A stretch of DNA of 64,000 bases from Dioscorea cayenensis subsp. rotundata (taxonomy: Eukaryota; Streptophyta; Magnoliopsida; Dioscoreales; Dioscoreaceae). The stretch covers positions 19,712,386 to 19,776,385 of the forward strand of contig NC_052481.1 in NCBI RefSeq assembly GCF_009730915.1. The letters run 5' to 3'. Both the position numbers and the translations under genes were made by a program. A model generated the notes under the pieces. The model was not told the origin of the DNA, searched no databases, and worked only from the letters and a program-made list of their open reading frames with translations. Position 1 is the first letter of the stretch. Each line of letters begins with the position of its first letter. Positions 1 to 64,000 of the stretch are shown here, one piece after another.

Positions 1-2223
1 AAAGGTTGAAATTTGATGAAGTTGATTCCATCTTCAAGACATCAAAAGCTCTTAAAGATGTTCAGTCGCAACTGGAAAGGCTTCGGCAAAAAGCAGTCTC
101 AAAGGTTGTGAACTAGATGAAATAATGTTCGTATATTGCTTTTGTTCTCATTTTCATTTGCTTATGATGTGGAAACAACTTTTTGGATTTTGAACTCATC
201 ACATCTGCAACTGTTAACTTTGTACTTGTTCACATATCAGTCTTGTTTCCTAGCTGTCAGAAACATTTTTGACAAGGGTTTCTTTTTCACTTTTTTATGT
301 TGTGTTTGGGGATAATATTGGACGGCTGGACTTTTTGAATCATTTTGAGTAGCATCAAATTAAATAAAGTTATTTTTTTAAGTTATTAGGTATGAAATAC
401 CTTCAAGTTCAATGTTTGACATAATTGGAATTTATTTGAAATCTTAATCTGTTTGGTTGCCAAATGAACATTTAGTTACTCATTATTGTTACTGATGGAA
501 CTTTCTTCCATGAGTGATGTTCTTATTCTTGTTTAGATGAGGTAACATCTATGCTGACATTTATATTTTTTGAGCAAGTCATATGTTGAGTCAAAAATCA
601 GATTTGGCAAATTTTACGTATTTGATTGATTCTTGTTGCACAATTTCTGGGCTTGCAATCTCTTTCATTCTTTTCCATTCGGTAAATTTTCGTGGTGTGT
701 CTACTTGGAATATTTCACAAACTACACAGTAGGCATGAGATTAGTTATGATTATACATCTTCCTTGATTTTCAGAACCACTAATGGTGATTTTTTTTTTT
801 TTAAAGGTATTTGAATTCATTGTGCAAAAACTATATGCCTTGAGAAAGCCAAAAACAAACATTCAGTTCCTGCAGCAGAGTGTTCTTCTCAAGTATAAGT
901 AATATATCTTTCTCTAATATAACTTTCCTTCCATATTTGGTTTGATTTATCTTTTGTATAGTGTAGATTGAATTGAATGTCATCCAACAGTGTGCATCTT
1001 GATTGTTTTAAATCCTTTTTATGTAACTTGATGGTGCAGGTATTCAATTATTTTTTTAAAAGAGCATGGTAGCGAGAAATATAATGAGGTTAGAGCAGCA
1101 TATATCGACACAATGGACAAGGTAAATGTTCTTGAAACTCTCTTACATTATTCCTTTATAAGGAAGCGACAAACTTGGCCATAATCATCAAACATTAGTC
1201 TAGTTAGTTGGGTCAACTTTATTTTTGTCAGTATCTCTACTATCTTCATCATGTGGTGTTTTCTGCAAGAACTCCCTAGTTTTTGCAAACTTCATTTTTG
1301 AGTCCTACAGTATTTTGAAATTGGATATTTCTACAGCTTAACTATAAAAAGAGATTGTTTTTGCTTTGTCCTATCATTTATTGTAGCACATCTTTTTTAT
1401 CACTTCCACCTTTTCTTCTTTTTTTACACCAGATCATAAGTGCTCATGTTCATGCATACATACAAGCAATGGAAAAATTACAGCTGGATTTAGCGACATC
1501 AAGTGATTTGATTGGAGTTGAGACCAAGAGCACAGGACTCTTCTTAAGAGGAAAAGAACCTTCGAAGAATCATTCATCTGTTTTTGCTCTGGGGGATAGG
1601 ATTAATATTCTAAAGGTCTTTTTCTAAGTAGCCTCTCTAATGAAGATCCATTTTCCATCTTTTGGTACATTTTCATATTTTGATTTGGAGTTATGAATAT
1701 GAGTAAATATGAGTAATGCACATACATGGCAATAAGTATGTCTGTTTCTTGCATGCTAAAATTTTTATTTTTTGCTTATAAGAGCAAAGGTACCTAGTCT
1801 TCCCACAAAGCAATTGAATGAACATTTCTCTAAACGATCTTTGTGTCCTCACTCCTCATTTATGGAAAAATGCGTGTATTAAAGGCATGATCTAAGTTCA
1901 AAATTTTTAAGGATGGGTTTGACACAACTATGTCCAGGTTTTTATTCAGGGGGACGAAGCGAATTAGTTAATCAATACATGGGCCTTATTTAATGATTGA
2001 TTTCATGATGCTCTCTTCTATAATCTTTTCATGTTGGTTATGCCTTGTTACTTTACCCTCTTCAGTAGTTACTGGTGCATGGTTGATCAATATGTTTGCA
2101 TTGACGTTCATATTCTCATAACGGCAAGTATATAGTTGACATTAGGGCACCTTTATGTCATTTGACCATATGTATGAATCTCTAAAATCCTGCTGCTGTC
2201 AGGAAATTGATCAGCCATCATTG
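1..2223 (+). CDS. VPS52: VPS52 homologue (GARP/EARP tethering complex subunit), internal part only
   Basis: Five coding exons can be read: 1-104, 807-898, 1040-1121, 1433-1615 and 2203-2223, the last running into the N gap. All junctions are GT-AG and keep frame. The joined peptide has the conserved Vps52 stretches, including RLRQKAVSK, VQKLYALRKPKTNIQ, QQSVLLKYK, EVRAAYIDTMDK, YIQAMEKLQLD, LIGVETKSTGLF and EIDQPSL. Vps52 (POK in Arabidopsis) is a subunit of the Golgi-associated retrograde protein complex, which tethers endosome-derived vesicles to the trans-Golgi; plant mutants fail in pollen-tube growth. The N-terminal part lies before the window. The C-terminal half, several hundred residues in known homologues, should follow residue 'SL' but falls in or beyond the gap, because nothing after 3223 resembles it. 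The family call is secure from the sequence; the role is from family knowledge. Confidence 0.93.
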
Positions 2224-3223
2224 NNNNNNNNNNNNNNNNNNNNNNNNNNNNNNNNNNNNNNNNNNNNNNNNNNNNNNNNNNNNNNNNNNNNNNNNNNNNN
2301 NNNNNNNNNNNNNNNNNNNNNNNNNNNNNNNNNNNNNNNNNNNNNNNNNNNNNNNNNNNNNNNNNNNNNNNNNNNNNNNNNNNNNNNNNNNNNNNNNNNN
2401 NNNNNNNNNNNNNNNNNNNNNNNNNNNNNNNNNNNNNNNNNNNNNNNNNNNNNNNNNNNNNNNNNNNNNNNNNNNNNNNNNNNNNNNNNNNNNNNNNNNN
2501 NNNNNNNNNNNNNNNNNNNNNNNNNNNNNNNNNNNNNNNNNNNNNNNNNNNNNNNNNNNNNNNNNNNNNNNNNNNNNNNNNNNNNNNNNNNNNNNNNNNN
2601 NNNNNNNNNNNNNNNNNNNNNNNNNNNNNNNNNNNNNNNNNNNNNNNNNNNNNNNNNNNNNNNNNNNNNNNNNNNNNNNNNNNNNNNNNNNNNNNNNNNN
2701 NNNNNNNNNNNNNNNNNNNNNNNNNNNNNNNNNNNNNNNNNNNNNNNNNNNNNNNNNNNNNNNNNNNNNNNNNNNNNNNNNNNNNNNNNNNNNNNNNNNN
2801 NNNNNNNNNNNNNNNNNNNNNNNNNNNNNNNNNNNNNNNNNNNNNNNNNNNNNNNNNNNNNNNNNNNNNNNNNNNNNNNNNNNNNNNNNNNNNNNNNNNN
2901 NNNNNNNNNNNNNNNNNNNNNNNNNNNNNNNNNNNNNNNNNNNNNNNNNNNNNNNNNNNNNNNNNNNNNNNNNNNNNNNNNNNNNNNNNNNNNNNNNNNN
3001 NNNNNNNNNNNNNNNNNNNNNNNNNNNNNNNNNNNNNNNNNNNNNNNNNNNNNNNNNNNNNNNNNNNNNNNNNNNNNNNNNNNNNNNNNNNNNNNNNNNN
3101 NNNNNNNNNNNNNNNNNNNNNNNNNNNNNNNNNNNNNNNNNNNNNNNNNNNNNNNNNNNNNNNNNNNNNNNNNNNNNNNNNNNNNNNNNNNNNNNNNNNN
3201 NNNNNNNNNNNNNNNNNNNNNNN
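2224..3223. other. Assembly gap, exactly 1000 N
   Basis: A run of exactly 1000 N, which is a usual placeholder length for a scaffold join of unknown size. It cuts VPS52 inside an exon. The open frames that appear to cross it are artefacts. Confidence 0.99.
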
Positions 3224-4100
3224 GTATATTTTACTAATTTTTTAATATTAAAACAAAAAAAAACTATCCTAAAATAAACATGATTGAATAGATTTTTGTT
3301 AGATGTTTTAATGCATGTTTCATAATTATCAATTTATATTATTATTCGTTATAATTTTTGGGAAATTATATTATATATTATGTTTTTTATAATTTTACCT
3401 TATTGAGAAATTATTGATAGTCCATTGGTAACTCACCAAAAATTGCAAAAATTGCAAAAACTCAAAACTTTCCTTCCCAGTATTGTTTATAAACACTGTT
3501 TATATAGCAAATTATAAGGTTATAATCACTAATATAACATTTTGGATAAATTTATTAAGATTTTTATTTGCCCTATGTTAGTTTGCCTTTATAGTAAATT
3601 TTTAAAAGATTATTAAATTAATCTAACTAGTAAACTTTTTTGTACCTGCTCGTTCTTATCATGTTGTGTGGCATTTATCATGGTGTGTAGCACATCTTTG
3701 TAAATATATATATATATATATAAATAAATAAATAAAAAATCTGCCTCATTGTTGTTGTTGTTGGTTTTAGTTTTATTTAATTTTTATTTGTAATCATCAA
3801 CGAACAACGTAAGTTGAATATCATATGGTTTATTTATTTCATTAATAAAAAATTAATATTTAAATGCTTCTTTTGCAAATGACGGTTTAAAAAACCATCC
3901 TACTAATAATGATCATAATGAACGGGTTTATGATATTATAATTTAATATACAGCTCCAATAATTTAAAACAGGTCATTAAATTAAGATTAATCCCTACAT
4001 TGATTATGGACCCCCCAAAAAAAAAAAAACTATTCTAGGGGCCAATTATAAATTCCAGGGGTCTAAACTCAAAAAACAAGACACTATGGGCCACAATTGA
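3224..4100. other. AT-rich intergenic DNA after the gap
   Basis: Very AT-rich, with a (TA)n run near 3706-3720 and A/T homopolymers. I see no VPS52 exon and no other coding signal here. Confidence 0.7.
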
Positions 4101-4125
4101 GCCCACTGGGCCTTAACCCGCCTAA

Positions 4126-4156
4126 AACCCAAAACCCTAAAACAAACCCTAATCCC
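4126..4156 (+). promoter_or_regulatory. Telo-box-like AAACCCTA motifs upstream of the PPR gene
   Basis: Three closely spaced copies of the (A)AACCCTA motif lie within 60 bases of the ATG at 4182. In plants this telo-box is common in 5' regions of translation-related and organelle-biogenesis genes, which fits a mitochondrial PPR gene. Motif seen; function inferred. Confidence 0.5.
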
Positions 4157-4181
4157 AGAACCACCTTCTCGCCGACCAACA

Positions 4182-5178
4182 ATGGCGATCGTCTCCTCTC
4201 CTCTCCGCCACTTCCTCCGCCGCCTCTCCTCCACCACCGCCACCGCCGCCGCCACGACCACCACCACCTCCTCCCTTCCCATTGACGTCTCCACCATCCG
4301 CAACCTCGCCAAGTCCAGCCGCCACGCCGAGATCGCCGCACTTCTGAAGCCCCATTCTCGCACCGTCCCCACCGTGAACTCCATCCTCTCCGCTCTCAAT
4401 CGCTCGAAATCCCCTTCCCTCGTCCCTCCTCTCTTCTCGTCCCTCTTCCCCGCCCTCTCCCTCACCCCCGATCACGTCTCCTACGGCATTCTCATCAAAT
4501 CCCACTGCCTCCTCCGCCGCGCCTCCTCCCACGCCCTCCCCCTCCTCCACGAACTCCGCTCCAAGAATCTCCACATCACTCCCGTCATCCTCACCACCAT
4601 CCTCGATTCTCTTTACAAGGAAGGCAAGCCCGATCAAGCCGAGAAGATCTGGCAAGAGATGAAATCCAACGCCGCCCTTGATCTCCCCGCTTACAACGTG
4701 CGCATTATGCACTACGCTTTCACTGGCCGTCCCAAGGATATCCTCAACTTGATCGAAGAGATGGAAGCTGTTGGCTTGAAGCCGGACATTATCACCTTTA
4801 ACTATCTTATGACTTGTTACTGCAACAATGGGAGGTTGGAGGATGCCAAGAAAGGTTTACAGAGAGCTTGGAGCTAGAGGCTGTGAGCCAAATGCGGTGA
4901 CTTTCAATAACTTTGTGCATTTGTTGTGCAAGAATGGGGATTTTGCCGCTGCGGCGGAGGTTTCTATGGATGGGATGAAGAGGAACAAAGTCCCTGATTT
5001 TGGGACGACGAAGATGTTGGTGGAGGGGTTGTTGAGGGGGAGCAAGGTGCGGGCGGCCAAGCGGGTGGTGAGTAAAGTGAGGAATAAGTTTCCGGCTAAG
5101 TTTGAGGGAGGGTGGAAGGAGCTGGGGAGAGAGGTTGGATTGAAGGTGGATGATGGAGCTGCTAAACTTGCGGCTTGA
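4182..5178 (+). CDS. Small mitochondrial-type PPR protein, frame broken by one extra base near 4851
   Basis: The frame from ATG 4182 codes for a Ser/Thr- and Arg-rich leader with a poly-Thr tract, like a mitochondrial presequence, followed by P-type pentatricopeptide repeats (for example KPDIITFNYLMTCYCNNGRLEDA). It stops early at 4877. The +1 frame continues at once with VYRELGARGCEPNAVTFNN, the second half of the same repeat, and ends at 5178. Removing one A from the A run at 4851-4853 gives a single intronless protein of about 331 residues. It resembles the small P-class PPR group that includes Arabidopsis At4g36680 and the mitoribosome-linked PPR336/At1g61870, though I am not sure which member. 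PPR proteins bind organellar RNA. Both halves keep good codons, so a sequencing or assembly error is as likely as a true mutation. Confidence 0.85.
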
Positions 5179-8002
5179 GTGGCAAAGTTCATCCCTTTCT
5201 TAGATGATCTTGATGGCATTTGTTTCTCAGAGTGGATTGATCATATGAAATTTTACTTCATGGGGAGGTATGGATTTTTCATCAAGCTGAAAACTTGCCG
5301 GTTTTTGGTGATGTTTTGCCATGTTAGTTCAGTAAATATTGTTGGCTTGAATGCTGAATGGTGGTCTGCTCTCTTGGTTCAATAAGAACAAAGTCTGAAT
5401 TTCTCTGCCTGCACTGTGGTGTAATATTTTCTGTTCTTTTAGTATTGCTAGGCTAAATGAAGATTACCATTAATGTATGACTTTGTTCTTTGACATGTTA
5501 AGTTTGTGATTCGATCTCTATGATAGTTGATAGTTTTCCTGCCTTTGATGCATGTTGTTGCTTGTCTGCTTGAGAAATTCACCAGGTTGATGCATAATTG
5601 TAATTCATTTCAGAAATAAAATTTGTTGCGTTCTTGCACCATGTAATGAGTGTAGCTTTTGGATATGTTTATTATGTTCCCCTTGAGTGATCTCTTACAG
5701 CAAAGTCCAGATGTTTCACTGTCCACTATCATCTGGCATATCACATATTGGAAGGGGAGGGAGGAATAAAGTTTTTTTTTCTTTTCTAAACCTATGTAAT
5801 CAATCTGAACTCTACTGGAAAATGGTTCTTTTGTTCAGAAATACAATGTTTCAAATGTTTATGGAAATTATTGCTCCCATTTGACTATTTAATTAAAATC
5901 CCCTAAGGTCCACTGACTCTTAAATAGAAGGCCGGCCATTTTAGGAAAAAGGAAAAATTAATAATACTCTTTTTAAAAAACAGTAATCCATGCTCTATGA
6001 TGTAAAAACAAGATTGCTTGCAATTTATTGAATGCTAGAGTATATGTATGCTCTAAGTAAGGACATTAATGTTAGGAATAATGCTCAAACACAATGCAGG
6101 AACTTCAGTTGTTTCTCTGCCTACTTTCTGAAAATAAGCAACAAATGGTGTCAGTTGCATTATGGACAATAAGTGGAACTTCAGCTTGTGGACATAACCA
6201 GCTTTGCTCTGAGAACCACAACTAGGTTATGATCTCCATAAATTTCTACCATAATAACATAAAATCTTTAGTATTGTCTGAGCTTATCAGTAAAAACCAA
6301 CCAAAATTAACTAATGAATTTGAGAGATAAACCCTGTCAAATAAAGCTCCTCTTGGTTCACTCAAGTGTTGTCAAACATCCATTACTCAAGTTTCTTGAC
6401 TGGGAACCTGCCTGTTGAAAACCACATGGCAAGTAATCTAATGTATTTTGATGCTTTCACATAGACTCTGACCAGTTATCTAATAGTCTTTTCTATATGG
6501 ACTGTTAAACATTGAGATAATTAATATCAATTTGATCTAATCTTTTGAATTTGCTGGCTATCACATGAATTGAATTAGGGAATCTCAATCCCAACCAGAA
6601 AGAAAGAAAGAATAGAAATGCTCAGGAACAAGATCATGTTTAAGGTTTTCTTTAAGGCAAAATTTGAGGCAATCAGATTATTCTATAGTTTAAGGTACTG
6701 TTTGATTGGTGCAATACACTACTAAGGACACTTATTGATGGGTATAACCTTTATCCCATGATAGATGTCTAAAGTTTCTTAGATCCTCCTTGTCTGGTGA
6801 GATCTCTATCAACTAGTACAGCTTGTGTTTTTGCAGGAGAGTCAGGAGACCATTTTAGAGACACAGAAGACTCCCTTGCATGAATGCCTTGTCCTTTGTT
6901 CCTCCCTCTCTCAGAACACTCCATGGAAACATACACTACATTGATGGAGCATGTTCTCTTTGTGCTGATTGTTTCAGGCAGTGCAGGATTCCTGTGAGGC
7001 TGTGGTTTTCTTTTTTTCTCTGATGTTTGGAGACAAATTGGTCAGTTCTTCAAATCATTCATTATTCCAAAGGTTCAGTGTTAATTTTGGTCCCTCACTT
7101 GATGATGTGGCCCTGATTTATCTACATTAATCAGAATAATAATAATAATTATTATTATTATTTGTGATTAACAAATAGCTTTTTTTTTTTAAGTTAAAGT
7201 ATTCACAAAAAAACCTCATGATTTTGATATTAATATTTTGATATTAAACGGGGAGTATATGGTATATAATAAATAAGTTATATGGTAGGTTTGGAATCTT
7301 ATTCTTTTTCCCTTAATGGGATAAATTTCTTATTTATTTATTTGGTTTATTTAGTATTAATTTAGTTGATAGAAAAGTTTTTTCTTAATTTAGTATACAA
7401 GAGACGAATAAGGGTGTCTATTCTTTTCAGTGAAATCTTTGTTAATTATCATGTATAACTAAAGATACCTCAAATCAAATGAAGAATATTATACTTAGCT
7501 AAAGATATCAAATATCCTTAGCTTTTTAAAAGACTTGATTTTATATATATATATATATATATATGTATTTGTAAAATCAAGTATATTACAATAAAAAAAT
7601 AAGACAAAAAAATAACAAATAAAAAAGAAAATTAAAATTTCCCACTATATCATTTTCTTGGAAATCACACTCACGGTATTTGATCAAATTGATAATTTTA
7701 TTTTCAATTCTTTTTCTTTATTGTGTCCTATTTTTATAAAAGTCCAAAAAAGTACTACATTTTGCTGTGAAAAATTTAAAGCAAAGTTCAAAGTACTGAC
7801 ACACGCAGGTATTGAAGAATGTCAGAGCTATATACACTTGAGTTCATAAGATTTTTTTTTTTAAAAAAAGGAAGCATTATTTAGTTTTATGATTCATTTT
7901 TGCAGCCACGAAATTTAAAACAAGATTATGTACATAAACGAAACATATAATGCTATACTCCCACAAAACAGAAAAATTTGTACCAATAAAGCTATAATTT
8001 CT

Positions 8003-8035
<33 letters not shown>

Positions 8036-8890
8036 GTAGAGTAAAGTTTGTGAAAAATAGCGACAAGTGCATGTCTCTGTAGTAGATGAGTGAAGCCATA
8101 TAAGCTGCTACATCATCCGTGAGTTAATTTCTTCAATAAAGATTCAAGCTCTCATCATCCGTACATTACACGAGAGATTTATTTTTTGTATCATTAACCA
8201 CTTAAATCAAGTGACTTTGACATGTTAAATTAATCTCTCAACACACCACTCATGCTTTTCATTATGCATGAATTAAGGTTTAAACCCGCCTTCTTGATAG
8301 AATATAAATACCCTACTCAGAAACCGACATCAATTTTTATATTTAAATGTTTTTAAAAACATATTTGCTATATTTATATCATTCTCTAGCTCTCGAGATA
8401 AAAAAATTAATTATATATTACTTATTTTAGACGCATAAAATATATATATATATATAAAAGTTTTTTTTTTTCAAAACCAACCTGAAATTTTTCAAATTTG
8501 CAAAAGAAAACATATAATACTTTTCTGAAAATTCTGTTTTACAATAAAATCTTTGTTAGTTACAAACACAACCGATGATCAAATCATACATTAATTTCAA
8601 TTATATTTTTTGAAATATCCAAATAATTCTAAACATAGAATAAACGTAGACAAATAATAACAATAAGCAAATAATTGACTTACTCTTACAAAGTCAGTAG
8701 GAGAAATTTTATTTTCTTAATTAGAACCATTATTTCTCAGAGCAAAATGCAGCAATTCTCAGATAAAATAAATTACAAAAATAAAAAAAGGGCTTTTTAT
8801 GAAAACATAACAATACCGTGCCAAGACTAGTTTGTGATTTCATCAATACCAAGGGACTTTAAAGCAAATATAAATTAAAAATAAATAAAG
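5179..8890. other. 3' region of the PPR gene, then intergenic DNA
   Basis: The first few hundred bases probably hold the PPR 3' UTR. The rest has (AAT)/(ATT) repeats at about 7137-7161, (TA)n at about 7545-7563 and 8006-8028, and poly-A/T tracts. Short frames here have no recognisable protein. I looked for microRNA-like and tRNA-like sequence in 6800-7000 and saw none I could support. Confidence 0.6.
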
Positions 8891-9044
8891 GGCTTTTATG
8901 CAAACATGCTACTCCTTTCCTTCTCCTTCGGTAACGCATGTAGTTCGCATCACTCTGGAGAAACAAAAAAGCGAAAAAAAAAAAATTAGAAAGACTTCAA
9001 ATCGCGAGCTGCGGCGAAACCCTAGAAAATGCTCGCCGTCTTCA

Positions 9045-9122
9045 ATGGCGATCGATCACCCAAAGCTTAATCCTTGCCCTAACCCTAACCCTAACCCTAA
9101 TCGATTTCAACCCTTACTGTAA
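9045..9122 (+). promoter_or_regulatory. Upstream ORF (25 aa) containing telomere-type repeats, in the leader of the PUB62-like gene
   Basis: ATG at 9045 opens a 25-codon frame ending TAA at 9122, 15 bases before the main ATG at 9137. Its middle is four CCTAAC-type telomere repeats, so it encodes an Asn-Pro repeat. A second upstream ATG at 9029 gives a 13-codon frame that overlaps it, and a third at 9130 opens a frame overlapping the main CDS to 9321. Such leaders usually lower translation of the main frame; that effect is inferred. Confidence 0.5.
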
Positions 9123-9136
9123 CCGCAGGATGACAG

Positions 9137-10465
9137 ATGAACGGCTCCCGGCCGCCGATGTCAGCTCCGATGCCGCCTTCCTCGAACGCCGTGGCTTCTC
9201 CTGCTGTTCGGTCTCTTGCGACGCCTCTCCAGTCGCACCACCCCTCTCCTCTATCCCTTGGCCTCATCCCTCTTCCCCCTCCCCGTCCGCCGCCACCGCC
9301 GCTGGATGTTGTATCCACTGAGCACTCCCCTGTTGCTAGGGTTCGCCTGGGGGATATCATGCCCTACGATGGGGCGCCTGATGGTGTCTATGTGAGAGCC
9401 GTGGAGGCGCTGTCGGGGTCGCTGATGAGGCACAACGCGGCGGTGATCGAGCTGAGTGGTGAGGACTCTGTTGTTGTGAGGTGCGCTCTGGAGTCGGCGA
9501 AGATGTACTTCAAGGCAAGGGGGCAGTGTGGCAGCTGGGGGAAGCCAGGCCGGCTGGTCTACGCTTTCCGTGCCGGAAGGTATGAAATTTTCTCAAAGTT
9601 CGTCTTTTTTTAAAATTTTTTTAATAATGCTTATTTTTCTCCAAATTATCGTTTGATTTTGATCTGAATGGTTGTATAAGCATCTACAAAGTTTCTGGTA
9701 GACTACCCCGTTGACTCACGCTTAAAATGGAAAATTGTAAGAATTGCATAATTTTTGTTTATAAGGAAAGAGGATCACTTTGTACAAATCTGAGTTGATG
9801 AAACACTATCTTTTATCTTTAGCCCTGGGTAGTTACTCGATTAGAAATCTTTATAAATAACTTGATTTGAAGGAAGCAAACAAGTGGCTGAAAACCATGT
9901 TCATCATGCCATTCACTGCTAGAGACAGCAGGGAATCAGTTTTAGTATTTACAAGCCTTTCATGCTTAGGTAAGGCAAGGGATCACTTATTAGCACCATG
10001 CAAATATATTATGAATATTTGGAAATGATTTATATACAAGCTACATAACCAGTGGTTCACAACCAATTTGTATACTACCTTTCTGAGGGGTTTTGTTTCT
10101 AAAAGTCATTCAAAGATTCAGGATTTTGATAAAACTATGCATTGAATGGATGGTTTCGGGAAAAAAAGGACAATAGGGCTTCTCATGAAAAATCAGATAA
10201 GCATGATATTCACCTTCACCTGATTTATTTAACGGTTAGCTTTGGAGTATGAATTATGCAGTCAATGATATGCAACATTTGCTTGCTATTTTATTAATTG
10301 GGATACAATCAAGCCACACCTTTTTTTCCCCTCACAAACTTCTCTTTAATTGAGTAACGGAGGCATTTAAGATGGAACTTGTGGAGATGAATGCATCACT
10401 TATTATTTGTTTAAAATGTTGTTGGATTGGTGAGGATGGTTAAGCTTGCAGATTGCCTGAATCAA

Positions 10466-10498
<33 letters not shown>

Positions 10499-13400
10499 TG
10501 TATGTATATTTGGTCGTCAGAATAATTTGTGATGATGACTATACAGTGAAGTAATTTGAAGTGCATAATATCCCAGTAACATTTTCTAACCTGTCAGTTG
10601 TATTAATTAGATTTGTCTAGCGGAACAAACTACGAAGTACCATTTTACTTAATGAAATTTTGTAAATTCACTAAATGACCGGGGCGTTGGTGAAACAAAT
10701 GGAAAGATGTTTTTGACTACGCATATAACACCTAAGTTAGCAAGGAAACAGAGGCATCATTGAGAGTTGGATATTGGTTTATGGTTGACAAAAAAATTCA
10801 GTGTATACAATCAAATTTTTGTGTTTTACTGCTGAATCAATGTTGAAGTTGGCTTTGAATCAAGCTAGCAGTAGAGGATTCATTTCGTTTCCTTGGGAGT
10901 GGATCAAAAGTTCCATGCTCACTACCTTTCTTTTCAATAGATTCTTATATTATATCAAGTGTTTAAGAGGATTATGTCACGGAAAGTATTCAAGAATATA
11001 TATGTACTTAATTTTACTGAAGCTAGTATTTTTTTTTGTTGAAATGGAATATGTGAGTTGTGTTGGGTCCCCAAATTATTTTGGATGTAAAATTTGTGCG
11101 ATAATTTTTTTTAGTTTGGTACACTATTGATATAAAGGTTCTCCCTCTCCAAAGTAGTGTCTGACAAAGAATTTGAGGTTCTGTTTTAATGTTGTTAACC
11201 AGTAACAAATAACAATCACATGGAATAATCATTTCTACTTTCAATTGACATCAGGCTATCAGAAGATGGGGACTTGTCACCTCCATGCATAAATGATGCC
11301 TTCAAATGTTTGGGCAAGGCTTCTCGTGCTGCATTATGTGCAATAGCAAAGCACCTTCGTCTACGTTGCGAGTAAGACTTCTGTTTATATGCACTCTTTG
11401 TCCTTTAATTTTAATTTCAATATCTATAAAATAAGTCCATCTTGTAATGCCTTTTGTCCTATAACTTATAATTTTTGGCAGCTCTTTCAACCATCTGCTT
11501 GATGACACACCATTGCCAGCTAATGAGGCCTCCTCATCAGTGTTGGTTGCAGCCTATTCTCAAGCCTCACTACAGAATGGCAAGGGATCTTCAGGTGGCA
11601 AATATGCCAATGAAGTTGAAAAGGGATTGTTGACTTTGATTGCTTCGGATAGCCCTGCTATTCAGGTACTTCATTTCCTTTTTTTAATGTTTCAAAGCAT
11701 CTTGAAATTTGTTTTATAGTCTTTGTTACATGTTTCAGATTCTAGAATGTGCTCCTCATGATCTCTGTTTCATTAACTATTTTCTTCAGAAAGATTTATG
11801 GTTGGTGGGGGTTGTTGTTCTCTATGGTTATTGTTTTGCCATCACCACATATGATCCTTAAATCATTTTCTCCAGCTCTTCTTTGATAGGTTTATGATCC
11901 GAATGGCCGTTGGTATCTAGCAGATAGTGACTTGGGCCCTGGTGATTTATTATTGCTTACAGGGAAAGCACTCAGTCATGCTACGGCTGGCCTTCGCCCT
12001 GCTGCTTCATTCAGGACAGCTTATGAAAACTGCCCAGGAATTATTAATGGTGGAAGGTTTGTATAGAACCTCAGTAAACTGTTCTGTTTGACCTGAATTA
12101 TCCATTATTTGTAATGGATCATGGTTGTGATATGCCTACCTGGACCTGTTGTTTTTTTTTTCTGTTTGCAAGTTTGTTACAGTTTCCTGATCAATAGTTT
12201 CTGTTTCTAGGGCTTCATTGACATTTAGACTCATGCCACAAAGCAATGCTGTCTTGGACTGTTCTCCAATTGCAGCTGCTGGCCATGTAATTCCTCAAAG
12301 TTATCAGCCAATATCTGTAAGCCGGTTTATGGATGATTTATCTGCTGACGAAGATGTTATGGGAAGCCTTCCAGATAAAACTTATGTATGCTACGGTTTT
12401 AATTGTTGCACATTGAAATTTCAATTGTTCTGTATTTCTTATATTTCCAAGTGCCATTACAGTTTCAGCAAGCTATTTCGTTTTCTTCTTTTTCATGTTT
12501 TTGGTTGCACCAAGTTTTACTTTGTTTTCTGTTTAGCTTTTCCTTCAGGCGAAGGAAGCAGCTCATGTCTGTTTCTAAGGCAAACTCTTTCTCTTTATCC
12601 TTGTTCTCATCTTTTTGTTTTGATCTCTAATTGTAGGAAACTCGAAATAATGCCCATCCAGAACCATCACTAAGAAGTGTCCTGTCTGATCCCTTATCGT
12701 GAGTTTTGGTTACTTGTGAATATTTAAATGTTGTATGACCTTGTTCCGCTTTTTCCTTTTTTAAATTACCTGATTATTTGTCTTCCAGTGGGGCATTTCT
12801 TGAAGATGCTGTGGTTGTGTCCTGTGGACATTCCTTTGGTGGAAACATGCTGAAGAAGGTCCTTGAGATGGTGAGTTTTGATTCTCCTAATTATCATCAC
12901 TAATTGTTTTCTGTGATATTTGTTTGATAGCCCTATAAAAATTCAATATGCAATGAATAAAATATGATAATTATAACAAATGCAAGTAAAATTGCTTAAA
13001 TTTCCTCACTTTTTTTTTTTTCATTTTTATAATTTTTTTTCTATTTTTTTTGCAAAATATTTTACAAAATTTTAAAATAAAAGCAGAAAATTTATTTGTT
13101 ATAGAATTGGATGTTATATGCATTGCTGTGGTAATTAAATAATTTTCCTTTATTGTCAAGTATTTAAATAGTTTTAAAAAATAAAATATGATCTGTATGT
13201 ATCCCCATAAGTTAGTATGGGATACATATAAATATTGTTTTTATATTATATAATTTATACACTATGTAAATATGCATAGAATCTGTTTAAACGTTAATTT
13301 TAAAAGATATATAGCCCTAATCGATATATATTTGAATATATGGTGTTGGTTATGATAAGATTTATAAAAGTAAAGTATCTATTTGGCAAAATGGAAAACA

Positions 13401-15245
13401 TTTTATTTGCATTCTCTAAAAACAGGAAGAAAAACATTTTGTTTTTCTAAAAATTATTTTTTAAAAATGCACACGCAGGAATTTTTTTCATTTTAACTGA
13501 AAAGGGAAAACATGTGTAACATGATGTATTTCTGTTCTGGGTTTGGGGTTTTAGTAGAGATCAATTCCCACATGCTAAGTAGCTTCTTGGTTTCAAGCTT
13601 GAAGATTAACTTAGATTGTGGGTTTTTTTATTACTCACATTTCACACTTCACATAACACATGCTGATTCCCGATTGTTAACTGGGGAATAACTTTAAATT
13701 ATTGGTGGTTATTTGATAATTTTATTTGAGCATCCGATAATCCATTGGTTGGTTACTTCAACTGATTAGGTTGATGGTAGACTCCATCCTTCAAAAAAAA
13801 AAAAGGCATTGGTTCATTTCTACTTTTGCTGGGAATTTCTGCTATAATTTAGTTTCATGGGAAGAAACCATGTTTTGTTTGATGAGAACACGTTCATTTA
13901 CTTATTATCTTCTTGATAGTGTTCCTTTCATTATTTGCATAAGTTTCGGTAGGCTCTTGTTTATCTTGCTAATTCAAGCAACTGAGTTCCCTCTTTCTCA
14001 AATGCAAAGCTAAAACTTTACAGAAATGGTTCACTTGTAACTAAGTTAGGATTTTGGATTTGTAGTTGCTACATGCCATATGGACAAGCTGAAAGTTATG
14101 CATTCAAATAGTCAAATTTGCAGTGCCTTTTCACTAATTTATTTTCTCGATGAAATACCTAGATACAAAACAGGACCATAATTTCTATTTATCCTTTTGA
14201 GCTTTTCCTTGCAGGCTAGATGTACTCTCTGCAATGCAGATATTGAAACTGGGTCCCTAATCCCTAACCTTGGTATGCATATTTTCGAATTGTTCTTGTT
14301 TGCTACACATGCACACATTTACACTTCTTTCTGATGTCTCACCCATTGAATTTTTTTCCCCCTCATAGCTTTAAGAGCTGCAGCCACAGCAGTGAAGCAT
14401 GAGGATGACAAAAGATTATTCCATAATGCTGCTTTACGTAAACGACGAAAGGAAGTAGGAGATCACATTGATGCATTTAAAAGACTTAGCAAGGTATCAT
14501 TTGATTAGCTCATACTTGTGCGGTTATTATCTTGTTTCCAATTTCTCACTTAAATAGCCTTCTGTCAGGAAAATGGGGAGATGACTACAGATGGTGATTG
14601 CCTCAGGCAACAAAAAGGGGTTCAGTATCCTTTTGCTGTCAATGAGAAAGTGTTGATTAAGGTGATCAATATTTATCTTGATACAAGACTCTCATATGAT
14701 TTTCTGTTTGCGACTATGCTTCAACAATGTCAAAATAGAACGAAATATAACCGCACTGAACACACAGGGAAACAGGAGGACCCCTGATAAATTTGTAGGA
14801 AGGGAAGCAATGATCACCTCCCAGTGCTTGAACGGATGGTATGGTTTTGTTTATTCTGGTGATTTATTTGTGCTTTCAATTCCTGGTTTCTTATATTTAC
14901 TCCTTAAGCTCCGCATCATAATGATATCAGCCACTGAATACTTTTGTTCTATTAAAAGGTGTGGTTTGATTGAGGGGAACCATAAACCATTAATAAGGAT
15001 AAGCAAGGGAAGGAAACCATTTACTGAAGTTTTGCACCCATTTACTTTTCTGCATTCTATTTAAATCAAAGAATTCATCTAATTCTAGATTATTTAGCAT
15101 CAGACAACTTGATTTCAGGTACCTGCTAAAAATCCTTGACAGTGGAGAAAGTGTTCGCTTGCAGTACCGATCCCTTCAGAAACTCTCAAATTCTCAGACC
15201 AATGACAGAATACAACCACAACAATTGCTTCAGAGCAGCAGCTGA
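9137..15245 (+). CDS. PUB62: U-box domain protein of the PUB62/PUB63 type, probable E3 ubiquitin ligase
   Basis: Twelve coding exons: 9137-9579, 11255-11371, 11482-11665, 11890-12056, 12211-12385, 12637-12698, 12789-12870, 14215-14272, 14369-14493, 14569-14661, 14768-14838 and 15119-15245. The frame holds through all 11 GT-AG introns and gives 567 residues. The start is the first ATG after an in-frame TGA at 9131. The N-terminus is Pro-rich, followed by a conserved central region (NGRWYLADSDLGPGDLL). The U-box-like domain lies at about residues 375-440: LSDPLSGAFLEDAVVVSCGHSF, then ARCTLCNADI, then LIPNLALRAA. A basic stretch (LRKRRKEVGDH) follows. The protein should act with an E2 to ubiquitinate substrates; PUB62/63-type proteins are linked to seed/ABA regulators in Arabidopsis. 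The domain keeps a CxH and a CxxC, more RING-like than most U-boxes. Family call is strong; substrate unknown. Confidence 0.9.
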
Positions 15246-15650
15246 GATGAGGATAGATCTTTTGCTTGCAGGTCCTTGTGATTTTGTTTTTGTTTCTTTG
15301 CATACGTGCAGATCTATTCAAAGGTCATTTGCAAGATTACCTACAGACAAAACCCACCACCCTCCTACCTACTCAAATCTCATGAGAAAGTAGTGTATTC
15401 CATGGTTAAAAAGAAAAAAAGAAAGAAAGAAAGAAAGAAAGAAATTACTGTGTCTGTTATATCTCAGTGGTTTTAGTGTTTACAAAAGCTTCTGTTTCTT
15501 TGGCTTGTGTTGTATCATGTAATTCACAGATCATAGACCAAATTTAGTGATGGACAAGGTCTTGTTCAATAGAGAAACTTTTTGTAGTGAGTTATGAGTT
15601 GTGTTGGTCCAACCATTTGTCATAATGCAGTTATGTTTGTTGGCCTTTTA
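15246..15650. other. 3' flank of the PUB62-like gene
   Basis: Probable 3' UTR, with a (GAAA)n microsatellite at about 15412-15444. No further gene seen. Confidence 0.5.
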
Positions 15651-15660
15651 GTGTTATTGT

Positions 15661-16121
15661 GGGTAAATTTTTCAAGTGAGTACTTAAGTTTGGCCTTATA
15701 TCAGTTTGAGCACTAATTTTCAATTTGTATCAAAATGAGCATAAAGTTTTAATTTTGTTTCTCCGGCGAGGCAATTGGGGGATTCTGGTTATCATAGATT
15801 GACGTGAAAGCCGTAAATATGATATGGACACCCAGGAACCAACTCAGCACATGTCCACATCATCATCCCTTTCCTTCCTCCCCTTCCTTATCTTCATCCC
15901 TTTCCAGCTTGGTTGATTATGTGGATAGTTGCTGACTTGGTTCCAAGGTGTCTACATCATATTTCCAGCTCACATCACTCGATTATAACCAAAAATCCTC
16001 CGATTGCCCGCCGAGAAACAAAAATTAAAAGCTTTACGCTCGTTTTCGATCTGAAATCTGAAAGTTAGCTCAAACTGATATAAAGCCAAACTACAGTGCT
16101 TCGATGGAAAAAAATTTACCC
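15661..16121. mobile_element. Non-autonomous MULE-type MITE with long terminal inverted repeats and a perfect 10-bp target duplication
   Basis: The 461-bp element starts GGGTAAATTTTT and ends AAAAATTTACCC. The ends stay complementary for well over 100 bases with mismatches: ATATCAGTTTGAGC on the left pairs with GCTCAAACTGATAT on the right, and TTTCTCCGGCGAGGCAATT pairs with AATTG/CCCGCCGAGAAA-type sequence. The flanks are identical 10-mers, GTGTTATTGT, at 15651-15660 and 16122-16131. Long TIRs, a duplication of 9-10 bp and no transposase point to a Mutator-like MITE. Confidence 0.85.
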
Positions 16122-16584
16122 GTGTTATTGTTTGTCAGACGCATGGTTGGTACTGAATAAGAGCTATGCGTTTTGTTTAATCAAGTGACGTTTATTGTAG
16201 GAGTAATTAGGTTAACTGAAACAATTATTTTTTAAAAAAAATAAATACTTTTTGCATGCCCCTTCAAGGAAATTTTCCACCGAATCAGCAGCTTTGGTTT
16301 TTGTTATTTAAGTGATTGTCTGAATTTTTTTAAATTTTAATTTTTTACAGGGGAAAAAATTTTAAGTTTTGAAAGCTCCAGTTTGATTTTCTTTTAAGTA
16401 AAAAATCAATATCTTATAAAACTAGAAGAGGAGAAGGTTGATTTATTTATTTATTTATTTTTTTACATACTTAACAATTGGTTGATATAATGCCTTACAT
16501 AAATTAAATTTTTACATAAAAATTATAAAAACAGAAAAAAATAATAAAATTTATAAAAGTAGGGTCAATTATTCAAACTCAATT

Positions 16585-16804
16585 GTGTCTCCAATCATAT
16601 GTTCAGAATTTCAAACCGTGTTCAACTGTTTCAAACCATACTCAACTGCAGATCAAGAAGTTTATTGATTGTCGGGTTTTTATTTGAACTTTTCATAAAT
16701 AATGAGACCAATCACATGTTCAGAATTTCAAACCGTGCTCAACTGCAAATTAAGAGATTTATTGATTTTTGGATTTTTATTTGAAATTTTCATAAATAGT
16801 GAGA
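16585..16804. repeat. Two-unit tandem duplication of about 105-115 bp
   Basis: The block starting near 16593 (CCAATCATATGTTCAGAATT) recurs at about 16708 (CCAATCACATGTTCAGAATT), and both units end in a TTTTCATAAATA-G/A-TGAG run. Unit 1 has a short extra internal repeat (TTTCAAACC). No coding content. Confidence 0.75.
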
Positions 16805-17174
16805 GTTTGAACCATAGGTAAGATTATAGTTTTAAGAGTGTAAGTAATGATTGTGTGCGGGTGATTTTAAGACCATCTGTCCATGTGTGTGGGTTTGACC
16901 CTCACTTGCTCCACCAATGTTTTTATTTTCTTATCAGATCGCTCATTTTCTAAACGATGAGGCGGCTCGTTTCCATAAGAAAAAAAAAATCAAAAACTCT
17001 ATTGTTTTTAAATTAATAATAAAAACACTTTTTTAATTAAAAAAATACACACTCATTTGCTAATCAAGATGGTGGGGCCCAAACTTTCCAGACTTAATGG
17101 ACCACACTAGTGTGCCCGAACCCCGAACAGCTCTTTTTTTTTCTTAAATTAAAAAAAATATAATTTATAATCAA

Positions 17175-17221
17175 AAGAATCGAAGAGCGAGAGAGAGATA
17201 GATAGAGAGTGAGAAGAGGGG
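17175..17221 (+). promoter_or_regulatory. GA-rich 5' leader of the FEY-like gene
   Basis: A GAGA-rich tract lies directly before the ATG at 17224, as in many plant 5' UTRs. GA repeats can be bound by BBR/BPC factors. Sequence seen; role inferred. Confidence 0.35.
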
Positions 17222-17223
17222 CA

Positions 17224-20056
17224 ATGGAGTCCTCAAGCTCTGGCAATGGCGATGATGGCCGTGTGAAGCCGAAGAAGCAAGCTCTTGGATGGTTCGAATG
17301 GGGTAGAGGTTGGTACAGCATCATCTGGGAGTTCCTCTTTCAGCGGATCTCCGCCAGCCACTTGGAAAATCCTCTCCGGCTGCCTCCTCTCCCCGACCTC
17401 ACCTGCATCGTCACTGGATCCACCAGTGGAATTGGCCTCTCCACCGCCCGGTTCTTTCTCTTGATTTTCAATCGGAGATCTTTCCCTCTGGGTTTTTGTT
17501 ATCCTCTTTCTCATTTTTGTGGTTTTGTTGTGCTTGATCTCAGGCAGCTCGCGGAGGCCGGGGCGCATGTGGTGATGGCTGTGAGGAAGACGAAGTTGGC
17601 TCATGAGCTTATTCATGAGTGGCAGCTTGAAAGGTCTGGCGATTTTCCTCCGCTTAACGTTGAGGTACATTGCTGGGAATCTCTAACTGCGATTAGGGTT
17701 TTGTGTTATTCTTGTTCTTGCTGTTGCAATGAATAAAAATTTTGTGCGAAAAGTTGTGGATTTTTTTTTTCAACCAAGGGATTGAGGGAAAATGGTGGAA
17801 ATTTTGGTCTATTGTGGTTTGACTTCAAAGAAAAAACAAAAGAAAAAGAAAAGAAATTTCCTTTCTGGTGAAAAGTTGTTTCCTTCTATATATCATTGAT
17901 TTGTAAAAATTTCTTAATAAATTTTAATTATTTTGGTTGGATTTGTAGTTAATTTAGAAATGGAGTTATCGTGTGGTTTACTCTTACAATGTACTGTACA
18001 TCATGTGGTTTGCTCTTACAATTTTACTGTATTTCAAGGTTATGGAGCTTGATCTGCTTTCCCTGGACTCTGTGGTGAGATTTGCTGAAGCTTGGAATGC
18101 ACGATTAGGACCTTTGCACGTATTGATCAATAATGCTGGGATTTTCTCTATAGGAGGTAGTGGTTTGGTTTTGTGCTTCCTAGTAGCTTGTTACTAATAG
18201 TCTCTTTTGTTAGCTTTCTTGTGATATAAATTTCGTAGTTTTATGTGTTAGTGAAGTATTTTTACTTGTTATACTATTATTGCTCTTGGAGATAGTGCCA
18301 GGTTCTCTACTAGTTTGTCATTGGTAGGTTGTCTCTTTTTATCAGCTGCCCTGCAGCTATAAGTTTCCATCAGTTTATGTGCTAATGCTAATATTCAGTC
18401 AATTGTGGGAGCCAATTTAATTTTCTTTTATTTTGTCATACTTTTGTTGATAAATTGAACAGATGGAGGCATGGGGGAAAATATATGGATAGAGTTGATG
18501 GGAAAACTAAGTTATCTTCATATTTTTGCAAAAAAAATTTGTGATTTAGTGGAATACATAGGTACTGATTCTACATGTGTGCATATTCTTAGATGTTGAC
18601 TCAAGTAACTCCTCACTCTCTGTTTTCTTTAGAGCCACAGCGTTTCTCAAAGGATGGCTATGAAGAACACTTGCAAGTGAATCATCTTGCCCCAGCATTA
18701 CTATCACTCCTGCTCTTGCCATCTCTAATTAGAGGATCTCCAAGCAGAATTATAAATGTGAATTCCATTGTATGTTCAATCTTTGCCAATATTATTCCTT
18801 CTCATACACATTCATCTTATGATGTTCAAAATACTTTAGTTCATACTGATATCGGCTTTATTTTAGATGCATTCTGTGGGCTGTGTTGACACAGAAGATA
18901 TGAATGTTACTTCTGGGAGGAAGAAATACACCAGTTTAGTTGGATATGCAAACAGTAAACTAGCACAGGTATGGGAGACAATTCATTTTGAGACATGATG
19001 TCATCTTGTTTTTCTTTTGAGCTGTTTATTTTCCTTGTGTTTCTGGCCAAGATTCTTAAGATAAAGTTGTTCCATTTTCCTTTTCTGCTTTTCGGGTTAT
19101 ATGATGAATGAAAACATGCATAGTTAGTCTTAGTTGTGGCAAAGTCTGTCTTCTGATGTGAGAATGCCTATTTGGTTCAGATAAAGTTTTGCAGCATCCT
19201 TCACAAGCGTATTCCTGCAGAAGCTGGCATCAATGTTATGTGTGTTTCTCCAGGAATTGTTCACACCAATGTTGTGAGTGTCTTCGAAGATCTGTTTTAA
19301 GTTCCATTACTTGGATATCAGTGGTTTTTTGTACAATATATATTACTTGTTCAGGATGTTGTATGCCCTATGAAGCGTAGTGCATGTCTGCAATTAGAAA
19401 TTTCCATGCTAACATATAATTTTAAGAAAAATAAGTAATTCTTTCATGCACATTGAGAAATTCCGGATAGAATTGCTGTATGTGAAGGTTTGCATGCATC
19501 AGTTTTGTTAGCTTACTGCAGTTCAATTAATATCATGTTAGTAAGACACTGTAAAAATCTGGTTCAGAAGATTCTTTAGCATCTCTTGGCTTGATACTCT
19601 TGTGTGTGTATGTGTGATTATCATATAAGAGCTTATTAATTACACTTGCAGGCAAGGGATCTTCCGAAGATTATTATTGCGGCTTATCACCTAATTCCTT
19701 ACTTCATATTTGATGCTCAAGAAGGTTAGTGCCCCCTTTTTGTGGTGATCTAATCCCCAAACATTGAAAGGTAACGGTTATGTAACATTTCAGGGTCTAG
19801 AAGCTCACTCTTCGCTGCCACTGACCCTCAGGTCCCAGAATATTGTAGCGTATTAAAGTCCGAAGAATGGCCTGTCTGCCCATATATCTCTCATGACTGC
19901 CGCCCAATGAACATCTCCGAAGAAGCACATAATCTAGAAACCTCTCTCGATGTTTGGGAGAAAACACTAGAGATGATCGGACTCCCTATCGATTCTTTGG
20001 ATAAACTTATTGAAGGTGAGGAAGTCCAATGCCGCTACAGGTCTGCGAAGGACTGA
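17224..20056 (+). CDS. FEY: Short-chain dehydrogenase/reductase of the FEY (FOREVER YOUNG) type
   Basis: Eight exons: 17224-17450, 17544-17664, 18039-18156, 18633-18769, 18867-18968, 19181-19273, 19652-19724 and 19794-20056. The frame holds through all introns and gives 377 residues. Classical SDR marks are present: the TGSTSGIG dinucleotide-binding motif at residues 64-71, NNAG at 147-150 and the catalytic YANSK at 228-232. It also has FEY-specific stretches such as RIINVNSIMHSVG, EEWPVCPYISHDCRP and a C-terminus ending GEEVQCRYRSAKD. In Arabidopsis FEY is needed for proper shoot meristem and leaf positioning; the substrate is unknown. The ATG at 17224 is chosen because the only in-frame codon upstream that could extend it is GTG. 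The first intron is short (93 bp) and uses a GTTCTT donor, a weak but valid site. Confidence 0.93.
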
Positions 20057-22249
20057 TTCAGTCTGTCGATCTGCAGATATTTTCATTTCTGAGGTGAACA
20101 CACGCAGATCATTTAATGGAGCATTTCTACTCTTAATTCTGCTCAGTTTAGTTAAATCTAATCTTGAGTTATGGACCAAACGTTCTCTCCACTCTTTGTT
20201 GATGGAATTTTTCATGCTCTAACGTTTTTGTCCTTTGATGTAAAAGCTTGGATTATTGATGTTGTTCCCTGAAATAATGACATGCTGTTTTGCTCCCAGT
20301 ACTTACTAAGCCATTGGAGGCCAGTGAGGATGGATAAAAATTACTATTATTTTACCTTTTATTTTTTTACTAAAGAGATTGGAACCCTTGATTTTTGAGT
20401 TTAGAGAGGAATGATGTAAGTTTTACGGATGAGTGAATTATTGTTATTTTACTTAAAAAGAAGAATTTATTTTTATCCAATGATAACAAAGTTTGATTAA
20501 GAGAGCCATAAGGTACTTATTTCTCTTTTAAGGAAGAGGGGTTTTTGTTAATATAACTTTATAAATTTATTTGTAATATTTACGATATTGTGCATCTCCA
20601 AAATGTATAGCTATATAGGTTATATATTTACTTATATGATTTGTTTTTAAAATTGTGCTATAGTAACTAATATAATAAATTCACATTCTCTCGCTCACAA
20701 AGAATCAATAAATTCACGTTTTAAAAGTATCTTAATTGATATAATAGTTATTTTATGTTTAAACCTGAAAAAAAAAATATTCAAAAGAAAAAGACGTTAA
20801 GATATTTGATTTACTGCTAGAATTGTGTATATGTAAACATTTATTATTTAAGATGTATATATGAAATAAGAATTTTTTTTTACATGTGACAATTTTTTTT
20901 AACAATATTGGCATGTTAGGAATTTGTAGCGTTGTGAAATCTAAATTTCACTTAACAAGAATTATATATAATAAAATAAAAAGAGTAAATAAAAAATAAA
21001 ATACAAAAATTTATACAGATTATATCATGTTTCCTGCTATTGTTGTAGTATCCAATATGAAAAATTGTTTTATAGTACAAAATTACACCTCACACACTCT
21101 CTCTTGATATGTTACACTTTTAAAAATATTTAAAAGAATTTCATAACAATTTTACACAAGAACTATCACAGGCCCGACCCCTTTATAATTTCTCCCTTTC
21201 TAGTTTATAGGAACTTTTGTGAACTTACGCAATTTAACATCCAAAAATCTTTTTTTTTTTATAAAGGAAAAAATTTTAGATAAAAATAACACATAGGTGG
21301 CTCAAATTACATATAATGGTGGCTTCAAAGTCAAGAAAAATAATGATTAACCATTAACATGGCTTCAAGGTCAAAATTAATGGTTATTAACTATTAACAT
21401 AAGAGTTTATTTTTTTTAAAAAAAAATAATTAAATTTATCTTTATATTTTAATATGACAAACCACTATTTATACTATTCACTACGTAAGAAGAGGGGTTT
21501 AATCTCTTGAATTTAAAAAATCCGAAGCTAAAAGTTTGCTTTCTCTCACAATCTAACTACAAAAATAAATAAATAAATAAATAAATTTTACATAAAATGA
21601 GTGTACGTAATTAACTAAGGAAACATTGTAATCGATCTCAGCAAACCGTGAAACCTAATTATTCCTTCCAAGAATATTTCGGCAATTCTTTTCGCCAATA
21701 AAGGCATGAAATGTGCCAATTTTGCTCATGCAGTCAACCACAACCACAACCAAAATAGTGTATTTTCCCATTGGATTGGATGAATACATGAGTGAGAATC
21801 CTGTATTTTCTTGTTCGCATGACATTTATGTAATAAAATCATTTATTTGTGCAATAAAACTATTACAAAAATAAGGGTCAGTGTAATAAATGAAAAGTAA
21901 AGATAAAACCATTCATACGTGTAATAAATGAGACATTTATATAATAAAACCATTTATTTGTGTAATAAAACTATTGAAAAGTAAAGATCTACCAAATTAT
22001 TAAAGTAAATAAAACCATTTATTTTGAATGAGACTCCTGTATTTTTTTTTAATTAGGCGATAACAGATAAGTTTGGATAAAATTAAACATTATTCAAACT
22101 TTGCAACTTTGATAATCTTTTGACTACTTTTCCCAAAAAAAAAGTAATAATAATAAAAATTTCAAAATAAAAAAATCTAAATAAATAAAAAGGCAAAGAC
22201 TGAATGAAACTCTATTGAGCCGCCCTTTTGTTTTCCAGTGTCTCCCAAG
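20057..22249. other. 3' flank and AT-rich intergenic DNA
   Basis: Mostly A/T-rich sequence with (AAAT)n at about 21562-21586. Between about 21780 and 22040 there are degenerate direct repeats of a TAATAAAACCATTTAT-type block, flanked by two copies of a GAGAATCCTGTATTTT-type block. No gene seen. Confidence 0.6.
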
Positions 22250-22285
22250 CGCGAGAGAGAGAGAGAAACAGAGATCGAGAGAGAA
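22250..22285 (+). promoter_or_regulatory. GA-rich leader of the Fe-S/MBL gene
   Basis: A GAGAGA tract immediately precedes the ATG at 22286. It is typical plant 5' UTR sequence. Confidence 0.35.
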
Positions 22286-25200
22286 ATGGCACTCAGAGGC
22301 TTCGCTCTCGTCCATCCATATCGCCCACACTGCCCACGACCAAGCCTCGCCGTCAGAGCTACGGCAGCGCCGGCGCGTCATCGTGATCGGCGTCACCAGA
22401 ACGTCGACGGCGAGTTCTTCGTGGGTGAGCACTACACACTCTTTGATTCCTCTTTTTTGGCCTCTGAACTTATTAAGGAATTTCATTTTGTTCATCCGTT
22501 TGTAGATCGTCGTTGCATTGATTGCGATACTTGTCGTTGGATGGCACCGGTAATCATCTTCTCTAGTTCTCTGAGATCAAATGTTTAGTTTGCAATTCGT
22601 TTGTGTTGATTTGATCTTTGTATCTTGAAGGAAACCTTTTCGCGGATCGATGGGCAATCGGCAGTCGTGAATCAACCGAGTTGCCAGGAGGAAAGGCTCA
22701 AGGCTTTGCAAGTAAGGGTTTTCTCAAACTATCTCTTTTAGGGTTTGCTTGGATGGAGAACGATGGGGGATTGAATCAAGGGCTCATTAGGGCTACCCTT
22801 ATACGTAGATACATACATACATACATACATACATGTATACGTATATGCACACACACAAACGCACACTTGTGTATGTATTAGGAAATTAAGTAATTTTCAT
22901 ATTCATATGAATATACATCAGGGCTACCCTTATACGTAGATATATACATATACACTTGTGTATATGTGTATTAGGAAATTAAGTAATTTTCATATTCATA
23001 TGTATATACATACACCCATGTATATGTAGATATATTTATACACATACTTATATACACATGTGTATGTGTATTGGGAAATTAAGTAAATTATTGATAGTTG
23101 TTTGTTTAAATTTTATTAATTAATTTTCATGATCGAGTATAATTTTAATTTTTTTACTCTACCTCATAATCCAGAATAAGCTACTTCTAGTTTGATGTAG
23201 ATTAAGACCCTTTATTCCTTGGAGGGATAAGGGGCTTCACCTCTTGTTCCTTTATTTAAACATCTCTCAAAGTTTAAAATTTTTTAATTTAAATGGTCTC
23301 GGAGGCATTTAGTTGAACATCTGATGGTCATGATTGTTCAAATGAGGAAATTCTTCCTAATGCTATCACTTTTAGTCTAGTTAGTTGAATTTATGGGTAT
23401 TAGCTCTACAACATATTGAAATTTATAGTCATAATGATATCAGAGTCATTTGGTTGAGCATCTGATGTTCATGATTGTGCGAATGAGGAAATTCTTGAAT
23501 TTCAGAGAATGAAATTTATAATTTCATTTTATGCTTTTTGTGAATGTTTGGTGTACAAAAAAATGTTTTTGGTGAGTTGATGTGGCATATGACAATGAGG
23601 GCAGGGCAATATCAAAGTCATTTTTTTTTTTAATGAGGTTATGATAAGTCTTATTTGTATTCTGGAGGCACTTCTTTCTTGTCCAACAAGCTCAATACAT
23701 ACTGAGAAGCCTCCGAAGGAGATTGTGGAAGTGCAGAAGATGTTCCCTCTTCCTATTGATGAGCAGCGGCTTCCGGTAATTGACTTTTTACTTTATGCCT
23801 TTTCTTCTTCTTCCATATTATTGGATTTTTTTTTTTTTTCCATTGAGGTATGTAAAATGATTAACATTTTCTAGTTCAGAGTGCTTGATAAAACATTTAT
23901 AGTTCACACTCTTATACTTCTCTTGCATTGCTGCTAGAGTTGCAAGTTGATCTCTTACTAAAAACAACTGTTTAGACTGAAAGCCCACTTAAAACCATGC
24001 CATGTTTAGTTACTTGGATTTTTCTCTTGGTTCAGCAGTCTTATGAACTGGTTAAGAGTTGCACTGATTTTTTATGTGTTCATGATTCTCAATAACGGAT
24101 ATGAACTTTTGTGTTTCTGGCATTATTTGAATGCATCTGTAATTAGCTTTTCTCTTGTGATTTCAGGGTGTATACCACTGTGGTTATCACTCTGAGAGAT
24201 CTTATGGAGCAGCTTCCTATCTCATTGCCCATCCAGAGGGAAATATACTTGTTGACAGGTAGAATTTAACCACCAAAATTTGATTTTCAATTAATCATTG
24301 GATGGATTGACTATGTGAATCTGCAATATACTTTCCTTGGAAAATGCCTTTGTTTAGATTGCCAATCCTGTATTTGTTCCTCATTTCTTTGTTGCAATAA
24401 TCTATCCAAAAAAGCCTTTGTTTACATTAAGCTGTCATGGTTCTAATTGGGATGACAAACTTATGAATAACTCTTCATGAATTTTGTTATAGCTAACGGA
24501 TACAAGCGTCAGTTAAATAGTTGTTTGTCATATAATGAATCCTACTATACAATCTATACGTATTGATTGCATGAGTTGCTTGATCAACAAAATAGAATGG
24601 CACAATTTTTCATGGCAAGAAGTTTATTTATGCAGCCAACGAAAGATTTACTATGTTTTATTCCAGATGGACCTTGTCACAATTTTCTTTTACAGGGAAA
24701 CTTCATGGCAAAATGAATCGAGTATTTAAGATTATCTATTTATATTCATGATAAGTTTATATCTGGTGGATAATCTTATCAAATGATGCACTTATTTTGC
24801 AGCCCAAGATACACTCCAAAATTAGCCCAGCGAATTGACATGCTTGGAGGAGCAAAATACTTATTTTTGACTCACAAGTATGAGAACCTTTGCATCTGAT
24901 ATTTTCTGAAAATCACTTGCCTTGTTTGTTAAAGTGCTTATGACAATTAGGGATGATGTCGGAGATCATGAGAAGTGGTTCAATCATTTGAGGTGTAAAA
25001 GAATTCTCCATGCCGGCGATGTAAGCACTATAATCCTTTTTTTCTTCTTTATTTCCAACTCATAGACAAGCCTCCTTTATTATTTTATCTAATTGCATTA
25101 TTTACCAGACTTTTTAATTTATTGTGCTTACAATTTCAAGACTCCAGAAGCAGCTGAGCAGTGCGTAGCCTGTGGGATTTCCTAATTGTCTATGAATCTA

Positions 25201-26180
25201 GGCAGCTGAGTGTGAAGCCTTGAGTATCACCTTCATATAAATATTGCCTAGAGACCACATTCTTCATTTTTGTTGCTCAGTATAAGCTAAAAAAATACTG
25301 TTTACTGAGGGGATAAAAAAAAATTAAAGTAGAGGTGAATGGTGTAGATAACAATCAAATTGCAATCTTATTATTAGCTACTAGGCGGTCACCAATAATG
25401 GTTCTGCAATTACTGCAGGTAGAACCTCATACTGCTGATGTAGAGATGCAGTTACAAGGAGAAGGCCCATGGAGTATCAGTACAGACATTGAACTCATTC
25501 ACACACCAGGTCATACAGAAGTAAGTCGTTTCCCCAAATAAATTCGAGATGCTTAGATGGTAGTTTTGGTGTGATATTTGTTTATGCTTGATTTGCATTT
25601 AGTTTCTTAGACCTGATAATACATGCCCAATTCAATTCCCAAACCAAATAGATCTTAATACTTCAATTTGAGTTCTTATTCCCACAAAGCTATGCGAGGT
25701 TTAAGTTGCAAACAATTTCATTTCACAAACCTACTGCAGGGTTCGGTTTGTTTGTACTACAAACCCTTGAAAATTCTGTTCACGGGTGATCATTTTGCCA
25801 AATCTGAAGACTCTAAATTGAGTATTTTTGAACAATATAACAAGGTTTCAGGTATCCTTTCAATCTATATTAATTGGAACTAATGCATGCATGTCATCTT
25901 CAGTGTTAAACCTGTTTTGGTTTGCAGTTAGCATGCAATTGAGCAGTGTCAGGAAGCTTCTTGATTTGGACTTTCTATGGATACTACCCGGTGCGCCCTC
26001 CTCTCCCGTATAAATTATGAACCAATTGATTTTTAACCTTCTTCTTAAGTTGGTACCAACATTTAAATTATCATTTTTATAGGTCATGGCCGGCGAGTTG
26101 AGTTCAAAGACAGCAAAGAAAAGAATTTAGCTTTAGAAACGTTCTTGGCCAGCAAAGAACATGCTTTACCCCTGGTGTGA
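22286..26180 (+). CDS. Ferredoxin-like plus metallo-beta-lactamase-fold protein, probably chloroplastic
   Basis: Eleven exons: 22286-22424, 22506-22549, 22631-22711, 23668-23775, 24167-24258, 24803-24877, 24951-25020, 25419-25520, 25740-25851, 25928-25990 and 26083-26180. The frame is intact and gives 327 residues. The first 45 or so residues are Arg/Ala/Pro-rich without acidic residues near the start, like a chloroplast transit peptide. Then comes a CIDCDTC motif (C at about 51, 54 and 57) with a later SCPTSSI, the pattern of a single-cluster ferredoxin. The MBL part follows: THKDDVGDH, HAGD, TPGHTEGS, FTGDHF and LPGHGRR, the usual metal-binding His/Asp set. The layout matches the plant metallo-hydrolase family of Arabidopsis At4g33540. 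It is a hydrolase or oxidoreductase of unknown substrate; I do not assign a reaction. Confidence 0.9.
22785..23090. repeat. Three tandem units of about 100-120 bp in intron 3 of the Fe-S/MBL gene
   Basis: The block GGGCTACCCTTATACGTAGA followed by a TACATA/TATACA microsatellite and ATTAGGAAATTAAGTAATTT occurs at about 22790 and 22920. A third, partial copy without the first part ends at about 23090. The microsatellite core differs between units. Confidence 0.8.
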
Positions 26181-27359
26181 TTAATAAATGATAGACGATA
26201 CTTGATAATGGATATCTATGCTTTATACCACTCATGTACCCGTATAAGTACATGTGGTGTATGCATGTACGTGTGTATTTATGTGTGTCTATCTGTCTGA
26301 TACATCATATTTATAGTATGTATGTGTGTTTACAGAACTAGCAAGTTATCATCCTCTTAAACTTGGATGATATATTGTAGATAACTTTGTTTGGTTGTCT
26401 GTGAAGGGATTTAGTAACTCGAGTTCCGAAGAATTTTGGAATTCAATGGAACTAGGTTCTGGTTTCAGTGACTTTTAATTTTATTCACTTTTGAATTTAA
26501 CTTGGATGTCACTTTGTTTAGATATAAAAAGGTGAAGAAATGAGAAATCCCAAGCTTCATCAGTACATGACTGAAGTAACACAAATCTTAGGATAAGATG
26601 GTATAGCACACTTTGAATCTTTCTTTGTTGACTTTGGTTTATCTCCAACCCTTTTGCAATGTTCTCAAGTGTGACTTAATTACAGACTTATACTAACTAG
26701 ATATGCATTGCCTCCACATATTTAATAGATAGATGGAACCTCTTTACTTATTTTAATTTAAATTTGAATCATTTCCCCCTTTAAACAAGTGTGCTTGTGC
26801 TGATCAGTCATTTTCCACTGATGATTGTCTTACGGTAAAAATGAGAGTTTTTTGCCCAATAATAAATCAGAAATAAATGCATATATATGGTTAAAATTTA
26901 ACTTATCAAATGTGAGGTATTAATTAAAGGAACTAGTTACTTTCAAAGAACAACCATGACGAATGCCCAAGCACCAACTAAGGCCAGAAACATGCCACCA
27001 TAAAAAAAGAATAATAATAATAATATAACAAATTCAAATGTTGGGAATGCTAACCTCATTGCTAATATCAGTTGCACTTTTTTTTTATTTCATTCAAAGA
27101 ATCACTTTCTTATCTTCAATTTCCTGAGAGTTCCCTTCAACCACAATCCAACAACAATTCAATGTCATTAGTCTTCATGAAGTATTCTACAATTGCATCT
27201 GCAATAAACAGAGTTTCTGATAAAAGAACTACATGAGAATTCAACATGGGAGTTGAAGATCAGTACAATAACCGAGAAATGATAAATAAACACATCATCG
27301 AGAACATGATAACCAACCCGGCTTGGCATCTTTGCCATCAGGTAAAAAGCTGCATTTGG
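26181..27359. other. Intergenic DNA between convergent genes
   Basis: 3' UTRs of the Fe-S/MBL gene (plus) and the bHLH gene (minus) meet here. There is a TATG/TGTG-rich patch at about 26240-26330 and (AAT)n near 27010. No gene seen. Confidence 0.6.
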
Positions 27360-29383
27360 TTAAGCATTCGGAGGCCATAGCTTGGCGTCTTTGGTTGTGT
27401 CGACAAGGGCTGGTGGCAACCATCTCCACATTGGCACACTGGGGAATGCTGGAGAGGATGAAGACTTTGTTGCCGGTGTCTGACCTTGCGGTGCAAAGAC
27501 GGCGGGGTGGAATACCATAGGGTGAGGCATATACCCGGCAGGAGCCATATTCATGGCCTTGAGCTGTTGTTCGAGTCTCTCCTTGTCTGTCTTCAACTTG
27601 ATCTTCTCATCACGGAGCTCATTTTTCTCCGCCTACCCATAATGTAACAAATGTATTCAATCAACAGAGAAGTTGTTGAAGAAATAACAGGGTTGTGTTT
27701 CAGTTTCAAAAGGAAAGGAAAAGCACATGGTATCATGAATTTAAAACAGAACTATAAAGATACGAAAAGATAATACGGTATAATGAGAAGCTCAAACCTT
27801 CAGATCCTTGATTGTTTCTTGAAGCTTTTCATTAGAGATTTTCAGTTCTTCTGCTTCGGCTTTTAGCTGTTCCAACACACGAGCTGCATCACTTAATATG
27901 GTTGCTTTATCAGATTTAGGAGGTCTACCAGGATCGAGAACAGAACTTAATTCTGAGAACCTAGAAGTACATGTGTAGGAATCAAGCAAAAGAGTATTTT
28001 TCCTATATAAACATTAGAACAAATAAGAAAAAAAGACTTTTAGTTTAAGAAAAAGCAAGTACCTATCATTTAACTTATCCCTTCTCATTTTCTCCCGGCA
28101 TGCTTTCGACTTGGGCCTCGAGCATTCCTCATCCATTGCTCTGCAATAATACATAAAAAATTTTGGTATCATCCCATGGCATGGTAAAAGTACACATTTA
28201 TAAAGGGAATAACCATCTCAAGAGAGAAACTGAATATAATCATAACAGCAGGAAAAAAAAGTTTCCGAATATAATCTACTGTGGTCAAATCTTTATTTAA
28301 GAACCAAAAGTTCCGACTATGGCAACACAAGTATTCAAACAGCAGTTGTAGACAAGATACAGAAGAAAACAAAAAAGGCGGAGCATAAACAATCTTAGTT
28401 TATCGAAACCACAACTTCAAAGAAGTTCACAACAGATAATGAATAAAATTTTGAGCATACAAATACAAATACAAATGAAAACATGCACCAAGCATACCTC
28501 TTCCTTGTGTTTACTTGCTGAATACTGCCCGCATCTCCATACACCAATCCCGGTTCCAAACTGGTAAATTCAATAGTGATATCCTCTTCAATTTATAGTA
28601 AACAACAACCAAACCAGAATTACAAAGAGAAAGGGAAGTACCCATCCATCACGCCCGTTTGTTGAGAACCACAGGCCTGAGAATAAACCATTCCAGTACT
28701 CATGCTGTCAAAATACCCACTCAGTTGTTCAGATTCAGAAGAACATGATGGTCTTGTCAATCAAAGATTATGGCAAAAAGAAAGCAACCTACCAATCACT
28801 CAACTGAAGATTTCTAGTATTTTCATACATCAATCCTCCCTCCATTCTGTTAAAATTTTTAATTCAACCATTCAAAACAAACAGATTTACCCAAAAAAAA
28901 GCAGAAACCCCAATTTTTTTTTAATCAAAAGCTCCAAAATCCAATCTTTCTATGCCATCAACACATACAATCAGATAATCTGACATCATTATTGGCCAAA
29001 AAGAAAAAACCTAATTGCTTGGCTTCACATAAATCCAAGCATATAAATCAAATTAAAAAAAACAAGAACTAAAAAAAAAACCATACTTTTGAACCGAGTT
29101 CATCTGAGGAAGACCACAAGCACCACCAATAAACGCGTCCCCCATCTGCATCCTGCCAGCCAATACTTCAATTTTCAATTCAAAACTCAATACCAAACCA
29201 CCGGATCGGATACCGATGAAATAATCTAAGACTTCAAAACAAGCATTAGGGGCTTCTTCCTTACCCGGACGACGGTGACATCCCACAAAGGCTCTCGATC
29301 GCGCACTGGAGCTCGCCATCTGATCCAGCTCCGACGTCTCCCGCATCATCGATCAAGTACTCTGCCGCTGGATCAGGCTCCAT
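27360..29383 (-). CDS. bHLH transcription factor, subgroup IVc (bHLH34/bHLH104/ILR3-like)
   Basis: Eight exons on the minus strand: 29383-29265, 29152-29087, 28846-28793, 28704-28642, 28560-28498, 28140-28063, 27960-27798 and 27632-27360. The frame holds and gives 292 residues. The bHLH domain starts at about residue 135 with KACREKMRRDKLNDRF and SSVLDPGRPPKSDKATIL. It runs into a leucine-zipper-like coiled coil (LEQLKAEAEELK, AEKNELRDEKIKLK, ERLEQQLKAM). The C-terminus has the IVc signature PMWRWLPPALVDTTKD...PPNA. In Arabidopsis the IVc factors (bHLH34, 104, 105/ILR3, 115) form dimers in the nucleus and activate iron-deficiency genes, and are targets of BRUTUS ligases. The acidic N-terminus (MEPDPAAEYLIDD) is spread over small exons. 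Subgroup is firm; the exact orthologue is not resolved. Confidence 0.92.
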
Positions 29384-29712
29384 TCTCAACAAACCAACCA
29401 ATTCACCTCTCCCCTCCTTCAGACTCCAAATCACGGCGCTCCGGCGACAAACCGGATCACCGGCGCTCCGGACGATTCGTTCGCATCTAGGGTTAGGGTT
29501 TCCGAATTTTGGAACGACGAGAGAATCAGCGGTTAATTATCAGCAATTTATCGCCAAAAAAGAAGGAAATAAACCAAAAGATACGAGAAAAAGAGAAGCC
29601 TTTATAGAGATAGCTTTGTGTACCCTATGATGATCATAGCCGTTCAATTTCGATCCCTTGTTATATTGAAACGATCATGACCGTCCATTTCGTAGAAATT
29701 GATCGATAAGAA

Positions 29713-29718
29713 CACGTG
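29713..29718 (-). promoter_or_regulatory. G-box CACGTG about 330 bp upstream of the bHLH gene start
   Basis: A perfect CACGTG lies in the presumed promoter. G-boxes are bound by bHLH and bZIP factors, so auto- or cross-regulation within the iron network is possible, but this is inference from one motif. Confidence 0.4.
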
Positions 29719-29799
29719 CCATCATTGTCGTTACTTTTCGCTTCTTTGGGACGTGAACGTTAGCCGACGATTTTTACCGCCGACTTTTGACTGTTTGTT

Positions 29800-30056
29800 T
29801 TTATTTATTTTTTTATTAAAAAAAAAGAAATTCTAAATTATTTTTCACAATTTATTTTTTGCCATTTAAATAATTACAATTTTTTTTACGTGTCATAAGG
29901 GCATATATTTTTATGTGTAGAGGCCCTCATGTTGGTAATAAAACTATCAAATAAAATAACTAAGAATTTCCTTTCAATAAAAATAATTATAAAAAAATTA
30001 GTCAGCTAATACACCAATATAAATTATAAAATATGTCTGTGTGTAACAAGATGGTA

Positions 30057-30100
<44 letters not shown>

Positions 30101-32575
30101 AACTTGCAATAATTTGAAATTTATTGCTTGTTATTAAACAAGATAACAACAGAAATAAAACAAATAACATAAAAGACTCTGCCTTAGTTATCAAACACGA
30201 TCTCAATTTTCTTAACTTACTTAAGATTGTCTCGGGTGAAACAACGATTAACATCAGACCTGTTGATAAGCTCAAAAATTACTCAGTTTTATATCATTTA
30301 GAATGGATCATCACGTGCATCTATTATTTTTTGTGTGTCATTACTGTTTTGAGATTAATTTATCCACTACTATTTTATAAGTTTGACATTTATTACTAGC
30401 GTATTTCTAGGTTTTATCTTGTTATTTTATCTCTTTGGTAGGCTAGTTTTAATTTTTTTAAGTTTTGTTTCACTTTATTTTGTAAAATTTTATCGTATTG
30501 TGATTTTTATATTTTAATAAATATAGATAAAATATATCCATCAACTATTATTGTGAGTAAAATTTGAGCTCTCAATCTCTTACTTTGGAGAGAAATGAGT
30601 TACGCACTCTGTTGCAAGGGTAGGTTTTTTACTTTTAACAAACCTAAAGCTCTAATTTATCTATTTTAATAAAAATAAAAAATAAAAAGAGAATAAGTTA
30701 CGTAATTAAGCACATTATAAGACTTTTATTATATTCACTATTAAAAAAAAAGACAAGTCACTCTTTACTCTTTTCACAATTCAGATGCTAAAAGTCAAGA
30801 TTGCAGTCTTTTCATGTTAATTAAAACAAAATATATATAGTATAAAATCACAGATATAATCCATATGAGATTATATTTGAGCAAGTACATGATGTTAATT
30901 AATAAGAATAAATAGCCATCAAAATTGCAAAAAAAAGTTAAGAGGGGGACCATTGAAATGAAAGAAAGTTAAAAGATTTAGAATGGATAAACAAAGAGAA
31001 CCAGCAGAGGACTTTGTGGTCTTGGTTAAGACTCAAAGAGATATTTGGGTCCAATCAAGATTAGACTCTGGTTTCCATTTGCCGCACAAATTGGTGGACC
31101 CCACCAACTCATTTGATAGACAAAGGACCACCACACCAAACACCACCAACTCATAAGGACACTTGATCCCAAAGCATACTAGTTTATATGATCATTAAAA
31201 TTAAGTCAAAAAAGCTTAAATTGATGATTAACTGTATGACGTTCTTGTAAACGTTTGTTTTTTTTTTTTAAAGAAATTATACTCATTTGAAATTTGATTG
31301 CTCGTGTTACTTATTTTGCTCATGTTACATGTAATTTGAATTTAAATTGAGTTTGGTAGCATTGTTTGTTTTGTTTAGTTGGATGTTTTTTTTTAAATAT
31401 TTAATTCTATTGTAGAAATAAAATTTATATTTTAATAGAAAATATTTAATTTATAATTATATTGCCATAAATCACACGTCAACATATGTATACATACTAT
31501 ATATATATTGTGGTTATTTTTATTTTATATAAAAAAAATAATCTAAACTATTTCTTCCATTCTTTTTAACTTTCATATTTTGGATTTTTTTTTGTTCTTT
31601 TTTACTGTCACATTAAAAATTTCATTCAGTATTAAATTTTTTTTCCATATTTATTATTTAATTTAATATATTTGTATATTTTTTAATAAATCACAATCAA
31701 CTAAGAATTAAATCATATACTCCACTTAGTAGAGTTTTAAATAGGAGTAATTTTGAAAAGTAATAAACATTTTTATAAAATATAAGTAATCAACTAACGT
31801 TAACTAACTTTTTAAATCGATGTGAATTAAGTAAATATGGCAAATAAATAGAAATAAAGAAAGTATTACCACATGCATGCTTCAAAGATATATTTATTTT
31901 GTTTTTTCATTAAAAAAAAATTGAATACAAAACCACTTAAATAAAGAAAGGAAACCACTACCACTTAGACTAATCTCTACTATCACTTGGACTGGTGTAT
32001 ATATATATATATATGCATAGTGTCACGGGGGTATTTGGTGTGGCAACCATAACACATAGCTTGTATTTTTGTATAATATATATATAGAGAGAAAGTATCA
32101 TTCTTCTATGGATGCTCATTATCAGCTGATGGATCTCAATCCAACGGCCAACAGTGATAAATAGTAGTTAATATAACAAGTACAATAATTACTGTTTGGA
32201 ATAGTACATCATACAGAGTTGTTGTTCATCAATGTCGATCCAATAGCTGATAATTAGACGTCCATAGAAGATGTTTTGCCATATATATATATATATGAGT
32301 ATACGTCTTATGGGCCCGGTAACTACAAATGTCCGCAAATGACTTAATTTCCATCAGTACAAGAAAGGAGTAAGAAATCTTTACATCATACATAGCGGAT
32401 CAAAATATACATCAAGTTTAGGGATATTGTACTCCATCTGTATTTAATCTACCAACAAATATTGGATATGATCATGTAGAAATGTGCAAAACCCTAAACA
32501 GTCACCTCATTGCTTTTGATGAAATCTGTAGACAACCGATAAGAACAACAACAACAATCCTTGCAGCACTTTACA
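29800..32575. other. AT-rich intergenic DNA
   Basis: Contains (TA)n at about 30060-30093, 31998-32012 and 32281-32294, many poly-T/A tracts and the MITE-like inverted repeat listed separately. Short frames here show no known protein. Confidence 0.6.
32091..32282. mobile_element. MITE-like inverted repeat of about 190 bp
   Basis: The left arm (TTCTATGGATG then ATTATCAGCTGATGGATC) is the imperfect reverse complement of the right arm (GATCCAATAGCTGATAAT then CGTCCATAGAA). TA repeats flank both sides, which hides any target duplication. No coding content. Confidence 0.6.
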
Positions 32576-34414
32576 TCATATAAATAGTGAGGGATTTTCC
32601 GATGCGCTGTTCACTTGGACTTCAAGTACCTCCAACCGACGTTCCAAGACATCAAGCTTTTCATTCAAAGTTGCCAATTTACTCTTTGTTGTTGCCTCTA
32701 ATCAGTAATTTGGTCAAATGAGTGTCTCTAAGTTAGAAAAGATAAAATAAAATAAATGCATAAGCATAGTATGCAAGTTATGGTAACACACCGTGCAGTT
32801 TATTTGTAAAGATCAAGGGGCTATGTTATGTCATTACTTAATATAAGTCAAAGTCAGTTTTTATCACAATTTTTGTGTTATGCAACAACTAAGGCTTGAT
32901 TTGAACATATAACAAGTCAGGTATAATTATCCTTTATGAAATCAATTTAGAATTAATCGCTCAAAATCCAACATTATCTATAACCATCACATACATTCAT
33001 ATGTCACACAACAATTCCATGTTTGCGCTTTGTGTTTCTTCTTTCCTTGCACTTTCGGCCACCCAAACTATTATCGCCACACTACTTGACAATGATGCAA
33101 CATGTTTATATGCAATTTGAAGAAATAGTCATAACATTAGCTCTATCAGTACATTATCGATAATTCGATTACAGAGGATTAGAATAACTGAGAAGCATTG
33201 GGTATTCATTGAAAGTTTGGTATAAGTAGTGTTCACATGTTCTCTACATCATTGCTTTGGCTTCTAAAGAATAATATGCTCTACTTCTAATAATTTAGCA
33301 ACAAATGTATTCATAATAACAAAGTTATCAAGTAACACAAATCCAGTGAATGTCAAGCTAACAATTATCCTAACACCAAACAGGATTACCTAATCATTAA
33401 GAGTTTCACAGTAGTATAAATAAAAAATGAGCTGGTCTAAGGTACAAGCACATAGCACACATAATGTATGCATGCAAGGAAGCCTCATAAGCAGGCAACC
33501 ACCTAACTGCATATGCAAGTCTTTCCAATTCCAACATACATGTCGTTCAAATGCAATAATCTGACTTTCACACCATTTAAACTCAGAATAAATGTAATTA
33601 AGCAGAAGAATCCAGGCACCCTCTTACCCTCAAACAAACAACACACTAATTGGAACTAGTTACTACTTCAAAGACCATTTTTAGTTCTTTTCATGGTTGT
33701 CTACCAGTTGTTTATTATTTGCCAATAATGAGCTTTGAACCAAGACCCCACACATTCTCACTCAGAAACAAAGGAATTTCAGTGTCAGTGGACCAAATGT
33801 TCTTGAACAAGTTGCAGATATTCCAAGTATACACAAAGTTTTATCTTACTAGATGACTCATCCATAACCGGCTAGTAACAAGCAAATGAGAAATTATTCT
33901 GAAGCAAGAAGATGAAATCACTTGGTATGAATCAATTCATCTGAGAGATTTGTTCAGAATAAGAAAGAAGAAAATTTTCCTCTTGAAACCAATTAATATG
34001 TGACTAAAACATATCGCCCTTCATGCTAAAAACCAAAAGTCTAGAAGACACGTTGAAAAAGCATTGGATAAGATTAACAAACACCAAATCCAGTAAAATC
34101 AATCCAAAATCCAACCAGATCCAACTAACAAACAGTAAATACATTGAAACACTCCAGATCTAGACCAAAAATTTCCATCTTTGTGCCATTTATGTATCAA
34201 TTGAAATGAAGCAATGAGTGAATGATCATCAAAAAGCAAAGTAGCAGAATGCAAATCCAAAGAGAAGAGTAAGATACGCACCGAACTGGAGAAGGAAATC
34301 GAAGAGGCGACGAACATTGAGGGAAATGTGGGAGATGAACTCACGGTTCTCCCAATCAGCCTGCACTGCAATCCCTACGTTCACAGCGTTCGTGATACCT
34401 CCGGCCCTCGCCAT
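32576..34414 (-). CDS. BRK1: BRICK1 (HSPC300), small subunit of the SCAR/WAVE complex
   Basis: Two exons on the minus strand: 34414-34282 and 32697-32576, separated by a 1584-bp intron; 84 residues, close to the 85 or so of other plant BRK1 proteins. The N-terminal half has the nearly invariant MARAGGITNAVNVGIAVQ and DWENREFISHISLNVRRLF stretches. The C-terminal half is a heptad coiled coil (KLATLNEKLDVLERRLEVLE). BRK1 stabilises SCAR/WAVE, which activates the ARP2/3 actin nucleator at the cell cortex and shapes trichomes and pavement-cell lobes. The last residues (NPSLFI) are slightly shorter than the usual NPSLFAT end. The match is very strong. Confidence 0.97.
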
Positions 34415-36701
34415 GGCCTCCGCCGCCTCCCACTTTTCTCCGGCGAGCGAGTCAGAGAAGAGGCAAAATGATGGCTGTAGAACCAGATGATGAGGGGGTG
34501 GTGGGTGTGGAGTATGCTTTTGCTTTTTACACCCTAAAAAGTTCAAAATTGTTTGCGTGTTATTTTTGTAAACTACAATATGCACATATACCCCTGAAGA
34601 AATTTAGAATTGGACACATCAAACTGGTAGTCAAAAGTAGGCAAGTACTGATGATTGTTTATCATATTTGACACTGTGCTTAATTTAATCCTATCACTTG
34701 AACTTCATCGAGGGTTGCACCTACCTGAACATCTTAAGAAAATTTAGATCTAACACTAAAAAGAAGTAGTTGAACATCTGAACACAATGCAGCAAAAGAA
34801 AAATATAAGAGCAGCTAGCAAGAGAGAAATTCAGAAGACCAAACAAGGAGAAAAACAGACTTCTGTGAGACATGTATTTTTTTATTTTATTTTTTTTTTT
34901 TTTTTTTTTTTTTTTTGCTTATTCAACATTTACAGTGAATATCAGTAGATTCAGTACTCTAAAAATCAAACCTGGTCATACAACCCCTCAACAGCTCAAG
35001 CTCATGATCTCTGGTACGTATTTCACAGCAAGATCTTTGCTTAGTGACACTATGAATATATCTGCAATTTGGTTTTTGGAGGAAAAGTTTGTAACTGATT
35101 GCTTGTTGTACTTCTGAGATGTTCCAAGAATCTTTTTGCTTCAGTTGAAAGTCAAAATAAAATAAAAAGATCTGCTGCAAGGCCTGCAGCACTCTGCCAC
35201 TGAAGCAATTAAACAAAATAAATATAAATCAGCTCCAACAACATTTCAGAACAATATCATTGAATTATGAAGAAATTAAAGAACAGGAAAACAACCACTG
35301 AAGATGACAAACCACATCAATCATTTATAAATTCTTAATCAAAATTTACAAAGAGGGGGAAAAAAAGAGTGTGCATTCAAGTGAACCAATGGTCATCTAA
35401 AATTCATTTATTCTGGTGCTTCACATGATTTGAAAGCTTGCAAATTTTCTGCCTGGACTCCATAGGCATGTAGAGTTAAAAAGAATTTTTAATTGTTAGT
35501 TGAGAGGATGGGGGCTTATCTCAACTATACACCCCGTGAGTTCCCAACAAAGGGCACTCACTGATCACATCTAGTCATGCTTGCTGTCAAAGAGGAGATT
35601 ATACTTTAAAGAGCACTAAACTAACAAGAACACAAGTGTCAAAGACTAAAAGACAATAAGATCTAGTTTGGAAAGATTTTGTTATAGCCTAGCAAATTCT
35701 GAAGGTCAAAGTCTTAATCAATGTGTTCAACAAAAGATCACATAAAGGGGGAAGAAAGCAGGAAATCCAAAAAATAATAATAAATAAATTGTGTTTCCAG
35801 ATAAGAAGAAGCCAAAAATTCATGAGAAGAGTAGACAAGAAAGATAAGCTACCTCCTCAGCTTATGATTAGGGTCCAGAGAGCTCTCATCAACCATGGGC
35901 CACTCCAACAAACACACACTTCAATCCTTCATCTTGACGGCTCCACTGTCCACTCTTGGAAGCAACGATTATCATATTCTCTCCCTCCGGACTGCTCCCT
36001 TCTGAGAGACTTGTGCTTAACGGACAAGCAGCCATGAAAGGATTGGAGACTATCGCTTATGGGAGTATGAATCATTTAAGGCAAGGAATGCAACCATTCT
36101 ACAATTGTTAGCATAAAAACTAGTTATCTTTCTTTTGGTCACTCTTAATGAAAATTAAGAGGAAAACATACCATTCAAGAACTTGCAGGTTTCTAGAGTG
36201 GCCAAGGCAATTGTTATTGACAACCAACATCAGAGAGTTTCATGTGCCAGTTATTAGTTCCACATGAGCCAAAATAAATAAATAAATAAATAGTATAGCA
36301 ACACTAAAATCAAAGTAAAACTAAACAAATGGAAGATTTTTTTTTCCCATCTCTCCTCATTTTTATAAAATAACAATTATCAAACTCTATATTAAATTAT
36401 GTTTGTGCAAAGATATTTATGCACTTCATACTCAACAGGTTGATGAGTGGTAGGGCTTGCTTACAATGCTAGTAAATGCCGGGAAAAAGTTAACCAAGGG
36501 TAGAGAAAAAATCATAAATTCTTAACGCATATGCATATATGTGTGCATGCATGTATTTGTGTATGTACTTACAACCGACAGTGAAAAGAGAAAGAATGTA
36601 AAGAATGGCAGCAAAAAGAATATATGTCATTTACCTTGAATCTCTTGACGCTGAGATGAAGAGCGAGATGAAAAATGGTGCGTCTTTGAGTATGCAAGAC
36701 C
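34415..36701. other. Intergenic region between BRK1 and the PPR-E gene
   Basis: A long poly-T tract (about 34875-34917) followed by a less AT-rich block to about 35210 could be the tail end of a retroposed sequence on the minus strand. A GC-richer block at 35850-36040 may be an exon of an untranslated transcript, possibly the 3' UTR of the PPR-E gene. No known protein found. Confidence 0.4.
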
Positions 36702-38330
36702 TCAGGCATAGGCCAATTCTGATTCAACCATACAATCATCAAAGTCAGAGGACTTGAGTTGCACATCAGTTGCTTCCACTACAGACATGATCTCCTCCAT
36801 ACACATGTGAGACCGATCTCCAGCAACAAACTCACAAGCCACACCATCTATCTCAATCATGCTACATCCAGGCACCTTCATCACCTTCTTCTCCTCCATC
36901 CCCTTTCTCACCTGCAATACATCTTCCCACTGATCAGCTGATGCATGCATGTTTGAGAGAAGCACATGAACACCACTATGATCAATCCCAAGTTTCACTA
37001 GACTTTCCACAGTTTCTTTGCCCAATTCCACCTCTCCATGCACCCTACAAGCATTTAACAAGGCTCCCAAAACATATGGGTCAGGTTCCATAGGCATCTC
37101 AAGGACAACCCTCCTCGCTTCCTCTAGCAATCCCGCCCGGCTCAAAAGGTCTACAAAGCCTCCATAATGCTCCACTCTCGGCTCAATACCATAAACTCTA
37201 TTCATACTATCAAAAATTTGTCTTCCTCGATCCACCAGACCCATCCGACCACAAGCACTGAGAACACAAATGAAAGTCACCTCATTCGGCCTAACACTTT
37301 CATTTTCCATGCTATCAAACAATTCAATCGCCTTCTCACTGTGACCATGATTTGATAACCCTGAAATCATGGATGTGTAGGCAAAAACATCTCTCTCCGG
37401 CATCTCATCAAACACTTTCAATGCATTCTCAATGCAACCACACTTGGCATACATATCTATCAGTGCAGTCCCTAAAATCCTGTCCAGCACCATCCCATTC
37501 CTCTCCACATATACATGTATCCACTTCCCCTGATCCAAAGCCCCCAGAAAACCACACGCAGACAAAGCACCAACAATTCCAGCTTGATTCGGCTTCACAC
37601 TAGCAAGCTGCATCTCATTGAACACCTCCAGCGCTTCCTTAAACATTCCAATCTGTGAATAAGCAGTAATCATGGAACTCCAAGAAACCTCATTTCTCTC
37701 AGGCATTCGATCAAACAACTCCCTTGCAACATCAATTCGCCCAGATTTCGCATAACCGTGAACCATCGCAGTCCAAGATATCACATCCTTGTTGGTGCTC
37801 AAATCAAACAAGCGCCGAGCGGAATCCAAACACCCGCAACTTGCGTACATATGAATCAATCCATTGAGAACAAAATCATACAACTCCCAACCACGCTTCA
37901 AGATCTGAGTATGAAACTTCCGGCCGTCAAACAAGGAGGAGAGCTCAACGCAAGCGCGGAGCACGAAGGAGAACGTGTAGTTATTGGGGGAGAAACCGGA
38001 ACGGAGCATGTGCTTACAAAGATAGAGAGCATCAAGGGGTTGTTTCCGATCAGCGTGCGCGCGGATCATAGTATTCCAGGCGAAGGCGGTAGGACGGCGG
38101 AGGGCGCCAAATACGGCACGGGAATGGGCGAGGTCGCCGTCTTCGGAGATGGCATAGAAGGCAAGGAGCTTGGCGGCGGCATAAGGGTCGGAGATGGCGC
38201 CGGAGACGATGAGGCGGGCGTGGAGATGGTGGATTTGGGCGATGGTGAGAAGGAGATGCTGGCATCGATCCAAGAGCATTAGAGTTCGCTTGTCGGATTT
38301 CATGCATTTCATAGCTCGCGGGAACATCAC
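36702..38330 (-). CDS. PLS-class pentatricopeptide repeat protein with E domain
   Basis: A single intronless frame of 542 residues, as usual for this family. After about 40 residues come alternating P, L and S repeats, for example RPTAFAWNTMIRAHADRKQPLDALYL, KDVISWTAMVHGYAKSGRIDVARELF, LGTALIDMYAKCGCIENALKVF and NEVTFICVLSACGRMGLVDRGRQIF. An E motif follows at the end (VLGALLNACRVHGEVELGKE, VLLSNMHASADQWEDVLQVRKGMEEKKVMKVPGCSMIEIDG), then an E+-like stretch. There is no DYW deaminase domain. Such proteins select C-to-U editing sites in mitochondrial or plastid RNA and recruit a DYW partner. No clear transit peptide can be called by eye. The target RNA is unknown. Confidence 0.93.
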   Translation of the reverse strand: MMFPRAMKCMKSDKRTLMLLDRCQHLLLTIAQIHHLHARLIVSGAISDPYAAAKLLAFYAISEDGDLAHSRAVFGALRRPTAFAWNTMIRAHADRKQPLDALYLCKHMLRSGFSPNNYTFSFVLRACVELSSLFDGRKFHTQILKRGWELYDFVLNGLIHMYASCGCLDSARRLFDLSTNKDVISWTAMVHGYAKSGRIDVARELFDRMPERNEVSWSSMITAYSQIGMFKEALEVFNEMQLASVKPNQAGIVGALSACGFLGALDQGKWIHVYVERNGMVLDRILGTALIDMYAKCGCIENALKVFDEMPERDVFAYTSMISGLSNHGHSEKAIELFDSMENESVRPNEVTFICVLSACGRMGLVDRGRQIFDSMNRVYGIEPRVEHYGGFVDLLSRAGLLEEARRVVLEMPMEPDPYVLGALLNACRVHGEVELGKETVESLVKLGIDHSGVHVLLSNMHASADQWEDVLQVRKGMEEKKVMKVPGCSMIEIDGVACEFVAGDRSHMCMEEIMSVVEATDVQLKSSDFDDCMVESELAYA

Positions 38331-39698
38331 TCACGCTTTGGTTCTGTTTCTGAATCAAAAGCCCGCCATTAAAAGAGAGAATATATTATATTATTACGTA
38401 TAAATGGATAATTTTTTTTTTTAATTTCATTTCATTATTTATATATATATATATAGTTAATAATTCATTTTAAAAAATTATTAATACTGATAAATAGTTA
38501 TGATTATTTAGAAAAATAAATTTTTGAGTAAATTTTTTTAAAATTTTATTACTATTTCAACAACATAAATACTGTAACAATACTGTTTATTTATTGTTTT
38601 TTACAAGTCTTATAGGAGAATGTCGCTTTTCTCCCCTTGATTTTAATTCTAAAATATCTTCTAAATCTTTACATAGTAAGATTTTATTTACCCAATGTGG
38701 TATTTCATATTTGATCAAATTAATATTTTTCTAAAAAATTGTTAAGCACTATAACCGATACTTCACCATATTTATTTGTCTCTTAACACCTTTTTTGGAT
38801 TAGCAATTCTCGTTATTTATTTCCAACACAAATTCTGAGTTTATAGTGGCATCTAAAAAATGATTCAAATTTGCTAATATATTTTAATAAAAAAATATTT
38901 TAAAAAAATTGAATTGACTTTTTTAAAAAAATTAAGTTTAAGTTGAACAGAAGAATAATTACCAATTTTTCATTGATACATCTTTAATAATGATAATTTA
39001 ACCTATCAACTTTTTGAAACAAATGGACAGGACAACAAACGAGTAATTGTGCCTAATATCTTTAATAAAAATTTGGTAAATAAAATTTCATTTCATTTTT
39101 AAAACATAGACAATGCACTTGCATATCTCATTTTCCTAATTTTCAGTAATTGGTAAAAAATACTTTTTTTATAAAAATACATAATCATATTTTAGAAACA
39201 ACAACTAATTTAAAATTCTTACTTTATTTCAAATTTAAATTCAATTCATAATAGTACATTTATATCTCAACAAGATATGACATAAAGTTTTCTCTTGCAA
39301 AAATTAACACCATCTTTCTGATTCATGGTACCAACCAAATGGGCAATAAATATAAGAATCAGATTCAGCTATATATCATAAAGATCAACTTACCAATTAA
39401 AGCAAATGTAGGTAAACTTTTAACTTTGCAGTAAATTCATTTAAAATGTTTGTAAGAATAAAAAAAAAAGGAAAAATGAAGTACAACAATGTAAATTTTT
39501 TTAATATCCAAAAGCTCTCATCTTTTTAACTTTGGTTCTATTTCATATTTCCCCCCCAAAAAAAAATTACATTCCCCACCAGAACACCAAAACAAAACAA
39601 CCACAACTACTCTTTCTCTGTATCAAAAAAAGGATAGAAAAAAAAAAAAAAGAACAAAACTTTTTCATCCCAGCCGTCTGATTTGAATCCAACGGCCA
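38331..39698. other. AT-rich intergenic DNA
   Basis: Contains a (TA)n at about 38440-38455 and many T-rich tracts. It holds the upstream region of the PPR-E gene and the 3' region of the response regulator. No gene seen. Confidence 0.6.
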
Positions 39699-40527
39699 TC
39701 ACCGCATCATCATGCGGGTGCAAAGCCTTGATACATCAGCAGGCCTCACCGGCTTCAACAAGAAATCCTCTGCTCCTTCCTCCAAACATCTGCATTTAAA
39801 TTTCATTTTAACCCTCAAAAATTTCAAAATTCACAAACTTCCTTCAAAAGGGTGTTTTTAATAATAATTTTTCAATACCTCGTGATTCTACTAGGAACAT
39901 TCTCAGAAGACATTATCACTACTGGGATCTCTTTCAGCACAGAAGACTCCTATTAATTTATAAATAATTAAAAAAAACTTTAAAAAAAAAATAAATTTCA
40001 GTTAACGGGTTAACGGGTTGCAAACCTTGACCCGTTTAAGCAAGTCAAACCCAGTCATATCCGGCATCCAATAATCAGTTATTATCATATTCACGTCCGG
40101 TTCCTGCAAAATTTCACCAAGACATAAACTCAGGGACCATTACTAACTTCAACCATTTTACAGGGACATAAATGCAAAATAAAAAATTACAGGGATATAA
40201 CTGCAAAAAAAAATTTAAAAAATTAAATCAATTATTACCAGGCCAAGAAGATCGAGTGCGCGCTGAGCGCTGTCGACGGCGGTGACTGAAAACAAGCGAA
40301 AAAAAAGGAGGAAAAATGTAAGAGAGAGAGAGAGAGAGAGAGACAAAAACGCAAACAGGTGACGCGCAAACAGAGTTCTAAGAAGCATTTCATCAAACAC
40401 CAAGCGAGCAGTAACGAAATTGGGCACCTTTGTGCTTGGAGCTGCGGAGAATCCGGGAGATTACGGCGCGGTCGACGCTGTTGTCGTCCACTGCAAGCAC
40501 ATGCATCTGTTGCTTCGACGACGCCAT
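39699..40527 (-). CDS. Type-A two-component response regulator (cytokinin signalling), short form
   Basis: Five exons on the minus strand: 40527-40428, 40285-40239, 40103-40026, 39949-39879 and 39789-39699. The frame holds and gives 128 residues, almost a bare receiver domain. The key residues are present: acidic pair D14-D15 (LAVDD), phospho-acceptor D59 in [13 protein letters not shown], conserved S89 in VIMSSEN and K111 in LLKPVRP. There is no Myb/GARP output domain, so it is type A, and the very short tail is like ARR16/ARR17 and small rice RRs. Type-A regulators receive phosphate from histidine phosphotransfer proteins and damp cytokinin signalling. The five-exon structure is the common one for this family. 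Confidence 0.95.
40321..40343. repeat. (GA)n microsatellite in intron 1 of the response regulator
   Basis: About eleven GA units on the plus strand (CT on the coding strand), close to the intron 1 acceptor, where it may serve as part of the polypyrimidine tract. Confidence 0.8.
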
Positions 40528-40673
40528 TCGGAAATCGAGAGAAGAAATCGGTGAAAGAGATGGGAGGGATAGAAGGAATATATATAGAGCTGGGAGAAGA
40601 GAGAGAGAAAAGAGAGATCTGGAAGGGGATATGGTAGTGAATGAGAAGGAAGAGGGTTTGACTTAAAAGAGAG

Positions 40674-40684
40674 GATGATGATGT

Positions 40685-40716
<32 letters not shown>

Positions 40717-40810
40717 GGAGCAGTGGATCTGGGAAGAGGACGTCAGCGGATCTAGGGCATGGGTGGGAAGAGGATCCGGGCAGCAGTACCGGAGGAGATC
40801 CGCATCCATT
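40674..40810 (-). promoter_or_regulatory. Proximal upstream region of the response regulator: (GAT)n repeat plus AGATCC cluster
   Basis: A (GAT)n/(ATC)n microsatellite at about 40674-40715 is followed by several GGATCT, AGATCC and GGATCC sites between 40724 and 40804. Type-B ARRs bind AGAT(T/C)-core sites, and type-A genes are their usual targets, so this may be the cytokinin-response region. Motifs seen; function inferred. Confidence 0.4.
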
Positions 40811-41399
40811 TATTATATATTTACTTATTTAATTCTTTTTTATTTACTATTTTATCTATTGTTTTTATTTCCTGAAAATCCATCCCAGACTTTTTTTTTT
40901 TTTTTAATTTGAATAAACCACTATATGATTTTATTAAAAATTAAACATCAGCAGACACAAATATACATAACAGCCTGTCAAAATCACTTGGTTCAAAAGA
41001 TTAGCTGTATCAAAATAAGTCTCTTATATGACGTGTGAAGTGGTGGAAGCTATGTCCCTTAGTTCTGAAACTAGGGTATTTTCTAGTTCCAACCTATTAA
41101 AATCTAACACGTGTCATCAAATCATAATAGAATAAAAAATTAATATCATATAAAACACGTGTCAAAATATGCTATGCTAAATTATAACTGATTTCACAAC
41201 CAACTCATACATCAGATGTAAAAAAAAAACATACAAAAACAAAAATAGATAATAAAAAAAAAGAACTCCTACAACACAAATGTAAAATAAAATAAAATAA
41301 CAACAAACACCGGAACCTAGAAAAACCCCAACCAAAAAGGTGAGAGGAGCAATCAAAAGCTCATGCTGCTAAATTTAAGTATCTCGTTGTCACTTTATG

Positions 41400-41610
41400 A
41401 AAAAGTGGCAATCCTACATATTTTTTTAGAAAGACGACAAGCACCGGAACCCAAAGACGAACACATGAGGGAACAGCACTCACCACCAAACCGTGCGTTC
41501 ACCTTGCGTGAGATAGGGATCGAACTCGGGGAACCACGCTCAACACTCGAAGCGAACACCTTACACAAAGAATCCGATGTCAATAGACCAAATCGTTGGC
41601 TGCATCCTAG
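41400..41610 (-). mobile_element. tRNA-derived SINE-like sequence
   Basis: On the minus strand a TTGGTCTATTGACATCGG block resembles a pol III A box. About 50 bases on, GAGTTCGATCCC matches a B box. The sequence is GC-richer than its surroundings and ends toward a short A run. This is the layout of a plant SINE head with a tRNA-unrelated body. Ends and target duplication are not certain. A frame read on the plus strand here is not a real gene. Confidence 0.5.
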
Positions 41611-43675
41611 ATTTTTTTCATTCTATTGGTTAAATTTATTTTTTAAAAAACAAAAAATATGAAAAACGGATAGAGTGTTAAACTTTGAGTGGGTCCTTTT
41701 AGGTCATTGTTTAAATATTCACTTAAATGTAAAAAATTGAAATAAAATATTAATTTTATACTTGAATTATGTATAACTATGTTAGACATGTTGACTATTG
41801 TTGTTCTGAGTGACTGACATGCATGTGTGTTTAGTACTGTGTCCCATAACTTTTTTAAAAAAATATTAATTCAAAAACCAAATAGTAAAATTATTTTCTA
41901 AAGTATATATATAGGTATTTTTATGTGTAACACTTAATAATAACATAAATGAAACAAGTATAAATATATATATTGATTTTTTTTTTTTACTCATTAGTTT
42001 TTTTAAAAATCAAGTGAAATCACAAGATCTAAATTAGTCAACAATAATATGAGTTTTTTTTAAAATATAAATTAAAAATTACTTATTTAATGCTTGGTAA
42101 ACTAACCGTGTGAAATGTGGATTTGCACCTTTATTGTATTAATAAAGAGGATCTTAGATTTAGGGTTGGGTTGGTAACTTGTCTGTGGGGACATTTAGGA
42201 TTGTGGTACATGAAATAGGTGTGTGGTGGGACCCGTGCGGCGGTCACGTGCTCCGCAGGTGGCTTTATTTATTTATTTATTTATTATTATTATTTTTTTT
42301 TTTATTTTTTTGGTACATTTGTGCGGAAGGCAGGGGAACAGGCAGGCAAACTGTTTGTGTTAGCTTCAATGTCATTGGCTGAAATTACATAATTGTCCTT
42401 CCCTAATGATTTTACTTTTGCATGTTCCAGACCCCCAAAAATTTGTCTGTATCCTCTCTTTTGCATCCCATGAGTTTGACTGTTTTAATATATATATATA
42501 TATATATTTTTTTTTTCTAAAAACATTTAAATATATTTTCTTTATGAAAATAGTAATAATAATAATAATATTTTTTTAATATATTTTTTTATTAATAATA
42601 TTATTATTAATTTTACATTAATTATATTTTGATTTATTAGCATTATATCACACAGCATATCATACGATGTTTATACCTTTATTTGAAAAATAAATTTCAA
42701 TTTCAATTCATACAGAAATATAGACATGTTATGCATGGTTCTATATCAATTTTATTAAAAAAATATAAAATATATCTCCGATATATATTATAATATTTAA
42801 AAAAATATAAACAGAGATATCTGTGATTGTATATTGAAGTTGGTGTGCATGGAAAAAAATGGCTTTTAATTTTTGAAAATTCATATTTACTGTGTGAATT
42901 TTTTCAAAGAAAATCATAGGACAACTACACTACAATAAATAAATAAATAATTTGAAAATGAATGTTGGCTGTGAAATTAGATGCAGATTCAAGCATGTGA
43001 AGACATTAAATAATGGTATGAGTATCAAATAATATACAGAGCTGTACACTATACCGTTCATGTGTGATCTGTTAGATTGAGTAATTAATTGAGTTATTAT
43101 TTTACATTTTTAATGATACATTATTATCCAACAAACTTAGTAATGTTTAAAATTAAATATACATAAATTTGATTTCTAAAAAAAAGAAAAGAAAAAAAGG
43201 GCTTGAAATGAATTGTCTGCTGTTAAGTATTTCTTTACGTATATGACCCCTAAAAAGTTTATAATAAAAAGATATTGTTGCATTTAATTGAAAGTACATA
43301 GAAATGTGATAATTATGGAAACATGAGATATTGATTTACTTATTTAAAAACTATGAGTTGGAAATATGCAATTTGGATTTATTTAATTAAGCCAAAATCT
43401 TAATTTTGGCATCAAGTTGGATCTTAGCTCAAAATTAATCGCTGTATTTAGGTTAAAATCCACATTTTAAAAAAATTTATGAAATTCAAATCCTCTGGAT
43501 TTTAAAAAGATCGTCAACATTAATTCTTTTTCATCATTAATATTTTAAGCTAAAATTTATGAAAATACAATAACGAAATTACATATGTGAATTGTTGTTT
43601 TGTTTTTTTAATTGAAATAATTACCCAAATTTTTTTAAAGAAATATATATGTAAATATAAATACAATAAAAATAA

Positions 43676-43965
43676 GGTTTAATTACCGTACACATCCCTA
43701 TAATTATGTACTTTCTGTTTTTTTTAGTCCTTCTAATATTTTTAGATATAATTAAGTCCTCATATTTGGTCGAGTTGGGTCGTTCTAGTCTACGGTAATA
43801 TTTTTAGGTACAATTAAATTTTTACAATTTACACTTGCCCATCTACACCGCGGATTAGAATGATCTAACTCGACTAAATATGAGGACTTAATTGTGTCTA
43901 AAAATATTGCAAAGACTACAAAGGAAGAAAATACACGATTACAAGGACTTGTACAATAATTAAAC
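43676..43965. mobile_element. MITE of 290 bp with long TIRs and a 10-bp flanking duplication
   Basis: The left end GGTTTAATTACCGTAC pairs with the right end GTACAATAATTAAAC. The arms stay complementary deep into the element (for example AATTAAGTCCTCATATTTGG on the left against the AAATATGAGGACTTAATT block on the right). ATAAAAATAA flanks both sides (43666-43675 and 43966-43975), although its low complexity weakens this evidence. Confidence 0.8.
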
Positions 43966-44311
43966 ATAAAAATAATGAAAACATAAAGATATAATTGCAT
44001 AAGTTTAGAGTTAATACATCAACACACTCATATATACCTTCATTTTGCCTGAGCTCAGTTAATACTTTCTAGAAACTCACTTGATTTTAATAAACTAATA
44101 AACGATCCGCTGGTATTATTATTATAAAAAATAAAAAAATTGCTACAAAACACATAATTTAAATATATAAATCTGTGAATTTTTTTTTTTGAAAATTTTA
44201 AATATAAGACTTCATTCTTTATTCAACCGGGCAATACGGGCATACAAGGTTACCTCAATGATTTGTCCATATATCATAAATCAAAATAACAATGTAAAAT
44301 TTAATTTAGTA

Positions 44312-44344
<33 letters not shown>

Positions 44345-45892
44345 TTGGGATGGAAATTACAAAAAGAAATAATAATATAATAATGTTGGTTAATTTGACT
44401 TGATAGGGAAAGGAGATTCTCGGCGCAGACGGCAGACAGAGTTGAAAGTAAAAAGTAAAAAGTAAATGAAAAGGATTTTAGTATTTTGTATTACATTTAT
44501 TATTTACTTTTGTCAAGACATGACCGTTGATTCTTATTTTTGATACTTTGATAAACGGACAGATTTACATAAATTTTTTACAGTGCGATGAGATTGATGT
44601 GAAAGAGAGAGAATTCCGTTACATGCAACCCTTCTTCAATTAAATTAAAAAAAGAAAATTACTCGTAAGTCCCTGAAAATTTACAATTTTTTCCATCAAT
44701 CCATCTGGTCTATTTTACCTTATATTTATTATTTTTAAAATTTTGTCATTATTATTTAAATATTTTTTTTCTAAAAACCTTCAAAACTAATCTTGTTTGT
44801 CTCTACAGCTTAGTACTCATCAGAAGAGTGCTTGATCAATCACTCGGGGGAAGTGATTAGAATGGACAAATAAAGAGTAGTGACATTTCTATGAGCCGAT
44901 TAAAAATTAATATCATTCCAACTGTTTTTGTGCTCATTTTATATATAAAAAAATTATGATTAAAAGTGAGGTGAGAAAATTAGGTTTATATAAAATTTTA
45001 TTTTCACCATTTCAATGAAAAAAATATTTAAATGAATTTAATTTAAAATAAAAAAATACTGAATTAGAGAAGTGGCACTTTTCCACTTCAGGGCAAATAA
45101 ATATTTGCACTCATGCATGCCTAGCGGATGCAAGGAGGGGGCCCTCTTGGCCTAAGAAAATATTTTATTATATATATGATAATTACAAAAACCCCTTAAA
45201 ACATATATATTTTTTCATTCTACTTCCATTATTTAAAATAAATTAAATAAAAATAATAAAATTATCATATTAAATAAAATTAATGTTGATTGGTAATAAT
45301 GAATAATATGGCTAAGTCAAACATGAATCTTCATAATATTTTTATTTTTAAAGTTTATATTTTAAATATATTTTTATTGAACTTAACTATACATAATTAT
45401 CGAAGGATATCAATATAAAAACAATAACATTAATAAATTTTAAAAAAAATGCAACCTCTCTCTCAAAATCTCAAAAACCCGCAGTCTTTTTCCCAAAAAT
45501 TCTTAAAAAACACAGTCTCTCATTAATCTTGGGATAGTCCTATAGTGCCATAGTAAAATTTAATTTGAAATTGTTTGCAGGTCGCATCCATGGGTGAGTT
45601 TTTTTTTTTCATTGTTTAATAAAATTCATGTTTTATTTTTCATTGTAGAAATTTATCCTTTTTTCCCTTCATTTATACTAAATTTTATTTATTTAATTGT
45701 TTGTTTGATTATTTATAATAATAATTTGTTTTATTAGCTGTTGTGAAAATTTTGGTTATTCATTAAATTATTTGTTAAATAGTTGTTCTATTGAATAATT
45801 GACTATGAATTTATGTTAAGTTAATTTTAAATTGTGTTATTTGTTATTTTGGTTTTTAATTGTTAATTGAGTTAATTATTAATTATTTAGCT

Positions 45893-46510
45893 CAAGGTTT
45901 TCAAATCCAGATCGGGCATCGACCCAGAAAAGATTAGGGGTCAAGGGCCGAGGGTTTGAACCGGGTTGAATCGGGGTCAACAATTTTTATTAAAAAAAAT
46001 CTAAATTTTAGTTATATATAATCAAAAAATAAAAAATTGAAGAATAAAAAATAATAAAAAATGAAAACATGATTTTTAAAATTTTAAACAAGTATTTTAC
46101 ATAAAATAACTATTGAAGTACACTATATTAAAAATGTGAAATACACCAAATGACATAAAAATAAACTAGTACATAATTAATTGAAAATCATAAAAATATT
46201 CAATGAGAATAACAAAGAAATCCATAAAAATTGACACATAAAAATATTCCCTTGGTCTTTCCTTTCCTTAGTTTTATAATTTTACATTATAACCCCCAAA
46301 CATTAATATATTATAAAATAAAATAAGAATTAAAAAAAAATTGTGCAAACTAGGTTGATGACCCAACTGGGTAATCGGGTCACCGGTTTGATTGGCCGGG
46401 TTTCCGGTTCAATCCTGATTTTATTAAAATCCGGTTTTATATATTGGACCAGACCATTTTTAAGGCCAGGTTTGGGTCAACCCGGTCTGGTCTTGGGTCT
46501 GAAAACATTG
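45893..46510. mobile_element. hAT-type MITE, about 618 bp
   Basis: The ends CAAGGTTTTCA and TGAAAACATTG are imperfect inverted repeats, and both subterminal regions are rich in CCGGGTT/GGGTCAAC motifs, as in known plant hAT MITEs. The flanks ATTTAGCT (45885-45892) and ATGTAGCT (46511-46518) match at 7 of 8 bases, the duplication length of hAT elements. The centre is AT-rich and has no transposase. Confidence 0.8.
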
Positions 46511-46518
46511 ATGTAGCT

Positions 46519-48707
46519 ATGGAGAGTTTTTTATACCTAGACCAAAGCGGTATGAAGGGAGAACACATTAATTGGTATAATCACAAGTTTGAATTAACAT
46601 AATTTTATAACATTTATAAATTTTTAAAAGTTGAATTCAGTACCCCTTAATTTTATTTCTAGTTCCGCCATTGACTATCGATGCACTTGTGATTGGGCAC
46701 ACTTGCAACCCGCCCAATGATAATGCTCACGTGGCTTCCACCAATGCACGCTCGCTCCTGGCATGATGCTCGCAAGTGTTCTTACACCTGGCACCAATAT
46801 CTTTTTGCTTAGCTTTGAACTTGGGTGAGTTTACCCCCTTGGAACATACTAATAACTAAGGATTCCAAACTCACCGGTGGCCCAAGTGAATGTTAGCGAT
46901 ATATTTGTAATTTCAAATAAATTTGAATTTAAAAATCAATTATTTGTACAATAAGAAATTTTTTGATATATGAAAAATGTTAGGGATTTTTTTTTTCTGA
47001 AATGCCAAGAATAGGAGGGAGGTTCTATGATGCTTTCTTAAAAAACCTTATATTTATAAATTCAAGGAAAAATGCAGGAAGTTTTATTCTTCCTGGGTAG
47101 TTCCTCTGACATTACATTATTCCAGAGAATCCCTATTTTATCAAGTTTATTCCAATTTCATCCTTGTCGTTTAGTCCGTTAAATTGTTTTCTATATATTA
47201 CCAGAAATGCCTTGTCAGCTGAAAGAAGTAAAAAAAATTTCAAACTCCTATCCGGTCACGTTGACTTTAGGGATGATATATGACCTAATCCTAAGGGACG
47301 ATATATGACCCTCATTCTATAATAAAGCAACTATTCGCATAACTCGAAGATAGAGATCGACGGGGAAAAAGATTGCAGGGAAAAATTTCTCTAGACAATG
47401 TTTGGTCAGACTATAAAGAAAGCGAAGGGGTATGCCAGATAAAAGGGAGGGAATACGGGTATCCTTATGTATATGGTAGCAATTGCCCAAGCGTCCCTTC
47501 CTAATGCTGGCGGTTGGGGGTCATTTTCATTTTTTCACGTTGTGCTGATATTGGCATGATGTTGAGGGTAGTTCTGTAATTTTCAAAGAGAGTTAACAAC
47601 CATTAATAGAATATGGATTGAAAAGTAAAATAAAAATAAATAAAAATAACTTATTATGGACACCAAAACTTGGAGGAATTTTTTGAGGAAACTCAAACTA
47701 TAGAGGGACTATAAGTTACTTCACTGTAGATTCAATCCAAAAAAATTGAATTAATAAAAAAAAATCCAAATAATATTTTATAATTGAAAAACTTCCGCTT
47801 TGTATGGATCAAATATAAAATATACAGAATAATAATTGTATTATATATTGATTATTAGTAAAAAGGCAAAGTTGATGATGAATAAGCACTTCAATCTTGA
47901 TGGGCAGTCTGTGGCACATGATCTCTAATTCTCTATCCTCACGACCCAAATCTTCTTCTGACTCTTTTGTCCTTTGATTCCTAAAAAAAGTAATTTAGAG
48001 AAAATAAAAAAAAAACTCATGATTCCTTACTTAAAAGAAAAGATTATTGTTTTTAAACTATGTAATTTTTGTAATTAGCAAAAAAAGAAAAAATCTTTAA
48101 CGTGTTAATTTTTTGCTTTTTTAGTATAGGTAAAATCATCATTTTATTTTAAAAAATGTCACATAGCATTAAAAAAACATGATTTTGAATGTGGTTTTAT
48201 TTTATTTGTTAGATTTTAATTTTTTTAATAAAATTTTGAAAGAAATTAATAAACTTTAAAAGATATATATTTTTATTTCATGTGGGTTAATTTTTTTAGT
48301 AAAATAATAATTTTATCCTTGTGAATTAACACTGTTAATGATTTATTAATGATTTTTTTATTAGCTTGGAAAACCACATAGTTTTAAAAATAAATTCTTG
48401 TTCTTCTGTTTTTTAAAAGTTCGAACCACAAGTGCTTTTTTTAATGTAATTTTTTTTATTTTATTTATATAATAAAAAATTCAGTAAATTTTATCCACAA
48501 TGTCATAGGGTTTGCAGTACAACTGTATTGATCCAATTATGAAAGATGTTGGTGTAAGATATTTAAAAGATCTCGAATTTAAGTTCTACTGAACACTAGT
48601 AATGAATCGTAGGTTGGAAGTTTGGGTTAATGACCCAAATTCTGTGTCATCCAGTGATGATGTAAAGGTCCCTTGATTATGGATTCTGACTTGTTAGATT
48701 CGTAAAT

Positions 48708-48789
<82 letters not shown>

Positions 48790-48900
48790 ACAATGCTCTG
48801 TTAGAGTAGAAATGAGTCTGTTTCATATTTAATTTTTGAAAATGGGGCAACATTTGGGTTTAGCCATTAATTGCGTAATATTTAATGTCTGTGTTGTTTA
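46519..48900. other. Intergenic DNA with unassigned moderately GC blocks and a long (TA)n
   Basis: Blocks at 46660-46890 and 47000-47590 are less AT-rich and may be old transposon remains, but I could not assign them. A (TA)n microsatellite of about 75 bp runs from 48713 to 48787. No gene seen. Confidence 0.5.
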
Positions 48901-48908
48901 GTAGAGTA

Positions 48909-49163
48909 CTCTCTCCGTTCTTTTTTATCTGTCGTGATTAATCAAATCTCATATACTAAGAAATATAGTTATTTCACAAAATTTTATAAAAAAAGTAGAT
49001 ATCTTTATATCTTCACATTTCACTCTCATATTTAATTCTAAGAAAAGAATTGAAATGAGTGTCAAGGGTAATTTTGGAAAAAGAATTATAAATGCTTCTT
49101 GATGTTAGAAAATAACAGATAAAAAAAAATAGATTTGTGACAGATAAAAAAGAACGGAAGGAG
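48909..49163. mobile_element. Stowaway-type MITE, 255 bp
   Basis: Starts CTCTCTCCGTTCTTTTTTAT and ends ATAAAAAAGAACGGAAGGAG, the classic Stowaway (Tc1/mariner) terminal repeat, flanked on both sides by TA (48907-48908 and 49164-49165). No coding content. Confidence 0.93.
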
Positions 49164-49738
49164 TATTATTTAAGATATTTTATATTTTAAATATTTTTTT
49201 ATCTAGTATCATGGTTCATCAAATGAATGAATGAGTACACTAGCACTCCACATTAGTATAATATTTATGTAGATTTTATTAATAAAATACTATGTAATAT
49301 ATAAAATATTCCAAATAATAATCTATCAGATTAAATATGTACATTTGAGATAGTTATGAATTACTATTTATGAACTCTTGAGGTATTAGTACTGGGTCTA
49401 TGCACAAGGTGTTTTATGTTTGTACTGCAGAGAAAATAAGTTTGAACCTAAACCAGTGAAGAATGAACATACACATAATTTATAAGTAATTCTCTGTACA
49501 GTTTTTTATTTTTCAAAACGTAACCTTTTGATCTTTATATTTTTTTTTCCACTTTTCAGATTCTTATACTATTTCAAATGTGGCCCATTGGTCCATTATG
49601 TTTGCCATTTAATTATGCTGACGTGGCCAACACGTGGCTTTTTTTACATTGGTTAATAATTTTATCCTCACACATGATTTTTTTTAATAAATTAAAAAAT
49701 ATTAAAAATAAAAAAATATCAAATATAACGTAATAATA

Positions 49739-50130
49739 GGCTTTTTTAAATATTACAAAAATTACTAAATTACGCATGTTTGGGATTATTTACCAAAATA
49801 TCTTGAGTTGGTGGAAAACGGTAAACCTTTTCCCGTTTTCAGCTTTTTATTTTTAATTTTTAATATAGAAAAACGGGAGAGGTTCTCCGCTTTTTATTTT
49901 TTTAATTAGGGATTATGAAAAGCGGGAGAAACTCTCCGCTTTTCAAATTGTTTTAAATTTTTAATAAAAATAAAAACGGAGAGTAACTCCTTTTTGTAAA
50001 GCCTTGGATTCCATCCCAGTAATGTTGTTAGCTTTTTAAATTTTTTTGTTTTAAGCCTTGGATTCCTTGTCCCCAGTAATGTTGGTTAGCTTTTAAATTT
50101 TTGTTTTAAAGCCTTGGATTCCTTGTCTCT
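49739..50130 (+). repeat. Left TIR of the MULE, with about three sub-repeats
   Basis: Outer about 250 bases are hairpin-rich (repeated GGAGA/TCTCC blocks in both directions). The inner part has tandem sub-repeats of about 50-55 bp starting at AAGCCTTGGATTCC near 49998, 50053 and 50109. Confidence 0.85.
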
Positions 50131-50163
50131 GACAGTCTTTTGTCTGCGTCATCCAACAAGGAT

Positions 50164-51183
50164 ATGAAAAATATTAGTGGATCTATGATATTACTTCAAT
50201 CATGGGCATGGTATAGGATTTCAAGTATATCCCCTCAAACCCGTGGTATCGTATCCTTTCCTCTGGCTCGTAGGTGAGAGCAAATTAAATTGATAATTCA
50301 TTTTACACTTAATTATAATACATTGAAATTATAATTCATTCTCATTTTTCAGGTGGGCGCACATTGAAGTGGATGATGATAGCCGTAGCAACAAGCACAA
50401 TGTGAAGATATATAGGCAGCTACTAGATCGGTTGGAGATGCAACATGTAATGTTGTTAAAAACCGATAATTCATACACTATATTTTTAGGTATTAATAAT
50501 CATTGATTATTTCGTAAATAATTTTGAACAGCTTTTATATGGCGGCCTTATGATTCGAACGAGATAATTGCACAAGTGCCACATGACATTTTCGCAGATG
50601 CAGACCTTTTATGGACCTGCGTTTACATCATTGATTTGCTTCAAGTTGTTGAGTGGCACCAAAACGGATCGAGCGACAAGACAATTTGCCGCCCAAGGTG
50701 TTCCTCTCGATCCAGTTTGCATTGGACCAACTCATGATCATGATCTTCGTGGTAGAATTGACACAGATTGGGCATTGATGCACGGAAGATGGATTGGATA
50801 CTGGAGAGATAGAGCGTCACGTTGCCTCGACCTCCATGTTCCCTCGCCGAATAACGCAATGTCGGTGGAATATTATGACCGATATACTACTAATACCATA
50901 CTATTTTTTTATCGACGGATCGGGGACCCTGCTGGATCCCTCGATGCGAGAGGGAACACTCTTCCAGCGCCCCTTAGAGCGCTTTCCAACGAGGGTTGTA
51001 GATGTGCCACCACCGAGTCCTCCTCTGCACGACGACGTCATCCAAGATAGTTCTCGGGTCGAACACGACGAGGCACATATTCCCTCGACACTCACATCAC
51101 GAGGGGTACCAAATCATTTCACTCATCCGGATGATATCAACGCTACTCGATCATCTCATCTCCATGGATTTCCTCCAGCTTGA
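50164..51183 (+). pseudogene. Plant mobile domain (PMD) gene of the MULE, frameshifted
   Basis: Likely exons are about 50164-50273, 50353-50446 and from 50532 on. They read ...IVSFPLARRWAHIEVDDDSR, then WRPYDSNEIIAQVPHDIFA, then DADLLWTCVYIIDLLQVVEWHQ, the body of the aminotransferase-like plant mobile domain. Near 50660 an extra A in a CAAAAC run shifts the frame; the other frame continues TDRATRQF, GVPLDPVCIGPTHDHDLRGR and DTDWALMHGRWIGYWRDRA. A second frame change near 50920 leads to a Pro-rich tail ending at 51183. The PMD is found both in host proteins (MAIN, MAIL1) and in transposons; here the TIR context shows the transposon form. The 5' part of the domain was not recognised. It is broken as written. 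Confidence 0.82.
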
Positions 51184-51743
51184 GCCCAGCAGATACTCGG
51201 TTGATTTCGGGATGGACTTTTGTGCGGAATTTATTTGAATATCAACCTCATCATCCACCCATGGGAACGCTGGACAATCTAGTCATTCAACTTCATTTCG
51301 GCAACAAGACTGGGAATCACCTCCAAACCCTTCGTACTTTGCTGCGAACCTGAACACTCCAACACTTTCAAAGAATACGCTGATCTCGGATGAATCATCC
51401 GATGATGACCCGCCACCGAGCGAGCACGAAGACCCTAGGCCACGGGACCCGCTCGACAGAGATATTCACCCACCCTCAATGTTTTACCGAGAGGTGGCAG
51501 TCAGAGACTGATAGAGTAGACTCTTGTATTAGTTGTTGTTTTTTTCTTTATTGTCTACGCGAAACTATCTTAGGTTGATTTTTGCTTGGTGTTCTATGTT
51601 GTGTATTTTTTAAATTTACTTTTTTCTTTGCATTTGTCTTGTCTTCATATGCTTTTAAGAAAAGGCTTTTAATGATAACTCATTGCATGTTATAATTATA
51701 TGAAAGGCTTACATCATTAAAAACATTACAACGAAAAAGACAT

Positions 51744-52795
51744 TTAGACTATATTACGACCGAGTACTTGGACCCGGCGATGTTGGGACAATTTCGGGCG
51801 ACTATGTCCTTCGTGCGTACATAAACCACAACGTTTTCGCTGAACACCTTCCCTAATATCCATCTCGTTACGAATCCTTGTAGATTTTGGTCTTCCTTTC
51901 GTCGGTCTTCTCATCGTAATATTAGGACGTAGACGTGGACCATTATAAGGGTTCCAATATCCCTCATTTGATACTCGGCTCAAACTCTTTACGATATACA
52001 TTAAAAAGCTGCTTTGAAGCCTATACACGCTTGTCAACATACTCCTCCCAATGTAGACGAATATGCGAGCATGTCTGCAAGGACATGTCGACATGGAAAA
52101 TGCAGCGTCTGAAAAGCACCACAGTCGCACCAATGTGATCTTAGGTTGATCACGAAAAGTGCTAGCTTGTCTCCCACATTGCGGGGTGACATCTCATCTA
52201 CCATGAATGACTTCTCTTCACGGCCAAATTGACGAACGTAAATGCCGGACCGCTTGTTGATTTTCTGGATTGCCTTCATTAGTGATTCCGGGAAGATAAG
52301 GCTCGATGCGATCCGAGCTTGCGCCGTACACCTTTCCTTACAAATAACTCCGCAAGTCGAAGTACGCTGACTTAACCATAGTCAGTTATAGGAAGGTTTC
52401 TTGTTCCCTTAAGCAATCGAATTAACACATTCCGCGAGGTTGGTTGTCATGTGACCATATCGCCTCCCTTCTTTATCGAACGCTTGAGCCCACTTCTCCC
52501 GCGGTATGTTATCCAACCATCTCGCCGCCTCTTCATCGTTGTCTCGTAGTAAACCATACCAAGAGTTAAAATCTTGAATGGTTTTCGAATAACTCGCAAT
52601 AAAGTGAACTTAAAAAGTTAAGATAACTTCGATGAATTAACAACAATGTAAGAGTTAGATTAAAAAGTTAATCTTATAACTTGCCAATATCGACAACTAT
52701 TCGTCTGCATTTCTTTGTTTCGAAACGACGCATGAAAATTGGCCGAGATATGTCTAACTGCAATAAACATGTGCACGCACGAGGAGCACTCATCT
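51744..52795 (-). pseudogene. MULE transposase fragment with SWIM zinc finger, several frame breaks
   Basis: Read on the minus strand from about 52795: VHMFIAVRHISANFMRRF, then (after a probable intron at about 52580-52675) WYGLLRDNDEEAARWL, IPREKWAQAFDKEGRRYGHM and TTNLAECVNSI. The frame then breaks into LKGTRNLPIT and further pieces. The SWIM finger is seen at 52279-52034 as WCDCGAFQTLHFPCRHVLAD (CxC...CxH). In another frame follow MRRPTKGRPKSTRI and KRCGLCTHEGHSR, the usual C-terminal basic and zinc-knuckle end. The catalytic DDE core upstream of this is not found; the place where it should lie is filled by the minisatellite. A dead, 5'-truncated transposase. Confidence 0.87.
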
Positions 52796-52884
52796 CACGG
52801 CCAAGCGATCTAAAAAGTCGATTTGATAGATTCATGGCGATCAGATATAAAGCATATTCCTTGTTGTGGTGTTACACTAGAACG

Positions 52885-53515
52885 TCCCAAACACTGAGTG
52901 GTGTAGGTTTGACCGACGTACTTAGTGCCTGACCGTGCAGTTCGACCGTCTCCGCTTGTGCCAAACACCGAGTGGTGCGCAGTTCTGGCCGTGCTTTCAG
53001 ATCTTTCGTGGCGGCGAGTTTGATCGCCCTCGCTTTGGTCCCAATCATCGAGTGGTGCGGGTTTGATTGTCATGGTTTGTCCGATCAGCGAGTGGTGCGA
53101 GGTTTGACGGCAGCACTTTGTCTTGGCTGAGTGCGAGTTGATCATCTCGCTTTGTCCCGATCAACGAGTGGTGCGAGTTTGGCCGGCGTGCCCGTCTTGG
53201 CCGAGTGCGGTTTGAGTCCCATCTGCTTTGTCCCAATCATCTGAGTCGCGCAGTTTGATCATCATAGTTTGTCCCGATCACTGAGTGGTGCAGGGTTTGA
53301 CCAGCGTCTTTGTCTTGCTGGTGTAGGCTTTGAGTATCTGCTTTGTCCCAATCACTCGAGTAGTGCAGGGTTTTGACTAGAGCGTCTTCGTCTGGTAGTG
53401 CGAGGGTTTCGACCGTCCCCGCTTTGTCCTAATCACTTTCGAATAGTGCGGGTTTGGCCGGCGTGCTTAGTGCTTGAGTGCGAGGTTTGGCTGTCACTCT
53501 TGTCCCATCATGAGT
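52885..53515. repeat. Degenerate GC-rich minisatellite inside the MULE
   Basis: About a dozen units of roughly 40-60 bp, each with a GAGTGGTGCG(G)GTTTGACC-like block and a CTTTGTCCCAATCA-like block. Units diverge by substitutions and small indels. It lies between the transposase fragment and the right TIR. Confidence 0.85.
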
Positions 53516-53522
53516 GGACGAT

Positions 53523-53599
53523 ATGAAGTGGGAAGTGGGAAGTGGGAAGTGGGAAGTGTGAAGTGGGAAGTGGGGGCAGTGGGAAGTGTGAAGTGGGTA
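53523..53599. repeat. GAAGTGG heptamer repeat
   Basis: About ten copies of GAAGTGG or GAAGTGT with one GGGGCA interruption, directly after the minisatellite. Confidence 0.9.
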
Positions 53600-53764
53600 T
53601 TATATAAAAAATAATATTAAAATAATTCAACGGATATATTTATATCCGTTAGTAAAAGGTTAATATAGTTGTGTTCATTTGTCGAAAAGCTAAGTAATGA
53701 GAATCTTTTAACAAATTTAAAAACTAACCAACATTTAATGAGAATCTTTAACAAATTTAAAAGC

Positions 53765-54159
53765 TAACCAACATTACCAAGACAAGGAATCCAAGGCTTA
53801 AAATTTAAAAGCTAACAACATTACCGATGACGTAATCCAAGGCTTTAAAACAAAAAAATTTAAAAGCTAACAACATTACTGCGACAGTAATCCAAGGCTT
53901 TAAAAACAAAAAACGGAGTTACTCTCCGTTTTTATTTTTATTAAAAATTTTAAAATAATTTGAAAACGGAGAGTTTCTCCGCTTTCATAATCTTTTAATT
54001 AAAAATAAAACGGGAGAACCTCTCCCTGCTTTTCTATATTTAAAATTATAAAAACCGAAAAACGAAAGCGCCATCTGCTTTTCCACCAACTCACGTATTT
54101 TTGCAGAATAATCCCAAACATGCGTAATTTAGTAATTTTTTGTAATATTTTAAAAAGCC
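53765..54159 (-). repeat. Right TIR of the MULE, with about three sub-repeats
   Basis: Reverse complement of the left TIR with scattered differences. The sub-repeat GGAATCCAAGGCTT (or TAATCCAAGGCTTT) occurs near 53787, 53831 and 53889. Confidence 0.85.
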
Positions 54160-54312
54160 CGTAAACAATAAGGATCCAATTATATTATATCCAATTACTT
54201 TACTCTTTACTCTCTGTCTCTCTCTCTCTCCCTTTCTGCCCTAACCTCCATCCCGATCATCTCCCATCTTCTTCGCCGACGATCGTCCCGATCAGCCTTT
54301 CCCATTCCTCTT

Positions 54313-54775
54313 ATGCTCTCTCTTCTCCGCGAATGCAAATCCACGCCCCATCTCAACCTAACCCTTTGCATCCTCTTCACCTCCGGCCTCTCCTCGCATC
54401 GTACTCGCCTTCACCTCCGCTGCGTTTCATTAAATTAGATCGCTCGCGCCACCGGATTCTTCTTCTTGGAATGCCATCCGATGCTTATTATGCTCTGATG
54501 GTCAGTGAATGCGTGATTCCTAATCAACATACTTATTATCCTTTACTCTTGAAATCTAAGTCCGGAATTGAGAGTAAAAATGTAAACTTGATTCATTCTC
54601 ATATTGTGAAGCTTGGATTTGATTGTGATCCGTTTGTGAGCAACTCTTTTTGTGGTATGTTATGCTGGAGTTGGTGATTTTGAGTCTGTCAGTGAGGTGT
54701 TTGATGAAATGCTCAGAGAGAGAGATAGGAAGATAGTTTCTTGGACTCCTTTGGTTCATGGGCATATCAAGTGAG
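54313..54775 (+). pseudogene. PPR gene fragment (PLS type, N-terminal part), frameshifted
   Basis: ATG 54313 opens MLSLLRECKSTPHLNLTLCI and LFTSGLSSHRTR, a typical start of a PLS-class PPR protein. The frame soon breaks. A second frame reads YYALMVSECVIPNQHTYYPL, SKNVNLIHSHIVKLGFDCD and PFVSNSF; a third reads GVGDFESVSEVFDEMLR and IVSWTPLVHGHI-type sequence. Nothing of the later repeats follows. The fragment is flanked by the inverted arms of the outer structure and its probable 5' leader lies inside the left arm. It is a captured or broken gene piece, not a working gene. Confidence 0.78.
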
Positions 54776-54910
54776 GTTTTCCAGGAAAAGATTTGAGTTT
54801 TTTTGTGAAGATAAAAAATGAAGATGTTGAGATTGATGAGGTTAACTATTGTTATTGTAATTAAGAATGCAGGGATGGTTGGAAATGTTTGGTTTGGGAG
54901 ATGCATACAT

Positions 54911-54978
54911 GGGGAGGGCTGATCGGGACGCTCGTCGGAGAAGAGGATGGGAGATGATTGGGATGGAGGTTGGGGGAG

Positions 54979-55022
<44 letters not shown>

Positions 55023-55905
55023 AAGAGTAAAGTAATTAGGGTTATGAAATCTGGTTTGGATATAATTGGATCCAAACTGTTATGTTATTTTAATATTTGA
55101 TTTTTCACTTTTTATTTATTTTTTCTTTGTAGTCATTTATTAAAAAAAATCCACATGTGAGGATTAAGTTTTTAACTATTTTAAAAAAATATATTATATA
55201 TTGGCTATACTAACATAATTAGATTTGGACAGTAAATATGACAGTCATCTTGAATCGGACTAATTGGACACATTTGAAACAGTATAAGAATTTGGAAAGA
55301 GTAAAAAGAAAAAAAACAATACAAGGATAATAAAATTACGTTTTGAAAAATATAGAGATTACTCTCATAATTTAAGATTAATGTGTGGTTTATTTTACAT
55401 GGGGAGGGCTGATCGGGACGCTCGTCGGAGAAGAGGATGGGAGATGATTGGGATGGAGGTTGGGGGAGAAATTGAGAGAGAGAGAGAGAGAGTAAAGAGT
55501 AAAGAGTAAAGTAATTAGGGTTATGAAATCTGGTTTGGATATGATATAATTGGATCCAAACTGTTATGTTATTTTAATATTTGATTTTTCACTTTTTATT
55601 TATTTTTTCTTTGTAGTCATTTATTAAAAAAAATCCACATGTGAGGATTAAGTTTTTAACTATTTAAAAATATATATATATATATATATATATTGGCCAT
55701 GCTAACATAATTAGACTTGGACAGCAAATATGATGGTCATCTTGAATCCGACTAATTGGACACATTTGAAACAATATAAGAATTTGGAAAGAGTAAAAAG
55801 AAAAAAAATACAAGGATAATAAAATTACGTTTTGAAAAGTATAGTATAGAGATTGCACGGAGAATTACTCTCATAATTTAAGATTAATGTGTGGTTTATT
55901 TTACA
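54911..55905. repeat. Tandem duplication, two units of about 490 and 505 bp
   Basis: Unit 1 (54911-55400) and unit 2 (55401-55905) both start GGGGAGGGCTGATCGGGACG and end TGTGGTTTATTTTACAT. They differ by a longer (GA)n in unit 1, a (TA)n expansion in unit 2, and a short segment around GATTGCACGGAGAA present only in unit 2. ACAT precedes unit 1, ends unit 1 and ends unit 2, a likely microhomology at the junction. Confidence 0.92.
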
Positions 55906-56240
55906 TTTTGTTAAAAGAAAATTGTGAATAATTATATGTACGGTAATATTTAAATTTTTTTTTAAAAAAATATATAATATATTAGATCATTAAAAAGGAG
56001 GATTTGGGCATATGATTCATGCATAGGGATTATGATGATGATGATATATCCCTGTTGTCGTGGTTTTACATGACAAGGTTGCTTATTGTTGGCCCTTGAA
56101 CCAAATCACCCCGACACAAAAGTTTAATTAAAGAAAGCCTCAACACACCCCTCCTATCCCAACATCACCAATAAATACTTCACTTTTGTACTGCTCCATA
56201 AAATAAATATATATTTATATCTATGTTAATAGAATTTACA
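55906..56240. other. Intergenic DNA
   Basis: AT-rich, with a small (GAT)n patch near 56034-56046. Nothing else recognised. Confidence 0.5.
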
Positions 56241-56242
56241 TT

Positions 56243-56605
56243 AATTTAATTTAAATTGTTTAATTAAATACTCTCTCAATTTTTTTTTACTTGTCACATT
56301 AAAATTTTATATATATATAATTATTATTAAAAGATTGGTGCTTTATTATATCAAATATTTTACAGTATTTTAATTTAAACTGTTCAATTAAATACTCAAT
56401 TTTTTGTACTTATCACATTAAAAATTTTCTTATATAATTATTATTAAAAGATTGGTGCTTTAATATATCGAATATTTTACAATATTTTAATTTAAACTGT
56501 TCAATTAAATACTCTCTCAATTTTTTTTACTTGTCACGTTAAAATTTTTCATATATAATTATTATTAAAAGATTGGTGCTTTAATATATTGAATTGAATT
56601 GTTTT
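56243..56605. repeat. Three tandem units of about 115-120 bp
   Basis: Each unit has TTAATTTAAA(C/T)TGTTNAATTA-type sequence, AAATACT(CTCT)CAATTTTTT, CTT(G/A)TCAC(A/G)TTAAAA, then AATTATTATTAAAAGATTGG and TGCTTTA. Unit starts are near 56243, 56370 and 56488. The middle unit lacks the CTCT. Confidence 0.88.
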
Positions 56606-56742
56606 ATTTTATTATTTTTAAAAATATAAATAATTATCTTATCTTTTTAAAAATTAGTAATAGATCAATTTAATTAATGATAAATTAAAGTCTTTTACTC
56701 ATTAAATAATAAATTATGATATTATTTATAAATTAATAATAA

Positions 56743-56775
<33 letters not shown>

Positions 56776-57880
56776 AATATTATATTAATTAATTATACTA
56801 TCTTATTTTATTTTTAATGTTATAGTTTTTTCCCTCTCTCTTATATACAAAAAGTTAAATTTTTCAATCAATTATTTATATTTGATATTTTTAAATTAGT
56901 CATCAAGCTCTTATTAAAAGATTTCCCCGCCAAAACTTTAAATATTCTAATAATATTAAAGTATTTATAATATAATATATATATTATATTATATTATATA
57001 ATTTTATGAAAATTTTAAGTCGTCTTATCTCATAATATATAATAAAACTAATTTGCATGTTTCAATAATCAAATTTTAAAACTAGTCTATTTTTAAAATT
57101 AATAAATACAATATTTTATATTATTTAATTTTTAATGTAATAATTTTTTTTTATGTAAATGGGAAGCTAGAACAAGTTTTCATCAATGAATTATTGAGAT
57201 TAATCTTTTTAAAACAACTTCTTATATAGCGAGATTTCATAAGATGGTTTTCATGATAAACAAGTTTTTTGCTTTTATTAGTTTTTTTATTTAATATATT
57301 ATTACATGTCTTAAGTTTATATTTTGTATTTACAAATTATTTGAGTGTAGCTTGCTAGAAATTTTTTTTGGGCACACTAAACTATAATTTTTTTCAATTT
57401 AGTAACTCAATTTTATTTTGAATCAAATTAGTAAGTTATTTCGATTAAATATCACCTACAGGTCACCCGAGTGTTTTCCACAACTCCTTTGATGATGTCT
57501 CTGTTGGAGAAGCCCAATCAGCACCCTGTTGACATGTCATTTACCTTAGGCGCTGTGTCCACATCATCTAAGTCATTCCACGATGGATAGATCCCGCCAT
57601 GTCACCAAATCTCAAGAGACCTAGTTAGAGAATTTACACAATACACAATTAATATATTTAAGCATGCATTATTTAAAGTAGACATCTATAAATTCTCCAT
57701 ATACCAAATTTACATGGCTCTTAAGTAGAAAAGCAAACTTGTAAACAACACCTATGTTTGTTGTCATCATCTGAATCTTTTACACCTGAAATTAGAAAAA
57801 AAAAAAATTAATATTAAGTCTGCCCATTTTCTCAAGGACAACATACATAAAATCAAATAATTGAGGAAAAAAACATAAAT
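56606..57880. other. Very AT-rich intergenic DNA
   Basis: Has (AAAT)n at about 56739-56771 and TATA-rich stretches near 56960-57000. A block at 57400-57620 is less AT-rich and transposon-like but unassigned. No gene seen. Confidence 0.5.
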
Positions 57881-57889
57881 TTTATTCCT

Positions 57890-59480
57890 CCCCTATTCTG
57901 AGGGATGAGCGGAGACGCTGGCCCCATGTTTGTTCCCTCGACGGTCACGTGTATGTGATGCCTCCTTCCTTTTTCCCATGCGGGCAGTAGAGGAGTGGGG
58001 AGCTTCCTTGGCCCTTTGATGTCGAGGAGGAAGTTGAGGGAGCGTTGCAGCTTCTTGACCTCGATATTCGGGGACACGGGAATTGCCATCCTTGTGGTGT
58101 TTGGTCCTCACGCTGGGCTCGGGAGTGATGGAGCTTGGCCCCGTCTCTGCTGGGTTCTCCTCACTTTGAGGATGATGAGGAGGAGGGAGAGGTTGGTGCT
58201 TTTGTTGCACCCTTGGAGTCATTGTTTAGGGTGGAGCGAGCGAGTGTTGAGGCGGTAGAGCGTGGCTCCCGCGAGGGGGTGTGGAGGTCATTCCTGTTGT
58301 GGTTGTGGTGGAGCGTAGCTCTCATGCCGAAGTGGAGCTAGGTTACTGAATCATAGGAGAGGTTATGGCTGTGGCGGAGCGGAGCTCCCACGCCGGAATG
58401 AAGCTGGGTTACCGAGATGGGGTTCTAGTTGGGGGGGTGGAGGCCATTCCAGTGGAGGTGGTGGAGCGGAGCTCCCACGCCGGGTGTGAGCTCATCACCG
58501 AGTCTGAGGTTCCAGCTGATACGGCAGTGGAGCTGAGGCCCCACCAAGCCTGGGAGTCCCGCCGAGGCTGTGGTGGAGTGGGGGTCCCTAGCGGGAGTTG
58601 AACTTGGTAATCGAGATGGGGATACTGGTGAGGCGGTGGTGGAGCGGGGCTCTCGTGCCGGTGTGATGCTTGGTCACCGAGATGGGGCCGCCAGGATCGT
58701 GGGCGAGCGGAGCTCCCAAGACAAGGTGGGTCTGCGGCGGAGCACGCATGTTGGTTGGCATCATCGGCACTCCTAGTTGACAAGATGTCAGATCAGGGGT
58801 TTATTCGAAGTTTGATATGGTGCTGGTGGTCGAGAGGTGCCGCCTCCCAGCGAAGCTTTGTCTCAGCGGCGCTGGCCGGAGCCTGTGGTGGAGCCGGGTC
58901 GGACTAAGAGCTCGGACGAGGGCTCTGGCCTCAAAGAGATGGCGATCGATTGTTGGGACGAGGAGCGCAGGCGGAGCTCGACTGCAACGACGTGTCGTGT
59001 GTAGGCGCCCTTGACTACGGTGAGGTGATCCACCTCTTTCATGCATTTGTTTTTGGGCTTGAGTATTATTAGCCATGCCGATCCCGGCCTTATTTTCTGT
59101 TTGGTTTAAGGGCCCTTCTTGGTCTTGTGAAGTGAGTTTGATTATACTTCTAATTGGCATTGGGCCACTTCTAGTGGTGAGGGAGTTAAGCAAAGTTAGC
59201 AAGGGGAAGCTGGGTCAAGGCTGGGCCCTAATCCGATCAAGGCCCCGCCGACAGAGGTTCGGGGGAGGACCCGCTTTGGTATTAGGCTAGTTGTTCATGT
59301 CTCCTCTCCTTCCGGGAGTTCCGCGTCACGGGCTTATCTTTATGTTATTGGCCGTGATGTTCTCTCATATCTCGCCCACGCCTAGTGGATTTTCAGATTT
59401 TGGCCTATTTTCTAAAGAATGCAAGTGGTTTATCCACTTTTTCAAAAATAAAAATAAAAATAAAATAAAATAAAATAAAT
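57890..59480. repeat. GC-rich island with degenerate repeat array, probably transposon-derived
   Basis: Sharply GC-richer than both flanks. From about 58230 to 58740 a block GTGGTGGAGCGGAGCTCCCA plus a GGTTACCGAGATGGGG-like block recurs about five times with changes. On the plus strand it can be read in pieces as (V)VERSSHAGxxLGYRDG-like peptide repeats, interrupted by stops and frame changes. The island ends in an A-rich (AAAAT)n tract at about 59443-59480, like the tail of a retroposed element. I do not recognise the protein and cannot name the element. Confidence 0.5.
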
Positions 59481-60360
59481 TAAAATAATAATGCACCTAA
59501 ATGTTTCAGAATGGTCATGTTCAACCTCAAGAATTAATTTCAAATGGCTAGCCATTAATTGTTTGTTCAATATAATAAGAAAAACAACCCAGTGAGGATA
59601 ATGAGCAAGTTCACAATGCATGCAAGTATCGCAGAGTATCAGTAAGCGCATGCTCTAAAACTTTATATTTATATTGAGTTAAAGCAATGATAGAAAGGCA
59701 TCATTAAAACAGAGTAAAAATCTCAAACATAGGCATATGGATGTCTCGGCTATGATTTTCACTGTAGAGTATGATTATGGAGATCTTTAAATCTTATCAT
59801 TTTGTGAGTAAATGTTAAAAGCTCATGAACAACACTTTGAAGTCTGAACATGTGTGACTTGTGTCCCCTAGCAGCAACTCTAAATACAAGTTCATTTCAG
59901 TATTATAATAAATTTTAAGTTATTTGACGTTTGTAAAATCTTAAATTTTTTTATCTGATCCTAGGTAGTCCCAAATTTATCAGACCACAGTTTTCTGTCT
60001 TAGTTGGGCTTACGTTAGTAGCTATAGAGCATCACTACATGACTTCTCTCAAAGATGAGGCTTCAATACCGTTTGCATGTTGTGAATCTCAGCAAACTAG
60101 TGACTTTATTTGTGGTTATGCTCTTTGTTAGTTATCTCCTTGTGTTAATATTTCTGTACATTAGATCATCTACTATATGTGCAAGACTACACTGTTTCGT
60201 GCAACCTTTATTTGGTTTTTATCGTTGCTTGTTTGTGAAATACTTGTCTTTTGTACAAATTGATAAGGTGAAGTTCTATGTACTCTTTCATATTTCTTGT
60301 AGACGGTAAATTTATTCTTAATGTTTATTTTATTTTATTTTATTTTCTATCATCATTTCA
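59481..60360. other. Intergenic DNA before the proteasome pseudogene
   Basis: I looked here for the first exons of the alpha-2 proteasome gene and found none that I could support. Confidence 0.5.
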
Positions 60361-63300
60361 AGAGACTATTCTTGTAACGCAACTTGTAAGAGAAACTACA
60401 ACTGTTATGCAAGAGTTCACTCAATCTGTGTATTCTCATGCTCCCAAAAATACTTTTCCCCCAAAAAATAAAAAGGAACATAAGAAAAGAAAGAAGTAAT
60501 AAGAACTTTTCTTATTGCTTATTATTCCTTTAAGAAAGTGATAGAAATAGACTTTTTTTCCCAGGTTGTGGAACTGCTGTATTTAACACCTTAGTCCTGT
60601 TTTCTTTCCTTAGTGGTGTGAGGCCATTTGGATTTTCACTACTTGTTGCTGGCTATGATGATAATGATGCATAACTTTATCAAGTATTCAACGTATTTTA
60701 GTGCCGGATTGTTTGTAAGCAATTTTGGATTGGCTTTTATTGCTATGAAAAACCTAGTTTTCTTGTCATTCTTTGCTTTCCTCTTGGTTTATTTTAGTAA
60801 ACTTAGGTTGTATGGCTTTTCTGCTGGAAATTGTACTATTTTTTGTTGCAACGGTTATGATTTACAAGATATGATTTTTGACAGCTAATGAGTGGATTTT
60901 ATATAGATATTTTATATGGCCTATTATGTGTTTTACTTGTCATTTTAACATGTTTTTATGATAAATCGATGCAACTTGAGGTATGTTTGTTAAATGTTGC
61001 AGATAATTGGGGTTCTGACCACAAGGAATGAAAAGAGATGAATTTTGATGCAAAACAGCTTTGGAATACAAGTTTCAGGACAAGAAGGGTCGAAAGCACA
61101 CCCATTCTTGGAAGCACGGTCGGAAGCATGGGCGTGTGCTAAGCCCTGTGCAATTCACTGGAGTCTGCACAAAACTAAGAAGCACGGTTTGGTTGTCCCT
61201 AGCACCATCGTGCTGAAGGAGCATGTTCGGGAAACACTGGCGTGCTTATCCCCGTGTGTTTTACTAGAAATCTCTTGGAAATATCAGTATGGTCATAGTG
61301 CTCCTTGCACGAGCGTGCTCTCTAAGCACGGGCGTGCTTGGGCTGGTGTATTTTACTGGAATCACGCCAAAGATCACTTCCCAGCATCTGGAAAAATGCA
61401 CTCAATTAGTACGGTTGTGTTTACATCGGGAAAAGGTTATTTAAGCCCTAAAGTTAGATTTCAAGGGATCTTTTTCTCTTTTTCTAGAGGTGCGTGTTAG
61501 AGCATCCTTGGGCACTATTCAGGGCCTAATTTGGAGTGGAGATAAGCGAATGATAGGAGGATTGCAGGTGATGATCTTCATCAAGCTTTCCCCGACGTGA
61601 TTGTGAAGCAAGAAGGGAGTTTTACTCTTTATTTCTCTTATTGCTTTTCTATGATTCATTGTAGAACCATGAGGGGCTAACCGTCATTCTATGCCCCGGT
61701 CTATGAACTTTGACTTTATGATGTATTGACTTTTGTTATTTGATTATTGAGTTTCCTTGTGAACTCCCTGTTCTTTATTTGGATTATCTTCTTATGTTGA
61801 TTGCCATTGATGTTTGTATCTTGCAAAAATCGATATGGGGCTTGCTGCTATCTGCAAGAGCATTGATGTGGCGTGTATGTCCCCTATAGTTGCAATTGCA
61901 GTTAACCCAAGATTGATTTCTTGATGTTTAGAGGGTAAGCTTTATTCGTCTAGCTATGGCACACATTAGGGAAGGGGTTGAGTCCGCTTCGTGCCTAGGG
62001 CGTGGACATATGTTATCAAACCCTTTGTAAATGGTCATCACTGTCCAAGGAGATGCCCATGTAATGAATAGCACAGTTAATGCATTCATCAAGGGGATTA
62101 GTTTGGGGCACTATCCTTTTCATTGCCATCTCTTCAAACCAAACCATGTCTCTCTTTCCTCTTTTCTTCTCTTTTCTTTTAGTAGTTTTAATTTTTGCAA
62201 ATCCTATCTTTTGAACCGGCTAGATATTAGGAAATAAACGAGTATTAAGAGCTTTTACTAGTCCCTCTGGATTCGACTACCTGACCCTATTGGGTACACT
62301 TTACTACTTGTATGACCCGTGCACTTGCGGTTACATAAGGGGCGTATCAAAAGCTCTCACATACTTTTTGTTTCTTGACAAATTTTCTTTTTAGGTTGAC
62401 CCATCAGGCTCATACTTCTCATGGAAAGTGCCTGCTAAGGGGAAGAATGTTTCTAATGCAAAGGCTTTCCTTGAGAAGAGGTACAAAATTGGTTGCAAGG
62501 CTAATATCGAATGATGTTTTGTATAGAACAATTATTAATAACTATTTGAAGGGATTTCCTTTTATTCTCTGAAACTTATGTTGATAATCAAAGCACCATT
62601 GACAAGTTTTACATGTAAAGTTTCTTCTTATAGTTCAACGTGTATAATGTCTTCAACATTCCTCTGTAAGACGAAAGTAATGTACAAATATGGTGCGATT
62701 ATTATTGTGCCCATTTATTGATTTGCAACAAAATCTAGTACTAAGAAAAATGATTGAAATGTTTTTGTAACTCTTGTTTTATCTGCTCAGATGACCTAAA
62801 ATTTTGATTCTGAAAGAAGGGTAATTTATACATTAGACTGTTCAATGTGACCTTGATTACTTAAAGCTATATTGACAACTTTATAATAAGTAATGTCTTA
62901 AACATTAGGCTTGAGGGCCAAATTTCGGGCAAGAATATTAAGATTGGGATAATTGGCTTTGGCTGAAAATTCAGGTATGCTTCTTAGTTTCCGCTCAATG
63001 CTATGCCCACATTATTTTTATAATATTTGTTGTATTTGCTATATTTGTGTGGGTTTGTCATGCATTGAGATTTTACTTCTATCACAAGATAAAAAAGAGT
63101 AAACATGTGAGAGATAATTTAATTCAGATTAAATCATGAAAAGTTTTGAAATCATTTTACATACCTGAACCCAGTAATTCATAAATAATTGGAATTTTAT
63201 ATGTTAATGTGATAAAGTCAATTGTTAATTTCATGGTGGACTTTGAAGACACTCTGCATCTTGGTGCAATTTTAAAATACTCGGTTGCTTCTCATTTCCG

Positions 63301-63819
63301 TTGACACTAAATTTCAACACTTTCTCATATCACGCCACTTCTTTCAAGTTCTGAACTTTCAAGTGTTCCTCAATTTTCAGTTTTGCCTCCGCATTCTTTT
63401 TGTTCTTTTTGAGCAGGAATGTCGTGACATCCTAGTTTGACTAGATGGAAAGAAACTATCATATCTTTAATAAGGTTTTCTGTTTTATTTTTATCTTTAT
63501 TTTATTTTTTAGGTATGACACTTCAGCTTAACTTTATAAATGATGATGGAGGCAAATCTCAAGGGTTTTTATGTTTATTTTTTTAAATCTAATTATCAAT
63601 GTATGTACTGCATGATCAATGTATACCAAATGAATTTGCATAAATTCTTGAAATGTGGAATACGAGAGTTAACTACGGTAAAGGTTTTAGGATTTTGCTA
63701 TTTGTAGGATGAATATTTTCATTTGCATCAAAAGTTAGCTGATGAATTCTTCTTTCCTCAATTGTTGCAGAGTACTGACACCAACTGAAATTGATGACTA
63801 CCTAGCCGAGGTGGAGTGA
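60361..63819 (+). pseudogene. Unprocessed pseudogene of proteasome subunit alpha type-2 (PAB1/PSMA2)
   Basis: Exon-like pieces with introns between them: 60363-60429 (ETILVTQLVRETTTVMQEFTQS), 60615-60683 (GVRPFGFSLLVAGYDDNDA), 62395-62480 ([25 protein letters not shown]), 62908-62974 (EGQISGKNIKIGIIG) and 63771-63819 (VLTPTEIDDYLAEVE and stop). These match the 20S core subunit alpha-2 in order. Breaks: TAA at 60672-60674 where the family has Gln (DPQLYQ); a one-base loss near 62909-62913 (GGCTTGAGG for GGCTTTGAGG); TGA at 62964-62966 before KFR. The exon for the conserved TEDMELDDA region between 62481 and 62907 is not found, nor is anything for the first 110 or so residues. It is a duplicated, decayed gene copy, not a retrocopy, because introns remain. 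A working copy must exist elsewhere. Confidence 0.9.
61010..62349 (+). mobile_element. Probable solo LTR of a Ty3/gypsy-type retrotransposon, in an intron of the pseudogene
   Basis: Repeated AGCACGG, GGGCGTGC and CGTGCT motifs at 61080-61340, followed near the end by GGATTCGACTACCTGACCC, GGGTACACTTTACTACTTG, GTGCACTTGCGG and a terminal GCGTATCA. This is the 3' end common to LTRs of the plant Tat/Ogre- or Athila-like gypsy groups. No gag-pol follows, so it looks like a solo LTR. The 3' edge (CA at 62348-62349) is fairly sure. The 5' edge is only approximate and I found no clear 5-bp duplication. The 151-codon frame at 61045-61500 falls inside it and is not a gene. Confidence 0.65.
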
Positions 63820-64000
63820 TGCCCTTATCACATTTTATGATTTCATTCTTGTTTTGCTTCACAAGTAATTTTGCAACTAAGCTGTTCGATTTGCATGATA
63901 TTAAGTTAGTTCTCTTGAAGTTCATTGCCTACAATGGCTAGCTCTTCAATTCATCACTCCTTTTGAGCCTCCGTGTTTAAGTACAATCAATCTAACTGTG

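Follow-up and report, generated by a model that had tools for sequence, protein, structure and literature searches.

How did a piece of a PPR gene come to lie between two inverted arms, one of them broken and the other doubled, in the genome of Dioscorea cayenensis subsp. rotundata? The question concerns one interval (Table 1) of the window, by which we mean the whole stretch of 64,000 nucleotides that was analysed. We read the locus as the relic of a Pack-MULE that carries a piece of a PPR gene, was split by a PMD-MULE and had its right TIR doubled, and we put the probability of this whole reading at about 0.94. The host looks AT-rich (33.6% GC).

Table 1. Features of the locus, in positions of the 64,000-nt window.
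Feature	Position	Strand	Remarks
Left TSD CATAATTTA of the Pack-MULE	49474..49482		9-mers identical and flush with both TIR termini
Left TIR, outer part	49483..49738	+	its final 10 bases (49729-49738) form the left half of the candidate target duplication of the PMD-MULE
Nested PMD-MULE, 4421 bp	49739..54159	+	TIRs GGCTTTTT...AAAAAGCC; relatives are longer (~8.3 kb)
Broken PMD (PF10536) coding remnant in the nested MULE	50110..50930	+	frame-shifted; intron-like gap near 50275-50350
Transposase C-terminal remnant with SWIM zinc finger, in the nested MULE	52037..52381	-	PF04434, E=3.2e-7
Left TIR, inner part, CT-rich	54160..54303	+	its opening 11 bases form the right half of the candidate target duplication of the PMD-MULE
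Captured PPR gene piece (pseudogene), 605 bp	54308..54912	+	parent G000:C1:4219437-4220119
Right TIR, inner tandem copy R1	54913..55365	-	self-BLAST, genome search
TSD CATAATTTA copy and 26 bp of host flank ending in TACAT	55366..55400		TSD copy 55366-55374; part of the tandemly duplicated unit
Right TIR, outer tandem copy R2	55401..55871	-	self-BLAST, terminus anchoring
Right TSD CATAATTTA of the Pack-MULE	55872..55880		flush with the right terminus
Host flank ending in TACAT (duplication breakpoint repeat)	55881..55906		sequence comparison

Inverted arms and their relatives in the genome

Comparing positions 48000-58000 with themselves by BLAST bears out the description in an earlier note: the arms are inverted, the right one stands in two tandem copies, and the nested MULE has TIRs. 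The outer left arm is similar in inverted orientation to R2 over 49485-49716 and to R1 over 49507-49716. The inner left arm is similar to both right copies over 54193-54305 and to R2 also over 54164-54194. When the left arm is joined across the MULE it scores 418 against R1, and the maximum in 300 dinucleotide shuffles is 104.5; the outer left arm alone scores 222, with a shuffle maximum of 102.5. The inverted similarity that the earlier note had claimed is thus confirmed, but its starting point at 49450 is not, since the left TIR starts at 49483, the right TIR ends at 55871, and the remainder is TSD or host flank. The left and right arms are ~78% identical, in a set of figures whose outer-arm values also cover 36 bp (49447-49482) that have since been assigned to flank and TSD, and the similarity peaks at the inner end. 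The use of this divergence as a clock was rejected because in six relatives (L009, L011 and L013-L016) the longest TIR pair is itself ~66-84% alike.

With R1 as the query, the assembly to which the window belongs (584 Mb, 2249 contigs) yielded 33 matches, most of them in minus/plus pairs like that of the window. The arm is present in both orientations in 11 of the 12 loci that were fetched, the exception being L012, which has one orientation only. Interiors between the inverted arms differ among the relatives, and the outer ends share a terminus close to GGAGTAATTCTCCGTACAG. In the window, the left terminus has TA in place of the leading GG, and the right terminus differs in its last base.

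The flanks of 11 relatives were compared after anchoring the termini on the best match to GGAGTAATTCTCC, with L012 omitted for its single arm. Flush 9-bp flanks match at 9/9 positions in L010, L011, L016 and L020 and at 8/9 in L009, L013 and L019, that is, in 7 of 11 relatives by raw count. The flank match in L009 is low-complexity A/T, and L010 reaches 9/9 though its termini score only 12 of 19. With the anchored termini, no 9-bp flank match was found in the other four (L014, L015, L017 and L018). The right terminus scores low in L017 and L018 and the left one in L015; L014 has good termini (16 and 17 of 19) yet flanks of 0/9. The window element has CATAATTTA on both sides, at 9/9.

The inner, CT-rich part of the arm occurs in both TIRs of five of the 12 fetched relatives (L009, L013, L014, L015 and L016), in one orientation in L010 and L012, and as two internal pieces in L011; it is absent from L017-L020 and from the parent PPR locus. 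Between the TIRs of L009 there are matches to MULE (PF10551, 2.8e-5), DBD_Tnp_Mut (MuDR DNA-binding, PF03108, 4.7e-4) and SWIM (PF04434, 0.0025), each below the Pfam curated cut-off and in broken frames. A Mur-ligase piece (6.7e-9) lies between the TIRs of L011 and a GeBP-like gene piece (1.6e-6, just below cut-off) between those of L013, and the fetched relatives of the TIR family gave no PPR match. L017-L020 are MITE-like, 311-345 bp long by their anchored ends, and consist of little more than the TIR of this family. The arm pattern had 0 matches in viral contigs, and a bacterial promoter scan is uninformative for a plant.

Because inverted pairs recur in the genome, termini are shared, most of the tested relatives have 9-bp flank repeats, and the inner arm lies in the TIRs of relatives and is absent at the parent locus, the arms are the terminal inverted repeats of a MULE family. 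The family is Mutator-like, since transposase remnants in L009 occur together with 9-bp TSDs and long TIRs. The marks by which a Pack-element is assigned to the MULEs are all present: long shared TIRs, a flush TSD within the usual 9-11 bp, and a relative (L009) with MURA-type transposase remnants.

The captured PPR piece and its parent gene

When the interval 54306-54910 was used as a query, the genome yielded two matches, the piece itself and the locus on contig C1 listed as its parent in Table 1, where a PPR protein frame of 626 codons is open. The piece is 92.2% identical to the parent over 590 aligned bases (K2P 0.083), with deletions of 43, 13, 38 and 1 bases and insertions of 3, 1, 4, 6 and 1 bases. 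Substitutions at codon positions 1/2/3 number 15/13/18, and so there is little sign of constraint. The parental frame encloses both ends of the piece. The parent lacks the ATG at 54311 and has its in-frame ATGs upstream. Among the 585 21-mers of the piece, 116 are identical to the parent, and the longest exact run is 77 bases. Its identity as PPR is indicated by Pfam matches below cut-off and by a 1.4e-39 match to a synthetic PPR-DYW protein. A PPR fragment is indeed enclosed by the arms, as the earlier note had held, though it is 605 bp long rather than about 595 bp. The possibility that the PPR gene continues to the right of 55906, which would make the right arm an insertion in the gene, was rejected: the frameshift-aware score is 7, and 76 of 150 random stretches and 43 of 100 AT-matched ones score at least as high. 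Elsewhere in the window, a 542-codon open frame on the minus strand (36702-38330) is PPR-like and only distantly similar to the captured piece.

The element thus holds a fragment of a cellular gene and no transposase of its own, the other coding remnants between its TIRs being those of the nested MULE. The recurrence of inverted arms in the genome, the TSD and the parent gene together uphold the earlier description of a Pack-type TIR element that encloses part of a PPR gene. The search of the assembly found this PPR-bearing element once, so that its mobility after capture rests on the TSD.

The Pack-MULE is a non-autonomous Mutator-like element of the TIR family with terminus GGAGTAATTCTCC, and it copied ~685 bp from the coding sequence of the PPR gene on contig C1, the frame of which is still open. 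For such an element to move, a MULE transposase must act on its TIRs. The Pack-MULE was presumably moved in trans by a MURA-type transposase from a relative such as L009, whose own copy is now broken. Its insertion at this locus with the 9-bp target duplication CATAATTTA is evident from the sequence.

The nested insertion and the doubled right end

The nested MULE has TIRs of ~390 bp that are 82.8% identical. It is flanked by the imperfect direct repeat CGTAATAATA / CGTAAACAATA, which differs by one indel and one substitution and is set against an expected TSD of 8-11 bp. Its PMD match has E=2e-16 for a reading joined across frames and covers profile positions 161-343 of 347. The TIR has at least 92 matching pieces in the genome, with 40 of the 264 first-look candidates scored, and two relatives span ~8.3 kb. 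Set against one of its relatives, L025 (G000:C8:4830800-4839600), the window copy lacks ~2 kb near 52884 and ~1.85 kb near 50150. In L025 the plus strand carries PMD (1.4e-21), and a match to the MULE domain that narrowly misses the cut-off (6.5e-6) lies on the minus strand. MULE TIRs together with a PMD domain define a PMD-MULE, and both are found here, with the SWIM remnant and L025 beside them. Divergent tandem repeats occupy 52884-53466 inside the nested MULE and are ~69-73% alike over the longer pairs.

Where the PMD-MULE inserted, the joined left arm can be aligned without a break to R1 and R2 alike, so the right arm does serve as the internal empty-site control that had been proposed. 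The left TIR of the Pack-MULE was thus hit by another MULE, a shortened PMD-MULE with TIRs of a different family; this is shown by the alignment, and the TIRs and the PMD and SWIM remnants substantiate the earlier claim of a 4.4-kb MULE in the left arm.

On the right side, self-BLAST finds head-to-tail copies (54906-55400 and 55396-55906), which resolve into tandem units at 54911-55400 and 55401-55906. R1 and R2 are 96.1% identical over 485 aligned bases, in agreement with the head-to-tail duplication of the right arm read earlier. TACAT occurs at 54906-54910, 55396-55400 and 55902-55906, and a match of at least 5 bases was seen at 1.2% of 20000 random breakpoint pairs in the region. The inner copy is followed by the TSD CATAATTTA and 26 bp of host flank (55375-55400). 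Because R1 includes both, the duplication is placed after the Pack-MULE insertion. The copies of the right end are shown by their alignment. The right TIR, TSD and 26 bp of flank were duplicated head to tail between the 5-bp TACAT repeats, presumably through replication slippage or microhomology-mediated repair. Both the PMD-MULE insertion and the right-TIR duplication are later than the insertion of the Pack-MULE, and the two may have occurred in either order. AT-rich direct repeats with a period of ~120 bp, 88-91% alike, lie just outside the element at 56235-56594.

Alternative readings and known systems

Two other histories could give a similar layout. The arms could be the promoter and 5' UTR of the PPR gene itself, with an inverted copy placed into the coding sequence by template switching and no transposon ends involved. 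A PPR frame does start at an ATG that lies a few bases into the left arm, the inner part is CT-rich like a 5' UTR, and arm similarity is greatest at the inner end. This model was dropped, and we give it virtually no credence, after the arms were found repeated in the genome, mostly as inverted pairs, and flanked at the locus by a flush 9/9 TSD. The inner-arm sequence, moreover, belongs to the TIRs of relatives with no PPR match and is absent at the parent locus, where the in-frame ATGs are upstream and the window ATG is not conserved. The doubled right end also recalls the MULEs with tandem TIRs of Ferguson and Jiang, in which one extra TIR stands in tandem (PMC3310237, in the excerpts available), and the right TIR could have been doubled before the element inserted. 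In those elements the extra TIR lies within the TSD, and the same excerpts report no recognizable TSD at internal TIRs, whereas here the CATAATTTA target duplication comes directly after R1, with 26 bp of local host flank behind it. R1 and R2 are also 96.1% identical against ~78% for left and right. A doubling that preceded insertion is thus most unlikely.

A further set of alternatives concerns function. The locus may be an active source of silencing, giving dsRNA and 21-24-nt RNAs from TIR-driven or read-through transcripts against the parent PPR gene or the TIR family. The predicted fold of the inner stem and loop (54160-55100) is far better than that of shuffles (z -12.4; 0/20 shuffles), the 116 21-mers and the 77-base run noted above match the parent exactly, and a potential antisense regulatory role was proposed by the grapevine authors for a CACTA element with a PPR piece (PMC2528002, in the portion at hand). 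Against this, and against the hairpin silencing of related PPR genes that the earlier note had raised, the PPR piece would form the loop and TIR sequence the stem. In addition, 4.4 kb of foreign sequence interrupt the left TIR, and the parent frame is open. The TIRs are only ~78% alike, and the passages seen of PMC4858842 argue that divergent TIRs do not fold into hairpins. We regard active silencing as unlikely. It is very unlikely that the TIRs act as convergent promoters flanking the PPR piece, so that a sense/antisense pair over it, with its 77-base exact match, would tune the parent in trans. The Pack-MULE locus is instead most likely an immobile, decaying relic without function, because its left TIR is split, its right TIR is doubled and its PPR frame is broken.

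The earlier note knew of no description of this exact structure, but structures of its kinds, namely Pack-MULEs (PMC8903248), MULEs with extra TIRs (PMC3310237) and a PPR-bearing CACTA (PMC2528002), are all in print, to go by the available parts of these papers. Pack-MULEs, or Pack-TYPE elements, are well described in such text of PMC8903248. The window element resembles them as a non-autonomous TIR element of a MULE family with a gene fragment between its TIRs, a 9-bp TSD and an identified parent; measured against that text it differs in nothing of kind, except that the window copy is broken by later events. With the multiple-TIR MULEs (Ferguson and Jiang 2012, PMC3310237) it shares one end with two head-to-tail TIRs; unlike the elements in those excerpts, the doubling takes in TSD and host flank and hence is post-insertion. 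The Discussion of that paper states that the mechanism of gene acquisition by MULEs is yet to be understood. Grapevine Cactavine-5 is likewise a TIR transposon with a captured PPR piece, but according to the portion of PMC2528002 at hand it is a CACTA with the piece in opposite orientation downstream of the transposase, whereas the window element is a MULE without its own transposase.

The nested element and L025, with PMD and MULE transposase remnants, resemble the MULE-encoded plant mobile domains of Ikeda et al. 2017 (PMC5418596). The sections of that paper drawn on here describe PMD-transposase fusions in grasses and Amborella, whereas L025 has PMD and transposase on opposite strands. Mu killer (PMC3440606) and PAI1-PAI4 (PMC3203196, where small RNAs are reported for PAI) are, in the extracts available, also inverted repeats with the potential to give hairpin RNA, but in those systems the inverted arms hold the sequence of the silenced gene, and in the window the gene piece is in the loop.

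Each event at this locus is of an already known kind, and here the events are readable at the single-base level. Work by Jiang et al. in 2004 is reportedly cited for Pack-MULEs. The locus adds one example to known processes and opens no new question. It is useful for annotation, where the PPR piece ought not to be listed as a gene. The rearrangements can be ordered from the sequence, as an insertion followed by a nested insertion and a tandem duplication. In this genome, a MULE family is now documented whose members carry gene pieces (PPR, Mur ligase and GeBP), one of them with a traceable parent.
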